Source: Salipiger thiooxidans
GTDB lineage: Bacteria > Pseudomonadota > Alphaproteobacteria > Rhodobacterales > Rhodobacteraceae
Direction of reading: 5' to 3'
NCBI RefSeq assembly: GCF_900102075.1
Contig: NZ_FNAV01000004.1
Location: forward strand, 310,001 to 374,000
DNA: 64,000 nt
Made by a program: the position numbers and the translations under genes
In this document: positions 1 through 64,000 of the stretch, piece by piece
Numbering within the stretch: position 1 is the first letter of the stretch
Layout of the letters: each line of letters opens with the position of its first letter
Notes under the pieces: generated by a model
The model's input: only the letters and a program-made list of their open reading frames with translations
What the model was told of the DNA's origin: nothing
Databases searched by the model: none

Positions 1-565
1 CGTCGGCGAGCAACAGGTCGGGGTTTCCGGCCAGCGCAATCGCCACCATCACCCGCTGCTGCATGCCGCCCGAGAGCTGGTGCGGGAAGGCGCTCATGCG
101 GCCGTCGGGGTCGTTGATGCCGACCGAGGTGAAGAGCTCGACCGCCTTGGCGCGCGCCTCGGCCCGCGACAGGCCCAGCGTGCGGCGCAGCGTCGTGGTG
201 AGCTGGCGCCCCACGGTGTAGGACGGGTTCAGCGCGGAACCCGCGTCCTGGAAGATCATCGACAGCCGCGAGCCGCGCAGCCGCACCATGCGGCGCTCGG
301 GCAGGGCAAGCAGGTCACCCGCGCCGTCAAGCTCGGCCCGGCCCTCGACCCTTGCGCCGTCGAGAAGGCGCATCAGTGCGGTCGCGATGGTCGACTTGCC
401 GGCGCCGCTTTCGCCCACCAGCGCCAGCGTCTCGCCGCGCCCGAGCGAGAGGCTCACCCGGTCGAGGATCTTGGCGGCGCCGCGATGTACGGTCAGCCCC
501 TCGAGCCGCAGGATCGGCTCGGCCGCGTCCTGCGTGGTGACGGGGTGGGAGGTCATGTCGTTCAT
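1..565 (-). CDS. Peptide/opine-type ABC transporter ATP-binding protein (DppD-like), 3' end outside window
   Basis: ATPase that would power import of a small peptide or opine from the periplasm through the two permeases encoded just upstream. About 188 codons are visible. They include a Walker A motif GESGAGKST, the ABC signature LSGGMQQRV and the start of Walker B (DLLLAD); the catalytic Glu and C-terminus lie beyond position 1. The ATG at 563-565 overlaps the permease stop as ATGA, which implies translational coupling. The LSGGMQQRV form is typical of DppD/OppD ATPases. A second ATPase (DppF-like) may follow outside the window or be fused in this protein. The substrate cannot be read from the sequence. 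Confidence 0.9.
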   Translation of the reverse strand, partial: MNDMTSHPVTTQDAAEPILRLEGLTVHRGAAKILDRVSLSLGRGETLALVGESGAGKSTIATALMRLLDGARVEGRAELDGAGDLLALPERRMVRLRGSRLSMIFQDAGSALNPSYTVGRQLTTTLRRTLGLSRAEARAKAVELFTSVGINDPDGRMSAFPHQLSGGMQQRVMVAIALAGNPDLLLAD

Positions 566-1452
566 GCGCCCCTCCGCAGCTTGGGGTCGAATTCCTCGCG
601 GATGCCGTCGCCGACGATCGACAGCGCGATCAGCAGCAGCGCAAGCGCGAAGCCGGGCATCGCCGACATCCACGGCGCGAAGCTCACGAAGTCGCGGCCC
701 TCGGCGATCATCAGGCCCCAGTCGGGGGTGGGGGGCGTCACGCCGATGCCGAGGAAGGAAAGCGACGAGGACACGAGGATGGCCTCGGAGACGCGGATGG
801 TGACCTGCACCGCCAGCGGGAAGATCACGTTGGGCAGCACGTGGCGCCAGACCACCCGCAGGTAGGGGATGGACATGAGCTGCGCCGCCTCGATGAAGAG
901 CTGCACGCGCACCTGCATCACGTCGGCGCGCACGGTCCGGGCGAAGGGCCCGATCATCGACAGGCCCACGGCGACGACCACCTTGTCGACGCCCTGTCCG
1001 AGGATGGCGATGAAGGCCACCGCAAGGATCAGCGAGGGCAGCGCAAGGATCGAGTCGATGAGCCGCATCAGGGCCCATTCCAGCCAGCCGCCCGAGAGCC
1101 CGGCGGCCAGCCCGATCACGAGGCCTCCGGCGGCACCGATGAGCACCGAGAAGATGCCGATGATCAGCGCGTAGCGGGCGCCGTAGATGACGCGCGAGAG
1201 GATGTCCTGTCCGTAGCTGTCGGTGCCCAGCGGATGTACGAGCGACGGCCCCTGCATCATCGCCATGAAGTCCTGCTTCACCGGGTCAAAGGGCGCCACG
1301 TGCGGCGCGAAGGTGGCGGCCAGCACGTAGGCGGCGGCGACGATCAGCGCGACGGTGAAGAACGGACGGCGCAGGAACATCGAGCGGCGCCCACGCGGCG
1401 CCTTGGCGCGCGGCAGGGGGGGGATTGCGGCGTCGGAGGAGGGAAGGCTCAT
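562..1452 (-). CDS. ABC transporter permease, DppC/OppC family
   Basis: Inner-membrane permease, 296 aa, one half of the peptide-type importer channel. After a proline-rich cytoplasmic N-terminus there is one membrane helix near residue 30, then the DppC-type core with the EAA-loop region (IEAAQLMSIPYLRVVWRH) that docks on the ATPase. The start at 1452 was chosen because its ATG overlaps the stop of the preceding permease as ATGA (1449-1452). A longer reading frame upstream is out of register with that gene and is not needed. Neighbours on both sides belong to the same transporter. Confidence 0.92.
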   Translation of the reverse strand: MSLPSSDAAIPPLPRAKAPRGRRSMFLRRPFFTVALIVAAAYVLAATFAPHVAPFDPVKQDFMAMMQGPSLVHPLGTDSYGQDILSRVIYGARYALIIGIFSVLIGAAGGLVIGLAAGLSGGWLEWALMRLIDSILALPSLILAVAFIAILGQGVDKVVVAVGLSMIGPFARTVRADVMQVRVQLFIEAAQLMSIPYLRVVWRHVLPNVIFPLAVQVTIRVSEAILVSSSLSFLGIGVTPPTPDWGLMIAEGRDFVSFAPWMSAMPGFALALLLIALSIVGDGIREEFDPKLRRGA

Positions 1453-2399
1453 TTGCGGGCCCTCAGACGGGGATCGAGGAAGGGATAGGAGAGATCGACC
1501 AACAGGTTCACCCCGATGAAGAGCGTGGCTGTCATCATAACGCCGGCCTGCACCACCATGTACTCGCGCCCCAGCACCGCCGAGGTCAGCATCTGGCCGA
1601 TGCCGGGCAGGTTGAAGACGGTCTCGGTCAGCACCGTGCCCTGCAAGAGCGTGCCGAGTTGCAGCCCGAGGATGGTGACCAGCGGCATGGCGATGTTGCG
1701 CACGCCGTGGACCCAGATCACCCGCCACGACGGCTCGCCCCTTGCGCGGGCGGCGGCGATGTAGGGCTGCTCCATCACCTCGATGAGCGTGGCGCGGGTG
1801 AGGCGCGTGATCATCGCGATGAAATAGGTCGAGAGCGTCAGCCCCGGCAGGATCATGTGGTAGATGCCGCCCCAGAAATCCTGCCACGGCGAGATGTAGC
1901 CCATCACCGGGAAGAGCTGCAGCTTCACCGCGAAGAACCAGATCAGCAGGATGCCGAGCAGGAAGGAGGGGAAGGCGGTGCCGGTCAGCGCCAGCACCGC
2001 TGAGCCCGCGTCGAACGCGGTGTCCTTCTTGACCGCCGAGATCACGCCCAGCGGCACGCCGATCAGGATCGCGAAGGCGAGGGAGAAGGAGGCGAGCGTC
2101 AGGGTGACGGGCAGCGCCTCCTTGAAGGCATAGGTATAGATATCCGTGCGCGCGACATAGGATGTGCCCCAGTCGCCCTGCACGAAGCGCAATGCCCAGT
2201 CGGCGTATTGCGCGAGGAAGGGCTGGTCGAGCCCGAGTTGAGCGGTGAGCTGCTCGTAGCTTTCCTGCGAATACTCCGATCCCAGCATGATCTGGATGGG
2301 ATCGCCCGGCGCCAGCTTCAGAAGTCCGAAGCTGGCCACCGAGACGAAGAACAGAACGACAAGCGTCTGCGCGATCTTTCCCAGTGCCTGTCGTAGCAT
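1449..2399 (-). CDS. ABC transporter permease, DppB/OppB family
   Basis: Inner-membrane permease of 316 aa, the usual DppB length. The N-terminal helix (about residues 9-30) is followed by the DppB hallmark 'LKLAPGDPIQIMLG' periplasmic segment, then the transport core with the EAA-type loop YIAAARARGEP. It partners with the DppC-like protein encoded next to it. Its start overlaps the stop of the binding-protein gene by one base (TGATG at 2397-2401), so the operon order is binding protein, permease, permease, ATPase. Confidence 0.93.
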   Translation of the reverse strand: MLRQALGKIAQTLVVLFFVSVASFGLLKLAPGDPIQIMLGSEYSQESYEQLTAQLGLDQPFLAQYADWALRFVQGDWGTSYVARTDIYTYAFKEALPVTLTLASFSLAFAILIGVPLGVISAVKKDTAFDAGSAVLALTGTAFPSFLLGILLIWFFAVKLQLFPVMGYISPWQDFWGGIYHMILPGLTLSTYFIAMITRLTRATLIEVMEQPYIAAARARGEPSWRVIWVHGVRNIAMPLVTILGLQLGTLLQGTVLTETVFNLPGIGQMLTSAVLGREYMVVQAGVMMTATLFIGVNLLVDLSYPFLDPRLRARK

Positions 2400-4006
2400 C
2401 AGGCGAGGCTCACCGTGTGCAGGTTCACGAGGTCGGCGGGGATGTACTCGAACCCCTGAACCTTGTTCGAGAACACCTTGTAGATGGGCATGTGCGCCAT
2501 GATGGCGATGCCGGCCTCATCCATCAGCAGGTCCTCGGCCTTGTAGTAGAGCGGGCGCCGCTCCTCGACGTCGAGCACCACCTGCGCCTGTGCGCAGAGC
2601 TCGTCGAACTCGGTGTTGACCCAGCCGCCGAAATTCCACGCACCGTCCGAGCGGAACTCGGGGTAGATGGTCTCGTCGGGGTCGAGGTCGGCCACCCACT
2701 CGAAGTCGTAGAGGTCGAAATCCGACTCGTTGCGGCGCTTGAGCCAGGTCGCGGGCTCGACCAGCTCGAGCTTCGCCTTGATGCCGATCTGCGCCAGCAT
2801 CGGCGCCACGGTCTGGGCGATGCGGGTGCCGACCGGGCCGCGCTCGGCCATCACGTAGGTGGCCTCGATCTCGCCCTGGTTCGCGGCCTTGGCACGGAAC
2901 GCCTTGGCCTTCTCGAGGTCGAACCACTGGCCGCGGCCGCTGGTGGCGATGTCCGGGTCGTAGAAGCTGGTCATCGGCGGCGAGATCGGCGTGTAGGCTT
3001 TCTTGGCCCGCCCGAAATAGGCCTGCTGCACGATGGTCTCGCGATCCAGCGCCCATGCAACGGCGCGGCGCAGGTTGATGTCGTCGAAGGGCGCGCGTTT
3101 GCAGTTCATCCCGACAAAGGTGTAGTTGCCCTCGATTTCGCCGTAGAGCGTGGCGTTCGGGAAGGCATCGACCTGGTCCACCAGCTGCATCGGGCAGTCG
3201 GTCATGCCGTCGATCTGGCCGGCCATGAGCGCGGCAAGCGCGGTCGAGGCCTCGTTCATCAGCACGAAGGTGACGCGCTCGAGCTTGGGCATGCCGGGCT
3301 CGAAGTAGTCGGGGTTGGCCTCGAGCTCGATGGCGTCGTTCTCTTTCCACGACACGAACTTGAACGGACCGGTGCCGACCGGGTGGCGGCCGTAGTCGGC
3401 GCCGTACTGCTGCACGGCGGCGGGGCTCACGATGGTGCCGGCGCGGCCGGTGGAGCCGGTCAGCGCGACGGGCAGGAAGGCGTAGGGCTCGGAGAAGGTG
3501 AGCTTGATGGTCAGCGGATCGACGATGTCGATGGTGTCGAGCAGCGCCAGCTTCCACGCGTGCGGGGAGGCGGGCTCGCCTTCCTTGACGCGCAGCAGCG
3601 AGAACTTGACCGCCTCGGCGTCGCAGGGCGTGCCGTCATGGAACATCACGCCTTCGCGCAGTTTGAAGACGTGCGTCTTGTCGTCCTCGAGATCCCAGCT
3701 TTCGGCGAGGTCCGGCTCGAAGGTGACATTCTCGCCGTCATAAACGATCTTGAGCAGGCCGTTGTGGATGTTGTTGATGATCTGGATCGCCGAGAGGAAC
3801 CCGGTGAAATGCGGATCGAGGGTGTCGATGACCTTGATAGAGGCGATCTTGAGGTGACCGCTCTGCTGGGCACGTGCAATGCCCGGCACGCCGCTTGCAG
3901 CGGTCGCGGTGAGCAGGCCTGCGCCCATCCCCTTGAGGACCGCGCGGCGTCCGAGTCGTGCCGAAAGGCGTTGGGCGAGGACCTTCTTGTGGTCGATTCC
4001 CGTCAT
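2399..4006 (-). CDS. Extracellular solute-binding protein, family 5 (peptide/opine/nickel type)
   Basis: Periplasmic binding component (535 aa, normal for the family) of the importer encoded downstream. The N-terminus carries a twin-arginine export signal (RRAVLKGMGAG, then a hydrophobic stretch ending near IARAQ), so the protein is probably exported folded by Tat. The body has the SBP_bac_5 layout, including 'LAESWDLEDDKTHVFKLREGV' split around residue 105 and the GTGPFKFVSW segment. It is the first gene of the minus operon and is divergent from a GntR regulator that probably controls it. Ligand unknown; short peptides or opines are the usual substrates. Confidence 0.93.
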   Translation of the reverse strand: MTGIDHKKVLAQRLSARLGRRAVLKGMGAGLLTATAASGVPGIARAQQSGHLKIASIKVIDTLDPHFTGFLSAIQIINNIHNGLLKIVYDGENVTFEPDLAESWDLEDDKTHVFKLREGVMFHDGTPCDAEAVKFSLLRVKEGEPASPHAWKLALLDTIDIVDPLTIKLTFSEPYAFLPVALTGSTGRAGTIVSPAAVQQYGADYGRHPVGTGPFKFVSWKENDAIELEANPDYFEPGMPKLERVTFVLMNEASTALAALMAGQIDGMTDCPMQLVDQVDAFPNATLYGEIEGNYTFVGMNCKRAPFDDINLRRAVAWALDRETIVQQAYFGRAKKAYTPISPPMTSFYDPDIATSGRGQWFDLEKAKAFRAKAANQGEIEATYVMAERGPVGTRIAQTVAPMLAQIGIKAKLELVEPATWLKRRNESDFDLYDFEWVADLDPDETIYPEFRSDGAWNFGGWVNTEFDELCAQAQVVLDVEERRPLYYKAEDLLMDEAGIAIMAHMPIYKVFSNKVQGFEYIPADLVNLHTVSLA

Positions 4007-4179
4007 GTGTCGTACTCTCCTGTTGGCATGGTCTCCTCCCTTTTTTCTTCAACGAGGCCAGTGCCTTTCAGCGGTCCGGTTGGCTCCGGATCTCGCTGCA
4101 CCCCGGCTGGTTCCGAGGCGTTTTTACGGTCGAATTCTCCTCCAAGGTCGCCGTTGTTATGAATTCAACTTGAAAGAAC

Positions 4180-4189
4180 ATGTATACAT
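4180..4189. promoter_or_regulatory. Palindrome ATGTATACAT, probable GntR (FCD) operator
   Basis: A perfect 10-bp palindrome lies in the AT-rich divergent spacer, immediately before the GntR start codon. Its TGTATACA core matches the symmetric sites generally recognised by FCD-type GntR regulators (family knowledge). Its position suggests autorepression and control of the divergent transporter. Binding has not been shown. Confidence 0.55.
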
Positions 4190-4873
4190 ATGCAAGATAA
4201 AAGTGCATCAAACTGCGAGAGCGGGCGACCGGTGACTATTCGCACGGCAGAGAACATCTACGAGACCCTGGTCGACGGCATCGTGGCCGGGCGGATGGCC
4301 CCGGGCGAGCCGCTGGTCGAGCAGGCGCTGGCGGAACAGTTCGGCGTGTCGCGCACGCCGGTGCGCGAGGCGCTGCACCGGCTCGAGCAGGCCAACCTTG
4401 CCGAGCGCGGTGCCCGGCGGGCCTTCGTGGTCCGGCGCATGGCGCCCGAGGACCTGGCCGAACTCTTCGAGGCGGCGGGCGAGGTCGAGAGCGCGCTTGC
4501 GGCGCTGTCGGCCCACCGCATGACCGAGATCGAGCGCCGCACGCTGGTGGCCATCGTCGACGAGGGCCATGCCTGCGACGACCCCGCGGCCTACGGGCAG
4601 ATCAACACGCGCTTCCACGAGGCCATCAAGGCCGGGGCGCGCAACACCATCCTCGCGAGCACGCTCGACGAGCTGAACCTGCGCACCTCTTCGTGGCGCG
4701 CCGCCAACTTCGTCGAGAACCGGCGGCGGCTCTCGACCTCGCGGGCGGAACACCGCGCCATCGCCGACGCCATCCTCGCACAGGATGCCGAGGCCACGCG
4801 GCGGCTGATGCGCAGCCACGTCGCATCTTCCTACGTGGTGCTGGTCGATCTGCTCGCCCGGCGCCTTCCCTAG
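4190..4873 (+). CDS. GntR-family transcriptional regulator, FCD (FadR-like) subfamily
   Basis: DNA-binding repressor or activator of 227 aa. Winged HTH at about residues 17-75 (VEQALAEQFGVSRTPVREALHRLE), then an all-helical FCD ligand domain with the metal-binding-type residues expected around 'INTRFHEAI' and 'EHRAIADAI'. It is divergent from the peptide/opine importer and has the palindrome at 4180-4189 in front, so it probably senses the imported ligand or a breakdown product. The start is uncertain: no Shine-Dalgarno sequence precedes the ATG at 4190, and an in-frame GTG at 4232 would give a 213-residue protein without loss of the HTH. Confidence 0.92.
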   Translation: MQDKSASNCESGRPVTIRTAENIYETLVDGIVAGRMAPGEPLVEQALAEQFGVSRTPVREALHRLEQANLAERGARRAFVVRRMAPEDLAELFEAAGEVESALAALSAHRMTEIERRTLVAIVDEGHACDDPAAYGQINTRFHEAIKAGARNTILASTLDELNLRTSSWRAANFVENRRRLSTSRAEHRAIADAILAQDAEATRRLMRSHVASSYVVLVDLLARRLP

Positions 4874-4917
4874 CTTTCCAAGGGCCGCGCGCCCGCATGT
4901 ATCGACCGGAGACCCCT

Positions 4918-5742
4918 ATGCCCGACCTGACGCTCCTGCTTGAACTGCTGGCCTTCCTCGTGGTGATCGGGGCATTTGCCGGCGTGCTGGCGGGGCTGCT
5001 CGGGGTGGGGGGCGGCATTGTGCTGGTCCCGGCCTTCTTCTTCACCTTCCAGATGCTGGGCTACGACGGGCCGCAGACCATGCAGGTCTGCCTTGCCACC
5101 TCGCTCGCGACGATCATCGTCACGTCCCTTCGCTCGGTCATCGGGCACAATCGCAAGGGCGCGGTGGACTGGGAGATCCTCAAGGGCTGGGCCCCGGGCA
5201 TCGTGGTGGGCGCAATCGTCGGTGTGCTGGCGGCCTCTGCGCTGAAATCCTCGACCCTTCAGGCCATCTTCGGCGTGTTGGCGCTGATCATTGGCGGCTA
5301 CATGCTGCTGGGGAAGACCTCGTGGCGGATCGCCGACCGCATGCCCGATGGCGGCAAGCAATATCTCTACTCGCCTTTCGTGGGCTTCCTGTCGGTGCTC
5401 ATGGGCATCGGCGGCGGCAGCTTCGGCGTGCCGCTGATGAACCTGCACAATGTGGCGATCCACCGCGCGGTGGCGACGGCAGCGGGCTTCGGCGTGCTGA
5501 TCGCAGTGCCCTCGGCGGTGGGCTTTCTGATGCTGACCATCGAGCCCGGCTCGCGCCCGCCCTACACGTTGGGCGCGGTGAACCTTCCCGGCTTCCTCGT
5601 GGTCATCGCCATGACGTTGCTGACCGCGCCGTTGGGGGTGAAGATCGCCCACGCGATGAACCCGGCGCCGCTCAAGCGTCTGTTCGGCGCCTTCCTGATC
5701 CTCGTGGCGCTCAACATGCTGCGCAAGGCGCTGATGGGCTGA
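4918..5742 (+). CDS. TauE/SafE-family membrane protein (sulfite/organosulfonate exporter family)
   Basis: Integral membrane protein of 274 aa with about eight hydrophobic helices. It carries the two internally related glycine-rich motifs of the family, 'LAGLLGVGGGIVLVPAF' near the N-terminus and 'LMGIGGGSFGVPLMN' in the middle. Members export sulfite, sulfoacetate or other small anions; the substrate here is not evident. The ATG at 4918 was chosen because it directly precedes the first membrane helix; longer in-frame extensions run into the GntR gene. It lies 45 bp after that gene on the same strand and may be co-transcribed. Confidence 0.9.
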   Translation: MPDLTLLLELLAFLVVIGAFAGVLAGLLGVGGGIVLVPAFFFTFQMLGYDGPQTMQVCLATSLATIIVTSLRSVIGHNRKGAVDWEILKGWAPGIVVGAIVGVLAASALKSSTLQAIFGVLALIIGGYMLLGKTSWRIADRMPDGGKQYLYSPFVGFLSVLMGIGGGSFGVPLMNLHNVAIHRAVATAAGFGVLIAVPSAVGFLMLTIEPGSRPPYTLGAVNLPGFLVVIAMTLLTAPLGVKIAHAMNPAPLKRLFGAFLILVALNMLRKALMG

Positions 5743-5757
5743 TCCCCGGCGGGGCGG

Positions 5758-6972
5758 TCAGAGACCGAAGCCCCGCGCCGCATGCACCAGCGCCCCGCCG
5801 CGCAGCGTGAGCAGGGGCGCCGGGGCCGCGCCTTCGGGCCAGTCGAGCAGCACGAGGTCGGCGCGCTGGCCGGGGGCGATCTCGCCCCGGTCCGCAAGGC
5901 CGCTCGCCCGCGCCGGGTTGCGGCTCACCAGCTGCCAGAGCGCGTGCAGCGGCGCCCGGTCCTCGGCCCGAAGCTGTGCCACGGCACCCAGCATGGCGGG
6001 GTAGTAGTAATCCGACGCAAGGATGTCGCAGAGCCCGCGCGAGACCATCTCGGCCGCGGAGGGCGAGCCGATGTGGCTGCCGCCTCGTGTGACGTTGGGT
6101 GCGCCGAAGACGATCCAGTCGCCGGCCTCGCGCGCCGCCAGCGCCACCGTCTCGTTCATCGGGAACTCGCTGATCCGGGCGCCGTGGCCGCGGTAGAAGT
6201 CGCGGGTCTCGATCTGGCTGTCATCGTGGCTGAGCATCGGCGCGCCGTGGCCGCGTGCGCGGTCGCCCATCCGGGCGATGGCGGCGCCCACCTGCGGGCG
6301 ACGCTCCCAGACCTCGGCCAGCAGGCGCAGGTAGTCGCCTGTCTCGAGCCCGGAGCGCGCCGCGCGCTTGGCGAATTTCGAGGCGGTCGCCATTTGCGCG
6401 AGATTCACCACCGGGTAGTCGGGCGCAAGGTCGAAGGGCCGCGTCTGCAGCGGCAGGCCGGGGGCCAGCATCGCCATCGAGGTGTGGTCGTTGAACGCGA
6501 GCGACGGCGTCTGCGCCGCTCCGAGCGCCCGTTCGATGAGCGGCCGGGCCTCGAAGCAGAAGGTCTCCCACCGCAGCTGCAGCCGGTTCTCGGCGGCGAG
6601 GCGCGGTGCCAGCACCGCCAGCTGGTCGAGCACCCGCTCGCCCTGCGCGACCGAGCGCAGCCCCGGCTCCCACGAGAGGGTCAGCGCATGGTAGGCGGTG
6701 GCGATGCCGTTCGCCGCGAGCTGGCGGTCGGTCTCGAGCAGCGCCAGGTCGAGCGGAAAGAACACGCCCGGGCGCGGCATGAGCTGGCGCTCGAAGGCGT
6801 CGCCGTGGATGTCGACCAGCGCAGGCGCCAGCACCAGACCGCGGGCGTCGATGCGGCGCGCGCCATCGGCGGCGCAGTCGATGCCGGTGATCCGGCCGTC
6901 CTCGACCCGCACCGAGACCCGCGCCACGGTGTCGGGCAGGATCACCTCTGCGCCTTCGAAGATCGTCGCCAT
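5758..6972 (-). CDS. phnM: PhnM-type amidohydrolase (alpha-D-ribose 1-methylphosphonate 5-triphosphate diphosphatase family)
   Basis: Cytosolic metal-dependent amidohydrolase, 404 aa. Canonical PhnM removes pyrophosphate from ribose 1-methylphosphonate 5-triphosphate in the C-P lyase pathway. Family marks seen: the metal site DIHGDAFER near residue 55, LSHDD in the middle, FGAPNVTRGGSHIG and ASDYYYPA toward the C-terminus. No phnGHIJKL genes lie nearby. It is the last gene of an operon with an AEP/iron-type ABC importer, an MBL hydrolase and a phosphatase, and follows the LacI gene after 126 bp. It may therefore act on a different phosphonate or phosphoester, so the symbol reflects family membership, not proven reaction. 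Confidence 0.85.
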   Translation of the reverse strand: MATIFEGAEVILPDTVARVSVRVEDGRITGIDCAADGARRIDARGLVLAPALVDIHGDAFERQLMPRPGVFFPLDLALLETDRQLAANGIATAYHALTLSWEPGLRSVAQGERVLDQLAVLAPRLAAENRLQLRWETFCFEARPLIERALGAAQTPSLAFNDHTSMAMLAPGLPLQTRPFDLAPDYPVVNLAQMATASKFAKRAARSGLETGDYLRLLAEVWERRPQVGAAIARMGDRARGHGAPMLSHDDSQIETRDFYRGHGARISEFPMNETVALAAREAGDWIVFGAPNVTRGGSHIGSPSAAEMVSRGLCDILASDYYYPAMLGAVAQLRAEDRAPLHALWQLVSRNPARASGLADRGEIAPGQRADLVLLDWPEGAAPAPLLTLRGGALVHAARGFGL

Positions 6973-7098
6973 GGCGGGTTTGCTCCTGTGTCTTCGGTTG
7001 CCCGGCCGAGGCTGCCCTAGCCTTGGTACGGGTGCAATGGGGGGAGGATCCGTCGTTCCGGCGTCGAGGCGACTGTCTGAGTGCGGCCCAAGCGCGGC

Positions 7099-8100
7099 TC
7101 ACGGCACGCTGCTGCGCTCGATCAGTGTGACCGGGATGCGCACGCGGGTGGGGGCCGCGTCGGCGGGGCGCTCGATGGCCTCGAGCGTGGCGCGGGTGAG
7201 GGCGCTCAGCGACTGGCGGATGGTGGTGAGCCCGTGCGACGCCCAGTTCGACACCGGCGCGTCGTCGAAGCCGATGACCGAGAGCTCGCCCGGCACCGAG
7301 CGCCCGAGCTCGAACCGCGCCGTGTTGAGCACGCCGAGCGCGATCTCGTCGGTGACGCCGAAGATGCCGTCGATGCCCGGCTCTGCCAGCAGCGCGCGGG
7401 CGGCCTCGCAGCCGGTGTCGTAGCTGTTCGCGCCCTCGGCCCAGCGGGTGACGGGGAGGCCCGCCCCCTCGATCTCGGCGCAGAAGGCCCGGGCGCGTTC
7501 GAGCTTGGCGCTGGTGCGCGAGCCCGAGATCACCACCGCCACGCGCCGGCATCCGGCCGCGAGCAGGCGCCGCGCCGCGAGGCGCCCGCCCTCGGTGCTG
7601 TCGGCGAGGATCAGGTCGGCGCGTGAGCCCTCGGGCGGGGCGGGACGGTTGATCAGCACCATGCGCGCGCCGTTGCGGGTGCAGAGCCGGATCAGTTCGT
7701 CCGGTGCCGCGCCCGACAGCACCACCACCGTGCGCACCCGGTAATCGAGCAGCCGCGCCAGATCGCCGGCGCTGCCCTGCGCGCTGTTCATCAGCAGGCA
7801 TTGCAGGCCGCGGCTCTGGAGCCCGGCGCTCAGCGCCTCGAGCTGGGCCGAGATGTAGGGGTTGCCGAGGTTGCCGCCGACGATGCCCACGAGGTCCGAG
7901 CGCGCCTGATGCAGGGTGCGGGCCAGCCGGTTGACCCGGTAGCCGAGCTCGTCCGCGGCCTCGAGGATGCGGCTGCGGGCGGTTTCCGAGACCTGCGCGC
8001 CGGGGGTGAAGGCCCGCGACACAGCCGAGCGCGAGACGCCCGCGCGCCGCGCCACGTCCGCGGCCGAGACGAAGCGGCCCGCGGGCTTTTCGCCGCTCAC
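7099..8100 (-). CDS. LacI-family transcriptional regulator
   Basis: Repressor-type protein of 333 aa. N-terminal HTH (VSAADVARRAGVSRSAVSRAF, residues about 9-29), hinge near 'NRLARTLHQARSDLVGIV', then a periplasmic-binding-like effector domain ending in the typical VIGFDDAPV and LTTIRQ segments. The GTG start at 8100 overlaps the stop of the phosphatase gene (GTGA). It is embedded inside the transporter/PhnM operon instead of standing apart, so it probably controls its own operon. The effector is unknown; the context suggests a phosphonate or phosphorylated sugar. Confidence 0.92.
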   Translation of the reverse strand: MSGEKPAGRFVSAADVARRAGVSRSAVSRAFTPGAQVSETARSRILEAADELGYRVNRLARTLHQARSDLVGIVGGNLGNPYISAQLEALSAGLQSRGLQCLLMNSAQGSAGDLARLLDYRVRTVVVLSGAAPDELIRLCTRNGARMVLINRPAPPEGSRADLILADSTEGGRLAARRLLAAGCRRVAVVISGSRTSAKLERARAFCAEIEGAGLPVTRWAEGANSYDTGCEAARALLAEPGIDGIFGVTDEIALGVLNTARFELGRSVPGELSVIGFDDAPVSNWASHGLTTIRQSLSALTRATLEAIERPADAAPTRVRIPVTLIERSSVP

Positions 8101-8678
8101 CCGCAGAGCCCTTGGGAAAGCACCTCGCGGGAGAGCGCGATCATCGGCGGCAGCGGATAGCTGTCGTCCTGGCCCCGGAGCGCCCGTACGTGGTCGAGCG
8201 CGGCGTCGAGCGTCGGGAAGCGCTCGCGCCGGCGCAGGTGCAGCCAGAGCGCCAGCACGGCGACAGAGCGCGAGCGCCCGCCGCGGCAATGCACCAGCAG
8301 CCCGCCGGGGCGGTGCGGCGGGTAGTGCGGCTTGCCGGCGGTGTAGCCTGCGGCGAGCCCGTCGACGAGCAGCACCGCCGCGGCAAGCGATTGCGGCGCG
8401 TTGCCCGGCCCGTCGAGAAGCCCGATCTGGTAACGGCGCACCAGCGTGCGGTCCGGCAGCTCGAGCGGGCCGGGGAAGAGGTTCATGGCGAGGTTGAGCG
8501 AGGCGGTGATGCCGGCCTCGTGCAGTGCCGCCGCGTCCTCGGCGGCGGGCAGGTTGCCGAGCCAGAGCCGGTCGAGCCCCGGGCCGGGTGCGTCGATCAC
8601 CGGGTAGAGCAGCGGGCGGGCATCCTCTCGCGCCTCGTGCACGGGGGCGGCGGCGGGCAGGTGGTGGCGCTGTGTCAT
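8097..8678 (-). CDS. Dual-specificity/tyrosine-type phosphatase (CX5R)
   Basis: Small cytosolic phosphatase of 193 aa. The cysteine phosphatase signature VHCRGGRSRS places nucleophile Cys131 and phosphate-binding Arg137 in the required C-x5-R spacing. A general-acid Asp may be D89 (GLLDGPGN). It sits two bases after the MBL hydrolase gene and overlaps the LacI gene, inside a phosphonate-type operon. That suggests dephosphorylation of a small metabolite released from the imported compound; protein phosphatase activity is the alternative. Confidence 0.8.
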   Translation of the reverse strand: MTQRHHLPAAAPVHEAREDARPLLYPVIDAPGPGLDRLWLGNLPAAEDAAALHEAGITASLNLAMNLFPGPLELPDRTLVRRYQIGLLDGPGNAPQSLAAAVLLVDGLAAGYTAGKPHYPPHRPGGLLVHCRGGRSRSVAVLALWLHLRRRERFPTLDAALDHVRALRGQDDSYPLPPMIALSREVLSQGLCG

Positions 8679-8680
8679 GG

Positions 8681-9694
8681 TCAGACCTCCAGTGTGGTGT
8701 CACGGCAGAGGCTTGGACCCAGCGCCGCCGCCAGCCGGGGCGCGGTGGCAAGGTCGAGGAAGGCGGGCAGCACCCGGAGCGCCTGGGTCGTGTCCGCCAG
8801 CGTCACGAGGTCCGCAAGGCGCGGGTGCACGTTCCAGCCCATCCAGACCGCGCGGCCCTCGGCGATCATGGCATGGGCCGGGCTGGTGCGCGGCACGTGG
8901 CCCGAGAAGGCGAAGCGGAAGCCCTGCCGCGCGCACAGTGCGGCGGGCAGGCCGTGCTCGGCGTTCGGGCCCGCCGCCACGATCACGTCCCCGGGGCGGG
9001 CGGTGGTGGCGGTGACCACGCGCGGTGCGCTGCCGGTGAGGCGCCGGGTCTCCGCCGCGACGATGGCGCAGGCGGCAACATCGAGGCCCATGGCGCTCAG
9101 CGCCGCCACCATGTCGGGCCCGCGTCCGTCCGCCGGACAGGGCAGCACCGCACCACCTCTGGCGAACCCGGCGATGGCGGCGATCTGGTCGCGAAGCCCG
9201 TCCTCTCGGTCGCCATAGGAGGCATCGGCCAGCACAGTGGCGGTCGGCGGGAAGGGATCGCAGGTCAGCAGCGGCGCCTCGGTGCTGAAGTCACCGGTGT
9301 AGAGAACGCCTCCGGCCTCGGTGTCGAAGCGCATCCAGATGCCGCCCGGCGCATGGCCGGCGCGGCCGGTGCGGAGCGGCACGCCCATCACCACCGCATC
9401 GCCCTGGTCGGGCAGCGTATGGGCCTCGCCCCGCCCAAGCTGGCGCAGCGTCTCGGCACTGGCGAAGACCGGCGGATTGCCGATCTCGTCCAGCCGGTCG
9501 AGCCCGCCCGCGTGGTCGACATGGGCATGGCTCAGCAGCACCGCGTCGATGCGCCCGGCGCCCGAAAGGTCAGGGCGCTCGCCGGTCTCGAGCCCGTCGC
9601 CCATGTCGAGCAGCAGGCGGCGGCCCCGGATCTCGAGCAGGAAGAGCGCGGCGCTCTTGCGGCCGAGCCCGCTCAGGGCGGTCAGTCGCGCCAT
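8681..9694 (-). CDS. MBL-fold metallo-hydrolase
   Basis: Metallo-beta-lactamase-fold hydrolase of 337 aa with the metal motif SHAHVDHAGG (His56, His58, Asp60, His61). Further ligands are probably in 'LYTGDFS' (Asp) and 'FAFSGHVPRTS' (His), a beta-CASP-like layout. The start at 9694 overlaps the permease stop by 13 bp. MBL enzymes of phosphonate loci (PhnP) cleave cyclic ribose phosphates, so a phosphodiesterase role fits the neighbours. The sequence is longer than PhnP, and assignment to that enzyme is not supported. Confidence 0.85.
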   Translation of the reverse strand: MARLTALSGLGRKSAALFLLEIRGRRLLLDMGDGLETGERPDLSGAGRIDAVLLSHAHVDHAGGLDRLDEIGNPPVFASAETLRQLGRGEAHTLPDQGDAVVMGVPLRTGRAGHAPGGIWMRFDTEAGGVLYTGDFSTEAPLLTCDPFPPTATVLADASYGDREDGLRDQIAAIAGFARGGAVLPCPADGRGPDMVAALSAMGLDVAACAIVAAETRRLTGSAPRVVTATTARPGDVIVAAGPNAEHGLPAALCARQGFRFAFSGHVPRTSPAHAMIAEGRAVWMGWNVHPRLADLVTLADTTQALRVLPAFLDLATAPRLAAALGPSLCRDTTLEV

Positions 9695-11418
9695 GGCAGC
9701 ACCCCGTCGGGCAGGTGGCGGCCGGCGAGCAGGCTCAGCCCCATCAGGATCAGCACCAGCAGCACCATCAGGCAGCCCACCGCGGCGGCCAGCGTCGAGG
9801 AGCCGGCCTCTTCTAGGAAGATGATCATCGGGCCGATGGTGGTGGCGCGCGACGACACCAGCAGTACCGAGGTCTGGATCTCGTTGATAGCGGTCATGAA
9901 GACGAGGATCGCTGCGGCGGCGGCCGAGGGGGCGAGCGCGGGCAGCACCACGTCGCGGAGCCGGGCGAGGATGCCCGCGCCCGCGAGCTGCGCCGCCTCG
10001 TCGAGCCCGCGTTCGATCTGGGCATAGCCGCCGAGGATCGGGCGCAACGCCAGCGCGAGGTAGTTCGACAGGTAGGCCGCGAAGATCACCCAGATGGTGC
10101 CGTAGAGCCCGGTTCCGATCAGCGGCAGCGGCCGCAGGAAGAACAGGATCATGGCGACGCCGATGATGATGCCGGGTAGCGCGTAGGCCAGTTCCGACGC
10201 GAGGCGCAGCACCCGCGCCACCCAGCCCTCGCGCCATGTCAGCACGTAGCCGAGCGCCACCGAGACCGGGATCAGCACCGCCACGGTGGCGAGGGTGAGC
10301 CAGAGCGAGGTGGCAAACGCCTCGCGGATGCCCTCGTGGTGGAAGAGCGCGTTGGCGAAGTTCTCGAAGGTGATGGTGTCGGCGTTCAGCGGCTGGCCGT
10401 AGCCGCGCACCAGCGCGGTGCCGACGAGGGCCGAGAGCGGCAGCAGCAGGCAGAGCACGAGGTAGAGCCATGCCAGCCCCTCGACCGGTCCTCGCAAGGC
10501 ACCGAGGCTGCGGCGGGGCAGGCGCCGTGCGCTGTCGACGCGCTGGTCGCCGCGCCGGCCGAGCCACGCGGTGAGCGCCATGCCGAGCACCGTGAGCAGT
10601 GCCAGCAGCAGTGCCAGCAGCGCCATGTCGTTGAGCGCCGAGGGGCCGTAGGAATTGAGCCGGCGGTAGATCAGCGTGATGAGCGTCGAGACGCGGGCGG
10701 GGATCCCCAGCATCGCCTGGATGCCGAAATTGCCGATGGAGGACACGAAGGCCAGCGCGGCACCGGCGAAGATGCCTCCGCGTGCCAGCGGCAGCACGAT
10801 GTCGCGGGTGACGGCGAAGCCGCGGGCGCCCTGCGCCTGCGCGGCCTCGACCAGCGAGGAGGGCACGCGTTGCAGGCTGGCGCGCACCGAGAGGAACACC
10901 AGCGGCGCGTTGTAAAGCCCGAGAAGGAAGACGATGCCGCCCATGGAATAGAGCGGGTGGCGGGTGCCGGGCGGCAGGGCGAGCCCCATCGGGCCGAGGA
11001 TCGGGCTCGCCGGTGAAAAGGCCTGCACCCAGGCCAGCGCCGTGACCTGCGGCGGGATCATCAGCGGCAGCACGAAGCCGAAGACCCAGAGCGTGCGGGC
11101 GCGCATGTCGGTGAGCGTGACCAGCATCGCAGCCAGGGTGCCGGTGACCGTCGCGAGAAGCGTCGAGGCCACCGAGATCCAGATCGTGTTGACCGTCGCC
11201 TCGACCACGCGGCGGTTTCCGAGCAGGTCGGCGATGCGGGCGGCGTCGAAGCTGCCGCCGGGCAGCAGCGCCGCCCAGGCCAGCCGCGCCAGCGGCACGA
11301 TCGAGAGCAGGCCCACGAAGAGCACCAGCGCGATCAGCAGCCCGCGCTCTCCGCCCATGCCTCGGGGCAGTCGAAGCGCCCTCGGGGGGCGCTTCGCGGT
11401 GTCATTGGCAAGGCTCAA
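9682..11418 (-). CDS. ABC transporter permease, fused two-domain type (2-aminoethylphosphonate/Fe(III) class)
   Basis: Inner-membrane permease of 578 aa made of two consecutive BPD_transp_1 domains, each with an EAA-type loop (LVEAAQAQGARGF near residue 190 and LDEAAQLAGAGI near residue 475). This fused architecture is typical of FbpB-like iron and PhnU/V-like 2-aminoethylphosphonate importers, giving a complete channel in one chain. It works with the binding protein and ATPase encoded just upstream. The gap to the binding-protein gene is only a few bases, so the genes are co-transcribed. Confidence 0.9.
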   Translation of the reverse strand: MSLANDTAKRPPRALRLPRGMGGERGLLIALVLFVGLLSIVPLARLAWAALLPGGSFDAARIADLLGNRRVVEATVNTIWISVASTLLATVTGTLAAMLVTLTDMRARTLWVFGFVLPLMIPPQVTALAWVQAFSPASPILGPMGLALPPGTRHPLYSMGGIVFLLGLYNAPLVFLSVRASLQRVPSSLVEAAQAQGARGFAVTRDIVLPLARGGIFAGAALAFVSSIGNFGIQAMLGIPARVSTLITLIYRRLNSYGPSALNDMALLALLLALLTVLGMALTAWLGRRGDQRVDSARRLPRRSLGALRGPVEGLAWLYLVLCLLLPLSALVGTALVRGYGQPLNADTITFENFANALFHHEGIREAFATSLWLTLATVAVLIPVSVALGYVLTWREGWVARVLRLASELAYALPGIIIGVAMILFFLRPLPLIGTGLYGTIWVIFAAYLSNYLALALRPILGGYAQIERGLDEAAQLAGAGILARLRDVVLPALAPSAAAAAILVFMTAINEIQTSVLLVSSRATTIGPMIIFLEEAGSSTLAAAVGCLMVLLVLILMGLSLLAGRHLPDGVLPWRD

Positions 11419-11422
11419 TGGA

Positions 11423-12388
11423 TCAGAGCCCGAAGATGTCGGCGAACTTGGCGGTGACCGCGTCGTTGGTCTTCACCGCCTCGTCGGCGTCGTAGCCCAG
11501 CAGCGTCATGTCCTCGAGCGCGGGATAGCCCTCGGGGCCGGCGACGCCGGGCAGGATCGGCAGGTAGCCCTGCGACGCGGCAAGCTTCTGGCCGTCCTCG
11601 CTGAGCAGGAAGTCGATGAAGAGCCTGGCCTCGTCGGCGTGCTCGGTGGTCGCCATGATGGCGGCGGGCTCGGTGATGAAGCTGACGCCGTCTTCGGGGA
11701 CGATGTAGTCGACCGGCGAGCCGGCGGCCTTCGCGTTCATCGCGTTGGAGTCGACGATGATGGCGTATTTCGCCATGCCCGAGGCCACCGCCTTGGTCGC
11801 CGGGCCGTTGCCGCCCTCGGGGACGATGTCGAGATCGTTGAGGCCTTCGTAGAACTGCCAGCCGATGTCGGAGGCGATCATCGCGTGCAGGTGGTTCAGC
11901 GCGGCACCGGAATAGAGCGGCGAGGGCACGCCGATCTGGCCGCGGTTCTCTTCCTTGATGAGATCCATCCACCTGGTGACCGGCTCGGCGATGTCGGTGT
12001 TGTAGGCGATACCGGTGGTCAGCGCCTTGGTGCCGAAGAAGGTCATGTCGGGGTCGTAGGTGGCGGCGTCATAGGCGCCTACCGGGGCCTCGGGGTAGGC
12101 CATCAGGTGGCCGCCGGCCTTGAGCTCGCCAAGGTTGATGACGTCGGCCACGAGCAGCACGTCGGGCTGGACCTGCCCGGCCTCGATCTCGGCGCGCAGC
12201 ACGTTCATCAGCGCCGAGGTGCCGTTGCGGGTCCACTCGACCTTGATGTCGGGGTGGGCGGCCTCGAAGGCGTCGACGGTCTGCTGGGCCTGCTCGGGGG
12301 CCTGGCTGGTGTAGAGCGTGATGGTGGTCTCGGCATATGCCGTGCTGGCAAGCAGCGACGCGGCAAGCGTCAGGGTCAGGCGGGTCAT
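11423..12388 (-). CDS. Extracellular solute-binding protein (2-AEP/Fe(III) type)
   Basis: Periplasmic binding protein of 321 aa. A Sec signal peptide ends at an AXA site (STAYA, then ETTITLYTSQ). The mature part follows the FbpA/PhnS-like fold with 'DVLLVADVINLGELKAGG' and 'IGVPSPLYSGAALNHLHAM'. I do not see the tyrosine pair that marks ferric-binding proteins, so phosphonate or another anion is more likely than iron. The start at 12388 is set by the signal peptide; a longer in-frame reading overlaps the ATPase gene. Confidence 0.9.
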   Translation of the reverse strand: MTRLTLTLAASLLASTAYAETTITLYTSQAPEQAQQTVDAFEAAHPDIKVEWTRNGTSALMNVLRAEIEAGQVQPDVLLVADVINLGELKAGGHLMAYPEAPVGAYDAATYDPDMTFFGTKALTTGIAYNTDIAEPVTRWMDLIKEENRGQIGVPSPLYSGAALNHLHAMIASDIGWQFYEGLNDLDIVPEGGNGPATKAVASGMAKYAIIVDSNAMNAKAAGSPVDYIVPEDGVSFITEPAAIMATTEHADEARLFIDFLLSEDGQKLAASQGYLPILPGVAGPEGYPALEDMTLLGYDADEAVKTNDAVTAKFADIFGL

Positions 12389-12428
12389 GGGAGGGTCCTT
12401 TGAGGCTTTGGAGGAGGAGGAGGAAGGA

Positions 12429-13505
12429 TCAGGAAGCGGCCCGGTCCGGCAGGACCCAGCCGTCGCGCAGGGCGATGGTGATCCGCTGCCCCTGCGTGAG
12501 CGAGGCGGGGGCGGGGATGTTGAGCGTGAGGGGCACGTCGCCGGCGGGGCCGGCCATGACCTCGGTGCGCAGGTAGGCACCGCGGTAGGTGGCGCGCAGG
12601 ACGTTCGCCGCGATGCCCTGGGCGCCGGGGACCATGTGCAGGTCGCCGGGGTGGAACGAGACCCGGGCGCGCGGGCGCGGGCGCTCGCCGCGGGCGCAGC
12701 GCAGTGCTGCGGGATGGCCCAGCACGCTGGCATGGGCGCGGCCGTCGCCGGTGGGCGCGAGATCCGAGGCGGCGATGACGCGGCCCTCGCCGATGAAGCC
12801 CGCCACGGTCTCGCAGGCGGGTTCGCGGAAAAGCTGCTCGGGCGGGGCGAATTGCAGGATGCGGCCACGATCCATCACCGCGACGCGGGTGGCGAGCGCC
12901 AGCGCCTCGGCCTGATCATGGGTGATGTAGAACATGGTGGCGCCGGAGCGCGCGTGGAAACGGGCGAACTCTTCCTCGAGCGTGCCGCGCAGGTGCACGT
13001 CGAGGTTGGCCAGCGGCTCGTCGAGCAACACCACGCGGCTTTCCATGGCGAGGCAGCGGGCAAGTGCCACGCGCTGGCGCTGGCCGCCCGAGAGATCGGC
13101 AGGGCGGCGGTCGGCGAGATCGCCGAGTTCGACGAGACCGAGCACCTCGGCCACGCGGGCGTCGCGCGCGGGCTTCGCCATGCCCGAGATCTTCAGGCCG
13201 TAGGCGACGTTGCGGGCCACGGTCATGTGGGGCCAGAGCGCGTAGTTCTGGAACACCACGCCGACGCCGCGGCGCTCGGGCGGGACGTGGCCACGGGGCG
13301 ATGAGACGGTCTCGCCACCGATGGCGATGCTGCCGGCATCGAGCCGCTCGAAGCCCGCGAGACAGCGCAGCAGCGTGGTCTTGCCACAGCCCGACGGGCC
13401 GAGCACGGCGATGAACTCCCCCGACGCGATGGCGAGCGACACCTCGTGCAGGACCCTGGTCCGTCCGAAGCTCTTGTCCAGTGCGTCGATGGTGATGTCG
13501 CTCAC
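12429..13505 (-). CDS. ABC transporter ATP-binding protein (PotA/FbpC/PhnT-like)
   Basis: ATPase of 358 aa, first gene of the 13505-5758 operon. Walker A GPSGCGKT at residues 36-43, Q-loop VVFQNYALWP, signature LSGGQRQRVALAR, Walker B VVLLDEPLANLD and the switch His in YITHDQ are all intact. The C-terminal 110 residues form a TOBE-type regulatory domain. Length and motifs fit spermidine/iron/2-AEP importers. Together with the binding protein and double permease it forms a complete importer. Confidence 0.92.
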   Translation of the reverse strand: MSDITIDALDKSFGRTRVLHEVSLAIASGEFIAVLGPSGCGKTTLLRCLAGFERLDAGSIAIGGETVSSPRGHVPPERRGVGVVFQNYALWPHMTVARNVAYGLKISGMAKPARDARVAEVLGLVELGDLADRRPADLSGGQRQRVALARCLAMESRVVLLDEPLANLDVHLRGTLEEEFARFHARSGATMFYITHDQAEALALATRVAVMDRGRILQFAPPEQLFREPACETVAGFIGEGRVIAASDLAPTGDGRAHASVLGHPAALRCARGERPRPRARVSFHPGDLHMVPGAQGIAANVLRATYRGAYLRTEVMAGPAGDVPLTLNIPAPASLTQGQRITIALRDGWVLPDRAAS

Positions 13506-13666
13506 GTGGCGTCCTTTCCGGCTGGCGCTGCACAGGTGTGCAGTGCTGCCGCGACGGATGCCTGCCGCGCGTTAAACCGCTGCGACGGAGCGATGATGGT
13601 TTTGTGACGTCAGGGAGTTTTCCCGAAGGGCCGACGCCGGGCCCCGCGCCCAAGCGCCGGAATCGA

Positions 13667-13693
13667 AAACGCCGGGCGAGGGGCCCGGCGTTT
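13667..13693 (-). terminator. Rho-independent terminator of the bactofilin transcript
   Basis: An 11-bp stem (13667-13677 with 13683-13693) with a 5-nt loop. Read on the minus strand, the GC-rich arm GCCGGGC is followed by GTTTT. It lies 26 bp after the bactofilin stop codon, as expected for the end of that operon. It also separates it from the phosphonate-type operon on the same strand. Confidence 0.75.
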
Positions 13694-13719
13694 CGTGTAT
13701 CGTGTCGAAGGAGGCTGGC

Positions 13720-14229
13720 TCAGACGGCGTCGCCGGAGGCTGCGGCCGGCGTCGGCTGCGGAGCCGCGGCACCCTTGCCGCGCGCGGACAGCGGATCGTC
13801 CTGGCGCTGCACGGAGCCTTCGAAATGGGCACCGCTCTCGATCGCGATGGTTTTGTGGATGATGTCGCCCTCGACACGGGCGGTGGCGGTGAGGCGCACC
13901 TTCAGGCCGCGCACGCGGCCCACGATGCGACCGTTGATCACCACGTCGTCGGCAACCACTTCGCCCTTGATCGTGGCGGTTTCGCCGACGGTCAGCAGGT
14001 GGGCGCGGATGTCACCCTCGACGGTGCCTTCCACCTGGATGTCGCCAGTGGTCTTCAGGTTGCCGGTGATGTGCAGATCGCTGGACAGGACCGACGCCGG
14101 GGGCTTGGCCTTGGGCGGTGCCGACGGCTTGAAGTCCGTGGACGGCTGGCGCGGCGCCTCCGCGGAAGCCTTCGGTGCGCTGTCCTCGGCCTTGGGTCCG
14201 GGCTCGTTGATCTTGCTCTTAGAAAACAT
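13720..14229 (-). CDS. Bactofilin (polymer-forming cytoskeletal protein)
   Basis: Cytoskeletal scaffold protein of 169 aa that self-assembles into filaments without nucleotide. A disordered, proline- and lysine-rich N-terminus (about 45 residues) is followed by the right-handed beta-helix core of the family, visible as repeating G-x-I/V steps (ITGNLKTTGDIQVEGTVEGD and VVINGRIVGRVRG), then a short disordered tail. Its start overlaps the end of the M23 peptidase gene by 11 bp. Bactofilins in this kind of pair localise wall hydrolases for cell shape or polar growth (family knowledge). Confidence 0.93.
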   Translation of the reverse strand: MFSKSKINEPGPKAEDSAPKASAEAPRQPSTDFKPSAPPKAKPPASVLSSDLHITGNLKTTGDIQVEGTVEGDIRAHLLTVGETATIKGEVVADDVVINGRIVGRVRGLKVRLTATARVEGDIIHKTIAIESGAHFEGSVQRQDDPLSARGKGAAAPQPTPAAASGDAV

Positions 14230-15547
14230 CGTTTGCAGCCTTGATGTAGGTCATGGGATTTACAGCCTTACCTCCGACGCGAACTTCATAGTGAAGATGC
14301 GTTCCGGTCGACCGTCCGGTATTTCCCATATCACCAACCTGATCCCCGCGCGAGACCCTTTGGCCGACCTTCACACGGATTTTGGACATGTGCGCATAAC
14401 GTGTCTCAATTCCGAACTCATGCTGAATTTTCACCAGCCGCCCGTAGCCAGACATCCAGCCCGCATGGGTCACCACGCCGTCGGCGGTGGCATAGATCGG
14501 GGTGCCGTGGGCGGCGGCGAAATCGGTGCCTTCGTGCATCCGGCCCCAGCGGCGCCCGAAGCCCGAGGTGAAGCGGAACGCGTCCTTGAGCGGCACCGCG
14601 AAGGGGGCCTTCTCGGCGGCGATCCGATAGAGGTTCAGCTTGTCCATCTCGTTGAGGATGCGGTTGGCGCGCTCGGTGTCGATCGAGGGCTCCTCGCCAC
14701 GGGTCGAGAAGGTGATCGGGGTGAGCGGACCGCCCTGGCCCGAGTAGCCCTTGCGCACCTCTTTGATGATGCGGTCGGGGTCCATGCCGGCGGCGCTGAA
14801 CATCTTGTCGAGCGGCTTGACCGAGACGGTCATCGCCTCTTCCAGCTGGCGGAAGATGCGGTCGTTGTTCTCTTCCATGAGGCGCATCTCGGTCGCCATC
14901 TCGTCGGCGCGGACGAGCGCGTCCTGAGCGTTGGCGACGACCTGGTCACGCTCTTCGGCGGTGCGGGCAAGGGCGGCTGCCAGCAGGTCGAGCGTGCCGT
15001 CGCCCTCGCCGTTGACCGCGGCGGTGGAACCGCCCTCGATCTGGCCCTGCAGCGCGGCGAGGCGGTTGCCCACGTCCTCGCGTTCCTTCATGGTGTCGCG
15101 CAGGGTGGTCTGGATGACGTCGATACCGGTCTCCAGTTCACGGCGGCGGGTCTCGCTGTCAAGCAGCCGGGACTGCATCGACGACACCTGCGCCAGCGCG
15201 GTGTTGAAGCGTTCCTGTGCCGCCAGGGCCTCGGCCGCGCGGGAGTCGCGTTCGGCGGAGAGCTCGTTGAGCCGGCGCTGGTAGCTGATCTGGTCACGCT
15301 GTGCCTGCTCGCGGTAGTTGCCGGCGCTGATGCTGTCCATCAGCAGGATGGCCGTGGCGACGATCGCCCAGGCCACCAGCAGGGCGCCGCCAAGGAAGGC
15401 CACGAGCTGCGTTTCCGAGCGGAGCCGGATGAAGCGTGTGTCGGTATCCGATTTCAGAAACAGCCGACGTTCCGGAAAGACGCGCTCCATGAGCGCATGG
15501 GTTCTGATCGCGAGACGCGTTCTCAACTGATTGTCCCTTGTTCCCAT
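14219..15547 (-). CDS. M23-family peptidoglycan endopeptidase with coiled coil
   Basis: Membrane-anchored periplasmic wall hydrolase, 442 aa. A cytoplasmic N-terminus is followed by one membrane helix at about residues 45-68, a long coiled coil (about 75-250) and a C-terminal LytM/M23 domain. The zinc ligands are visible in MHEGTDFAAAHG (His, Asp) and THLHYEVR (HxH), so it is probably catalytically active. The start at 15547 precedes the membrane segment. It overlaps the bactofilin gene, and that partner probably positions it. The divergent spacer upstream is AT-richer and should hold the promoter. Confidence 0.92.
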   Translation of the reverse strand: MGTRDNQLRTRLAIRTHALMERVFPERRLFLKSDTDTRFIRLRSETQLVAFLGGALLVAWAIVATAILLMDSISAGNYREQAQRDQISYQRRLNELSAERDSRAAEALAAQERFNTALAQVSSMQSRLLDSETRRRELETGIDVIQTTLRDTMKEREDVGNRLAALQGQIEGGSTAAVNGEGDGTLDLLAAALARTAEERDQVVANAQDALVRADEMATEMRLMEENNDRIFRQLEEAMTVSVKPLDKMFSAAGMDPDRIIKEVRKGYSGQGGPLTPITFSTRGEEPSIDTERANRILNEMDKLNLYRIAAEKAPFAVPLKDAFRFTSGFGRRWGRMHEGTDFAAAHGTPIYATADGVVTHAGWMSGYGRLVKIQHEFGIETRYAHMSKIRVKVGQRVSRGDQVGDMGNTGRSTGTHLHYEVRVGGKAVNPMTYIKAANDVF

Positions 15548-15716
15548 CCCATTTGTGACGCTCGGCTCCCCTATATCCGGCGTCCTGCGATGGGGCTTAC
15601 CCCAGCAATTGTCGATCAAGCAACGTTTTTGGGCGAACGAGTGGCCCGGCCCGGCGATTCCACGCTGAAATGGCGAAAAACCGCCGATGCCAATGGGTTC
15701 GCAGGCGGCCCCTGCG

Positions 15717-16565
15717 TCAGCCCCTGCCGACTTCTTCGGCAAGCGGCCAGTAAAAGTCCGGGGGCAGCCCGGCCTCGGCGCGCTTCTCCTCGTTGAACGG
15801 CGGCTTGAGGGCGCCGTGGAAGTAGTTGCGCACGAGGTCGTGGAAGACGTCGCGCGGGTCGAGCTCGTGGCGTCCGCAGAGGAAGTTGAACCACTTCGAG
15901 CCATAGGCCACGTGGCCCACTTCCTCGGCGTAGATGGTCTCGAGCGCGGCCACGGCGCTGTCGACGCCCGCCTTGCGGAAAAGCGTGATCATGCCCGGCG
16001 TCACGTCGAGCCCGCGCGCCTCGAGCACCATGGGCACCACCGCGAGCCGGCCCATAAGGTCGTCCACCGTGTCCTCGGCCGCGCGCCACATCCCGGCATG
16101 GGCGGGGAGCGCGCCGTAATGGCTGCCCAGTTCCTCAAGACAGTCGCACATCAGGTTGAAATGCTTGGATTCCTCGTCTGCGGCCCGGACCCAGTCATCG
16201 TAGAATCCGGGCGGAAAGGGCACATCGGTGAAGCGCGCGATGATGTCCCAGTGCAGGTCCACCGCGTTGAGCTCGATATGCGCCACCGCGTGCAGCAGCG
16301 CAATGCGCCCGGCAGGCGAGCCGGGCTTGCGCTTGGGCACGTTGCGCGGGTCGAGAAGCTCGGGCCGGTCGGGGCGCGAGGGGCGCAGCGGTGGCGTGGC
16401 GCTGCCCAGGGGGATCGGGGTCCCGGCGGCGCGCGAGGCGCGCCACGCGGCGGCATGGGCGTGCGACTTCGCGGTCTTGTCGCGCCCGTCGGCGGTAGTC
16501 AGAACGTCCACCGCCATTTCGCTCAGTGTCATCATCGGGCTGTCCGTGTTCCCGTGTCCGGCCAT
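15717..16565 (-). CDS. DUF455 family ferritin-like protein
   Basis: Cytosolic protein of 282 aa of the DUF455 family, a ferritin-like four-helix bundle with probable di-metal ligands in 'HIELNAVDLHWD', 'EESKHFNLM' and 'YAEEVGHVAYG'. Homologues occur in alphaproteobacteria, and some are related to tRNA-(ms2io6A)-hydroxylase-type bundles, but the reaction is not established. A second start at residue 12 (MTLSEM) is possible. It follows the peroxiredoxin gene after 9 bp and is probably co-transcribed with it. Confidence 0.88.
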   Translation of the reverse strand: MAGHGNTDSPMMTLSEMAVDVLTTADGRDKTAKSHAHAAAWRASRAAGTPIPLGSATPPLRPSRPDRPELLDPRNVPKRKPGSPAGRIALLHAVAHIELNAVDLHWDIIARFTDVPFPPGFYDDWVRAADEESKHFNLMCDCLEELGSHYGALPAHAGMWRAAEDTVDDLMGRLAVVPMVLEARGLDVTPGMITLFRKAGVDSAVAALETIYAEEVGHVAYGSKWFNFLCGRHELDPRDVFHDLVRNYFHGALKPPFNEEKRAEAGLPPDFYWPLAEEVGRG

Positions 16566-16574
16566 AGGTGGCGC

Positions 16575-17027
16575 TCAGAGCGCCTTGGCGGCCGCGAGCA
16601 CCTCGGCCGCGTGGTCGGGCACCTTCACCTTGCGCCATTCCTTCGCGATCCGGCCGTCGCCGTCGACCAGGAAGGTGCTGCGCTCGATCCCCATGAAGGT
16701 CTTGCCGTACATCTTCTTTTCCTTCCAGACGCCGTAGGCCTCGCACACGGTGTCGGTCTCGTCCGAGAGCAGCGGCACGGTCAGCGACTTTTTCGCCATG
16801 AACTTCTCGTGGCTCGCCATGCTGTCCTTGGAGATGCCGAAGACCTTCACGCCCGCGGCCTCGAACTCGGGCAGAAGCGCGGTGAAATCGAGGTTCTCGA
16901 CGGTGCAGCCCGAGGTGTCGTCGCGCGGGTAGAAGAACAGCACGACCGGTGCCGGGCGCAGTGCCGAAAGGGTGATGTCCTCTCCCGTGGTCGAGGGCAG
17001 GGTGAAGTCTGGGGCCATGTCGCTCAT
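16575..17027 (-). CDS. Peroxiredoxin, BCP/PrxQ family
   Basis: Thiol peroxidase of 150 aa that reduces hydroperoxides. The peroxidatic cysteine is in TSGCTVENLDF. The resolving cysteine five residues later in classical BCP is absent. A second cysteine in DTVCEAYGVW could serve as resolving residue, as in some PrxQ subtypes; otherwise the enzyme is 1-Cys. The conserved ERSTFLVDGDGRI segment supports the family. The start at 17027 precedes the short family-typical N-terminus MSDMAPDF. Confidence 0.92.
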   Translation of the reverse strand: MSDMAPDFTLPSTTGEDITLSALRPAPVVLFFYPRDDTSGCTVENLDFTALLPEFEAAGVKVFGISKDSMASHEKFMAKKSLTVPLLSDETDTVCEAYGVWKEKKMYGKTFMGIERSTFLVDGDGRIAKEWRKVKVPDHAAEVLAAAKAL

Positions 17028-17113
17028 GCTGCGCTCCGCTCTTTGGTTTCTCAAATGCCGTGAGACGGTGTAGAACGCCGGAACGACAAAGCAAAGCAAG
17101 AGGCCGGCAAACG

Positions 17114-20100
17114 GTGAGCGAGGAGAGCACGGAAAGCGCGACGGAGCGGCCGGTGCCGCGACGGCGCGGGCGAAAGCGTCGTCTGGCGGGCGGGGTCTTT
17201 GCGGTGCTGAGCGTGCTCGCGCTGCTCGTGGGGGCGGGCGTGCTGGCGCTGATCGGGCGGCCGCTGTCGGCCCCGGACTGGTTGCGCGCGCGCATCGAGG
17301 CGCGGCTGAACGAGGCGGTGCCGGGGCTCGATTTCCGCTTCGGCGACGTGCGGCTGCTGGTGCAGTCCGACGCGCTGGCGCGGATCGTGCTGACCGACGT
17401 GGACATCCGCACCGACAGCGGCGCGCCGGTGGCGACACTGGCCGATCTCGAGGCGGGGCTGGCGCCCGCGCCGCTCCTGCGGGGCGAGGTGGCGCTGCGC
17501 GCGGCGCGCCTTTCCGGCGCCATGCTGAGCCTGCGCCGCGACGAGGACGGGCGGCTGGGCCTGGCGCTTGGCGACGTCTTCGCCTCGGGCACCAGGATGC
17601 CGGACTTCCCCACCATCATCGCGCAAGTGGATGCGGCGGTGGCCGACCCGCGGCTCGCCGGCCTGCAGGAGTTGCGCGCCGAGGCGCTGACCATCCGCTA
17701 CGAGGACGCCCGCGCCGGGCGTGGCTGGACCGCCGACGGCGGGCGGCTGAGCCTCACCCGCGAGGACGGGCGGCTGCGGCTAGCGGGCGACGTGTCGCTG
17801 CTCGGCCGCGGCGACGTGGCGGCGACGCTGGCGATCAACGCCGAGAGCGTCATCGGTGAGACCTCGGGCAGCTTCGGGCTCAACCTCACGGGGCTCGACT
17901 CGCAGGATATCGCGAGCCAGAGCCCGGCGCTGGCCTGGCTCGAGGCGCTGCGGGCACCGATCTCGGGGGCGCTGCGCGGCACCGCCACCGAGGACGGCCA
18001 GCTTGGCGCGCTGAACGCCACACTGCAGATCGGCGAGGGCGTGCTGCAACCCAACGCCCGCACCCGCCCGATCCCGTTCCAGCTCGGGCGGACGTATTTC
18101 TCCTACGATCCCGCCACCACCACGCTGACCTTCGACGAGATCACCGTGGCGAGCGCGCTCGGCACCATGGTCTCGGATGGGCGCGCGGTGCTGCACGGGG
18201 TCGACGGCGGCTGGCCCGACGGCATGACCGGCCAGTTCCGCGTCACCAGGTTCGAGGCCGACCCCGAGGGCTTTCTCGACAGGCCGCTGACGCTGGCGGG
18301 TGCCGAGCTCGACTGGCAGCTCGACTTCCGGCCCTTCCGCTACCGGCTCGGGCGGCTGCGCAGCACCGACCCGGCGCTGCCGCTGCGGCTTTCGGGCGAG
18401 CTTGCCGCAGAGAGCGATGGCTGGCGGCTGGCGGTGGACGGGCAGATCGAGGAGCTGAGCGCCGAGACGCTGCTGTCGCACTGGCCCGAGGCGGCGGCGC
18501 CGCCGGCGCGCCGCTGGGTGGCCGAGAACATCCACGCGGGCTCGGTCCACGACGGCATCTTCGCCCTGCGCATGGCCCCGGGAGAGCCGGTCAAGAGCTA
18601 CATCGACGCCCGCGTCGAGGGCGTCGAGCTCACCTATGCCAAGCACCTGCCGCGGCTCGAGGATGCCACCGGACAGCTCACCATCTACGACAACCGGCTG
18701 GCGGCGATCATCGAATCCGGTCACGTGACGCCGCCCGAGGGCGGCCAGATCGACGGCACCGGCACCCGCTTCGTGATCCCCGACCTGCGCGCCAAGCCCG
18801 CGAGCGGCGAAGTCACGCTGGCGGCCTCCGGGCCGCTGGTGGCGGCGCTCTCATATCTCGACAGCCCCAAGCTCGAGATCATGCGCAAGGCCGGCAAGCC
18901 GGTGCAGCTGGGTGAGGGCCATGCCGAGGTCACCGGCCGCATCGTGGTGCCGCTGAAGCGCGGGGCCAAGCGCGAGGAGATGGAGATCACCGCGCAGGGC
19001 GTCCTGACCGGCGTGAGCAGCGACGAGGTGGTGCCCGGCAAGACCCTGAGCTCGGACCGGCTGCTGCTCGATCTCGACGACTCGCGGCTGGTGATCTCGG
19101 GGCCGGCGGACATGTCGGGCGTGCCATTCGAGGGCAGCTGGACGCAACCGCTGGCACCGGATTCGGGCAGCCGGGTCGCGGGCGAGATCACCCTCTCGGA
19201 GCCGGTGGCGAAGGCGCTGGGGCTGAAGCTCGCGCCGGGCACGATCACCGGCAGCGGCAAGGGGCAGCTCACGGTCGAGATCGACAAGGGGCAGGTGCCG
19301 CGCTTCTCGCTGGCCTCGTCGCTGGCAGGCGTCGGCCTGTCGCTGCCACAGATCGGCTGGAGCCTGTCGCAGGGCGGCACCGGTACGTTCGAGGTCGAGG
19401 GGCGGCTGTCGTCGCCGGTGTCGGTCGACCGGCTCGCGCTCAAGGCCGCCGGGCTCGACGCGGCGGGCTCGCTGGCGCTCGACGGCGCGGGGCAGTTCAG
19501 CAGCCTGACCCTGCCGCGGCTGCGGGTCGCCGGTTGGCTCGACGCCTCCGCCGTGCTGAGCGCGCGCGGCCGGGGCGCGGCGCCCGCGGTGCGGCTGACC
19601 TCGGGGCGGCTCGACATGCGCCGGGCACCCTTCGGCACCGGTGCCAGCGGCGGCGGAGGTGCGGGCGGCGGCGGGCCGATCACCGTGGATCTCGACCGGC
19701 TCGACATCACGGACACCATGTATCTCACCGCCTTCAAGGGCGCCTTCCAGAGCAATGGCGGCCTCGACGGCAGTTTCGAGGCGCGGGTCGGCGGCACCGC
19801 CCCCATCAAGGGGCGCATCATTCCCCAGCATGGCCGCAGCGCCATGCGGTTGCAGAGCCGCGACGCGGGCGACGTGCTGGCCGGGGCGGGGATCTTCCGC
19901 AACGTGCAGGACGGGACCTTCGACCTCACGCTGACCCCGGTGCAGGGGCGCGCGGGCGAATACGACGGCGCGCTCGAGATCGAGGGCGCGCGGCTCAAGA
20001 ACGCCCCCGCCATCACCGGGCTGCTCGACGCGGTCTCGGTGGTGGGGCTCATCGACGAGCTGAACGGCTCGGGGCTGTTCTTCAGCGAGGTCGAGGCCCG

Positions 20101-20413
20101 GTTCCGGCTCACGCCGCAGCAGGTCATCGTCAGCCGCTCGAGCGCGGTGGGTCCGTCGATGGGCATCTCGATGGACGGCTACTACAACCTCGGCAGCCGG
20201 ACGATGGACATGCAGGGGGTGCTGTCGCCGGTCTACATCATCAACGGCATCGGGCGGCTCTTCGCGCGCAAGGGCGAGGGGCTGATCGGGTTCAACTTCA
20301 ACCTTGCCGGGCCAGTGGACGCGCCGCGCACCTCGGTGAACCCGCTTTCGGTCTTCACCCCCGGCATGTTCCGTGACATCTTCCGGCGCCCGCCCCCCAG
20401 CGTGACGCAATAG
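17114..20413 (+). CDS. AsmA/YhdP-like large envelope protein (DUF3971 type)
   Basis: Very large inner-membrane-anchored protein of about 1099 aa. A basic cytoplasmic tail ([12 protein letters not shown]) and one membrane helix near residues 25-50 are followed by a long periplasmic beta-rich part. Near residue 850 there is a glycine-rich linker. The C-terminal domain ([19 protein letters not shown] and '[20 protein letters not shown]') is AsmA/YhdP-like. Such proteins are thought to bridge inner and outer membrane for phospholipid transport. A GTG at 17114 with AAGAGG upstream was chosen; a GTG at 17060 would add 18 unlikely residues. Confidence 0.85.
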
Positions 20414-20420
20414 GACCTGC

Positions 20421-21470
20421 ATGAAACTCTCCGACTTCGATTTCGACCTGCCGGAGGCGCTGATCGCGACCCGGCCCGCGAACCCGCGCTCGTCGGCGCG
20501 GCTGCTGGTGGCCGATGGCGACAGGCTGACCGACGCGGTGGTGCGCGACCTGACCCAGTGGCTGCGCCCCGGCGACCGGCTGGTGCTGAACGACACCAAG
20601 GTGATCCCGGCGCGGCTCTCGGGCACGCGAGAGCGTGACGGCGCACAGGGGCTCACGCGCGCGCAGATCGAGGTCACGCTGCTCGAGCCGCGGGCGGACG
20701 GCTGCTGGGCGGCGCTGGTCAAGCCGCTGAAGAAGCTGCGCGAGGGCGAGACGGTGGTGTTCTCGGACGCGCTCTCGGCGGTGCTCGAGTCCAGGGAAGA
20801 GGGGCAGGGGCTCTTGCGCTTCAACCTCGTGGGCGAGGATTTCGACGCGGCGCTGGCCGAGGCGGGCGCGATGCCGCTGCCGCCCTACATCGCCGCCAGG
20901 CGCGCGGCGGATGCGCAGGACAAGCAAGATTACCAGACAGTCTGGGCCGAGCGGAATGGGGCCGTCGCGGCGCCCACCGCCTCGCTGCACTTCGACGAAC
21001 CGCTGCTCGAGTCGCTGCGGGCGCACGGGGTCGCCTTCACCAAGGTCACGCTGCACGTGGGTGCGGGCACCTTCCTGCCGGTCAAGGTCGAGGACGTGAC
21101 CACGCACCGCATGCACGGCGAATGGGGCGAGGTCTCGGACAGCGCCGCCGCCGAGATCGCCGCCACCAAGGCCGCGGGCGGGCGGGTGATCCCGGTCGGC
21201 ACCACGGCGCTGCGCCTGCTCGAGACCGCGGCGCGCGACACCGGCGCCATCGCGCCCTGGCAGGGGGTCACCGACATCTTCATCTACCCGGGCTTCACCT
21301 TCCGGGTGACCGATGCGCTGATGACCAATTTCCACCTGCCGAAATCGACGCTGATGATGCTGGTCTCGGCGCTCATGGGGCAGGAGCGGATGAAGCGGAT
21401 CTACGATCATGCCATCACCGAGCGCTACCGTTTCTTTTCGTACGGGGATTCCTCGCTGCTGATCCCCTGA
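20421..21470 (+). CDS. queA: S-adenosylmethionine:tRNA ribosyltransferase-isomerase
   Basis: Enzyme of queuosine biosynthesis (349 aa, normal length) that transfers the ribosyl part of SAM to preQ1 at the wobble base of GUN-decoding tRNAs. The sequence is QueA-like throughout: N-terminal '[15 protein letters not shown]', central [13 protein letters not shown], 'LPLPPYI'-type segment at [19 protein letters not shown] and the C-terminal [18 protein letters not shown]. It starts 7 bp after the AsmA-like gene, so the two are probably co-transcribed. The tgt partner gene is not in the window. Confidence 0.97.
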
Positions 21471-21476
21471 CGAGGC

Positions 21477-21707
21477 TCAGCGCAGCACCACCGTGGCCGA
21501 GTTCAGCATGGTGCGCGCGTTGAGGCAGATCGGCAGCAACGGCAGGTCCGTGGTGAACGCCGAGATCTCCTCGGCCAGCGGCTTGACGATCCTGCCGGGC
21601 AGGTCCAGCGCGCCGCCCGGCAGCGCGCCGGTGTCTTCCACCGTGTCGTCGAGCCATGCGCCCAGCGGCGAGCCCGTAAAGACCAGAGCCGGAACCGCCG
21701 CGCCCAT
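21477..21707 (-). CDS. Possible small protein or remnant C-terminus, unidentified
   Basis: A 76-codon minus-strand frame with strongly GC-rich third positions, like neighbouring real genes, ending convergently 6 bp from queA. The N-terminal part upstream of 21707 in the same frame loses this codon bias. It is therefore either a small protein starting at the ATG at 21707 (weak AGGA close to the start) or the 3' remnant of a larger gene. No motif or family was recognised, and no transmembrane segment is evident. Confidence 0.35.
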   Translation of the reverse strand: MGAAVPALVFTGSPLGAWLDDTVEDTGALPGGALDLPGRIVKPLAEEISAFTTDLPLLPICLNARTMLNSATVVLR

Positions 21708-22259
21708 GTCCTGAACAGGAACCTTGCCGTCATCGCACTCTCCTGCGCCGCGGATGCCGGGCAGGTCGGCCGGCGCTCTGACATGACAGAAGGCGCGAAC
21801 ATCCCGGCGACTTTTCGGGAGTATCGCCGAGAAGCTGCCGGGTTCACTCGTCCTTAAGGGTAGTGAGTTGATAAGTTGATGCAATTTGGACCTGCCGATG
21901 TCGAGGGGCGAAAATGCCGAATGTAAGACTGGCTTAGGGAAGCGATATGCGGGCAAGTGACTTTTTGCTCCTATCGTCACGAGCGGTTGTCCCGTGGGGT
22001 CGCGCGAACACCCTGATCCCCGTCCGGAATGCAGTGCTGCGCCGTGGCGACGCCGCAAGGGCGATCCTCGTGGAACGGGCTACAAGTATTCGGAATCCGG
22101 AATTCCCGGGCGCCGTTAGCAACGACCCGCCGGTCAAACGGCAAACTGCCACGAAATTGCCACGTTTCGCCTCCCGCAAGGGGTTGCACCAGCGGAGCGG
22201 GACAGGCAGGGCTACGCCACTGATTCAGGCCCGGCCATGTGGCGACGAGGAGACACGAC
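21708..22259. other. Intergenic region upstream of the MFS gene
   Basis: About 550 bp without a convincing gene. It is less GC-rich than its flanks, particularly around 21860-21960 where promoter-like AT runs occur. It must contain the MFS promoter, and a GAGGAG-type ribosome site lies at about 22246-22252. No tRNA, repeat or terminator was recognised. Confidence 0.5.
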
Positions 22260-23555
22260 ATGCTCGACGTTCTTAAACATTCCTGGGCTCTGCTTCTGGG
22301 AATGCTGCTGCTGATGCTGGGCAACGGCCTGCAGGGGTCTCTGCTCGGCGTGCGCGGCAGCGGCGCGGGGTTCTCGGCCTTCGAGATGTCGGTCGTCATG
22401 TCGGCCTATTTCGCCGGTTTCCTGCTCGCGTCGCGGCTTACCCCGGGCATGATCCGCCGGGTCGGGCACGTGCGGGTATTCGCCGCGCTGGGGTCGTTCA
22501 TCTCGGCGGTGCTGATCCTCTATCCGGCCTTCCCGCATCCCATCGTCTGGACCGCCGAGCGCATGGTCATCGGCTTCTGCTACTGCGGCGTCTACGTGAC
22601 CGCAGAGAGCTGGCTCAACAACGCCTCGTCGAACGAGAGCCGGGGGCAGGCGCTTTCGGCCTACATGATCGTGCAGATGCTGGGCATCATCGCGGCGCAG
22701 GCGATCCTGCTGGTGCCGGATCCGTCGGGGTTCCTGCTGTTCGTGATCCCCTCGGTGCTGGTCTCGGTGGCCTTTGCGCCGATTCTCTTGTCGGTCGCGC
22801 CGACCCCCGCCTTCGACACCACCCGAAGAATGAGTCTGCGTGAGCTCTACGGCGTGTCTCCGCTCGGGGTCACCGGCATGTTCCTGCTGGGCGGCGTGTT
22901 CTCGGCCCAGTTCGGCATGGCGGCGGTGTTCGCGGCCGAGGCCGGGCTGAAGCTCACCCAGATCTCGATGTTCGTGGCGGCCTTCTACGTGGGCGCGCTG
23001 GTGACACAATACCCGCTGGGCTGGCTCTCGGACCGCATGGACCGCCGCCGCCTCGTCGCCTTCGTGGCGCTGGCGGGCGGGCTCGCGTCCTGCGTGGCCG
23101 CCGCCATGCCCGAGAAATTCCCGGTGCTGCTCTTCGCCGCTCTCGTGGCCGGCGGGGCGGCCAACCCGCTCTATTCGCTGCTCATTGCCTACACCAACGA
23201 CTTCCTCGAGCCCGAGAACATGGCCTCGGCCTCGGCGGGGATGCTGTTCGTCAACGGGGTAGGCGCCATCGCCGGTCCCATCGTCACCGGTTACGCGATC
23301 CAGACCTTCGGACTGGGCGGCTTCTTCGGCCTGATCGCGGTGCTGCTGCTCGGCCTCACCGTCTACGCGGTCTGGCGGATGACCCAGCGCAAGGCGCCCA
23401 CGGTCGACGAGACGGGGGCCTACACGGCGGTGCTGCCGACCGCGACGCCGGTGGCGCTCGAGGTCATGCAGGAGGTGGCCATCGAGGCCGCGGAAGCCGC
23501 CGAAGCGGCGGACCTTGCCGGAGAACCCGGTGGATCCACGCAGCAGACGAGCTGA
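22260..23555 (+). CDS. MFS transporter
   Basis: Twelve-helix major facilitator of 431 aa. It has the family motif GWLSDRMDRRRLV in the central cytoplasmic loop (about residues 255-267) and an N-terminal half with 'FAALGSFISAVLILYP'. The C-terminal tail is alanine- and glutamate-rich and cytosolic. The ATG at 22260 is preceded by a good GAGGAG site; the GTG at 22239 is a poorer alternative. It resembles the YcaD-like subgroup of uncharacterised sugar-porter-like MFS proteins; the substrate is not predictable. It stands alone. Confidence 0.92.
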   Translation: MLDVLKHSWALLLGMLLLMLGNGLQGSLLGVRGSGAGFSAFEMSVVMSAYFAGFLLASRLTPGMIRRVGHVRVFAALGSFISAVLILYPAFPHPIVWTAERMVIGFCYCGVYVTAESWLNNASSNESRGQALSAYMIVQMLGIIAAQAILLVPDPSGFLLFVIPSVLVSVAFAPILLSVAPTPAFDTTRRMSLRELYGVSPLGVTGMFLLGGVFSAQFGMAAVFAAEAGLKLTQISMFVAAFYVGALVTQYPLGWLSDRMDRRRLVAFVALAGGLASCVAAAMPEKFPVLLFAALVAGGAANPLYSLLIAYTNDFLEPENMASASAGMLFVNGVGAIAGPIVTGYAIQTFGLGGFFGLIAVLLLGLTVYAVWRMTQRKAPTVDETGAYTAVLPTATPVALEVMQEVAIEAAEAAEAADLAGEPGGSTQQTS

Positions 23556-23671
23556 TTGTCACTGTCGGAATGTCGTAATTGACAGAAAACGTGACTTTCG
23601 GTTCCGTTGGTGGGAATTGTAACCTTCGTGTGACGCCCGGGGTGAGGGCGAGGTGAAAGGAGCATGAGGCC

Positions 23672-24253
23672 ATGACGGGGCCGGAAGATATCTTGGCATT
23701 CTGGATCGACGAGGTCGGGCCGGATCGGTGGTATGCAAAGGACGAGGCGCTTGACGCCCGCGTCCGCGACCTGTTCGAAGAGACCTGGGAGGCGGCGATG
23801 GAAGGCCGCTTCGGGCTCTGGCTGACCTATCCCAGCGGGGCTCTGGCCTACATCCTGCTGCTCGACCAGTTTCCGCGCAACATGTACCGCGACAACGGCA
23901 AGGCCTTCGCCTCGGACGAGATCGCGCTCGCGGCGGCGAAGCAGGCGATCTGGCGCGGCTGGGACATGAAGATCGACGAGCCCGCGCGGCAGTTCTTCTA
24001 CCTGCCGCTGATGCACTCCGAGAACCTCTGCGACCAGGACCGCTGCATCCGCCTTCTCAAGGAGCGCATGCAGGAGACCGGAGACAGCAACCTGCTGCAC
24101 GCCCGCGCCCACCGCGAGGTGATCCGCGACTTCGGCCGCTTCCCGACGCGAAATTCGGCGCTCGACCGCTCATCGACCGCCGCAGAGCGTGCCTATGTCG
24201 AACAGGGCGGCTACGGCGCCACGCTGCGCAAACTTCAGGCCGAGGCGGCCTGA
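23672..24253 (+). CDS. DUF924 family protein
   Basis: Cytosolic all-helical protein of 193 aa, the standard length for DUF924. Family marks are the N-terminal 'ILAFWIDEVGPDRWYAKD', the central LLLDQFPRNMYRD and the C-terminal FGRFPTRNSAL. Structures of relatives show a TPR-like fold without known enzymatic activity, so no function is assigned. It is a single-gene unit with its own terminator downstream. Confidence 0.93.
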   Translation: MTGPEDILAFWIDEVGPDRWYAKDEALDARVRDLFEETWEAAMEGRFGLWLTYPSGALAYILLLDQFPRNMYRDNGKAFASDEIALAAAKQAIWRGWDMKIDEPARQFFYLPLMHSENLCDQDRCIRLLKERMQETGDSNLLHARAHREVIRDFGRFPTRNSALDRSSTAAERAYVEQGGYGATLRKLQAEAA

Positions 24254-24293
24254 AACGGCCCGGGCGGCGTGCAAGCCCTTGCAAAGCCATCGG

Positions 24294-24328
24294 AAGGCCC
24301 GTGCGATCGCTGTCGCGCGGGCCTTTTT
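24294..24328 (+). terminator. Rho-independent terminator after the DUF924 gene
   Basis: Stem AAGGCCCG (24294-24301) pairs with CGGGCCTT (24318-24325), with further pairs inside, followed by TTT. It lies 40 bp after the stop codon. Confidence 0.85.
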
Positions 24329-24466
24329 CCATGCTGCGACCATGACGCCCGGAGTGACGCTCAGGGTTGTGTGCGACAGGAAACCGCCCGCCGGGGTTGG
24401 CTTTACATTGAAGCGTTGCGGAAAATGGTTTAATGCCAAACTAATTTGACACGGACGGAGAGAGCC

Positions 24467-25861
24467 ATGGCTTCCCAAAGCTTCGACATGATCGTCATCG
24501 GCGCCGGACCCGGCGGATATGTGGCCGCAATCCGCGGCGCGCAGCTCGGGCTCAAGGTGGCCTGCGTGGAGCGCGAGCACATGGGGGGCATCTGCCTCAA
24601 CTGGGGCTGCATCCCGACCAAGGCGCTGCTGCGCTCCTCGGAGATCTTCCACTACATGCACCGCGCCAAGGAGTACGGTCTCAAGGCCGAGGGCATCGGC
24701 TTCGATCTCGACGCGGTGGTGAAGCGGTCGCGCGGCGTGGCCAAACAGCTCAATTCCGGCGTCACCCATCTTCTGAAGAAGAACAAGGTGACCTCGATCA
24801 TGGGCGAGGCCACGATCACCGCCAAGGGCAAGGTCTCGGTGAAGACCGACAAGGGCACCGAGGAGCTGACCGCGAAGAACATCGTGGTGGCCACCGGCGC
24901 CCGGGCGCGCGAGCTGCCGGGCCTCGAAGCGGATGGCGACCTTGTCTGGACCTACAAGGGCGCGCTGCAGCCCAAGCGCATGCCGAAGAAGCTGCTGGTG
25001 ATCGGCTCGGGCGCCATCGGCATCGAGTTCGCCAGCTTCTACCACACGCTCGGCGCCGATACGACGGTGGTCGAGGTCATGGACCGCATCCTGCCGGTGG
25101 AGGACGAGGAGATCTCGAAATTCGCCAAGAAGCAGTTCGAGAAGCAGGGCATGAAGATCCGCGAGAAGACCATGGTCAAGAAGCTCGACCGCGGGCAGGG
25201 CAAGGTGACCGCGCATATCGAGCAGAACGGCAAGACCACGACCGAGGAGTTCGACACGGTGATCTCCGCCGTGGGCATCGTCGGCAACACCGAGGGGCTG
25301 GGGCTCGAGGCGCTCGGCGCCAAGGTCGAGCGCACCCACGTGGTGGTCGACAAGTACTGCCGCACCGGGGTCGAGGGCGTCTACGCCATCGGCGACGTGG
25401 CGGGCGCGCCGTGGCTGGCGCACAAGGCATCGCACGAGGGCGTCATGGTGGCCGAGCTCATCGCCGGCGGCCACCCGCACGCTGTGGACCCCGACAGCAT
25501 TGCCGGCTGCACCTACTGCCACCCGCAGGTGGCGAGCGTCGGCATGACCGAGGCGCAGGCCAAGGAGGCGGGCTACAAGATCAAGGTCGGCCGCTTCCCC
25601 TTCATCGGCAACGGCAAGGCCATCGCACTGGGCGAGCCCGAGGGCATGGTGAAGACCGTCTTCGACGAGAAGACCGGCGCGCTTCTGGGCGCGCACATGG
25701 TCGGCGCGGAAGTGACCGAGCTGATCCAGGGCTACGTGGTGGGCCGCCAGCTCGAGACCACCGAGGAAGACCTGATGAATACGGTCTTCCCGCACCCGAC
25801 GCTCAGCGAAATGATGCACGAGAGCGTCCTCGACGCCTGGGGCCGCGCCATCCACTATTGA
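24467..25861 (+). CDS. lpdA: Dihydrolipoyl dehydrogenase (E3)
   Basis: Flavoprotein (464 aa) that reoxidises dihydrolipoamide of 2-oxoacid dehydrogenase or glycine-cleavage complexes with NAD+. Seen: FAD-binding GAGPGG near residue 12, redox disulfide in GGICLNWGCIPTK, NAD-binding GSGAIGIEF, the second FAD motif GVYAIGDVAG and the catalytic His-Glu pair in FPHPTLSE. It stands alone, away from pdh or odh genes, which is common in Rhodobacterales as a second lpd copy. The ATG at 24467 follows a GGACGGAGAG ribosome site. Confidence 0.96.
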   Translation: MASQSFDMIVIGAGPGGYVAAIRGAQLGLKVACVEREHMGGICLNWGCIPTKALLRSSEIFHYMHRAKEYGLKAEGIGFDLDAVVKRSRGVAKQLNSGVTHLLKKNKVTSIMGEATITAKGKVSVKTDKGTEELTAKNIVVATGARARELPGLEADGDLVWTYKGALQPKRMPKKLLVIGSGAIGIEFASFYHTLGADTTVVEVMDRILPVEDEEISKFAKKQFEKQGMKIREKTMVKKLDRGQGKVTAHIEQNGKTTTEEFDTVISAVGIVGNTEGLGLEALGAKVERTHVVVDKYCRTGVEGVYAIGDVAGAPWLAHKASHEGVMVAELIAGGHPHAVDPDSIAGCTYCHPQVASVGMTEAQAKEAGYKIKVGRFPFIGNGKAIALGEPEGMVKTVFDEKTGALLGAHMVGAEVTELIQGYVVGRQLETTEEDLMNTVFPHPTLSEMMHESVLDAWGRAIHY

Positions 25862-25891
25862 CGGGGGCCGTCCCGCATCACCCGAGGTCTG

Positions 25892-25922
25892 AAGGGCCGC
25901 CGCATCGCGCGGCGGCCCTTTT
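25892..25922 (+). terminator. Strong Rho-independent terminator after lpdA
   Basis: A 12-bp stem (25892-25903 with 25909-25920) with a 5-nt loop followed by TTTT, 31 bp after the lpdA stop codon. Confidence 0.92.
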
Positions 25923-26085
25923 GCTGTGGGACGTGCTGAGGACTTGGGCGGTGGGCAACTGCAACGATGCTGGCCGGTTACGGAGCTCGGGATTTGCCTG
26001 CGCGCGGCTGCGGTTTTGCGGGAGGTCCGATGTCGCACGGATGACGCGGAAGCAGGGGGCGCTGCCCCCTCGGCCTGCGGCCTCA

Positions 26086-26298
26086 CCCCCGGAGTTTATC
26101 CGGCAAGATGAAGGGCGGCGGTTGGTGTGGGGTGGCAGGTGTCTTCATCTTGCCCGTAAACTCCCGCTGGAGGCGGCACCACGATGACGCTTGCGCTGCA
26201 GTTGCTCTCAGCGGCGGCCCGCAAAGACACCGGCGAAGCAGAGGCCAGCGCGGGTCGGCATGAGTCTTCATCTTGCCAGATAAACTCCCGCCGGAGGC
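26086..26298. repeat. Three copies of a ~28-33 bp interspersed repeat (GGAGTTTATC-GGCAAGATGAAG)
   Basis: Copy A (26088-26113) reads GGAGTTTATCCGGCAAGATG plus AAG. Copies B (26143-26174) and C (26266-26298) are the reverse complement with variations (CTTCATCTTGCCCGTAAACT, CTTCATCTTGCCAGATAAAC). A and B face each other and can form a hairpin with a ~30-nt loop. The rest of 25923-26339 (about 415 bp) has no convincing gene. This looks like a REP-type intergenic repeat, probably present elsewhere in the genome. Confidence 0.75.
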
Positions 26299-26339
26299 AT
26301 CGTGACCGTGCCGCCGGCTGGGCGTTTGTGGCCGGGCGG

Positions 26340-26915
26340 TCAGGGGCCTGCGAAGAAGCTGGCGACGCGGGGGCGGATCCAGGACCAGAGCGCGGGGGCG
26401 CCGCGGCGGATCTTGGGGCCGACCTTGGCCTCGAAGACATCGAGGGTGACGCCGTAGTCGTTCCAGCTGCCGCCGCCGATGGCGAGGTTCATGTTGGGCG
26501 GCTGAAAGCGGTCGAGGGACTTGGCGAAGCGCGCGTCCGGTGTCTCGTTGGCCTCGAACTCCAGCCAGAGGGCCAGCAGCTCGGCGCCCTGCGCCTCGGG
26601 CAGCAGGCCAAAGAGGCGGCGGGCGGCGGCGAGTTCCTCGGCCTCCTTCGCGGCTTCGTCCACCTCGCCGAAGATCGGGGCGTCGCCGGCGTCGATCTCG
26701 ACGATGTCGTGGATCAGCAGCATGCGGATCACCCGCGCCACGTCGATCTCTTCCGGCGCGTGCTCGGCCAGCACCAGCGCGAAGAGCGCGAGGTGCCAGC
26801 TGTGCTCGGCCGAGTTCTCGAAGCGGCCGTCGTGGTTGCGGGTGGCGCGGGTGATGGCCTTGAGCCGGTCGGCCTCCATCAGGAAGGCCATCTGCGCGTC
26901 GAGCCGGGCGGTCAC
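26340..26915 (-). CDS. HD-domain hydrolase (YfbR-like 5'-nucleotidase family)
   Basis: Metal-dependent phosphohydrolase of 191 aa. HD-domain ligands are visible in 'NSAEHSWHLALFALVLAEH' (His) and LLIHDIVEIDAGD (His-Asp), then an EFEAN segment with a late Asp (DRFQP). Relatives are 5'-deoxynucleotidases. The GTG at 26915 overlaps the stop of the preceding small gene (GTGA), so the two are coupled. The exact substrate cannot be read from the sequence. Confidence 0.88.
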   Translation of the reverse strand: MTARLDAQMAFLMEADRLKAITRATRNHDGRFENSAEHSWHLALFALVLAEHAPEEIDVARVIRMLLIHDIVEIDAGDAPIFGEVDEAAKEAEELAAARRLFGLLPEAQGAELLALWLEFEANETPDARFAKSLDRFQPPNMNLAIGGGSWNDYGVTLDVFEAKVGPKIRRGAPALWSWIRPRVASFFAGP

Positions 26916-27142
26916 TGGTCGCCGCCCGTCGCGCTGCCCTCGAGCCGCTCCAGGATGAACTGCCGCGCCCGGCGCTCGGCGAGGCGCACCCGGATCGAGG
27001 TCAGGTAGGCCTCTTCCAGCGTCGTGGACGAGGCGCCGATCACCTTGGCCACCTCCATGTAGAAGCGGTCGTCGCCGGTGGCGTTCATGGCCTTGAACGT
27101 GTCCTCGGCGAGCTTGTCCGCCAGTTCCTGGGTCAGCGACAT
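26912..27142 (-). CDS. Small conserved-looking hypothetical protein
   Basis: A 76-residue, helical, charged protein (MSLTQELADKLAEDTFKAM at the start, then 'ARQFILERL' near the end). It has a GAGGTG ribosome site 8 nt before the ATG at 27142. No family name is certain, and no signal peptide or membrane helix is present. It is translationally coupled to the HD hydrolase. An upstream ATG at 27160 is possible but lacks a ribosome site. Confidence 0.75.
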   Translation of the reverse strand: MSLTQELADKLAEDTFKAMNATGDDRFYMEVAKVIGASSTTLEEAYLTSIRVRLAERRARQFILERLEGSATGGDQ

Positions 27143-27305
27143 GGTGCACCTCGTCTGCATGTGGGTCCCGCCCGTCATAGCGGAAAGCGCGCCCGGGATG
27201 GAAGCACCCGCCCGTGTCTTGCCGCAGGGCCGCGCGAAGGGGAGACGCGGGCGCGCGGGGCGTGCTAGCGTCGGCTGAGGTGAGGGGCGAACGAGGGGGG
27301 CACGT

Positions 27306-28514
27306 ATGAAGCGCATCGCCATTTTCTGCGACGGCACCTGGAACCGGCCGGACGCGAGGTTCGCGACCAATGTCTACAAGCTGCACAGCGCCACGCTGCA
27401 GACCGGCAGCGACGGCGTCGTGCAGCTTCCCAAGTACATCCCCGGCGTCGGCACCGGCTTCGGCATGACCGGCTTTGCCAAGGCCTGGGACCGGTTCCGG
27501 GGCGGGGTGTTCGGGGCAGGTGTCACCCGCAACATCATGACCGCCTACCGCTTCATCGCCGAGCAGTACGAGCCCGGCGACCAGGTCTTCATCTTCGGCT
27601 TCTCGCGCGGCGCCTTCACCGCGCGGTCGCTGGCGGGGATGCTGCGGGCCTCGGGGCTGCCACCGCACGCCCAGGCCTATCGTGCCGCCGAGGCGCTGCG
27701 GCGCTACCGGAACAGCGCCGAGGAGACGCGCCCCGACCACGAGGAGAGCTTCAGGTTCCGCGCGGTCTATTCGCCGCATCTTGCCACCAGTGAAGCCGAA
27801 CAGGCGTGGCGCGTGGCGCAGGGCTTGCCCGCGGTGCCGCTCTTCACCGTCACCTATCTCGGGGTCTGGGACACGGTGGGCGCGATGGGGGTGCCAGGCC
27901 ATTACAAGCTGCTGGCGCGGCTCTTCAACCGCAGCCATGGCTTCCACGATCTGCACCTCTCGAGCAGTGTGCTGGCGGCGCGTCACGCGGTGTCGGTAGA
28001 CGAGCGGCGCCGGACCTTCCCGCCGACGCTGTGGGAGAATCTCGACGAGCTCAACGGCGCGGGCGGCGGCGATTACCTGCAGCAATGGTTCCCGGGTGAC
28101 CACGGCTCGGTGGGCGGGGGCGGCGACATCGTGGGGCTGTCGAACATCTCGCTGGCGTGGGTGGCGCGGGGCGCGGCGCAGAAGGGGCTGAGCTTCGACA
28201 CGGCGCGTCTGGGGGAATACGCGGAAGCCGAGGACATGTCGGTGAGCCTTTGCAACCAGAGCGCCCCGCCGGGGGTCCTTGCGCGGCTGCTGCGGCACAA
28301 CCCGGTGGACCGGATGGCGCCACATGCGCCGGGGCTGGTGCGGGACGTGTCCGAGGCGGCACGGCTGCGCTGGCGCGATACGAGATCGCGCTACCGGCCG
28401 AAGCCTTTGCGCCATCTCGCGACGGATCTGGATGCGCCCGAGCCTTCGGAAGAGGGAATCGCGGTGGCCGCAGGAGGGGCGGCCCAGCCGGAAACAGCGC
28501 CGCGCCCGACCTGA
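27306..28514 (+). CDS. DUF2235 family alpha/beta-hydrolase-like protein
   Basis: A 402-residue protein with the full DUF2235 signature: the N-terminal 'RIAIFCDGTWNRPD', the nucleophile elbow GFSRGAFTAR near residue 105, VTYLGVWDTVGAMG and 'WFPGDHGSVGGGGD' with the likely His. Relatives include T6SS phospholipase effectors (Tle1-like) and stand-alone enzymes. No T6SS gene or immunity-like partner is adjacent here, so a housekeeping lipase or esterase is as likely. It lacks a signal peptide. Confidence 0.9.
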   Translation: MKRIAIFCDGTWNRPDARFATNVYKLHSATLQTGSDGVVQLPKYIPGVGTGFGMTGFAKAWDRFRGGVFGAGVTRNIMTAYRFIAEQYEPGDQVFIFGFSRGAFTARSLAGMLRASGLPPHAQAYRAAEALRRYRNSAEETRPDHEESFRFRAVYSPHLATSEAEQAWRVAQGLPAVPLFTVTYLGVWDTVGAMGVPGHYKLLARLFNRSHGFHDLHLSSSVLAARHAVSVDERRRTFPPTLWENLDELNGAGGGDYLQQWFPGDHGSVGGGGDIVGLSNISLAWVARGAAQKGLSFDTARLGEYAEAEDMSVSLCNQSAPPGVLARLLRHNPVDRMAPHAPGLVRDVSEAARLRWRDTRSRYRPKPLRHLATDLDAPEPSEEGIAVAAGGAAQPETAPRPT

Positions 28515-28536
28515 ACGGGGGCGCGGCGGCGAATCG

Positions 28537-29190
28537 TCAGCGGGTGCTTTCCGTGAGCCGGCGCTTCACGTAGCCGGTGACCGAGCCGATCATCGTCTCC
28601 ATGTGCGGCTCTTCGAAGAAGTGGCCCGAGCCCTCGATTTCCTCGTGGGTGATCGTGATGCCCTTCTGTTCCTTGAGCTTGTTGACCAGCGCGGTGGTGT
28701 CCGCGGGCGGCGCCACGCGGTCCGAAGTGCCGTTGATGATCAGGCCCGAGGACGGGCAGGGGGCGAGGAACGAGAAATCGTACATGTTCGCGGGCGGCGA
28801 GACCGAAACGAATCCGGTGATCTCGGGGCGGCGCATCAGCAGTTGCATGCCGATCCAGGCTCCGAAGCTGAAGCCGGCGACCCAGCAGTGCTTGGAGTTG
28901 TTGTTCATCGACTGCAGGTAGTCGAGCGCGGAGGCCGCGTCGCTCAGCTCGCCGATGCCCTGGTCGTATTCGCCCTGGCTGCGTCCCACGCCGCGGAAGT
29001 TGAACCGCAGAACAGTGAAACCCATATTGTAAAAGGCGTAGTGAAGGTTGTAGACAACCTTGTTGTTCATCGTCCCGCCGAACTGCGGGTGCGGGTGGAG
29101 GATGATCGCGATCGGTGCGTCTCTGTCCTTCTGGGGGTGGTAGCGGCCTTCAAGACGGCCTTCGGGTCCGGGAAAAATGACCTCGGGCAT
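28537..29190 (-). CDS. Alpha/beta hydrolase (small serine hydrolase)
   Basis: Cytosolic hydrolase of 217 aa. The oxyanion region is HPHPQFGGT, the nucleophile Ser108 lies in GFSFGAW, and the acid and histidine are probably in NGTSDRVAPP and EGSGHFFEE. This subfamily is widespread in proteobacteria and annotated as dienelactone-hydrolase-like, with no known substrate. It is transcribed away from iscR, and its start shares a short divergent promoter region with it. Confidence 0.9.
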   Translation of the reverse strand: MPEVIFPGPEGRLEGRYHPQKDRDAPIAIILHPHPQFGGTMNNKVVYNLHYAFYNMGFTVLRFNFRGVGRSQGEYDQGIGELSDAASALDYLQSMNNNSKHCWVAGFSFGAWIGMQLLMRRPEITGFVSVSPPANMYDFSFLAPCPSSGLIINGTSDRVAPPADTTALVNKLKEQKGITITHEEIEGSGHFFEEPHMETMIGSVTGYVKRRLTESTR

Positions 29191-29292
29191 CGGTGCAATC
29201 TGCTCCTCAACGGGTCTCGGGCATAATCTTGACGAAAATGCTAAGAGACCTCAGAACGTTTCTCATGCCCGGCGCCGAAGCCGGGCGGGCTG

Positions 29293-29310
29293 GATTGCAG
29301 ATATGCAATC
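29293..29310. promoter_or_regulatory. Perfect palindrome GATTGCA-GATA-TGCAATC upstream of iscR
   Basis: Two 7-bp arms separated by 4 bp, 48 bp before the iscR ATG, in the divergent spacer. Position and symmetry suggest a dimeric regulator site, perhaps for IscR itself or another iron regulator. It matches no consensus I can state with certainty. Confidence 0.5.
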
Positions 29311-29358
29311 GGTCGGTCAAGGTCAATCGTCAGAGGCTTTCGGAGCGGGAGGTGTGGC

Positions 29359-29820
29359 ATGAAGCTCAGCACGAAGGGGCGCTACGCGATGGTAGCGCTG
29401 GCGGATATCGCGATGCAGCCGGACGGAGATCTGGTGACGCTCGGGGATATCTCGAAACGGCAGGACGTGTCGCTGCCCTATCTGGAGCAGCTTTTCGTCA
29501 AGCTGCGGCGGGCGGGGCTGGTGGCCTCGGTGCGCGGCCCGGGGGGCGGCTACCGGCTGGCACGCCCGGCGTCGGAGATCCGCGTCGTGGATATTCTCGC
29601 CGCGGTCGACGAGACCGTGGACGCGATGCACAAGGGCGCGGGCGCCTCGGGGGCGGCCTCGGGCAGCCGGGCGCAGTCGCTCACCAACCGGCTGTGGCAG
29701 AGCCTCTCTGCGCATGTCTACGTGTTCCTGCACCAGACCCGGCTGTCGGACGTCATCGACAACACGCTGGCGCCCTGTCCGGCGGTGCCTTCGCTGTTTT
29801 CGGTGGTCGACGAGCCCTGA
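29359..29820 (+). CDS. iscR: Rrf2-family regulator IscR, cysteine-poor alphaproteobacterial type
   Basis: Regulator of Fe-S assembly genes, 153 aa. The N-terminal winged HTH is typical (MKLSTKGRYAMVALADIA, then 'LPYLEQLFVKLRRAGLV' and GPGGGYRLAR). The three cluster-binding cysteines of E. coli IscR (92, 98, 104) are missing; that stretch is Gly/Ala/Ser-rich. The only cysteine is Cys140 (LAPCPAVP). Rhodobacter sphaeroides IscR is known to lack the three ligands and still bind a cluster. First gene of the 29359-38338 Fe-S locus, which it probably represses. Confidence 0.93.
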   Translation: MKLSTKGRYAMVALADIAMQPDGDLVTLGDISKRQDVSLPYLEQLFVKLRRAGLVASVRGPGGGYRLARPASEIRVVDILAAVDETVDAMHKGAGASGAASGSRAQSLTNRLWQSLSAHVYVFLHQTRLSDVIDNTLAPCPAVPSLFSVVDEP

Positions 29821-29913
29821 CGACCTGTGGCATGGGCTGCGGCAGGCCGTGAGCGGGGGCACCCCGTTCGCCGTCGCCGCCCGTGACCCGAGACCGATCC
29901 GAAGGATGATACC

Positions 29914-30957
29914 GTGAAGCGCGTCTACCTAGACTGGAACGCCACCGCACCGCTGCGCCCCGAAGCGCGGGAGGCAATGATCGCCGCGATGGATGTGACG
30001 GGAAACCCCTCCTCGGTGCATGCCGAGGGGCGGGTGGCCAAGGGCATGATGGAGCGGGCGCGGGCCGAGGTGGCCTCGGCCTTCGGTGCCGACGGGGCGG
30101 ACGTGGTGTTCCTCTCGGGCGCGACCGAGGCCGCGGCGCTGGCCTGTGCCGGGCGCGATCTGCGGGGCGCGGCGGTCGAGCATGACGCGGTCCGGGCCTG
30201 GATCGACGCGGTGCTGCCGGTGGATGCGGCGGGGCATGTGGTGGTGAGCGATCCCGCCCGCACCGCGCTGCAGGCGGCCAACTCCGAGACCGGGGTGATT
30301 CAGGAGCTGCCTCAGGGACTTGCGGTGGTCGACGCCACGCAGGCCTTTGGCAAGATCCCCTTCGCATTCAACTGGGCTGGCTGCACTGCGGCGCTGGTTT
30401 CGGCCCACAAGCTTGGCGGTCCCAAGGGAATCGGCGCGCTGGTGTTGCGGCGCGGGACGGATCTCTCGGCGCGGATGCTGGGCGGCGGCCAGGAGATGGG
30501 CCGCCGGGCCGGTACGGAAAACCTGATTGGAATCATGGGGTTCGCGGCGGCGGCTCTGGCGTCTCAGCGGGATCTTGAGCATGGGCTCTGGACAAAAGTT
30601 GAAAAACTTAGAAACATTCTAGAGAATGTGATTGCGGACGGCGCAAAAGAGACTATTTTTGTCGGGAATAGTGCTTCGCGCCTGCCGAATACCTCCTGTT
30701 TCGCCCTGCCGGGTTGGAAGGGCGAAACGCAGGTGATGCAGATGGATCTGGCTGGATTCGCCGTCAGCGCGGGATCGGCCTGCTCCAGCGGCAAGCTGCG
30801 GCCGAGCGAAGTGCTTCGGGCCATGGGTCACGACGAGGAGACCGCGCGCAGCGCGATCCGGGTGAGCCTTGGGCCGGATGTGACGGAAGAGGACGTGCTG
30901 CGTTTTGCCGATGCCTGGCTCAAGCAGTACCGGAAGCATCGCGCCAGAGGCGCGTAA
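29914..30957 (+). CDS. Cysteine desulfurase, NifS/IscS-like
   Basis: PLP enzyme (347 aa, slightly shorter than IscS) that releases sulfur from cysteine for Fe-S assembly. It has PLP-Lys166 in [10 protein letters not shown] and catalytic Cys290 in SAGSACSSG, within the flexible loop of group I desulfurases. The Arg-rich C-terminal end lies in a palindromic repeat that encodes the last residues. It sits between iscR and sufB, so it may supply sulfur in addition to the SufS encoded at the end of the locus. Confidence 0.93.
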
Positions 30958-31071
30958 CAGAAAGCGCCAGAGGCGCGCAAGACCAGCGCCTCGCGCGCGG
31001 GAGACATGCGCCGGAGGCGCCGCGGCGAAGCGCCGGAAGGCGCTTCCGACTTTTCGAGGCGCCCTAGGCGC
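30941..31071. repeat. Five-copy array of GCGCC-nnn-GGCGC mini-hairpins
   Basis: Five near-identical 13-14 nt hairpins, each a 5-bp GCGCC/GGCGC stem with a 3-4 nt loop: 30941-30953 (AGA loop), 30964-30976 (AGA), 31008-31020 (GGA), 31030-31043 (GGAA) and 31059-31071 (CTA). The first overlaps the 3' end of the desulfurase gene; the rest fill the spacer before sufB (30958-31213). Confidence 0.8.
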
Positions 31072-31213
31072 ACGGGCCGCGGGTCGGCCGGGACAGGATG
31101 GCCGCAGGGCGGTCTGGACTTTGAGCGTGGCGCGCTGGCGTCGCGGATGGATGGGCGCCCCCGGGCGCGCGAGCGAACAGGACACGCCCCGGCGTGATGA
31201 CAGGAGAGAACGC

Positions 31214-32767
31214 ATGGCAGCCTTCGACAACGTGACCGTCAAGGAAGGGGTCGAGCAGGAAACCGTGGATGCGGTCGAGGCCATCTCGACCTACAAGTAT
31301 GGCTGGGAAACCGACATCGAGATGGAATACGCTCCCAAGGGCGTGAACCCGGACATCGTGCGGCTGATCTCGGAGAAGAACGAAGAGCCCGAGTGGATGA
31401 CCGAATGGCGCCTCAAGGCGTTCGAGCGGTGGACCCAGATGAAGGAACCCACCTGGGCGATGGTCGACTACCCCGAGATCGACTTCCAGGAACAGTACTA
31501 CTACGCACGGCCCAAGAGCATGGCGACCAAGCCCAAGTCGCTCGACGAGGTCGACCCCAAGCTTCTGGCGACCTACGAGAAGCTCGGCATCCCGCTGAAG
31601 GAGCAGATGATCCTCGCGGGCGTCGAGGGCGCCGATGACGCGCCCGCCGACGCGGCGGGCGCGCTGTCCGCGACCGCGGGCTCGGACCGCAGGGTGGCCG
31701 TGGACGCGGTCTTCGACTCGGTCTCGGTCGGGACCACCTTCAAGAAGGAGCTCGAGAAGGCAGGGGTGATCTTCTGCTCGATCTCCGAGGCGATCCGCGA
31801 GCACCCGGAGCTGGTGAAGAAATACCTCGGCTCGGTGGTTCCGGTGTCGGACAACTTCTACGCGACGCTCAATAGCGCCGTGTTCTCGGACGGCTCCTTC
31901 GTCTACGTGCCGCCCGGGGTCCGCTGCCCGATGGAGCTTTCGACCTACTTCCGCATCAACGCCGAGAACACCGGCCAGTTCGAGCGCACGCTGATCATCG
32001 CCGACAAGGGCTCGTACGTGAGCTACCTCGAAGGCTGCACCGCGCCCAAGCGTGACACCGCGCAGCTGCACGCGGCCGTGGTCGAGATCATCGTCGAGGA
32101 AGACGCCGAGGTGAAATACTCCACGGTGCAGAACTGGTTCCCCGGCGACGAGAACGGCAAGGGCGGCATCTACAACTTCGTCACCAAGCGCGCGGATTGC
32201 CGCGGCGACCGTGCGAAGGTGATGTGGACCCAGGTCGAGACCGGCTCTGCCGTGACCTGGAAATACCCGTCCTGCATCCTGCGCGGCAACGAGAGCCAGG
32301 GCGAGTTCTACTCGATCGCCATCGCCAACAACCACCAGCAGGCCGATACCGGCACCAAGATGATCCACCTCGGCAAGGACACGCGTTCGCGCATCGTCTC
32401 CAAGGGCATCTCGGCGGGTGTGGCGCAGAACACCTACCGCGGCCTCGTGTCGATGCACCCCAAGGCCAAGAACAGCCGCAACTACACCCAGTGCGACAGC
32501 CTGCTGATCGGTGACAAGTGCGGGGCCCACACGGTCCCCTACATCGAGGTCAAGAACAACTCCTCGCGCTGCGAGCACGAGGCGACCACCTCGAAGGTCG
32601 ACGACGAGCAGCTCTTCTACTGCCGCCAGCGCGGCATGGACGAGGAAGAGGCGGTGGCGCTGGTCGTCAACGGCTTCTGCAAGGAGGTGCTGCAGGCGCT
32701 GCCGATGGAGTTCGCCATGGAAGCGCAGGCGCTGGTGGCCATCTCGCTCGAGGGTTCGGTGGGCTGA
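31214..32767 (+). CDS. sufB: Fe-S cluster assembly scaffold protein SufB
   Basis: Cytosolic scaffold of the SufBCD complex, 517 aa, on which nascent clusters form. The beta-helix core is well conserved ('[18 protein letters not shown]', '[19 protein letters not shown]', '[20 protein letters not shown]'). The C-terminal helical part contains '[17 protein letters not shown]'. The start at 31214 was chosen for the GGAGAG ribosome site 8 nt upstream; upstream in-frame sequence is the hairpin array. The sulfur-accepting cysteine region and the SufD-interface Cys (SSRCEHE) are present. Confidence 0.97.
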
Positions 32768-32795
32768 CGCCCGCCGCGTCCGGGAGGGCTTCGGG

Positions 32796-32993
32796 ATGCT
32801 CCAGCAACTCGCCCTGCAATCTTCAGGCGCCGGCATCGGCGTGTTCCTCGGCCTGCTGATCGGTCTGTCCCTGCGCAAGCGCAAGGGCAAGACCGAGGGG
32901 CTGCTGGGCGGCTCGATCCTGCTGACGGCAAGCGCCGCCGGCGGGCTCGCGCTGGTCGTCATGATGGCCGTGAACTACCTCGCAAACACCTGA
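32796..32993 (+). CDS. Small membrane protein, unidentified
   Basis: A 65-residue protein with two predicted membrane helices (about residues 10-25 and 40-62) separated by a basic loop (RKRKGKTEG). It lies between sufB and the YbjQ gene, and GGGAGGG precedes the ATG at 32796. The position inside the suf operon implies co-expression; no function is known. Confidence 0.7.
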
Positions 32994-33033
32994 GGACGAC
33001 GACGGGACCCCACGAGGATCGCACGAAGGTCAC

Positions 33034-33372
33034 ATGGCAAACCCTTGGAATAAAACCATGATCATCACGACCACGAACAACGTCGAAGGCCGCCGCATCA
33101 CCGCCTACAAGGGCATCGTGGTGGGCGAGGCCATCATGGGCGCCAACATCGTCCGCGATCTCTTCGCTCAGGTCACCGACATCGTCGGCGGCCGCTCGGG
33201 CGCCTACGAGCGCAAGCTGCAGGACGCCCGCGAGGTCGCCTTCCGCGAGCTTGAACAACGGGCAAAGGCGGTCGGCGGCAATGCCGTGGTCGGCGTGGAC
33301 ATCGACTACGAGGTGGTGGGCGACACGATGCTCATGGTCTCCGCCTCCGGAACGGCGGTTGTGATCGAGTGA
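33034..33372 (+). CDS. YbjQ/UPF0145 heavy-metal-binding-domain protein
   Basis: Small cytosolic protein of 112 aa of the YbjQ family (homopentameric fold). Characteristic segments are [13 protein letters not shown], '[19 protein letters not shown]' and '[17 protein letters not shown]'. Function unknown; association with the suf operon suggests a metal- or stress-related role, an inference from context only. Its stop overlaps the start of the next gene (GTGA at 33369-33372). Confidence 0.92.
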
Positions 33373-33972
33373 GCGTCGCGGCGCCCATAACGCGCCCGGA
33401 GCTGACCATGCCCGAGGCCGAGGCCGCGCTGCTGCGCGAGCTCTATGCCGGGGCGGAGGTCATCCTCGAATACGGCTCGGGCGGCTCCACCGCCCTGGCC
33501 GCCGGGATGCCCGGCAAGTCGGTGTTCTCGGTCGAGAGCGACCGGGACTGGGCGCAGATGATGCGCGGCTGGCTGGCCGGGAACCCGCCCGCGATGGGCA
33601 CCGAAGTGGATATCGTCTGGTCCGACATCGGCGAGACGAAGGACTGGGGCCACCCGGTCGACGAGAGCGAATGGCGCCGCTGGCCGCGCTACCCGCTCGA
33701 GGTCTGGGAGCTGCCCGAGTTCCGCCACCCCGACGTGGTGCTGGTCGACGGGCGCTTCCGCGAGGGCTGCGCGCTTGCGGCCCTGTTCCTGGCCGAACGG
33801 CCGCTGACGCTGCTGTTCGACGATTACGCCCGGCGGCAACACTATACACCGGGTCGAGGAATTCCTTGGCCGCCCCGAAATGACCGGGCGTCTCGCCCGG
33901 TTCGAGATCACCCCGCAGCCGGTGCCGCCCAAGCGGCTGCTGCGGATCATGCAACTGACGATGCGGCCCTGA
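33369..33972 (+). pseudogene. SAM-methyltransferase-like gene broken by a +1 frameshift
   Basis: Rossmann-type protein without a certain family name: VILEYGSGGSTALAA (SAM-site-like), VFSVESDRDWA, then 'DVVLVDGRFREGCALAALF'. The frame is lost at about 33849. Removing one C of ACCGGG lets reading continue as RVEEFLGRPEMTGRLARFE and onward to the stop at 33970-33972, with good codon bias throughout. Without correction translation runs on in a low-complexity frame to 33983. Either a real frameshift or a sequencing error. GTG start overlaps the YbjQ stop. Confidence 0.7.
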
Positions 33973-34021
33973 ACGCCGCGTGACGCGAACGCGGCCCGGG
34001 CGGGTAGAATGGAGAGAAAAC

Positions 34022-34777
<756 letters not shown>

Positions 34778-36055
34778 ATGGCACTTCCGCAACCGAAGCA
34801 GACGGCGACCGACGCGCGCCTTGCCGCGCTCGACCTGCCCGAGGGCGGCTGGTCGGCGCCGGCGCGCCAGTCGGCGCTTGCCCGGCTGCAGGCGATGGGC
34901 CTGCCCGGCGCCCGTGACGAGTACTGGAAATACACCCGCCCCGACACGCTCGTGGCGGCCGAGGCCCCCACGGCCGCAGTGTTCCAGGGGGACGAGCCGC
35001 TGGTGTTCGACGGTGTCGAACGCCTGAAGATCGTGTTCCGCGACGGCGTCTTCGATGCCGAGGCCTCGGATCCGCTGGCGCTCGAGAACATCGAGATCGC
35101 CCGGCTCGCCGATGCGGCGGACATCCACTGGGCGCAGGATCTCTACGGCAAGCTCGAAGAGGACGGCCAGACCCCGGTCGAGCGTCCTCTCGCGGCGCTC
35201 AACACCACCTTCGCCACAGACGGCATCCTGATGCGCGTCACCGGCAAGGTCTCGAAGCCGGTCGCGCTGATCTACTACCACGAGTCCGAGACCTCGGACG
35301 CGATCCTGCACCACGTGGTGAAGGTCGAGGAAGGCGGCGACGTCACCGTGCTCGAGAACGGGCCCGCGGCGGCGCGTTTCAACAAGGTGATGGAAGTAGA
35401 CGTGGCCGACGGCGCCGGGTTCCACCACATCCGCGCCCAGGGCCGCGACCACGAGCGTCGCGCCGCCACGCATATCTTCGCGCGGCTCGGCGCCGAGAGC
35501 ACCTTCAAGACCTTCACCCTGACGGTGAACGGCGTGCTGACCCGCAACGAGTGCGTGGTCGAGCTGACCGGTGACGACGCGGTCTGCCACATCGCGGGCG
35601 CCTGCATGGGCGACGGCGATTTCCACCACGACGACACGGTGTTCGTCACCCATGACGCGGTGAACTGCGAAAGCCGGCAGGTCTTCAAGAAGGTGCTGCG
35701 CAACGGCGCGACCGGCGTGTTCCAGGGCAAGATCCTGGTGAAGCAGGGTGCCCAGAAGACCGACGGCTACCAGATCAGCCAGTCGCTGCTGCTCGACGAG
35801 GACAGCCAGTTCCTCGCCAAGCCCGAGCTCGAGATCTACGCCGACGACGTGGCCTGCTCGCACGGGTCCACCTCGGGCGCCATCGACGAGGACGGCCTCT
35901 TCTACCTGCGCGCCCGCGGCCTGCCGCGTGGCATCGCCGAGGACCTTCTGACGATCGCCTTCATCGCGGAAGCGGTGCAGGAGATCGAGGATGAGAGCCT
36001 GCAGGAAGAGATCGTAGGCCGGGTCGAGGCCTGGCTCCTGCGGCGCCGCGGCTGA
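34778..36055 (+). CDS. sufD: Fe-S assembly protein SufD
   Basis: SufB-like partner in the SufBCD complex, 425 aa. It has a helical N-terminal domain ('GLPGARDEYWKYTRPDTL'), the beta-helix core and the C-terminal 'RGLPRGIAEDLLTIAF' and 'ACSHGSTSGAIDEDGLFYLR', which includes the interface His/Cys region. The ATG at 34778 directly follows the sufC stop, and its own stop overlaps the next gene (TGATG), so the block is translationally coupled. Confidence 0.96.
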   Translation: MALPQPKQTATDARLAALDLPEGGWSAPARQSALARLQAMGLPGARDEYWKYTRPDTLVAAEAPTAAVFQGDEPLVFDGVERLKIVFRDGVFDAEASDPLALENIEIARLADAADIHWAQDLYGKLEEDGQTPVERPLAALNTTFATDGILMRVTGKVSKPVALIYYHESETSDAILHHVVKVEEGGDVTVLENGPAAARFNKVMEVDVADGAGFHHIRAQGRDHERRAATHIFARLGAESTFKTFTLTVNGVLTRNECVVELTGDDAVCHIAGACMGDGDFHHDDTVFVTHDAVNCESRQVFKKVLRNGATGVFQGKILVKQGAQKTDGYQISQSLLLDEDSQFLAKPELEIYADDVACSHGSTSGAIDEDGLFYLRARGLPRGIAEDLLTIAFIAEAVQEIEDESLQEEIVGRVEAWLLRRRG

Positions 36056-36543
36056 TGACGCTCTCGCGCGAGATCCTGGCCACCTACCGGGGGCCGGGGG
36101 CCGTCGTGCGGCGCCTGTTGCGACAGGGACCGCGCGAGGACCGCGCGCTGATGTTCGTCATGGCCGCCTGCGGTCTGTTCTTCGTGGCGCAGATGCCGCA
36201 GCTCGCACGGCAGGCGCATCTGGCGGGGACCGAGCTCAACCCGATGCTCGGCGCCTCGCTGCTGGCGTGGCTGGTGATCGCACCGCTGCTGTTCTACGTG
36301 CTGGCCTTCCTCAGCCACCTTGCCGCCCGCCTCTTCGGCGGCAAGGGGTCGGGCTACGGCGCCCGGCTGGCGCTGTTCTGGGCGCTGCTGGCGGCGACGC
36401 CGCTGGTGCTGCTGAACGGGCTCGTCGCGGGGCTGGTGGGGACGGGGCCGCAGCTGACCATCGTGGGTCTGCTGTGGTTCGCGGTCTTCGTGTGGTTCTG
36501 GCTCGGCGGGCTCGTCGCGTCGCAGAAGGCGGCGGCGGAATGA
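36055..36543 (+). CDS. YIP1-family membrane protein
   Basis: Membrane protein of 162 aa with four to five hydrophobic helices and a short cytosolic N-terminus (REILATYRGPGAVVRRLL), a layout seen in YIP1-type proteins of suf operons of Rhodobacterales. Role unknown. It overlaps the sufD stop by one base and the next YIP1 gene by four (ATGA), so it is co-translated with both. Confidence 0.8.
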   Translation: MTLSREILATYRGPGAVVRRLLRQGPREDRALMFVMAACGLFFVAQMPQLARQAHLAGTELNPMLGASLLAWLVIAPLLFYVLAFLSHLAARLFGGKGSGYGARLALFWALLAATPLVLLNGLVAGLVGTGPQLTIVGLLWFAVFVWFWLGGLVASQKAAAE

Positions 36544-37118
36544 CCCCGGCGGGCTTCCTCCGGCTGGCGCTGCAGACGGTTGCGGCCCCGCGCGAGGTGG
36601 CGCGCCTGCTGCTGGCCATGCGGCTGAGCCGTGAGGCGATCCTGACGGCGCTGGCGCTGTCGGTGGTGCTGAACGGGCTGGTCGCGGGGATCTCCTTCGT
36701 GCTGGTCCCGGCCGAGGCACTGCCCGCGCAATTTGGTCCGGTCTTCGTTGCGGGGATCCTCGCGCTCGAGCTCGCGGTGACCATCGTCCTGCTCGGCGTG
36801 GTCGGGCGGGCGCTTGGCGGCACCGGGCGCGACATCGAGATCGCGCTGCTGCTCGCGTGGTTCCACGTCCTGCGGGCGCTGGCGCAGCTCGTCGTGCTGC
36901 TGGCGGGGCTGCTGTCCTCGGCCCTGGGCTCGCTCCTGCTGGTCGCCGCGCTGATGGCCGGCGTCTGGATCCTGATCAACTTCCTCGAAGTGGCGCATGG
37001 CTTCAGCGATCTCTGGAAAGCCCTGCTGCTGCTCGTCATCGTGACCATCGCACTTGCCTTTGCGATGGTCCTTCTACTCGTGCTAGCAGGGGTCTCCCCC
37101 GAAACCATGGCAGGCTGA
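36540..37118 (+). CDS. YIP1-family membrane protein (second copy)
   Basis: A 192-residue five-helix membrane protein beginning MTPAGFLRLALQTVAAPREV, a typical YIP1 entry segment. It resembles its neighbour in layout, so the two probably act as a pair. The start overlaps the previous stop as ATGA, and its own stop overlaps the sufS start as TGATG. The function is unknown; conserved placement between sufD and sufS argues for involvement in Fe-S metabolism or membrane anchoring, which is inference. Confidence 0.8.
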   Translation: MTPAGFLRLALQTVAAPREVARLLLAMRLSREAILTALALSVVLNGLVAGISFVLVPAEALPAQFGPVFVAGILALELAVTIVLLGVVGRALGGTGRDIEIALLLAWFHVLRALAQLVVLLAGLLSSALGSLLLVAALMAGVWILINFLEVAHGFSDLWKALLLLVIVTIALAFAMVLLLVLAGVSPETMAG

Positions 37119-38338
37119 TGTTTGACGTTTCCGAAATTCGCCGCGACTTCCCGATCCTCTCGCGTGAGGTCAACGGCAAGCCGCTCGTCTATCTCGACAA
37201 CGGCGCCTCGGCGCAGAAACCGCAGGCGGTAATCGACGCCGTGACCCGCGGCTATGCCGAGGAATATGCCAACGTCCACCGCGGGCTGCATTACCTGTCG
37301 AACCTCGCCACCGAGAAGTACGAGGCGGTGCGCGGCATCACGGCGCGCTTCCTTGGCGCGAAGGACGAGGAAGAGATCGTCTTCACCTCCGGCACCACCG
37401 AGGGCATCAACCTCGTGGCCTATTCCTGGGCCATGCCGCGTTTCGAGCCTGGCGACGAGATCGTGCTGTCGGTGATGGAGCACCACGCCAACATCGTGCC
37501 CTGGCACTTCCTGCGCGAGCGTCAGGGCGTCGTGCTGAAGTGGGTCGACGTGGACGAGACCGGCGCGCTCGACCCGCAGAAGGTGATCGACGCCATCGGC
37601 CCGAAGACCAAGCTGGTGGCCGTCACGCAGCTTTCGAACGTGCTCGGCACGGTCGTGGACGTGAAGACCATCTGCCACGCCGCGCGCGAGATGGGCGTGC
37701 CGGTGCTGGTCGACGGCAGTCAGGGCGCGGTCCATATGCCGGTCGATGTCGAGGATATCGGCTGCGATTTCTACGCCATCACCGGCCACAAGCTCTACGG
37801 CCCCTCGGGCTCGGGCGCGATCTTCATCCGCAAGGAGCGGCTGGCCGAGATGCGCCCGTTCATGGGCGGCGGCGACATGATCCGCGAGGTCCACAAGGAC
37901 TGCGTGACCTATGCCGACCCGCCGATGAAGTTCGAGGCCGGCACCCCCGGCATCGTCCAGCAGATCGGCATGGGCGCCGCCCTCGAGTACCTGATGTCGC
38001 TGGGGATGGAGAACGTCGCCGCTCACGAGGCGCAGATCGCGGCCTATGCCGGCTCGCGGCTCTCGGGGCTGAACTGGCTGCAGGTGCAGGGCAACGCGCC
38101 CGGCAAGGCGGCGATCTTCTCGTTCACGCTCGACGGCGCGGCGCATGCCCATGACGTCTCGACGATCCTCGACAAGAAGGGCGTCGCGGTGCGCGCGGGC
38201 CACCATTGCGCAGGCCCGCTGATGGACCACCTCGGGCTCTCGGCGACCTGCCGCGCGTCCTTCGCGCTCTATAACACCGAGGCCGAGGTCGACGCGCTTG
38301 TCGACGCGCTGGAACTGGCGCACGAGCTTTTCGCCTGA
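37118..38338 (+). CDS. sufS: Cysteine desulfurase SufS (group II)
   Basis: PLP-dependent desulfurase of 406 aa that supplies persulfide sulfur to SufBCD. It has PLP-Lys225 in ITGHKLYGPSG and catalytic Cys364 in RAGHHCAGPLM, with the shortened active-site loop of group II enzymes. These usually need SufE or SufU, and neither is in the window. It is the last recognised suf gene here; sufA and sufT are not visible before the convergent peroxidase gene. Confidence 0.96.
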   Translation: MFDVSEIRRDFPILSREVNGKPLVYLDNGASAQKPQAVIDAVTRGYAEEYANVHRGLHYLSNLATEKYEAVRGITARFLGAKDEEEIVFTSGTTEGINLVAYSWAMPRFEPGDEIVLSVMEHHANIVPWHFLRERQGVVLKWVDVDETGALDPQKVIDAIGPKTKLVAVTQLSNVLGTVVDVKTICHAAREMGVPVLVDGSQGAVHMPVDVEDIGCDFYAITGHKLYGPSGSGAIFIRKERLAEMRPFMGGGDMIREVHKDCVTYADPPMKFEAGTPGIVQQIGMGAALEYLMSLGMENVAAHEAQIAAYAGSRLSGLNWLQVQGNAPGKAAIFSFTLDGAAHAHDVSTILDKKGVAVRAGHHCAGPLMDHLGLSATCRASFALYNTEAEVDALVDALELAHELFA

Positions 38339-38402
38339 CGGGCGCCTTCGGTCTCGATCTGAGAAACGGCGCGCCACCTGCGGGCGGCGCGCCCGGGATG
38401 GC

Positions 38403-39917
38403 TCAGCCGCAGCGCAGCTCGTTGCCCAGCGGGATCGTGTCGCGGTTGGTCTCGATCCACTTCATCATCTTGCCCATGGTCATGTCGGCGCTGCCGAACC
38501 CCTCCCACGGGGTGAAGTCGGTGTTTAGGATGCTTTCCGGATCGAGGCGCAGCAGCCGCACGAAGACCTGCGCCACGATGGTGCCGCCGACGCCGGTGAG
38601 CTTGCCGCCCGCGTCCGCTTCCTGCAGGCAATAGAACCATAGCGGCGTCTTGTCGATGTGCCGCGAGGCCAGCGCCTCGGGCGCCTTGAGCTCCTTGATG
38701 CCCAGATGCGGCGCATGAGCTTGAAGCCACCGCGCCACCTGCTGCCCCGAGGCCAGCTGCAGCGCCGTCCGGTCGCGCAGGATGTTGCGCAGTGCGAGCT
38801 TCTTGGCTTCCGCCACGGGCACCTCGATCTCGCCCCATTTTTCGGACTTGTTCACGATGCCATCCGGCAGCGCGAACAGCGTCTCGGCCATCTTGGTGCC
38901 GACCGGCAGCGCCATCTGGACGTTGCCGTCCTCGAGGTCGAAGAACATGTTCATGTGCATGTCGTCATCGGGCACCCGCGGGCTGAACGCCTTCATCATC
39001 GCGAACAGATCCCGCGGCTGCTCGTCTGCCCTCAGCTTGTAGCTGGCCTGCACCGTGGCGTGGCCAAAGCGGTAGGCCGCCCCGGAGAACTCCGCCGGCA
39101 TGATCGGGCCGTGCTTGCCGAAGACGTAGGGCGCCGCGAGCGCCGCCTTGATGCAGGCCTTGTCGACGAACGAGGGCAGGAGCTGGTTCAGCACCAGCCA
39201 CTGGTAGTGCAGCCGGACGGTGCGCCGGACGTGCTCGAAGTCCATCAGCCGCGGCACCACTGTCTCTGTCCAGACGGTCTTGCGGATGGACATGCCGCCG
39301 ACGCCGTGGACCATCCGGCTCACCTCGTTCTCCGCCCGCGCGCCGTCGTTGGCGTGGCTCATGAGGATGTTGTGCAGGCAGATGAAAGCGCCCTGGATCT
39401 GGCTCACCAGGATGTTCTCGTCGTTGCGCGGATCGCCGATCAGCGCCGTGCCCTTGGCGTTGCGGGCGAGGTCCAGCGGGCAGTCGTCGCGCCCGAAGAG
39501 CAGGTAGTCCTTGTGCTTGTTGTGGTAGAGATGCGGGCTCGCGTCGGGCCCGTCACCGTAGACGCAGTCGAGGTCGAGCGTCGGCGTGCGCACGTTGCGG
39601 ATCGAGCGAGGGTCGATCTTCCTGCCGATGCTGCTGGTGGCGTCGAGCGTGATGTCATGGTCGACGAACTGGCCGAAGAAGGTCATCCCGGCCTCGGCCG
39701 GCCCGGGGGTGACCGTCGTGGTCTTCATGCCGTCGACAAGGGCGATATAGGCGTCGAGGATTGCCTGGTGCGACAGGTTCCCGGTGATCTCGTTCGGCTT
39801 GCCGAGGAGATGGCCGAAATGCTGCGCCAGTGGCGGCTCGGTCAACAGGGCCTTGCCGTCGAGGCATTGCTTCACGAGGTAATCGTATCGGGACAGGGCG
39901 TGGGTCATACCGGTCAT
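38403..39917 (-). CDS. Animal-type (myeloperoxidase-superfamily) heme peroxidase
   Basis: A 504-residue protein of the peroxidase-cyclooxygenase superfamily. The distal site FGQFVDHDITLD puts Asp86 and His87 where myeloperoxidase has the heme-linking Asp and distal His. GDPRNDEN is the family helix motif, and the proximal His is in YRFGHATVQ. There is no signal peptide, unlike secreted relatives. The ATG at 39917 has CAGGAG 8 nt upstream. It would oxidise halides or phenolics with H2O2. It is the last gene before tRNA-Arg and the island. Confidence 0.9.
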   Translation of the reverse strand: MTGMTHALSRYDYLVKQCLDGKALLTEPPLAQHFGHLLGKPNEITGNLSHQAILDAYIALVDGMKTTTVTPGPAEAGMTFFGQFVDHDITLDATSSIGRKIDPRSIRNVRTPTLDLDCVYGDGPDASPHLYHNKHKDYLLFGRDDCPLDLARNAKGTALIGDPRNDENILVSQIQGAFICLHNILMSHANDGARAENEVSRMVHGVGGMSIRKTVWTETVVPRLMDFEHVRRTVRLHYQWLVLNQLLPSFVDKACIKAALAAPYVFGKHGPIMPAEFSGAAYRFGHATVQASYKLRADEQPRDLFAMMKAFSPRVPDDDMHMNMFFDLEDGNVQMALPVGTKMAETLFALPDGIVNKSEKWGEIEVPVAEAKKLALRNILRDRTALQLASGQQVARWLQAHAPHLGIKELKAPEALASRHIDKTPLWFYCLQEADAGGKLTGVGGTIVAQVFVRLLRLDPESILNTDFTPWEGFGSADMTMGKMMKWIETNRDTIPLGNELRCG

Positions 39918-40212
39918 GCTGTGTCTCCTGAAAAAATGAGTCTTTGAAAAATGAGAGAATCTCGCTCACGGGCACAGTTTAGGGTTGATCCGTTATTCTG
40001 CCGTGAATGGTGTTCCGCAGGGTGCGCTTGGCGACATGATCTTTCGCGCTCGTTTCTGGCTGCGCTTGGCTTGGCGTCCGTGTGTCAGGCCCCGCAAGGC
40101 GGCTCCGGGGCAGGGCGCGCGGCTCGCCAGAGGCCATAACAAGCGAATGCCTCGCCGACGAAATTTCCCGATTGCGGGCGCCGCCGCTTTGCCGTATCAC
40201 CCCCATGCGCAG

Positions 40213-40289
40213 GCACCCATAGCTCAGCTGGATAGAGCGTCGCCCTCCGAAGGCGAAGGCCTCAGGTTCGAATCCTGATGGGTGCGCCA
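40213..40289 (+). tRNA. tRNA-Arg (anticodon CCG)
   Basis: A complete 77-nt cloverleaf with encoded CCA. Acceptor GCACCCA pairs with TGGGTGC (40279-40285). The anticodon stem is TCGCC/GGCGA with loop CTCCGAA, whose anticodon CCG reads CGG. The T arm is TCAGG-TTCGAAT-CCTGA. It marks the boundary between core-type DNA and the lower-GC island, a classic integration site. Confidence 0.97.
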
Positions 40290-40437
40290 TTAACCTCGAA
40301 ATTCCAAGATTTGGGCTCGCTAGTCAGGTTGCCCCGGCGCCGCCGAGTTTGCCGCGCGGTTGCCGTTCATCCTGTGATGGATTGGACGGACTTGGATGAA
40401 AAAATCATTAATTTACAGTCGGTAATGCCATTGTGGG

Positions 40438-40593
40438 GTGTACCAAGTACCAAATGTTGGCGTCGCGAGGCTGTACGGGTCAACCGATAGGCGACCTGTC
40501 GATTTGGTGAAGCTGATCGCCCCAATGCTCAAGCAGCTCAGCGACACGGATCGGGTTGTTGCGAAGGGGCAGCGTATGGAGAAGGTGAGCTGA
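40438..40593 (+). pseudogene. Possible C-terminal remnant of an unknown protein
   Basis: A 51-codon stretch from a GTG at 40438 reads like real protein toward its end (PVDLVKLIAPMLKQLSDTDR, then GQRMEKVS), with a TAA shortly upstream. It looks like the 3' end of a gene truncated at the island junction. The rest of 40290-40625 holds nothing recognisable. Confidence 0.3.
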
Positions 40594-40647
40594 TGTCATC
40601 AGCTTGCTGCTCGCCGCGTGTGGTCTTTCGATTTCCCTAACCTTTAG

Positions 40648-40735
40648 TTTCAGACGGTCGGATGCCTGCTTTCAAACGGTCATCTATTGACTTTCAACCG
40701 GTCGGAAGCGCAATTTCAATCGGCCGGATGGAGAC
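40648..40735 (+). repeat. Four direct repeats with exact 22-bp period upstream of the AAA/DUF4143 gene
   Basis: Copies begin at 40648, 40670, 40692 and 40714, each starting TTTCA; the consensus is TTTCAAnCGGTCGGAnG. Positions 1-5 and the CGGTC core are nearly invariant, and the tails vary. A degenerate fifth unit (TTTCGA) begins 22 bp earlier at 40626. The array ends 9 bp before the ATG at 40745. A period of about two helical turns puts all copies on one DNA face, as in operators or iterons bound by an oligomer. Confidence 0.85.
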
Positions 40736-40744
40736 AAACAGAAC

Positions 40745-41971
40745 ATGTACCCGAGATTCGCGAAAGAGAGGATAGAGGAGGCGCTGTCAGACACCCGCGT
40801 CGTTCTGATCTCTGGCCCGCGTCAGTCGGGGAAGACGACACTCGCGATGGATGTCGCCGCCGACAGGACACCTTTTCTGACATTGGACGATGCCAACGTC
40901 CTGCGATCCGCGGTCGATGATCCGGTCGGGTTCGTTCGCGGTCTCGATCGTGCCGTGATCGACGAGGTGCAACGTGTTCCGGACCTGCTCCTCGCGATCA
41001 AGAACCTGGTTGATGATGACGAGACGCCAGGTCGCTTCCTGCTGACAGGATCTGCCAACCTGATGACCCTTCCGAAGGTCGCAGACTCCCTGGCCGGGCG
41101 CATGGAAGTCATCAGGCTTCTGCCGCTAAGCCAGTCTGAGATTATTGGCACCAAGTCGAATTTCATCGATCGAGCTTTTGCGGGAGAAATGCCTTCGTCA
41201 AAACACATAGTCGTTGGCCATGAGCTGATCGAGGTCGTTTTGTCCGGCGGCTATCCGGAGGCTCTTGGTCGAAAGAGATGGGCGCGCAAGCAAGACTGGT
41301 ACCACGGCTACCTTGATGCGATCGTTCAGCGAGACGTGCGTGACGTGGCCCAAATCGATCAGCTCGCAGTCATGCCCAAATTGTTGTCCGTGCTCGCTGA
41401 ACATTCAGGGCAATTGGTCAATTACTCAGCTATCGGTGGCGCTCTCGATCTCAATCACGTGACGACCCGGAAGTACGTAGGCGTTTTCGAGAGCCTCTAT
41501 CTTGTCCATACATTGCAGCCTTGGTTCACGAACCGTCTGAAGCGTCTTACCAAATCGCCCAAGCTGCACTTTCTCGATGCCGGGTTGCTCGCAGCAATGC
41601 GCGATGTGTCACCAGATGTGGTTGCGAAGGATAAGACCTGCTTCGGTCCGATCTTGGAAACCTTTGTGTTCAGCGAACTGCGCAAAATCGCTTCATGGAG
41701 CGAACAGAGATGCTCCTTCGCTCACTTCCGGGACAAGGATAAGAACGAGGTCGACTTGGTTTTGGAGAATCGTCGCGGCGAAGTCATCGGGATTGAGGTC
41801 AAGTCTTCAGCAACGGTATCAGCGGCGGACTTTTCCGGAATGCGGAAGTTGGCCGATGCATGTGGGGACAAGTTCGTGCAGGGTATGGTGCTCTATGATC
41901 ACGATAAGATCGTTCCCTTCGGAGAGAACATCTTCGCGGTTCCGCTTTCGAGCCTTTGGAGTTCGTCATGA
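40745..41971 (+). CDS. AAA ATPase with DUF4143 domain (AAA_14 type)
   Basis: A 408-residue P-loop ATPase. Walker A GPRQSGKTT (residues 24-32), Walker B AVIDEVQRVP (Asp73, Glu74) and sensor segment FLLTGSANL define AAA_14. The C-terminal DUF4143 domain carries a PD-(D/E)xK-like pattern, EVDLVLENRR then GIEVKSS. Cellular role of this common family is unsettled; many members sit in mobile or defence loci. First gene of the 40745-47324 set; its stop overlaps the next start (ATGA). The 22-bp repeat array directly upstream may be its own binding site. Confidence 0.88.
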   Translation: MYPRFAKERIEEALSDTRVVLISGPRQSGKTTLAMDVAADRTPFLTLDDANVLRSAVDDPVGFVRGLDRAVIDEVQRVPDLLLAIKNLVDDDETPGRFLLTGSANLMTLPKVADSLAGRMEVIRLLPLSQSEIIGTKSNFIDRAFAGEMPSSKHIVVGHELIEVVLSGGYPEALGRKRWARKQDWYHGYLDAIVQRDVRDVAQIDQLAVMPKLLSVLAEHSGQLVNYSAIGGALDLNHVTTRKYVGVFESLYLVHTLQPWFTNRLKRLTKSPKLHFLDAGLLAAMRDVSPDVVAKDKTCFGPILETFVFSELRKIASWSEQRCSFAHFRDKDKNEVDLVLENRRGEVIGIEVKSSATVSAADFSGMRKLADACGDKFVQGMVLYDHDKIVPFGENIFAVPLSSLWSSS

Positions 41972-44457
41972 ATAAAGTTCAGGAAGTCCCTTTTCGGGTT
42001 TCTGCCCGAACGGCTCGCCTGATTGGGCGTGAAAATGTTGCTACCGCAGAGAGCGCAATCAGCGAGTTGGTCAAGAACTCCTATGACGCCGATGCGTCTT
42101 TCTGCATTGTTCGGATATCGCCAACCTACACCGGGGTTCCGGAAAAGATTTCGAAGGATGAATTCGACCGACTGGCTGAGTGGGGCCTGAACCCCGAAAA
42201 CCACTACGATCTTGATGGCGAAACAGCCAATCTGCGCCCATGCCTCGCCGATGAGCACAGTCCGGAGGCCGAACTCATTCGGCATCTTGTGACGATCACA
42301 GTGATCGACGATGGTGCAGGTATGGGAGACGACGCAATCCGTGATGCATGGATGGTCATCGGAACAGCCAACAAAGAACTGGAATCTTCATCCAAGCTTG
42401 GTCGCACTAGGACCGGAGCCAAAGGGATCGGTAGGTTTGCCCTTGATCGGCTGGGAGCACGATGCCAACTGCACTCGAGCACCATCACAGAAGCTGGTAA
42501 TAGTGAAACGCTGACTTGGACCGTTGATTGGAACAAATTCGAGAAAGACGGAGCGGTCCTAGACGAGGTAACTGCTCAGATTGAGCTAGGAACGGCTGGA
42601 TTCCAAAAAGATTTGTCCGCAGTTGCGGCAATCGCGGATCTCGAGGAGCTTGCGAAAAAGGCGTCGGAAAGTCGTACTGGCACATCAATCGAAATTTCGG
42701 AGGTGCGCGACAACTGGTCGAGGGACTCGATCAAGAAGCTTCGACGCACGCTGGGTGTTCTTGCGCCCCCCGACGAACAGCGTGCATTTAGCATTTATCT
42801 GCGCGACGACCGAGATCCCAACCAATCAAACAGTGTCGCGTCCGACGTACTTGAGGATTTTGACTACAGGCTGACCGCAAAGGTTCAGTCGGATGGTGCG
42901 GTGGAGTTCACGGTCGTCCGCAATGAACTCAACCATGATGAGTTTCCGAAAGCGCTCTTCATGCGGAAAGACATGAAAAAGGAACCGTTTACCAAGGAAG
43001 CTTTCAGCAATCGGGCCACAAGCTACGTAAAATCGCTCGAAGATCTATTTCCAGGAGAGTCCGAGCTCTTTTTCAATCGCGCGCGGTCCATCGGTCCGTT
43101 CGAGGTTGTCCTGCGGTTCTTCAAGCTTCAAATGCCATCAAAGGCCGAAGATCGACAGTATCCATATCGGAGCTTTCAGCCGCAACGGCGAAAGGAATGG
43201 CTCGATATCTTTGGGGGTATTCGCATTTATCGAGACAACTTTGGTGTGAGGCCCTACGGCGAGCCCAAAAGCGGAGCATATGACTGGCTGTCGCTTGGTC
43301 AGCGAAGGGCCGCAAACCCTGCAGCACCCACACGCCTCAACTGGCCCGTTCCACCTCAGAATATTGCTGGAACGGTGAACATTTCTCGCAATGAAAATAG
43401 CGTTCTTGTCGATCAGTCAAACCGCGAAGGCATTATCGAAACAGAAGAATTCCGGGTATTCCAGGCCCTCATTCTGAGGTTCGTCAATGAACTGGAAAGG
43501 GATCGGAGCCGTGTTCTCTACAACCTACTTGAGACCTACAAAGTCGAAAATGCCGATAAGCAAGTGCGGTCAGAAGGGTTGAAACTGGCACGCAAAATTG
43601 AAGCGCAACCTGAGAGCTCCTCAGACGATGTACGCAAGCTTGCCCAGACGGTGACCGTCCAAGAGAACATGCTCAAGGAACAAGCTGAGGATCAGGTCAT
43701 TCTGAGGTCACTGGCGACACTTGGCACCGTAATGGTGTCCTTTGCCCACGAAATGGGACAGTTGAACACGCTGGCAGGACGCAATCAGCAGCTCGCCGCG
43801 TTGTTGGCACGCCATCTGGATGAAAAAGAATTTGCCAACAAGAACGAGGCGTTCAATCCCTTCGCCATCCTTCGTGACATGGAAGCCTCCGACAGGAAGG
43901 CGGCGCAGTGGTTCAATTTCGCACTTTCGGCCGTTCGCTCCGGGCGCCGTCGGCGATCCAACGTCGATATGCGCAGTCACCTAGAGGAATTGAAGGTCGT
44001 TTGGGATGGCTTCCTTCGGCCGAGAGAAATCGCATTGGATCTCAATTTCGAAGATGGATTCGCAGCAGAGATTCTGGCGTTCGAAATTGATATTGACAGC
44101 ATTTTCAACAACTTGATCCTGAATTCATTCGAAGCTTTCGTCGATGGCATGGGGGGAGGCGAGCGGCGAATAAAGATAGACATTTTTGCTAAGAGTGAGA
44201 AGGAGGTTGGTATCATCTATGAAGATAATGGTCCTGGCATTCACAGCTCAATCAAAGATCCGAGCGAAATATTCGAGTTCAACGTCACGACAAAGAAAGA
44301 TCGTGAAGGCAAAGGAGCAGGCACTGGCTTGGGTATGTGGATACTTGAGTCGGTGGTGCGCTCCTACGATGGGACCGTGCGTGCGTACCGTAAGACCGAA
44401 AGTTTCGGCTTCCGATTGGAGTTTTCTTTGCCGATAGCAGGGAAAAGTGGTGTCTGA
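41968..44457 (+). CDS. Double GHKL ATPase: Hsp90/MORC-like N-terminal module plus histidine-kinase-like C-terminal module
   Basis: An 829-residue cytosolic protein with two Bergerat-fold modules. Module 1: N box AISELVKNSYDADA (Asn37, Asp40), G1 VIDDGAGMG, G2 TRTGAKGIGRFALDRLG, similar to Hsp90/MutL/paraMORC ATPases. Module 2: a HisKA-like helix LVSFAHEMGQ-type motif with His594, N box NNLILNSFEAF (about 714-724), G1 YEDNGPGI (about 751-758) and G2 GKGAGTGLGMW (about 781-791). No membrane helix or sensor domain. A stand-alone receiver gene follows 2 bp later. ATG at 41968 overlaps the upstream stop; a TTG at 41956 is an unlikely alternative. Confidence 0.85.
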   Translation: MNKVQEVPFRVSARTARLIGRENVATAESAISELVKNSYDADASFCIVRISPTYTGVPEKISKDEFDRLAEWGLNPENHYDLDGETANLRPCLADEHSPEAELIRHLVTITVIDDGAGMGDDAIRDAWMVIGTANKELESSSKLGRTRTGAKGIGRFALDRLGARCQLHSSTITEAGNSETLTWTVDWNKFEKDGAVLDEVTAQIELGTAGFQKDLSAVAAIADLEELAKKASESRTGTSIEISEVRDNWSRDSIKKLRRTLGVLAPPDEQRAFSIYLRDDRDPNQSNSVASDVLEDFDYRLTAKVQSDGAVEFTVVRNELNHDEFPKALFMRKDMKKEPFTKEAFSNRATSYVKSLEDLFPGESELFFNRARSIGPFEVVLRFFKLQMPSKAEDRQYPYRSFQPQRRKEWLDIFGGIRIYRDNFGVRPYGEPKSGAYDWLSLGQRRAANPAAPTRLNWPVPPQNIAGTVNISRNENSVLVDQSNREGIIETEEFRVFQALILRFVNELERDRSRVLYNLLETYKVENADKQVRSEGLKLARKIEAQPESSSDDVRKLAQTVTVQENMLKEQAEDQVILRSLATLGTVMVSFAHEMGQLNTLAGRNQQLAALLARHLDEKEFANKNEAFNPFAILRDMEASDRKAAQWFNFALSAVRSGRRRRSNVDMRSHLEELKVVWDGFLRPREIALDLNFEDGFAAEILAFEIDIDSIFNNLILNSFEAFVDGMGGGERRIKIDIFAKSEKEVGIIYEDNGPGIHSSIKDPSEIFEFNVTTKKDREGKGAGTGLGMWILESVVRSYDGTVRAYRKTESFGFRLEFSLPIAGKSGV

Positions 44458-44459
44458 CG

Positions 44460-45143
44460 ATGTTGCTATATGTAGATGAAGAAGCGGACCAGGGGCGGCG
44501 AGTAGTACTCGCCGCTGCCCTCTCTGGCTATTTTGGGGATGATGAAGTTGCGACGGTAGTTCCCGAGGCGGATATCAATACGATGCTGGAGAAGATCATA
44601 GAATCCCGTTGTGAGGTCTTGATCACGGATTTTCGCCTTAGCGAATATAAGGCCGACGTCCAATATTCGGGACTGGATCTTATTCAGGAGGTGCAAAAGC
44701 ATTTCGAGGGGTTCCCCTGCTTCCTGACAACAAATTATGTTCCGCACGCGCTTGAGCAGCTCCATGATGTAAACTTGATTTTCCCCAAAGATGACTATCT
44801 TGCTGAGAAGACCGCTTCAGGTGAAAAAGATAAAAGTAAACTTCCATTCTTTCTGCGAGTTCGTACGAAAATTGAAGAGTACAGGGCTGACCGGCGCCGG
44901 TTGGAAGAATCCTTTCAGGAGTTATACCAGCGGTCACTAGAAGAACCCTTGCGAGCAGAAGAACTGCAGGTATTGCTCGATCTCGACGGGCGATTGGAGC
45001 GAGCCATTGGGGGGCGAGTAGCAGCAGTCCCTCGTCTGCTAAAAGAAAACGCCCTCGAACCATTCAATAATCTACTGCGCAGGGCCGCTGATCTCGCTGC
45101 CGAGATTGAAACTGAACTTGGGCAGCCACGGGAGAATGAATGA
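44460..45143 (+). CDS. Stand-alone response-regulator receiver protein with helical C-terminus
   Basis: A 227-residue protein. The first ~120 residues have the receiver residues in place: acidic pair Asp6/Glu7, phospho-acceptor Asp57 (VLITDFRLSE), Thr90 (CFLTTNY) and Lys110 (IFPKDD). The remainder is a charged helical or coiled-coil region with no DNA-binding motif, so output is probably by protein contact. The natural phosphodonor is the GHKL protein encoded 2 bp upstream. Its stop overlaps the HNH gene start (ATGA at 45140-45143). Easily missed because overall similarity to CheY is low. Confidence 0.75.
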   Translation: MLLYVDEEADQGRRVVLAAALSGYFGDDEVATVVPEADINTMLEKIIESRCEVLITDFRLSEYKADVQYSGLDLIQEVQKHFEGFPCFLTTNYVPHALEQLHDVNLIFPKDDYLAEKTASGEKDKSKLPFFLRVRTKIEEYRADRRRLEESFQELYQRSLEEPLRAEELQVLLDLDGRLERAIGGRVAAVPRLLKENALEPFNNLLRRAADLAAEIETELGQPRENE

Positions 45144-45727
45144 TGCTTCGAGATCGCCGACCCGAGCGGTCCAACCCGCCATCCAAAGGCCACTACAGGG
45201 CTTATAAAACGGAGCTCAAGACGGATTTTGGAGAGTGTTGCGGCTACTGCGATACGCCTGATTATATACTGGGGGGCATTAGGGTGTTTCAAATTGATCA
45301 CTTTGCACCCAAGAAGAGGTTTCCAGAGCGAAGCGCCACTTATTCCAACCTTATCTATAGTTGTCCATTTTGTAACCGCGCAAAGTGGGACACTTGGATT
45401 GGTGATGATCCTGACACACCAAACAACGGAGAAGTCGGTTTTGAGGATCCTTGCTCGCTTGAGTACGAAACGCATCTTGATCGCTCAGTCGATGGCCGTT
45501 TTCTGGCGTTGAGTCCCGTCGGAACCTACATGATCCGCGAGTTGAAACTTGGCCTCATGCGTCATCAACAGATCTGGCAATCTCAAGCAATCAGGAAACT
45601 TAGGTCGCGTCTTCGCTTTTTGAAGGAGGATCCGCGTCTTACAAATGAGAGAAAAATTGCGCTGCTCGAGCAGATTGATGAGTTGACACAGGAATATGAA
45701 AGATTCAAACTCAGTGCCATTGCGTAG
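45140..45727 (+). CDS. HNH endonuclease with zinc knuckles
   Basis: A 195-residue protein with a beta-beta-alpha-metal nuclease core. Zinc pair CCGYC (Cys34, Cys37), catalytic VFQIDHFAPKKRF (Asp53-His54), Asn70 (TYSNLIYSC) and second zinc pair CPFCNRAKW (Cys75, Cys78) form the order expected for HNH nucleases; the last H is Asn79. A helical C-terminus follows. It probably cuts DNA, alone or with the GHKL ATPase. It overlaps the receiver gene by 4 bp and the methyltransferase gene by 32 bp. Confidence 0.85.
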   Translation: MMLRDRRPERSNPPSKGHYRAYKTELKTDFGECCGYCDTPDYILGGIRVFQIDHFAPKKRFPERSATYSNLIYSCPFCNRAKWDTWIGDDPDTPNNGEVGFEDPCSLEYETHLDRSVDGRFLALSPVGTYMIRELKLGLMRHQQIWQSQAIRKLRSRLRFLKEDPRLTNERKIALLEQIDELTQEYERFKLSAIA

Positions 45728-47324
45728 TAATTCTTCCTACGATCCGAAAGGAAACGGGGTTGTCTACACGCCAGCAGCAGTCACTGAAGTGGTTGTTGCT
45801 CAGGCGTTGGCGAAACTGGATGTCACGGCGATCGGCTCTGTTCTTGAGCCAAGCTGTGGTGACGGTTCGTTTGTGCGCACGCTGTTGGCGACAAGCTCTC
45901 TGAATATCTACGCGCTGGACAAAGACGAAGAAGCGATCACACACTGCAAAGCCGAATTCGACAAGGCTCATGTCTATTGTGGCGACTTCTTTGAGGACCT
46001 GCCGGAGGTTTGGCCTAAGCAATTCGATATCATCATTGGTAATCCACCGTATGTGAGTTGGCATCGTTGTGACCCGGATACGAGGTCGCGTCTTGACCGC
46101 ATCGGTGAGCAATATGATTTTGAAGGCAGGCATCTCAGGAACGCATGGGCGGGTTTCGTTGTGAAAGCCACGATGAAGCTGGCACAAAAAGGTGTCCTCG
46201 CTTTCGTTATTCCTTATGAATTCTTAACTGTATCTTATGGCAAGCGCCTTCGGGACTGGATGGAGGGTCACTTCACGACCCTTGATATCTACATTCCGAA
46301 TGAGAAAGCTTTCAAATCCATAGACCAAGATGCAGTTACTGTTATTGCGACCAAAGGAGAAGGTCCGTGTGAAACTGTGCTGCACCGAGTAGCATCACTT
46401 GAGACAGCAGGGGTTCAATCAAGTTGCCGTCTTTCGTCTGGAGCCATCAAAGCCGCCTCTTTAGAGATGAAAGGATTCTTACTGGATAGTGAGGTGCTTA
46501 ACCTAATTCAGAAGATCGACCAGAACTGTGAACGTGTCTCGGATTTTTGCGATAATGCTGCTGGTACTGTCACCGCTGCGAACGACTATTTTATTTTGTC
46601 CCGAGCTGACCTGGAGTTTAATAAGCTCACTCGTTGGGCGCGGCCGATCATAAAAAAATCAAGTTTCCTCGGCGATGCGGTTAGTTTTTCGGTCGAGCAC
46701 TTTGATGAGCTCGAATCTACCGGTAAGGCTTGCTATCTTCTGGATTTTTCCAAATTACACGCTGAAAAGTTGCCTAAGGCAGTTCAACGATATATAGAAT
46801 TAGGTGAAGAAGAAGGTATCGATCAGCGTTACAAGTGTAGGCATAGAAAGGACTGGTTTAAGGTTCCGGTTGTTCAACCGAATGAGGGTTTTTTCTTCAA
46901 ACGCTCACACATCGTCCCGCGGTTTTGCGTAAATGAGTGCGGTGTGCTTGCAACCGATTCAGCTTATCATATCCGGATGAAGCCGGGGGTCGCGATTCAT
47001 GACCTTTGTGCGTCGTTCTACAATTCGTTGACGCTGCTCTTCGCAGAGATCGAGGGGAGGTTCTACGGTGGCGGTGTTCTTGAGGTTACGCCCAATGAAT
47101 TTAGGAGACTTCCGGTTCCGTTGAGTGAATTCTCGGCGTCCGATTTCTCTAGATTTGAGGGTAGGTTTACGCTCGCCGATGGTGCCCAGGCTGCAATACA
47201 GTTTTCTAATGATCGGTTAATGGCAAAACTTCAGCTCTCTACATCAGATTTAGATACTATAGAAGGAGCTCGGCAAACTTTGCAACGCCATAGGCTTCGC
47301 CACGGAGGCAAGTCCCAGAGCTAA
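45696..47324 (+). CDS. N6-adenine-type DNA methyltransferase (Eco57I-like)
   Basis: A 542-residue class I SAM methyltransferase. The X/I region has YTPAAVTEVVVAQAL and VLEPSCGDGSF (residues about 49-59), the SAM acidic residue is in YALDKDEEA, and the catalytic NPPY is at residues 116-119 (IIGNPPYVSWH). The long C-terminal half is a target-recognition-type domain with no nuclease motif. It would protect host DNA from the HNH enzyme encoded by the overlapping upstream gene. Last gene of the coupled set; no terminator was recognised after it. Confidence 0.9.
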   Translation: MKDSNSVPLRSNSSYDPKGNGVVYTPAAVTEVVVAQALAKLDVTAIGSVLEPSCGDGSFVRTLLATSSLNIYALDKDEEAITHCKAEFDKAHVYCGDFFEDLPEVWPKQFDIIIGNPPYVSWHRCDPDTRSRLDRIGEQYDFEGRHLRNAWAGFVVKATMKLAQKGVLAFVIPYEFLTVSYGKRLRDWMEGHFTTLDIYIPNEKAFKSIDQDAVTVIATKGEGPCETVLHRVASLETAGVQSSCRLSSGAIKAASLEMKGFLLDSEVLNLIQKIDQNCERVSDFCDNAAGTVTAANDYFILSRADLEFNKLTRWARPIIKKSSFLGDAVSFSVEHFDELESTGKACYLLDFSKLHAEKLPKAVQRYIELGEEEGIDQRYKCRHRKDWFKVPVVQPNEGFFFKRSHIVPRFCVNECGVLATDSAYHIRMKPGVAIHDLCASFYNSLTLLFAEIEGRFYGGGVLEVTPNEFRRLPVPLSEFSASDFSRFEGRFTLADGAQAAIQFSNDRLMAKLQLSTSDLDTIEGARQTLQRHRLRHGGKSQS

Positions 47325-47474
47325 GTTAGCTTATCTTTTCTGTCGGAGCAGGGACGGTGGTGACAGTCAATATGAGATCCGATGTCGTGGCATTGAAGGC
47401 GGTTTCCCCTTTTTTGTCGCCTATGATGTGGAGCGTCCGCGCTAGAGTTTGGTGTTAAGTGTCAGGCATCGCCA

Positions 47475-47600
47475 TTAGCTCGCCGAGCATGCTGCCCGAC
47501 CGCGCTTCTTCGCTGGTGTGGGCCGCCGGGTGCGATCTACAGCTACGGCCAGGGCTTCTTTGCGGTCTTCAGACGACAAAGACAGGAAGGGCTCAGGCAT
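47475..47600 (-). pseudogene. Truncated AbiEii-type toxin gene (5' fragment)
   Basis: The ATG at 47600 overlaps the antitoxin stop by 8 bp, the normal AbiE arrangement. The peptide starts MPEPFLSLSSEDRKEALAVA, as AbiEii/AbiGii nucleotidyltransferase toxins do. Similarity ends after about 23 residues, and a TAA follows at codon 42. The catalytic GS-x-DxD core is missing, so no active toxin can be made from it. The interval 47325-47474 has no recognisable gene. Confidence 0.6.
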
Positions 47601-48186
47601 GCGCCGCCTTTGCGACACTGCGTGCAAGCCAGGTCGGGAACTGCGGTGCTGCCGTTACCAATTCGTCAAACGCCGCTGCGGGCAGTTTCTGCTTCAGCGA
47701 TCTAAGAGCTGTCTCTGCCTGTTCCGGCCCGAGCCAGGCCAGAGCGCGAACAGCACTGCCTGCCGGCCTCTTCCCCAGGGCGAGTTGCCATCGGGGGGCG
47801 TGGCGCAGTTCCACGAGTTGTTTGCCCAATGAGAGCGTGCGGCTGCGACCCGAGGTCAGGTACACGGAGCGAACAGACACTTGCGTGGTCAACCCAAGCG
47901 CATTCGCTTCGGCGGCGCCGGTTGGAACAATGACTTCGCCACGTTGCGCCGCGAGGGCCTCGACGGCCTGTTCCACGGTCGGTGCGCGCGTTCCAAACCG
48001 GCTTTTGATCAGTCGCAGGTAAACCCCGCGTCCGGCACGGATCAACTGGCCGCGCTCGGCGAGGCGCGACAAGGCCTGATCCACACCGGCACGGCTGCCG
48101 AGGTGCAGCAGCCCCTTTGCGGCAAGTGGCGCTCCTTCCGGAAGTCCCTCTGCATGGGTCAATATCTGTTCGGCAAGGCGCTGCAT
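47593..48186 (-). CDS. AbiEi-like antitoxin / DUF6088-type transcriptional regulator
   Basis: A 197-residue protein with an N-terminal winged HTH ('GAPLAAKGLLHLGSRAGVDQ', then LSRLAERGQLIRAGRGVYL) and the C-terminal AbiEi-type region with VPTGAAEANALGLTTQVSV and RHAPRWQLALGKRPAGSAVR. Members are type IV antitoxins that repress their own operon. An inverted repeat upstream (48197-48226) fits autoregulation. The cognate toxin gene directly downstream is truncated. The ATG has GGAG 9 nt upstream. Confidence 0.82.
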   Translation of the reverse strand: MQRLAEQILTHAEGLPEGAPLAAKGLLHLGSRAGVDQALSRLAERGQLIRAGRGVYLRLIKSRFGTRAPTVEQAVEALAAQRGEVIVPTGAAEANALGLTTQVSVRSVYLTSGRSRTLSLGKQLVELRHAPRWQLALGKRPAGSAVRALAWLGPEQAETALRSLKQKLPAAAFDELVTAAPQFPTWLARSVAKAAHA

Positions 48187-48196
48187 GATCGTTCTC

Positions 48197-48226
48197 CTGT
48201 CAGAAATATACGCAGTTTTCTGACAG
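48197..48226. promoter_or_regulatory. Inverted repeat operator in the AbiEi promoter
   Basis: CTGTCAGAAA (48197-48206) and TTTCTGACAG (48217-48226) are perfect 10-bp arms with a 10-bp spacer. The right arm with three more bases forms the palindrome TTTCTGACAGAAA (48217-48229). It lies 11 bp before the antitoxin start, where AbiEi antitoxins bind to autorepress. Confidence 0.7.
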
Positions 48227-48229
48227 AAA

Positions 48230-49326
48230 CCAATCCGTGCTGTCGGACGAGGTGAGGAGGGTGGTAGCTTTGTGCCATGGGTAGCAGGCTGGCCTTCGGC
48301 GATTTTCAGAGGGGAACACGCTTACCGAAGGCCCCGCAGTTGCAGGCATTCCTTGACGGCAGCAGCCCGCCTCTTGTCCAGGTACTCGGCCAAATCGTCG
48401 ATATGGACGCCTTTGGCGCATTTCTGCGACGCTTCCATGCGGACGAGAGGAAGGGCGATGGAACCAGCCGAGACTTTGCGGACGAACTTGTCGGTACTCA
48501 GACTGAAAAATCCCTGGCGACATCCTCAGCGGGAATGATCGGTCGCCCGGAATACATTGCTATCAAGAGAAACGCCGTGTTCATGACCCCGGAGTGAAGC
48601 ACGATGGCATAGTTGGGAGAAGGTCGCGCAGCGGGTTGGCGGGGAAGCGGATAGCATGGAGCGCAAATCGGACGGGTACGTTGGGTCGGAGAGACTCTCC
48701 GAAGCGTGTGAAAGGGGGTAGGGAGCCCATGCTTGGGTCAGTCGGGCGGGAGCCTCGACGCCAAGCAACGCTTCTGGAGAGGCCGCAAGACAAGTGCACC
48801 TTTTGCGGTGCAGACATCCCCGGATCCCGCTGGGGGGGCTGCCACACCGGTGCTGCCGGCAGGAGGAGGGTCATCCAGGCCCGCGGCAGCGCCTTGAGGG
48901 CCGAACCCTCTGCGCTTTCATAGACAGGTTGAGCAGGAACACCGTTCAGGCCAGCTGGACGACATCTTGGAGTACTTTGACGCGCCCCTCCTGAGCAAAT
49001 GCAGTTTGCCAAGGGGCGGCCTTCGGGAATAGTATTCCAAGATTTCGAGCCATTTTTTTGGTTCGCAGAGTTTTTCAACACAATCGGGCGGGGAGCGGTC
49101 ATTCGCCGCGGTCGCGAAGGCGCCCCTGCCGCACCGCCGAAGCGGACATTCAGGCGAGAACCAAGGCTGAAGCCCGCTCGATCGACACCAGGGGCGGGAA
49201 GCGGGCATTCTCTGCAAGCGCGAGATTTTCTTTCGCATCCCGCAAAGCAGGCTTTACTATCGCCAGACGCATTGCACCAAATCAACTCAAACACTTACTC
49301 TGGGCTGAACCAAGCCCCAAGCTCAC
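48230..49326. other. Long degenerate intergenic stretch
   Basis: About 1.1 kb without a convincing gene. Several short frames exist. The most protein-like is 48594-48923 (+), with a CTFCGADIPGSRWGGC zinc-finger-like segment and no ribosome site. Composition is mixed. It probably contains decayed mobile-element or gene remnants. No intron, tRNA or repeat was recognised. Confidence 0.45.
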
Positions 49327-49335
49327 GAGGTCACT

Positions 49336-52300
49336 GTGCCAGTTGACGAAACTGCAATACGCCAATGGGCCGACCGCCACGATTGTCGTAGCAACCTACC
49401 AATACTTGTTCGCCGCCTGATCACGGAAACCACGGGATCCCTTGTTTCCATGCGCTTTCCCGGAAACGAAGCGGTCGATTTGCCTGGGCTTGACGGTCAA
49501 GTGGAATGTGAAGCCGGGACAGTCTGGGTGCCGCAAGGCCGAAGCGTATGGGAAATGGGTTGCAATGTAGACCCTCGAAGTAAAGCCGACGGTGATTATC
49601 AAAAGAGAACTAAAGAAACGCCGCAAGACCAGCGCGAGAATAGTGCATTCGTCTTCGTGACGCCGAGGAGGTGGAACGGAAAAGAAGACTGGCTTGAAGA
49701 GCAACGTGGTGAAGGCGCTTGGGCGACCGTTGAGGCATTAGACGCCATAGACCTTGAAACTTGGCTCGAAGACGCGCCTGCCACGGCCCGTTGGTTGGGT
49801 GAAAAGCTGGGTGTCGCCTGGCCCGGGCTGAAGACACCTCACGAATGGTGGAATAGCTGGGCGACAGCTTCGGTGCCGCCATTGTCCATCAAGCTTGTTT
49901 CTTCTAGACGACACAACGAGCAGAGCGTGTTGTTGCAGAAGTTGCGCGACCGAGAGCAAATAGTTCCGGTTCAAGCTGACGATAGAGGGGAGGCCGTTGC
50001 ATTTGTCGTTGCAACAATGATCGAGGCCGATGCTCTCGATCTTCTTGATACGACAGTTGTTGCCACATCTCGCGATGCCAGAATTCCTACGAGCGCAAAC
50101 CACCTTATTGTCGTTGCGGACGGCGGAGATGGGGAGGAGTTGGATTTTGGTGATCGACGAAATTTGACTATTGTCCGCGCATATCCCAAGGGCCGTTTAG
50201 ATGTCCGGGAGGCACTGCTGCTTTCGCACGTCCCCTCAGATACCTTTCGCGCTGAACTCGAGAGTATGGGGCTATCGCGTGATGACGCGGATAACCTCTC
50301 CATCAAGGTCGGTCATTCTGTTCCTGTATTGCGGCGTCAGCTCTCTCGTGATCCTGAGGTTCGGCGGCCTAGTTGGGTTAGAGATCGCGCAGTGGCAAAA
50401 CGTGTCCTCCCGTTCGCATTGGCAGGCTCGTGGGTTGAGCGCGAGAGCATGGATGACAGCACAATTCTCCAGCTATTGGGTGATTTTCGGGATTGTGAAG
50501 TGGAACCAGTTCGAGACGAACTGCTCGCTTTGAACGACGCACCAATTACTCGCTATGGGCATGTGAATGTCGTCGTATCACAAATCGACGCACTTTTTGC
50601 CGTAGGGCCTTACATAGATCGAGACGATCTGGACCGTTTCTTTCAACTCTTGCCGGAGTTGCTGGGCGATAGAGACCCCGCCTTAGATCTGCCTCAAGAT
50701 CAGTGGTACATGGCCAATGTGTTGGGTCACGCGAGAAGTTTTTCGGGTGCCCTTCTTTCCGGTCTCGGCGACGCGTTGGGCATTCTATCCGTTCATGGTG
50801 CAGAAATCTGCGGTGATAGGTTGGGAGTTGACCTTTCATATCGTGCCGCGCAAATTGTTCGGTCACTGATGCAAGGTGCTGACCAAGAACGCTGGCTTTC
50901 TATTCGGGGACACCTACGAACATTGGCGGAGGCATCTCCATCTGCGTTCCTTGATTGCCTTGAAGCTGAGCTTAGAGAACCAGTACCAGCCATACGCGCC
51001 ATCATGGGAACCACTGAAGGTTTCGTGAGTGGCGAGTGTTTGCGGACCAATTTGCTTTGGGCGCTTGAACTTTTGGCTTGGCACCCTGTTCACTTTTCTC
51101 GTGTCGCAGAGATTGTTTTTGGCCTTCGCCGTCTGGAGGTGGAAGACAACTGGTCAAACTCGCCGAAATCAACCGCCCGTTCTCTGTTCAGGGCTTGGCT
51201 GCCTGCCACCGCTCTCAGTGCTGCGGAAAAGATAGCTGTCTTACGGCGCTTGTCCGCGCAGTCTCGATATGCTGCGATGGACGTCTGCATCTCTCTTCTT
51301 CCAGGAGGTGGCCCAAATTTCGCTTCACGCACCGCGAGGCCGCAATGGCGAGCACTGGATGCAGAAGTGCCGTCACCGACAAATGCGGATGTCCGCACGG
51401 CGGCGATCGAAGCCAGCCGACTACTGCTCGACTTGGCTCCATTTGAAAAGTCGGAGCTGGAACAGCTGTTAGAGGTTGCGACACGTATTCATCCTGACGA
51501 CCTATCTCGCTTGGTCATCGAGGTCGAGAGTTGGTCAGCGACAGCAACCGATGAGGACAAAGCTGATCTTCGGCACAACCTTCGTCGGCGCGATGTTCTT
51601 CGTGCTTATCAGGAAGGTGAAGAGGACGAACAGTTGGCAGCCGCGCTTCGGCGTATGGAAGAGGCTTTATCCCCTCAGTCCCCGACTGCTCGCCACCGTT
51701 GGCTGTTTGAAAATTCCCACGTTGAGTGGCGTGCGCTGGTGGAAGACGAAGGAAATGGGCGCTTGTCATGGCAGGAGCGAAACGCACTTGTCGAAGAGCG
51801 CCGCCGAAACGCCATCGCTGAAATCAGGGAGCTATTGGGAGATCAAGCGGTTCTTCCGTTTGCGCTTAGCGTGAAGCAACCAGAACTGGTGGCTCAAATC
51901 TTGGTTCCGCAAGACGCGGCAGTGGAAACGGCGACCCACTGGGTCTCGGCTGCGTTGCGCACCGAGGCAAATGATCAATCCAATCCATTCCTGCGGCAAC
52001 TTCTATGGAGCGCAGGTTGGATCGACCTTGCCGCAGTCGTGGCTGGCCTAGAGGCACAAGGAATCCTGAACAGTGAAGTGGAGCGCCTGAGATTCGCCGA
52101 GCACCTTCCTGGTCGTTCAATTGGCTGGCAGGTCGCAGAAAGCTTGGGCGAAGACGTGGCTTCTGCATTTTGGAATTCGGCATCAATTCATATTTGGGAT
52201 GACACGCCGTCCACCGAAGTGGAGTACGCCGTTACAAAGCTCATTGAACATCAGCGTCCTAGATCTGCGTTTTCAGCCGTTTCTCTGTGGAGGAACAAGC

Positions 52301-53127
52301 TGCCAGCAAGCCGGTGGGTCGAGATCCTACAAGCAGTTGCTCACGGAGAGGAACGGGATGGGCCTTTTCCAAGTTCCTACAATCTGGATGAAGTGCTTCA
52401 AATCCTCGACGCAGACGAAGAAATCTCTGACGATCAAATCGCCAATATAGAACTGCCCTTCGTGCCTCTTCTGAGCTCATACGGACATAGGCGTCACAAG
52501 CGTACACTGGCCTTGCACCGACAACTTGCTCGCGACCCTAAGTTCTTTATTGAGCTACTTTGTTGGCAGTATCGTCGGCGCGATGGGGCGGAAGAACTCG
52601 AGCGAGAGGAGCTATCGGCGGAGAAGCGCAAGTTTCTTGCAGAGCTGGCCTATCATTCCTTGGAGGGGTGGAAGAAAGTCCCCGGCTGCAATGACGAAGG
52701 TGCGATGTCTCCGGATGATTTCACCTCATGGGCTGATAGCGCCTTAAGACTTGCGGCGGATGCTGACCGCAAGGAAGTCGCTGAAATCCATTTTGGAGCT
52801 CTGCTCGCACGACTGGCGCGGAGACGGTCCTGGGATGACTGGTTGCCTGACGTCATCTTGGAGTATCTAGATCGCTCTGAATGCGCCGGACTAAGAGAGC
52901 GGTTCTGTATGGGGGTCCGAAATGCACGAGGTGTAACAACGCGCAGCCCGTACGATGGCGGGGAGCAAGAGCGCAGACTTGCTGAGCGCTATCGAGACTT
53001 GGCTGCTAGATATGGCAATTCCCACCCTCGGTTGTCGGAAAGCCTCATGTCCATTGCAGAAGGATATGAATGGGATGCACGTCGAGAAGACGAGCGGGCG
53101 GCAGTGGGTGAGCGCTGGCATCCTTGA
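49336..53127 (+). CDS. Very large protein with nuclease-like N-terminus and degenerate STAND-like ATPase region
   Basis: A 1263-residue cytosolic protein, GTG start at 49336 with GAGG 5-6 nt upstream. Residues about 35-110 (AVDLPGLDGQVEC, VWVPQGRSVWEMG, KADGDYQKRT) resemble a PD-(D/E)xK-like domain seen at the head of large defence proteins. Residues about 185-345 follow a STAND NTPase layout, but the P-loop position reads VPVQADDRGEAVAF without GK[ST]. A winged-helix-like part (VGHSVPVLRRQL) and ~850 residues of helical repeats follow. Family not named with certainty. Convergent with the RES gene. Confidence 0.7.
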   Translation: MPVDETAIRQWADRHDCRSNLPILVRRLITETTGSLVSMRFPGNEAVDLPGLDGQVECEAGTVWVPQGRSVWEMGCNVDPRSKADGDYQKRTKETPQDQRENSAFVFVTPRRWNGKEDWLEEQRGEGAWATVEALDAIDLETWLEDAPATARWLGEKLGVAWPGLKTPHEWWNSWATASVPPLSIKLVSSRRHNEQSVLLQKLRDREQIVPVQADDRGEAVAFVVATMIEADALDLLDTTVVATSRDARIPTSANHLIVVADGGDGEELDFGDRRNLTIVRAYPKGRLDVREALLLSHVPSDTFRAELESMGLSRDDADNLSIKVGHSVPVLRRQLSRDPEVRRPSWVRDRAVAKRVLPFALAGSWVERESMDDSTILQLLGDFRDCEVEPVRDELLALNDAPITRYGHVNVVVSQIDALFAVGPYIDRDDLDRFFQLLPELLGDRDPALDLPQDQWYMANVLGHARSFSGALLSGLGDALGILSVHGAEICGDRLGVDLSYRAAQIVRSLMQGADQERWLSIRGHLRTLAEASPSAFLDCLEAELREPVPAIRAIMGTTEGFVSGECLRTNLLWALELLAWHPVHFSRVAEIVFGLRRLEVEDNWSNSPKSTARSLFRAWLPATALSAAEKIAVLRRLSAQSRYAAMDVCISLLPGGGPNFASRTARPQWRALDAEVPSPTNADVRTAAIEASRLLLDLAPFEKSELEQLLEVATRIHPDDLSRLVIEVESWSATATDEDKADLRHNLRRRDVLRAYQEGEEDEQLAAALRRMEEALSPQSPTARHRWLFENSHVEWRALVEDEGNGRLSWQERNALVEERRRNAIAEIRELLGDQAVLPFALSVKQPELVAQILVPQDAAVETATHWVSAALRTEANDQSNPFLRQLLWSAGWIDLAAVVAGLEAQGILNSEVERLRFAEHLPGRSIGWQVAESLGEDVASAFWNSASIHIWDDTPSTEVEYAVTKLIEHQRPRSAFSAVSLWRNKLPASRWVEILQAVAHGEERDGPFPSSYNLDEVLQILDADEEISDDQIANIELPFVPLLSSYGHRRHKRTLALHRQLARDPKFFIELLCWQYRRRDGAEELEREELSAEKRKFLAELAYHSLEGWKKVPGCNDEGAMSPDDFTSWADSALRLAADADRKEVAEIHFGALLARLARRRSWDDWLPDVILEYLDRSECAGLRERFCMGVRNARGVTTRSPYDGGEQERRLAERYRDLAARYGNSHPRLSESLMSIAEGYEWDARREDERAAVGERWHP

Positions 53128-53226
53128 TACGGATGCAAGCCGATGGCCGTTTTCGGGAGTAGCGCTACAGCATTTGATGCTAGAACGAAGGGACGCTTCC
53201 CGTGTTTCCAGAATAGTTCGCCGAAA

Positions 53227-54228
53227 CTAGATCTCCACCGTCCTGGCTATTTGGCCATCGAAGAGGCATAGGCCGACCAAACGCGATCGGTTTCCAATCG
53301 AAAAGTCCGCATTCAAAATTACAAGATTGTACGCGTGCTCTGGGGCTCGTGTTGAAGGGTATCGAATAGCATCAAACCCAGACGAGCGGGCGCAGTCCGC
53401 GACAAACCTTGAAAAAACATAGGCAGCTTTCTTATACCCCATTTCCTCCTGAGGAGTACTGAGGAGTGCTGAAAACGCGAGCGCATTCAACAGATCTGAT
53501 TGGTTTTTATGGCTGTCGTATGGGGTCGCCAAATCCAAGATCTTCAAGTCACTATCGAGCGCAATTTCAGCAACAGCGCAATTTTTACCTCTTAGTTCAT
53601 GAAAACAAGTTTCTTTGCTATCACCTAGGTATAGTACCGGTTGCCCTGCGTGGTTGTACCTACCTTCGCCGACATACTTGGGGTCGGCAAAGTCAAACTG
53701 ACCCACTGATATTTCTCTCAGCCCTTCCAGCCCACGCGCTCTATATAAGCTAGACGGCATCGTAGTGGCGTTGGTCGATTGTGATAGAGCCTCCAAGGTC
53801 TGGAGAACTTTCTGGGCGAACTCGTTCTTCAATAGGAGAAATGGCGTCTCGTGCGCAATAGCGTGAATGGAGGCCACGTTATCCTCAAACTCAACAGGGA
53901 CATCGAATGGTAATTCGTACGGGTAGAGGGTGTATCCCAACTTTTCGCCGCACCTTGGGCAATCCAGCTCCTGAACGAGGCGCTCGAATTGTTCTTTTGT
54001 ATAAAATGCACTGATCCGAGATCCGTCATAAAATGCGTCAAGTTGTATTTGGTTGCACTGAAACTCTGCGGAATCGGCAGCGTATGCCGCTGGCCATATC
54101 TTTAGGAACTTTTCGTTGCATCGGTCGCAGCATGCAATGTCTGCCGAGAACCAAGAGTCCAGTTCTTGAAGAAACACATCTTCGAATGCAGCCTCGTCGA
54201 GCGGGTGTGTAGGTGAAGACGAACTCAC
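53227..54228 (-). CDS. RES-domain protein with N-terminal zinc-binding domain
   Basis: A 333-residue protein. The N-terminal part carries two CxxC pairs (ACCDRCNEKF and LDCPRCGEKL) as in HEPN/RES N-terminal zinc domains. The C-terminal RES domain has the expected Arg, Tyr and Glu positions (SLYRARG, GEGRYNHAGQPVLYLGD, CFHELRG). RES enzymes degrade NAD+ as toxins or act in defence. No Xre antitoxin gene is adjacent, so it is probably not a classical RES-Xre pair. A GTG at 54228 with AGGAC upstream was chosen; an in-frame TTG at 54336 would add 36 residues. Confidence 0.8.
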   Translation of the reverse strand: MSSSSPTHPLDEAAFEDVFLQELDSWFSADIACCDRCNEKFLKIWPAAYAADSAEFQCNQIQLDAFYDGSRISAFYTKEQFERLVQELDCPRCGEKLGYTLYPYELPFDVPVEFEDNVASIHAIAHETPFLLLKNEFAQKVLQTLEALSQSTNATTMPSSLYRARGLEGLREISVGQFDFADPKYVGEGRYNHAGQPVLYLGDSKETCFHELRGKNCAVAEIALDSDLKILDLATPYDSHKNQSDLLNALAFSALLSTPQEEMGYKKAAYVFSRFVADCARSSGFDAIRYPSTRAPEHAYNLVILNADFSIGNRSRLVGLCLFDGQIARTVEI

Positions 54229-54523
54229 ACTTTTGTCCTGTAAATTTATGGCTTTACTCAGCTGACTAACTAACCATGAATGGCGAGGATTGCTAATCCC
54301 AAATCTGCCTCTTCCGCCAGTGGCTGCTTTAGGCAAGCGGCAACGCAGCGACGAAGGTCTCGATCAACTGCAGCTTTGGGCCGGGACCACGCAACCACAC
54401 AGCGACCGTAGCCCGTTCTAGACGCTACGGAACCGCAGTGCAGCTTCGGGCTAAGGTTGACCGCAGTCGAGCCGAACCGTTTTGCGGGGCTTCATGAGGG
54501 CACGCGACAAAGGAGGCAATTCA

Positions 54524-55831
54524 CTATTGCAGGATCCCCATCTCGACAAGCGTCGCCCGATCCGGTGCCCCGGTTTCAGGCAATCCGACAGACGCCTGGT
54601 AGCCCGCCATTGCGTTGCGCGATCCTGGCCCCCACTGACCATCCGGCGTCCCGGCATCGAAACCAGCCGCGTTCAAAATAGTCTGGATGGCCTTGTAGTC
54701 TTCTCGATCAAGATCGAGCAAACTGAACTGACAGGCACCCGCCACTTCGTCAAAAACTCGCTCAGATCCATCCATCTTGAGTGAAAGATCGTACAGCTGG
54801 CCGCGGTCGCCCGTCAGACGCATGAAGACCTTTTCCTCTCCGACAAGCCTTCGGATGAAGTCCTGCGCCTTGGCACCAAAGAGCCCTGCGCCCTTGTTGC
54901 TGGTCAGTTTCGACCACCGCTCCGGCATCGCTTCGTCGCTCCCGATCCGAACCGTGACTGGCAGCGTGTTGGATTGGAAATCTCCCATTATGAAGCTATC
55001 GGCATCAAAGATCACGCGCGCCTCCCCTTCGTGGCACAACACCTTGAGTGAAGGATGATCCGAATATCCGGTTCCGTAATCCGAGACATTGATGGCGAAG
55101 ACCTGAGGGGAATCATCAAGAGCTGCACGAGAGTGCTCAATTCCCCACCAGCCGACGATCGTGAAATCACCCGCGGCGAGCTGTTTGAACACTTCCATGT
55201 CGTAGTCGATTTCCGGATGGCCCGGGTCCGCCCAATCCGGCTTGGTTTTCACGCCAAGCCCGACCTCGTCCGGCAGGGATGTCTTTTCCGTCTGCGCGAT
55301 CGGCGTAGGCGCTTGCGGCGCCCCACTGGTCGGGAAGGCAATCCCATACTGGGCCCGGAACCAGGCCTGGCGCAGCTGGGCGAGGCTCAGCTTCTCCGTC
55401 TCGTATCGCGTGAGCGCAAGCGCCTGCATCAGGCCACCAGAGTTGTCGGCCTCCGCTTTCGCAGCATCGACATTTCCTTGCTGGGTCTGGATATCCGCGA
55501 GGATGCTCCCAGCCAGCGCCGGATCGGGCTGGACCGCAGGAACCACAATTTCGATAGGGGCACCGGATTCCTCGGCTGCGAGCCGAGCCTCCAGGACTGA
55601 TTTCGTTAGAAGCAATGTCTCGAGGTTAAGAGAGGCGATTAGGGCGAGTGCGCCGCCCTGGTAGTTGCCATTTGATACCTCGACCTCAGAAATCTCCAGC
55701 TCGATGGCGGCGATGTCGGATCGGATAGCATCAAGGTCGGCTGTTGCACCCTGCCCAGTTGAAACAGAAGCTGAAAATATAAGGGAAAGAGAAAGGGTCG
55801 CTCCAGCAACCAAAGAAGTTCGGTTAGGCAT
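54524..55831 (-). CDS. Secreted protein: VasI-like middle domain and C-terminal peptidoglycan-binding domain
   Basis: A 435-residue exported protein. An N-terminal signal peptide (hydrophobic to about residue 25) is followed by a helical, coiled-coil-like region (35-150). A middle domain (about 235-365: VFAINVSDYGTGYSDH, then GEEKVFMRLTG) resembles the T6SS accessory VasI. The C-terminal PG_binding_1 domain (about 378-435) contains PDGQWGPGSRNAMAGYQ. It is probably periplasmic and wall-associated. No T6SS genes are nearby. Spacer 54229-54523 on its 3' side shows no gene. Confidence 0.75.
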   Translation of the reverse strand: MPNRTSLVAGATLSLSLIFSASVSTGQGATADLDAIRSDIAAIELEISEVEVSNGNYQGGALALIASLNLETLLLTKSVLEARLAAEESGAPIEIVVPAVQPDPALAGSILADIQTQQGNVDAAKAEADNSGGLMQALALTRYETEKLSLAQLRQAWFRAQYGIAFPTSGAPQAPTPIAQTEKTSLPDEVGLGVKTKPDWADPGHPEIDYDMEVFKQLAAGDFTIVGWWGIEHSRAALDDSPQVFAINVSDYGTGYSDHPSLKVLCHEGEARVIFDADSFIMGDFQSNTLPVTVRIGSDEAMPERWSKLTSNKGAGLFGAKAQDFIRRLVGEEKVFMRLTGDRGQLYDLSLKMDGSERVFDEVAGACQFSLLDLDREDYKAIQTILNAAGFDAGTPDGQWGPGSRNAMAGYQASVGLPETGAPDRATLVEMGILQ

Positions 55832-56213
55832 TCTACAGGCACTCCTGAAGGTTGAATGACCCCGTAATGCTAATCAGGACCTCAGCTGCAAAACATGATT
55901 ATCATTGGGCTGAAAAAATGGGGGAGTGTCAACGTCCGTTCGACTGCAATAATCGACGGCTTGTCGGTCGTGGTGCTGCAACCATGCTCGTGCGTCCGCT
56001 TCGGGAATGCTGCGCCGCGGCGCATCAGCGAAGCCCAAGGGCAGCAATGGGCCGGAAGCGACGATGTCCTCGACCACGGTCGCGGTCTTGGTCTCTGCGC
56101 AGCCGAACGTCCGATTGAAACCCAGTCAGGACCGTCGTTTGCCGAGCGCAGGACGCCAGTCGGTTGGTGAGTAGGGGGGGCGTTCCGTCGATTCTCGTTC
56201 GAGGGTTTTGTTG
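55832..56213. other. Intergenic stretch without recognised gene
   Basis: About 380 bp between the secreted-protein gene start and the broken hydrolase. Short frames only; nothing protein-like, no hairpin-plus-T-run terminator, no repeat. It should contain the promoter of the secreted-protein gene near 55832-55930, which is AT-richer. Confidence 0.4.
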
Positions 56214-57269
56214 TCAGTCAGCTGAACCAATCGCGTTGCGAAACGCGGAAATCGTCAGCCCGATAATTTCGGCATGGATAGCATCGCGGGAGCTGCCGGA
56301 ACCATCCGTACAGATCGGATCCTCAATGCCTTCTTCAATCGCAATTTCGGCCGCATGGGGTTTGCACTCGGGGAACATTGACGCGTGGCTGGCAGCTTCG
56401 ATTATCTGGTAGGTTGCGCCGGGTATGGCGCCCGCGATCCCGGATGCCTGAATGGTTTCCGGGATCTCAGATGCCTTTCCCAGGTTTACGATGAAAACCG
56501 GAACCGAGACGTCAGCGAAGGATGCAGGGGCAAAGATATCCGCTGGCGCCGGATCGATAGCAACGGCGAAGCGGACCCGGGGATCCGTGTTGTCTCGTCC
56601 AGCGGCGCCTTTGTCCATTGCGTGCAGGTCGACTCCGCTCAGACGCACCCACTCGCAGAGGGACGCGTTCAGATCGTCCGTGTCGCAATATGTCGCGAAA
56701 AGCTCGGGATCGAGCCTGGCTCCAGCGATGGACAGCGCGGAATTGCCGCCCATTGACAGGCCCAGAACCCCTATTCGATCACGCGCGACATGCGAATTGA
56801 ACGCCTGATCCTCCTCGATCATGTCAAGCGTCTTCGAGAGATCGGACGGTCTCAGCCAGAGCTTCATGGTTTCCTCGGCCGACCGGTCCCGCCCCGTATT
56901 CCCGGGATGCGTGGGCGCTGCGACGATGAAGCCCTCTTTTGCCAGCGGTGCCGCGATCCAGCCCATCGCACCGGCATGACCTGCCAGTCCCGCGCCGTGG
57001 GACAGCAGGACAAGCGGGAACTCTCCATTGCGTATCGGCGCTCCCTCCTCGACCGGCGTCCCCTTGAAAAAGATGTTCTCGCCCTAGGTTACGGCGGTGC
57101 CGCCCTCGACCGCAGGGTACCAGATCGTCACCTCCAGATCGGTTGCCCGCTCCCCGGAGGTCACTGAGAGTGTCTGAACACCCGCGATATAGTCAGCAGC
57201 AAGCGCTCCTGCGCATGACGCAAACAAAAAAATTACGGCGAAGCCGACCGATTTCGTCACATCCTTCAT
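56214..57269 (-). pseudogene. Exported dienelactone-hydrolase/PAF-acetylhydrolase-like gene interrupted by one amber codon
   Basis: The frame begins with a signal peptide (MKDVTKSVGFAVIFLFA, ending near ALA), continues as VTIWYPAVEGGTAVT, meets TAG at 57084-57086 (codon 62), then reads on without a break: GENIFFKGTPVEEGAPIRNG, FPLVLLSHGAGLAGH, nucleophile VLGLSMGGNSALS, AIDPAP and EAASHASMF near the C-terminus. All expected triad regions survive, so this is a recently inactivated or misread gene. Normal length would be about 351 residues. An internal ATG (56966) would not restore export or the oxyanion region. Confidence 0.75.
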
Positions 57270-57455
57270 CGCGTACTCTCTTCTATCGGAGATTTTTCTA
57301 CTCTGAAGTCGATACGATGGTCGCTCTCTCGCGCCAAGAGGGAACGTCGGCTTCGTCCGCGGAGCTGACCTTGGGGCCTCGGACTATGCTGCGCGGTGCC
57401 ATGAAGGTCCGGTCTGGGGAAGCCGCGCTGCGGCAATGACGATCCTGGCCAACGA

Positions 57456-58717
57456 CCGGTAATGGGATGTGTCGGCTGCTTCCCCACCGTTGAGCTATCC
57501 TGAACCGGGGTCAACCGCGCAACAAGGAGAAGCAGCCATGTGTGCAAAGAAGACAGGAAGGATCGAAGATCTCGCCGTCGTCGGGATCGACATCGGCAAG
57601 GATACGTTTCACTTGGTCGCGTTCGACCGGTCCGGCCAACTGGTCATGCGCAAGCAGATCAAGCGCTTTGACCTGAATGCCACGTTCGCAAAAATCCCTT
57701 GCTGCATCGTGGGAATGGAGGCTTGCCTCAGCGCCCATTTTGTCAGCCGAACGCTGCGGGGCATGGGGTTCGATCCGCGGATCATCCCGGCGATTTACGT
57801 AAAGCCTTTCAACAAGGGCCAAAAGAACGACTACAACGACGCCGAGGCCATCGCCGAGGCCGCGTTGCGTCCAAACCTCCGGACCGTTTCAGAGAAAGAC
57901 CAGGATCAGCTCGACCTTCAGGCTCTGCACCGGGTCCGGGCACGGCTGGTTTCGCGTCGCACGGCCACCATCAATCAGATCCGGGCCTTTCTCATCGAGC
58001 AGGGGATCACCGTCAGGTCGGGGCTGCGGGCGCTGAAGAATTCCTTCGAGACGATCCTCGAACAGCGACGGGATGAGATATCGCCCCGGATGCGCGGCAT
58101 TCTAATCGGGCTCCATGGCGTCTGGCTCTGGCTGGACAAACGGATCGAGAATGTCTCTAGCGAGATCGAAGAGATCAGCCGCACTGAGGAGAACTGCGCC
58201 AACATCATGACGATCCCAGGCATTGGCCCGATGATCTCGACGGCGATGGTCGCGTCCGTCGGCAAAGGTGAAGCCTTCGATCGAGGGCGCGATTTCGCGG
58301 CATGGCTGGGCCTGGTGCCCCGACAGTTCAGCACAGGCGGACGCACCATTCTCGGCAGGATCACTAAACGCGGCAGCCGCTATCTGAGGATATTGTTTGT
58401 GCAGGCGGCGAAAGTGATCATGATGCGCCCATACCGATGGTCTGACTTCAGCTTCGGCCCGTGGCTGACCGAGGCGGTCGCCTGTATGCCGCGAAACAAG
58501 GCGGCCATCGCGCTTGCCAACAAACTCGCTCGAACTGCCTGGAGCCTTCTGCGGCACGGCACCCGGTTCGACGCGCCAAAAGACGCGGCAATGGAAGCGA
58601 TCTGACGCTTTCCAAGGTCACCAAGGAGTTCGCGATAGAGAGGACAGCATGGAACGGAGAAGATACGCCCCCAGAGTCTGACGGCCCAAATGGTTATCAT
58701 GGACCTTGCCGGTAATG
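57456..58717 (+). mobile_element. IS110-family insertion sequence (approximate bounds)
   Basis: It contains one transposase gene (57538-58605) with non-coding flanks. A 9-bp direct repeat CCGGTAATG occurs at 57456-57464 and 58709-58717 and may mark the edges, as IS110 elements lack long terminal inverted repeats. The true ends could lie a few tens of bases away. In this family one non-coding flank encodes the bridge RNA that guides recombination. Confidence 0.45.
57538..58605 (+). CDS. IS110-family transposase (DEDD recombinase)
   Basis: A 355-residue transposase. N-terminal RuvC-like DEDD domain: GIDIGKDTFH (first Asp), IVGMEAC (Glu) and KNDYNDAEAIAEA (Asp-Asp). C-terminal Transposase_20 domain: IPGIGPMISTAMVASVG, AAWLGLVPRQFSTGG and GSRYLR, including the catalytic serine region of the family. 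It looks full length and intact. The ATG at 57538 has AAGGAG upstream; a longer frame from 57469 lacks support. Confidence 0.93.
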   Translation: MCAKKTGRIEDLAVVGIDIGKDTFHLVAFDRSGQLVMRKQIKRFDLNATFAKIPCCIVGMEACLSAHFVSRTLRGMGFDPRIIPAIYVKPFNKGQKNDYNDAEAIAEAALRPNLRTVSEKDQDQLDLQALHRVRARLVSRRTATINQIRAFLIEQGITVRSGLRALKNSFETILEQRRDEISPRMRGILIGLHGVWLWLDKRIENVSSEIEEISRTEENCANIMTIPGIGPMISTAMVASVGKGEAFDRGRDFAAWLGLVPRQFSTGGRTILGRITKRGSRYLRILFVQAAKVIMMRPYRWSDFSFGPWLTEAVACMPRNKAAIALANKLARTAWSLLRHGTRFDAPKDAAMEAI

Positions 58718-59054
58718 AGACCACGGCGCGTGCGTAACCCCATCAAGGCCACGGCCAGCGAGCCGATTAACAGGCCGGATACATATGAACGATTTCCGAA
58801 ATCGTGCCGAATTCTCGATTGCGAATAGCAGCCGACACATACATGTGGGCCGACAGCGACGCCGCCGCATGGGTGATCAGGGGCTTGGCCCGGCGGCGCA
58901 GCGAAGGTCGGGAAGGAGCCCAAACTACCGAATGCTGCGGCTTATAGGATTGGCAGCTTTGCTGTACTGAGTTCGTCACAGTCATTCAGGCCACGAACTG
59001 TAAATCTCGTTTTCTTGAACTTGAAGGCCAGACCTAAGGATAGCTCAGACGGCT
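58606..59054. other. Non-coding stretch after the IS110 transposase
   Basis: About 450 bp. The first ~110 bp probably belong to the right flank of the insertion element. The rest has only short unconvincing frames. No terminator or repeat beyond CCGGTAATG was seen. Confidence 0.4.
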
Positions 59055-59555
59055 TCATTTTGCGTTTCGCAACGCCTTTCGGATGTAGGTGTTTGCCGAT
59101 CGGAAATGCGATGGACCTGACGCCTCTGCGAACCGTCCAAGCGTCCACTTGCCGGTCCACGCGTGTGCGCCACTGGTGTAGAGCGATTCATTATCTTGTG
59201 ATGCAATAAACCGGCGCAAATTGTCACAAGCAGCCTCAAAGTCGGAAAGCAAATCTGCCCACTGCGTCTCGTTACCTTTCTCGTAGAGCGGGGCGTTGTA
59301 TTCCTTGAGCTGGTTCCATTTGTAGCCCTTGGCGGGGACATGCACCTCGCGGCCCTCAACACCGTCTTCGTACCAACCGTGGAACATGCCCATCCAGTGA
59401 GTGCGGTGTGCGATCACACCCTTGATCGTAGTGTCGTCATCGAGGGCCGACAAAGAGGCTTTTGCTTCGTCGACGCCATCAAGCGTTTTGCGGAGCTTGG
59501 CCAAGTCTTTATCGAAAACGGCGAGTAGATCGATTTTGTTGGTTGCTGCTGGCAT
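59055..59555 (-). CDS. ClbS/DfsB family four-helix-bundle protein (DUF1706)
   Basis: A 166-residue DinB-like four-helix bundle. Family marks: LLAVFDKDLAKLRKTLD, 'KGVIAHRTHWMGMFHGWYEDG' with putative metal His, 'YKWNQLKEYNAPLYEK' and the C-terminal SGPSHFRSANTYIRKALR. ClbS is a cyclopropane hydrolase that protects against colibactin; most homologues are uncharacterised and may be self-resistance or detoxification proteins. The ATG at 59555 is preferred over the GTG at 59564. Confidence 0.9.
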   Translation of the reverse strand: MPAATNKIDLLAVFDKDLAKLRKTLDGVDEAKASLSALDDDTTIKGVIAHRTHWMGMFHGWYEDGVEGREVHVPAKGYKWNQLKEYNAPLYEKGNETQWADLLSDFEAACDNLRRFIASQDNESLYTSGAHAWTGKWTLGRFAEASGPSHFRSANTYIRKALRNAK

Positions 59556-59812
59556 GCTGAACACTAAGCCACTGAATTAATAAGATCATTGACGTACATC
59601 AAGACGCCAGAGTTGTCTCAAGCGCGATAGCCGACCTTGGTAAGTCGGCAGCGAAAGCCTGGTTTGTCCGCCCTCCGGAACTTGGCGGGTCCGGGGCGTG
59701 CTGCAACCGCGATGTATGGCTGCTTTCGTGGTTCCGCACGCGGTGGAGGCTTGGGCGCTCGACGGCGGCTATGGATGCGCCGCTGCTGTCGAGCCGGGCG
59801 ATGGATCCCGCC

Positions 59813-60409
59813 CTACATATCCCGATCAGGCATTTGCTTGGGACTCAGCCAAGCCTGCAGCTGGATTGCCAGTCGATCTCTGAGGGTCTTGTCGCCATGC
59901 TCTGTGCAAAGGCTCAGAGCCACCGAACTGACGGAGAAAGCCTGGATTCCTTCTGACTGAAGCTCAGCCGATATGTCCTGCCGAAACGGTCCACCCTTCA
60001 ACTTCTGGACCAGGATGCGGTCGTACCGACAGATCGCCTTGGCGATGGCCCCGACCTTTTCGACGGCAAGCGCCCCTGACAGACGCAGAAAAATATCAAA
60101 GACATAACGCTCGCTCGAGAGAAAACTCAGAAGCGGCATGATGCTCTCCACCACGTGTGCGATAGAGCGAAAGCCGCCAACGGCGTCCAGATCGTCGAGC
60201 AGCGCGTCGACCCGCTCGCCGATCAGGATATCCATCAAAGCGTCCTTGTCGCTGAAATGTGCAAAGAACGTGCCTTTCGCCACGCCCCCGGCGGTGACGA
60301 CCTGTTCGACCCGGAGATCCGCAAAGCCGGAGTCCGAGACAATCTCCCTCGCACAGCCGAGAAGCCTTTCCCGTGTCTTGACGCTTCTGAGCTGTTTTGC
60401 GCGGGCCAT
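59813..60409 (-). CDS. TetR-family transcriptional repressor
   Basis: A 198-residue regulator with the N-terminal HTH (DLRVEQVVTAGGVAKGTFFAH, residues about 31-51) and a helical ligand domain. It is divergent from an NAD(P)H oxidoreductase gene; the spacer contains two copies of a palindrome at 60430-60443 and 60462-60473 that are almost surely its operators. It probably responds to a quinone-like or electrophilic compound. Confidence 0.93.
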   Translation of the reverse strand: MARAKQLRSVKTRERLLGCAREIVSDSGFADLRVEQVVTAGGVAKGTFFAHFSDKDALMDILIGERVDALLDDLDAVGGFRSIAHVVESIMPLLSFLSSERYVFDIFLRLSGALAVEKVGAIAKAICRYDRILVQKLKGGPFRQDISAELQSEGIQAFSVSSVALSLCTEHGDKTLRDRLAIQLQAWLSPKQMPDRDM

Positions 60410-60429
60410 GGGGCCTCCTATCCAGATTA

Positions 60430-60473
60430 TTGACCGCGGTCAACATAGGGGATAACAAATATGACCGCGGTCA
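60430..60473. promoter_or_regulatory. Two palindromic operators TGACCGCGGTCA in the TetR/oxidoreductase spacer
   Basis: TTGACCGCGGTCAA (60430-60443) is a perfect 14-bp palindrome, and TGACCGCGGTCA (60462-60473) is a perfect 12-bp copy, centres 31 bp apart. They lie between divergent starts at 60409 and 60488, so one repressor can control both genes. Confidence 0.85.
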
Positions 60474-60487
60474 ATTCAGGAGTTCCC

Positions 60488-61081
60488 ATGGCCCCCAGAC
60501 GCATCTTTGTCCTCAACGGACATCCCGGTAAAACCTCGCTTTCCAGGCTCTTTTCCGAAGACTACGCGCAGGCCGCGGTGCAGGCTGGTCACGAACTTCG
60601 GATCACCCATCTGCACGATCTGGACTTCGATCCCGATTTCGGCGGGGCCGGCTACCGTGCCGCCAAGCCTCTCGAGCCAGATCTGGAAGCGGTCATGGCC
60701 AATATGGACTGGGCCGAACATCTGGTTTTGCTGAGCCCCATGTGGTGGGGCGGTCTGCCCGCCAAGTTGAAGGGCCTATTCGACCGCGCCCTGCTGCCCG
60801 GCAGCGCCTTCGACACGCGCGCCAAGACCTGGCTGGGATCGCCCCGGCCGCTTCTGGCCGGACGCACCGCGCGGCTGATCATGACCTCGGATACGCCGCA
60901 CTGGTTCTTTCGGCTCGTCCACAAGGCCGCACTGGTGCGCCAGCTTCGAATGCAGATCTTTGGATTCGTCGGCATTTCGCCTCTGCACGTCACCCATTTT
61001 TCGGCAGTCATCAATTCATCGCCCGAGACGAGAGCGAAGTGGTCCCGAAGGGTGGCCAGCCTTGGAGCGCGCGGAGCGTAG
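60488..61081 (+). CDS. NAD(P)H-dependent flavodoxin-fold oxidoreductase (quinone reductase-like)
   Basis: A 197-residue FMN/FAD-dependent reductase. N-terminal phosphate-binding loop VLNGHPGKTSLSRL, central LLSPMWWGGLPAKLKGLFDR and the PHWFFR segment are typical of the MdaB/KefF/NQO-like family. It probably reduces quinones or other electrophiles. The ATG at 60488 was chosen because CAGGAG lies 6 nt upstream; the ATG at 60461 falls inside the second operator. Confidence 0.9.
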   Translation: MAPRRIFVLNGHPGKTSLSRLFSEDYAQAAVQAGHELRITHLHDLDFDPDFGGAGYRAAKPLEPDLEAVMANMDWAEHLVLLSPMWWGGLPAKLKGLFDRALLPGSAFDTRAKTWLGSPRPLLAGRTARLIMTSDTPHWFFRLVHKAALVRQLRMQIFGFVGISPLHVTHFSAVINSSPETRAKWSRRVASLGARGA

Positions 61082-61417
61082 GTTCAAGACAAATGGCATA
61101 GTGACCTTGGCGCGCCAAATCTTGCTGCAGGATCCCACCGATGTCTGGTTTGGCGAAGCTGCGACGCAGCGCGGCCAGCCAGACGAATGACCGCAACGGG
61201 CCGACAGCGGCGGATAGAGTGGGCATGGCGCACCTCCAGCCGTGTCTGCTTTCTGGGCTTCGCTGGCATCTGAGCATTGTGCAGCATCGCGCTCGTTAGC
61301 CAGGCAGATTTGAATGTTCGACGCGCGCCGTTCGGGTTTCCACAGGTCTTCGCCGTAGTCTGCACGAACGCCGATAGTGACCGACAAGGCATATCTCGCA
61401 CTTGACTGTCAGGATAA
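61082..61417. other. Junction region before the ArdC remnant
   Basis: About 335 bp with no gene or structure recognised. It joins the TetR/oxidoreductase pair to the mobile-element maintenance module and probably contains the deletion or insertion breakpoint that removed the 5' part of ardC. Confidence 0.4.
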
Positions 61418-61648
61418 ATCGCCGAGATTTCGAGCGCGTTCTGTTGCGCCTCGCTCGGGATCGTCCCGACTGTGCGCCACGCCGATTACATCGGCTCCTG
61501 GCTGGAGGTGATGCGCGAGGATTCCCGCGCGATCGTCCGCGCCGCCTCGCAGGCCAGCAAGGCGGCCGACTGGATGCTGGCCCATCTGCCCGACGACAGC
61601 ACCGATGTTGAGCGGCAGACCCCGACGGAAGGGAGGGCCGCGGCATGA
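61418..61648 (+). pseudogene. ArdC-type antirestriction protein, 3' remnant
   Basis: In frame from a TAA at 61415, the peptide reads AEISSAFCCASLGIVPTVR, HADYIGSWLEVMREDSRAI and ends near TEGRAAA. This matches the C-terminal part of ArdC/zincin-type antirestriction proteins. The ssDNA-binding N-domain and the HExxH region are missing. The stop overlaps the DUF2958 start (ATGA at 61645-61648), so the remnant keeps the original operon junction. Confidence 0.75.
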
Positions 61649-62040
61649 TCCTCCTGACCGACACACAGCGTGACCGTTTGCTGCCGAATGGCCGCGATCG
61701 CGATCAGGATCACATTCCGGTCGTGAAGTTCTTCAATCCCTTCGGCGCCGGTGTCTGGCTCGCGACCGAGCTCGACGAGGACGGCGACATCATGTTTGGC
61801 CTGGCCGACATTGGCTACCCCGAACTTGGCTCCTGGAGCCTCAACGAACTGCGCTCCATTCGGCTGCCCTTCGGCATGGGTATCGAGCCGGATCTGCTGT
61901 TCACGTGGGATCTCCCGATCTCGGTCTGGGCCGAGGCCGCCCGGGATGCCGGCAGCATTCGCGATGCCGAGCGCCTGCTTTATCGCTCGGGCCGTCTGCC
62001 AGGCGGGACACGTCCCGATGCGGAGCCCCGGCGTTCCTGA
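61645..62040 (+). CDS. DUF2958 family protein
   Basis: A 131-residue protein of the DUF2958 family, found mainly on plasmids and integrative elements next to ardC, radC and parB genes. Marks: LLTDTQRDRLLPNG, 'HIPVVKFFNPFGAGVWLATE' and FGLADIGYPELGSWSL. Function unknown. Its start overlaps the stop of the ArdC remnant. Confidence 0.92.
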   Translation: MILLTDTQRDRLLPNGRDRDQDHIPVVKFFNPFGAGVWLATELDEDGDIMFGLADIGYPELGSWSLNELRSIRLPFGMGIEPDLLFTWDLPISVWAEAARDAGSIRDAERLLYRSGRLPGGTRPDAEPRRS

Positions 62041-62061
62041 GATCCACGCTCTTCAGCTTCG

Positions 62062-62093
62062 GCGCCGCTCTCTTCGCTGGAAGAGGGCGGCGC
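62062..62093 (+). ncRNA. Strong hairpin in the leader of radC (candidate cis-acting RNA)
   Basis: A 13-bp stem (62062-62074 with 62081-62093, including one G-U) with loop CGCTGG, in the 114-nt leader between the DUF2958 gene and radC. There is no T-run after it, so it is not a standard terminator. A second weaker GC-rich fold follows up to the start codon. It may be a radC-type leader RNA. Confidence 0.45.
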
Positions 62094-62154
62094 TTCTCCT
62101 CGTGACGCGGTGAAAGTTCGGCGCCCGGCCGGCTGCCCGTCGGAGAACAGCGCC

Positions 62155-62643
62155 ATGACACGAAACACGAGAACACCCGCCATCGAACCGCAGCCGCTCC
62201 GGTTCTCGGCCCAGGAGCAGGCCGTGGTCTATGAGGCCCGGCAGATCCTGCTGCGCCATCTCAACCAGAACCCTGTCCTGACGTCCTGGCAGGCGGTCCT
62301 CGACTATTGCGCCTTGACCATACGGGGCGATGTGGAGCGCTTCCATGTCCTCTATCTCGACCGCAGGAACCGGCTGATCTCTGACGAATGCCTCGCCATC
62401 GGCACCATCGATCACGTCCCGGTCTATCCCCGGGAGGTGCTGCGGCGCTGCCTGGCGCTCAATGCCTCGGCGCTGATCATCGTCCACAATCATCCGGCCG
62501 GCGATCCCGAGCCCTCAGCCGCCGACCTCGCGATGACGAAAGAAATCCGGAACGCCTGTGCGTCCCTTGGGGTAGTGCTGCACGACCACATCATCACCGG
62601 TGCTGGCCGGGAGACCAGCCTGCGTGCCCGCGGCGAGCTCTGA
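62155..62643 (+). CDS. radC: RadC-family JAB-domain protein
   Basis: A 162-residue plasmid/ICE-type RadC protein. The JAMM metal motif is intact: IIVHNHPAGDPEPSAAD, with the upstream Glu in the SDECLAIG region. The N-terminal HhH part of chromosomal RadC is absent, as usual for mobile-element copies. The function remains uncertain (metalloprotease or isopeptidase-like fold). The ATG at 62155 was chosen over the in-frame start at 62110. Confidence 0.93.
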   Translation: MTRNTRTPAIEPQPLRFSAQEQAVVYEARQILLRHLNQNPVLTSWQAVLDYCALTIRGDVERFHVLYLDRRNRLISDECLAIGTIDHVPVYPREVLRRCLALNASALIIVHNHPAGDPEPSAADLAMTKEIRNACASLGVVLHDHIITGAGRETSLRARGEL

Positions 62644-62703
62644 TGGGTCTGCGCGTTCATCCCCGGCTCGGCCACGAGAGGGAGAGGAGGGTGGGGGTTT
62701 CGT

Positions 62704-62745
62704 GACGGGCTGGTTGCCGGAGAGAGAGGCTCCCCGGCGTCCGTC
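62704..62745 (+). ncRNA. Structured leader upstream of the ParB-like gene (candidate cis-acting RNA)
   Basis: Nested pairing GACGG/CCGTC (62704-62708 with 62741-62745) encloses GCCGG/CCGGC (62716-62720 with 62734-62738). It ends 14 bp before the start codon. It lies in the 116-nt spacer between radC and the ParB gene and could control translation. Confidence 0.4.
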
Positions 62746-62759
62746 ATGGAGACCCTGAC

Positions 62760-64000
62760 ATGGCCACTGCCACGCAGAAAATCACCCTGTCGTCCTCGCG
62801 CGACATCCCCTTCAACAAACTGGTGCTCAGCCAGTCCAACGTCCGTCGCGTGAAAGCCGGTATCTCGGTCGAGGAACTGGCCGAGTCCATCGCCCGCCGC
62901 GGGCTGATCCAGTCCCTGCATGTCCGGCCCGAGCTTGACGCCGAGGGTCAGGAAACCGGCCTTTTCGAGGTGCCGGCTGGCGGCCGCCGCTATCGCGCGC
63001 TGGAGCTTTTGGTCAAACAGAAGCGCCTCAACAAGACCGCGCCGGTGCCCTGTGTCGTCTCGGAGGCCAGTGACGACATCCTGATCGACGAGGTGTCGCT
63101 GGCCGAAAATATCGAGCGCGCCCCGCTGCATCCGCTCGACCAGTTTCGCGCCTTCCAGAGCCTTCGTGAGAAGGGCATGAGCGAGGAGGAAATCGCCGCC
63201 GCCTTCTTCGTCGACGCCAGGGTGGTGAAGCAGCGCCTGCGCCTGGTCTCGGTCTCGCCGGCGCTGCTCGAGACCTATGCCGAGGACGGCATGACGCTGG
63301 AACAGCTCATGGCCTTCACCGTCTCCGAAGACCACGCCCGGCAGGAACAGGTCTGGGAGGCGATCAAGGATGGCTGGCAGAAAGAGCCCTACACGATCCG
63401 TCGCATGCTGACGGAAACCACGGTGCGGGCCTCCGACAAACGGGCGCTCTTCGTCGGCATCGAGACCTATGAGGCAGCGGGCGGCTATGTGCTGCGCGAT
63501 CTCTTCCAGCAGGACGATGGCGGCTGGCTCCAGGACCCGGTGCTGCTCGCCCGGCTGGCAGGCGAGAAGCTGAAGGCCGAGGCCGAAACCATCGCCGCCG
63601 AAGGCTGGAAGTGGATCGAGGTCGCGGCCGATTTTCCCTATGGCCATACCAGTGGCATGCGCCGTCTTGTCGGCACCACCATCGACCTGACCGACCAGGA
63701 GCGTGCCGAGCGCGAAAAGCTCCGCGACGAGTTCGACGCGTTGGAGGCGCAATATGCCGAGGTCGACGAACTGCCCGACGAGGTGGACTCGCGGCTCCGC
63801 GAGATCGAAGAGGCGCTGGAAGCCTTCGAGACCCGACCGATGCGCTACGACGCCGATCAGATGGCGCGCGCCGGTGTCTTCGTCAGCATCCGCCATGACG
63901 GCCAGCTCGCCGTCGAGCGCGGCTATGTCCGTCCCGAAGACGAGGCGGCGGAAGGTCCCGAGGGCGATGACGCCGATGGTGCATCTCCCGAAGGCGGCGA
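62760..64000 (+). CDS. ParB/RepB-like partition or ParB-nuclease-domain protein, 3' end outside window
   Basis: At least 413 codons. The ParB N-terminal domain is clear: FNKLVLSQSNVRR, GLIQSLHVRPE, PAGGRRYRALELL and the CTP-binding-type SLAENIERAPLHPLDQFRAF. An HTH region (MSEEEIAAAFFVDARVVKQRL) follows, then a long acidic C-terminal part. Large ParB-like proteins of this type are carried by plasmids and ICEs together with DUF2958 and RadC. No parA is visible. A long minus-strand frame over the same DNA is a shadow. Confidence 0.92.
   Translation, partial: MATATQKITLSSSRDIPFNKLVLSQSNVRRVKAGISVEELAESIARRGLIQSLHVRPELDAEGQETGLFEVPAGGRRYRALELLVKQKRLNKTAPVPCVVSEASDDILIDEVSLAENIERAPLHPLDQFRAFQSLREKGMSEEEIAAAFFVDARVVKQRLRLVSVSPALLETYAEDGMTLEQLMAFTVSEDHARQEQVWEAIKDGWQKEPYTIRRMLTETTVRASDKRALFVGIETYEAAGGYVLRDLFQQDDGGWLQDPVLLARLAGEKLKAEAETIAAEGWKWIEVAADFPYGHTSGMRRLVGTTIDLTDQERAEREKLRDEFDALEAQYAEVDELPDEVDSRLREIEEALEAFETRPMRYDADQMARAGVFVSIRHDGQLAVERGYVRPEDEAAEGPEGDDADGASPEGG

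Follow-up and report, generated by a model that had tools for sequence, protein, structure and literature searches.

A four-gene module joining a double-GHKL protein and a receiver-like protein to an HNH nuclease and an N6-adenine DNA methyltransferase in Salipiger thiooxidans

The DNA analyzed here (the window) is a 64,000-nt stretch of the Salipiger thiooxidans genome (GCF_900102075.1; contig NZ_FNAV01000004.1, positions 310,001 to 374,000 of the forward strand). The window ORF listing contains five plus-strand ORFs encoding an AAA_14 and DUF4143 ATPase (40745..41971), an 829-aa double-GHKL protein (41968..44457), a stand-alone receiver-like protein (44460..45143), an HNH nuclease (45140..45727), and an N6-adenine DNA methyltransferase (MTase) of the M.Eco57I/BseCI/TaqI type (45696..47324). 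The DUF4143 and GHKL genes meet in an ATGA at 41968, a 2-bp gap separates the GHKL and receiver genes after 44457, the receiver and HNH genes meet in an ATGA at 45140, and the HNH and MTase genes overlap by 32 bp at 45696. A preliminary description of this DNA had called the five genes overlapping or abutting, and all four junctions read as it gave them; its domain set (DUF4143 ATPase, double GHKL, receiver, HNH, and adenine MTase) is likewise borne out by the ORFs and Pfam, with the receiver requiring a 26-row profile. Four 22-bp direct repeats with a TTTCANNCGGYC core (40648..40735, plus strand) lie directly 5' of the DUF4143 gene, with copies beginning at 40648, 40670, 40692, and 40714. The upstream flank carries a tRNA-Arg (CCG) gene (40213..40289, plus strand; ARAGORN), which is a possible island attachment site. 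The 3' part of this gene plus 99 bp is repeated at 97% on another contig (C56) of the same genome; a second copy of the 3' end was sought within the window and none was found, so the other island end is not located.

The GHKL protein, whose length is counted from the ATG inside the ATGA (close relatives begin with MNxxQEVPF), carries HATPase_c_3 (4.2e-15) and HATPase_c (6.1e-16) domains in one chain (Pfam), with an H-box (H594-E595) between the N-terminal and C-terminal modules. Its N-terminal half is paraMORC-like and resembles GHKL-bearing restriction enzymes (BbrUII/HgiDII family, 6.4e-10), and its C-terminal half is kinase-type. H594 is invariant in 31/31 and 14/14 aligned GHKL rows; in the second, more distant alignment, E595 is replaced by D or H in three rows, and D753 and G757 are each lost in one. 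In the profile match to 4gcz, H594 is aligned with the H-box histidine of FixL, which we take to be the FixL phosphoacceptor; the FixL chimera is the only match that covers the H-box significantly, the higher-scoring PDB kinase matches (ZraS and CpxA) not doing so. No membrane-spanning stretch was found by hydropathy in the 25 GHKL ORFs of the HNH clade defined below. None of the named anti-phage system models of PADLOC 2.0.0 matches the window GHKL protein or receiver; the former is matched solely, and weakly, by a type II restriction enzyme model (REase_II, 5.1e-5), and the latter by no PADLOC model. The relatives' GHKL proteins show weak matches to two PDC-M43B models, in 3/31 and 1/31 rows (best, 8.1e-6).

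The canonical features of a two-component pair found here are the H-box histidine, the kinase GHKL domain, and the Asp/Thr/Lys set of the receiver; the window receiver scores 14.2 bits against a Pfam Response_reg cut-off of 30.2. In the PDB, its 26-row profile matches receivers of the CheY type (best, 5.3e-5), with D57, the phosphoacceptor position, and T91 invariant in 26/26 receivers and K110 kept in 24/26. Response_reg matches 13 of the 26 rows and OKR_DC_1_N, presumably a receiver-like fold, matches 3 (E ≤ 0.1), no other family matching more than two rows at that threshold. No Pfam output domain was found in the window receiver. The HNH protein (Pfam, 1e-6) has CxxC pairs and an H54 that is invariant in 23/23 rows, and its best PDB profile matches are to PtuB of retron Ec78/Septu. 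The MTase matches Eco57I (6.6e-14) and M_Eco57I_C (6.8e-33) and has NPPY at residue 116. D57, H54, and NPPY are the active-site residues that the preliminary description had singled out, and all are in place in the window proteins. The adjacency of DNA MTase and nuclease genes is a feature of type II restriction-modification (R-M) systems.

Conservation was assessed in 99 of 159 loci, after dropping GHKL proteins at least 90% identical to a kept one; the loci left out were duplicates (L001, L007, L008, L091 to L093, and L109) or served other purposes (L094 to L108 and L113 to L160). The HNH clade comprises the 25 loci with a GHKL score above 320 bits, 24 of them informative, the contig of L030 ending right after the GHKL gene. 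The GHKL gene is followed by those for the receiver and HNH in 24/24 informative non-redundant loci, and in 23/24 the block includes an N6 MTase gene, which lies on the downstream side in 13 loci and on the upstream side in 10, indicating that it is kept despite having moved. These counts include a receiver and HNH (L011) and an HNH (L021) found by six-frame profile search, and the L011 MTase, a partial profile match about 0.7 kb past the HNH gene. The co-occurrence of the GHKL, receiver, HNH, and MTase genes that had been proposed as a test is conserved, also in distant relatives, and the opposite outcome, a neighborhood without HNH and MTase genes, was not seen. The evolutionary unit is four genes (GHKL, receiver, HNH, and N6 MTase), not five. 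On gene order, GHKL-receiver-HNH is a fixed block with which the N6-adenine MTase travels. Cassette loci occur on plasmids such as pTPRO7, and the window locus lies near the tRNA gene.

A sister clade of six loci has an N6 MTase gene, a GHKL gene, and a receiver-sized next gene, and where the HNH gene would stand it encodes an MBL-fold protein. Two of these six MBL proteins were Pfam-scanned and the others were called by a profile seeded on L015; the records annotate L014 and L015 as MBL. In FastTree, the only tree method used, the HNH set has a support of 99 and the MBL set one of 100, from 94 of the 99 loci after length filtering; the HNH group was set by the score threshold and includes L030, and rows whose branches are long or whose composition is odd were flagged. 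Comparison of the two clades points to a regulator that stays constant and an effector that is swapped. In some N6 cousins the third gene belongs to a family (alignment A8) for which no PDB match was found at E ≤ 1; of four members Pfam-scanned, three have no match and one has a weak EF-hand_14 match.

The DUF4143 protein (AAA_14, 8.6e-26; DUF4143, 1.4e-45) is a full-length match to the PADLOC candidate PDC-S01 (9.5e-175), a likeness that is limited to this add-on gene. E335-x-D337 and E351-x-K353, which we take to be a PD-(D/E)XK-like pattern, are invariant in 17/17 rows. The 22-bp spacing of the array is not chance: its lag-22 self-match is equalled by 0 of 2,000 dinucleotide shuffles (lags 14 to 40), and among the 64 start-upstream regions of the window, its own included, only the array reaches the lag-22 score, the same score being found at lags 21 and 27 in two other such regions. 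The core motif alone is not rare (seven matches with at most one mismatch, equalled by 15 of 100 shuffles), and a TRF run did not report the array. Across DUF4143 loci, compared with 200 mononucleotide shuffles each, which sets a P value floor of 0.005, lag 22 is the best period 5' of 13/13 tested genes of at least 44% identity (window included), most of them outside the cassette; 17 other DUF4143 loci have no array. The array tracks the DUF4143 gene and not, as had been supposed, a five-gene system. Eight of these 13 genes are followed by an opposite-strand ORF, two (window and pTPRO7) by the cassette, one heads a Dpd/DISARM-like operon, one lies at a contig end, and one is broken.

Within the HNH clade, a DUF4143 gene is present in 2/25 loci (window and pTPRO7), some other contigs beginning at or inside the GHKL gene. 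DUF4143 was rejected as a core gene on this count and because its close relatives lie mostly away from the cassette, and the five-gene system of the preliminary description gives way to one in which DUF4143 and the repeats are separable. A five-gene unit in which the DUF4143 ATPase and array serve the entire system as its sensor or regulator would be consistent with the ATGA coupling of the DUF4143 and GHKL genes in both the window and pTPRO7 and with a DUF4143 gene upstream of GHKL in G898, but these G898 genes are about 130 bp apart, and with so few cassette loci carrying the gene we consider such a unit very improbable. The DUF4143 ATPase and its array are a separate, probably self-regulated module that heads the operon in the Salipiger/Thalassobacter lineage.

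Among known systems, GHKL/receiver pairs beside R-M genes (HEF_HK, PF19191; Response_reg_2, PF19192) were described by Bellieny-Rabelo et al. 2021 (PMC8011034), in the accessible text of which they occur prominently with C5 methylases and Vsr, and some near HNH-family domains (HNH_2). That text gives these pairs several traits of the cassette: HATPase_c_3, H-box, and HATPase_c in one protein, an adjoining receiver-like gene, nearby R-M genes, and no membrane-spanning regions. However, PF19191 matches 0/31 GHKL rows at E ≤ 0.1 and gives weak matches in 2/53 cousins (best, 0.0032), and PF19192 matches 0/26 receivers at E ≤ 0.1, 0/54 cousins at E ≤ 0.01, and nothing in the S. thiooxidans genome. 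PF19192 loci are present in 8 of 299 genomes, where the GHKL frames are about 1,000 aa and score 92 to 128 bits against the cassette's GHKL profile, with a C5 MTase in 8/8 and Vsr in 5/8; the cassette has an 829-aa GHKL protein, HNH, and an N6 MTase. Assignment to PF19191/PF19192 was rejected, since no GHKL or receiver row matches and the partner genes differ. On gene content, the HNH/N6 branch differs from the 2021 pairs, with another nuclease and another methylase. The earlier statement that the combination matches no named system is qualified by the R-M-linked pairs in the accessible text of PMC8011034, although neither of the two Pfam models matches the HNH/N6 branch.

MORC/paraMORC GHKL ATPases in R-M operons, some with HNH nucleases, were described by Iyer, Abhiman and Aravind 2008 (PMC2292703) and share with the cassette a GHKL module in an R-M neighborhood. 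In the portion of that paper available, an SFII helicase is present in about 70% of MORC neighborhoods, whereas the cassette has none, and "receiver" and "response regulator" do not occur. The HNH protein resembles PtuB (PADLOC, 7.2e-15; PDB 9vh1, 3.2e-7), and the cassette shares ATPase-plus-HNH logic with Septu and retron Ec78, but its partners are GHKL, receiver, and MTase, and the five proteins include neither PtuA nor a reverse transcriptase; the Septu assignment was rejected at 26.1 of the 150 bits of the PtuB equivalog cut-off. A Shedu protein with a GHKL N terminus (VcSduA, paraMORC3), in which GHKL is proposed to control the nuclease, is anti-phage by experiment according to excerpts of PMC12137116. 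It resembles the cassette in combining a GHKL ATPase and a nuclease, but those excerpts describe a single protein with a DUF4263 nuclease and without kinase half, receiver, or MTase. The legend of Fig. 6F in PMC13092281 lists HATPase and REC among the domains of predicted, unvalidated defense systems. In the open-licence literature searched, no description of the HNH/N6 cassette or of DUF4143 arrays was found.

We read the cassette, with a probability of about one-half, as a mobile four-gene R-M-type module in which a cytoplasmic two-component switch controls the nuclease. The N-terminal paraMORC-like GHKL module would act on DNA as an ATP-driven clamp or sensor and detect unmethylated or invading DNA; sensing would alter the C-terminal kinase, and phosphate would pass from H594 to D57 of the receiver. 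The receiver would then release or activate the HNH nuclease by protein contact, proposed because it has no recognized output domain, and the MTase would mark host DNA and so protect self. A wider version, in which a cytoplasmic His-Asp phosphorelay gates restriction through a MORC-like clamp-kinase and receiver switch set on interchangeable nucleases (HNH or MBL-fold), is put forward more tentatively. The preliminary description had likewise proposed phosphotransfer to the receiver licensing the nuclease; of its reading, the conserved unit (of four genes) and the retained His-Asp and nuclease residues are supported and the five-gene extent is not.

The GHKL protein may instead be a MORC-like accessory of an R-M system, an ATP-driven clamp or looping factor joining HNH and DNA, with the receiver as a structural adaptor and no phosphotransfer. 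The BbrUII/HgiDII and REase_II matches of the GHKL protein agree with this, as does a looping model for MORC/paraMORC in R-M operons stated in the accessible text of PMC2292703. We think it unlikely, since H594, D57, and T91 do not vary in the aligned rows and K110 varies little; this is His-Asp relay chemistry that a mere adaptor does not need. C proteins keep the nuclease off until the host DNA is methylated after transfer, and the GHKL/receiver pair could be a timing or dosage regulator of the HNH nuclease to the same end, without phage sensing. The plasmid and tRNA-adjacent loci and the many relatives in IMG/VR contigs would suit such a role, but the receiver has no recognized DNA-binding output and a kinase with a paraMORC-like half would be a costly timer, making this reading less probable still.

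The two-component reading suggests that some bacteria may keep a DNA-cutting defense under a two-part signaling switch. If the relay works, two-component phosphotransfer would in this case control restriction directly and not via transcription, and the module would be a compact experimental system for the 2008 and 2021 predictions on GHKL proteins in R-M loci. The HNH/MBL swap offers a clean comparative test of regulator genes versus effector genes; if the interpretation is true, the cassette would be a modular immune signaling chassis that keeps its regulator and exchanges its effector. A search of 50,697 phage records found no relative of the GHKL protein at E ≤ 1e-10. The GHKL gene of pTPRO7 is interrupted by IS66, and it is also interrupted, split, or truncated in Roseovarius azorensis (L003), Rhizobium phaseoli (L011), and G898; these broken genes in several close relatives indicate that the module often does not stay intact.

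By sequence comparison, the cassette is a conserved block with conserved putative catalytic residues and an exchangeable effector slot. The five genes of the window, encoding the DUF4143 ATPase (40745 to 41971), GHKL protein (41968 to 44457), receiver (44460 to 45143), HNH protein (45140 to 45727), and N6 MTase (45696 to 47324), all on the plus strand, agree with the preliminary description in position and overlaps, as does the repeat array. GHKL relatives were gathered from genomes, plasmids, and IMG/VR contigs, and their neighbor genes were identified with profiles. Of the 99 non-redundant loci, 25 have a GHKL profile score exceeding 320 bits and form the HNH clade; one (L030) is uninformative because its contig stops just after the GHKL gene, and 24 were counted. 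By profile reading of the neighbors, the order GHKL, receiver, HNH is found in 24/24 loci. An N6 MTase lies within the block in 23 (13 downstream and 10 directly upstream of GHKL), including that of Rhizobium phaseoli (L011), counted in the block though about 0.7 kb past HNH; the contig of the remaining locus (L018) runs out before an MTase. The co-occurrence check proposed in the preliminary description thus did not refute a conserved neighborhood. That the linkage persists although the MTase gene has moved points to function more than to shared ancestry alone.

The named hosts of the HNH clade include Salipiger, Thalassobacter, Ensifer, Rhizobium, and Bacteroides finegoldii, so the cassette occurs in at least two phyla. 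Its distribution is patchy, with GHKL relatives at an E value of ≤1e-40 in 2/20 genus, 3/295 family, and 3/398 phylum genomes and at 1e-20 in 2/289 class genomes (own genome included in each). The same gene row is present on Salipiger profundus plasmid pTPRO7 (NZ_CP014803.1, matched by contig C8 of genome G670). The GHKL gene is broken in several close relatives, being interrupted by IS66 in the pTPRO7 copy (L009, 7442 to 10100), reduced to a fragment in Roseovarius azorensis (L003, 1965 to 2953), frame-split in R. phaseoli (L011, 9932 to 12559), and truncated at a contig edge in genome G898 (L243, 15 to 854), which is perhaps a sign of cost. The genome holding the window comprises 5.87 Mb in 68 contigs. 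The 3' part of a tRNA-Arg gene plus 99 bp (window 40245 to 40388) has a 97% match elsewhere in this genome, on a different contig (L113, 9801 to 9944), possibly marking the other island end or a second island. Shortly 3' of the cassette lies an AbiEi-like antitoxin/regulator gene (47593 to 48186, minus strand; PADLOC, 1.8e-62). The window also holds a gene for a 1,263-aa protein (49336 to 53127, plus strand) with no Pfam match at an E value of ≤0.1 and only a weak PADLOC match, to PD-Lambda-4_A (2e-4).

The N-terminal HATPase_c_3 domain of the GHKL protein is akin to those of GHKL-bearing restriction enzymes (BbrUII/HgiDII), and its C-terminal HATPase_c domain matches solved histidine kinases in PDB profiles. 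Between them lies an H-box, in which H594 aligns to the histidine of the FixL H-box; ZraS and CpxA score higher than FixL, but their matches do not significantly cover the H-box part. H594 is invariant in 31/31 near and 14/14 more distant GHKL rows (window counted in both), and kinase motif residues are lost singly among the latter (D753 in 1/14 and G757 in 1/14). Hydropathy indicated no membrane-spanning stretch in the window protein or in 25/25 clade ORFs. In the receiver, D57 and T91 are invariant in 26/26 rows and K110 is kept in 24/26. The window receiver has weak domain scores and no PADLOC match. It has no recognized output domain, and the families matched by more than 2 of the 26 rows are all of receiver type; it therefore most likely works via protein contact. 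HNH residues H54 and N70 are invariant in 23/23 rows, and the HNH protein is similar to PtuB of retron Ec78 and Septu (PADLOC and PDB profile matches). The MTase belongs to the M.Eco57I/BseCI/TaqI type.

The proposed mechanism is a relay in which the GHKL protein would signal to the receiver; the nuclease would be gated by that relay, and the cassette may act in defense. Counted against relay, gating, and defense are the broken GHKL copies, the weak receiver scores, the single D753 and G757 losses, and the poor PADLOC matches, which for the GHKL proteins are weak only. The GHKL protein could instead be a MORC-like clamp, with phosphotransfer absent, which we regard as rather unlikely, and a role for the GHKL/receiver pair in timing how the R-M module becomes established seems more improbable still.

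The preliminary description could not match the combination to any named system. PMC8011034 (2021) describes, at loci with R-M genes, GHKL kinase-like proteins next to receiver-like ones, with a new H-box domain between HATPase_c_3 and HATPase_c, prominent C5 methylases and Vsr, and HNH_2 in some genera; PMC2292703 (2008) predicts that R-M operons contain GHKL proteins, in some cases together with HNH. Unlike the PF19191/PF19192 pairs of PMC8011034, the window clade matches neither Pfam model and is not assigned to that family. PF19192 matches occur in 8/299 genomes, beside GHKL frames of about 1,000 aa that score 92 to 128 bits against the window-clade profile, with a C5 MTase in 8/8 loci and Vsr in 5/8. 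This kind of system is thus already known from these papers, and the HNH/N6 branch is a new variant. HATPase and REC also figure among the domains that PMC13092281 (2026) gives for predicted defense systems, possibly pointing to a relative.

In a six-locus sister clade (L014, L015, L033, L035, L064, and L112), GHKL is preceded by an N6 MTase and followed by a gene of 227 to 236 aa and then by one for an MBL-fold protein that occupies the HNH slot. The gene after GHKL scores as a window-type receiver in 2/6 loci, and in an alignment that includes these six, D is invariant at one position (54/54 rows). In FastTree, the HNH set (labeled by GHKL score threshold, L030 included) and MBL set are each confined to one side of a branch, with supports of 99 and 100. 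Other GHKL relatives have an N6 MTase and an unrecognized third gene or a C5 MTase with or without Vsr. One third-gene family of the N6 MTase cousins (L049, L050, L054, L060 to L062, L066, L068, L073, L081, L082, and L090) has the pattern HxD ... HPxxHxQxGG ... RxP; it has no PDB match, and Pfam scans of 4/12 members gave nothing informative. A distant GHKL relative on a Chlorohelix plasmid (L013) lies amid genes annotated as cysteine desulfurase, DUF4007, PAPS reductase family, and FtsK/SpoIIIE, a setting that resembles a phosphorothioation (Dnd-like) locus.

For 37 DUF4143 genes (5 duplicates dropped), the 170 bp 5' of the start codon were compared with shuffles for periodicity at lags of 14 to 40. 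The best lag is 22 before 13/13 genes of ≥44% identity (window included), beating shuffles (P < 0.05) in all except L138; these arrays precede the DUF4143 genes of the window (40648 to 40735), L109, L116 to L119, L121, L125, L126, L137, L139, and L140. Among 24 more distant genes, 7 have a significant 23-bp period (L122 to L124, L127, L128, L131, and L147) and 17 have no significant array. The arrays lie close to the start codon, and their letters, judged by eye, vary by DUF4143 protein branch. The 13 close genes are followed by an opposite-strand ORF in 8 cases and by the cassette in 2 (window and pTPRO7); of the other 3, one heads defense-like genes in genome G733, one is at a contig end, and one is broken. 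The array is therefore a property of the DUF4143 gene, mostly away from the cassette, and not part of a five-gene unit as previously described. DUF4143 precedes the cassette in the window, pTPRO7, and G898 but in no other HNH-clade locus examined; the available sequence of some of these loci starts only at or within the GHKL gene. DUF4143 and its array look like a cognate, self-regulated module, and in G733 (L132, 6942 to 18910) they stand at the head of genes matching DruE, DpdE (2.3e-185), and DrmMI models, a putative second defense-like operon led by this module.
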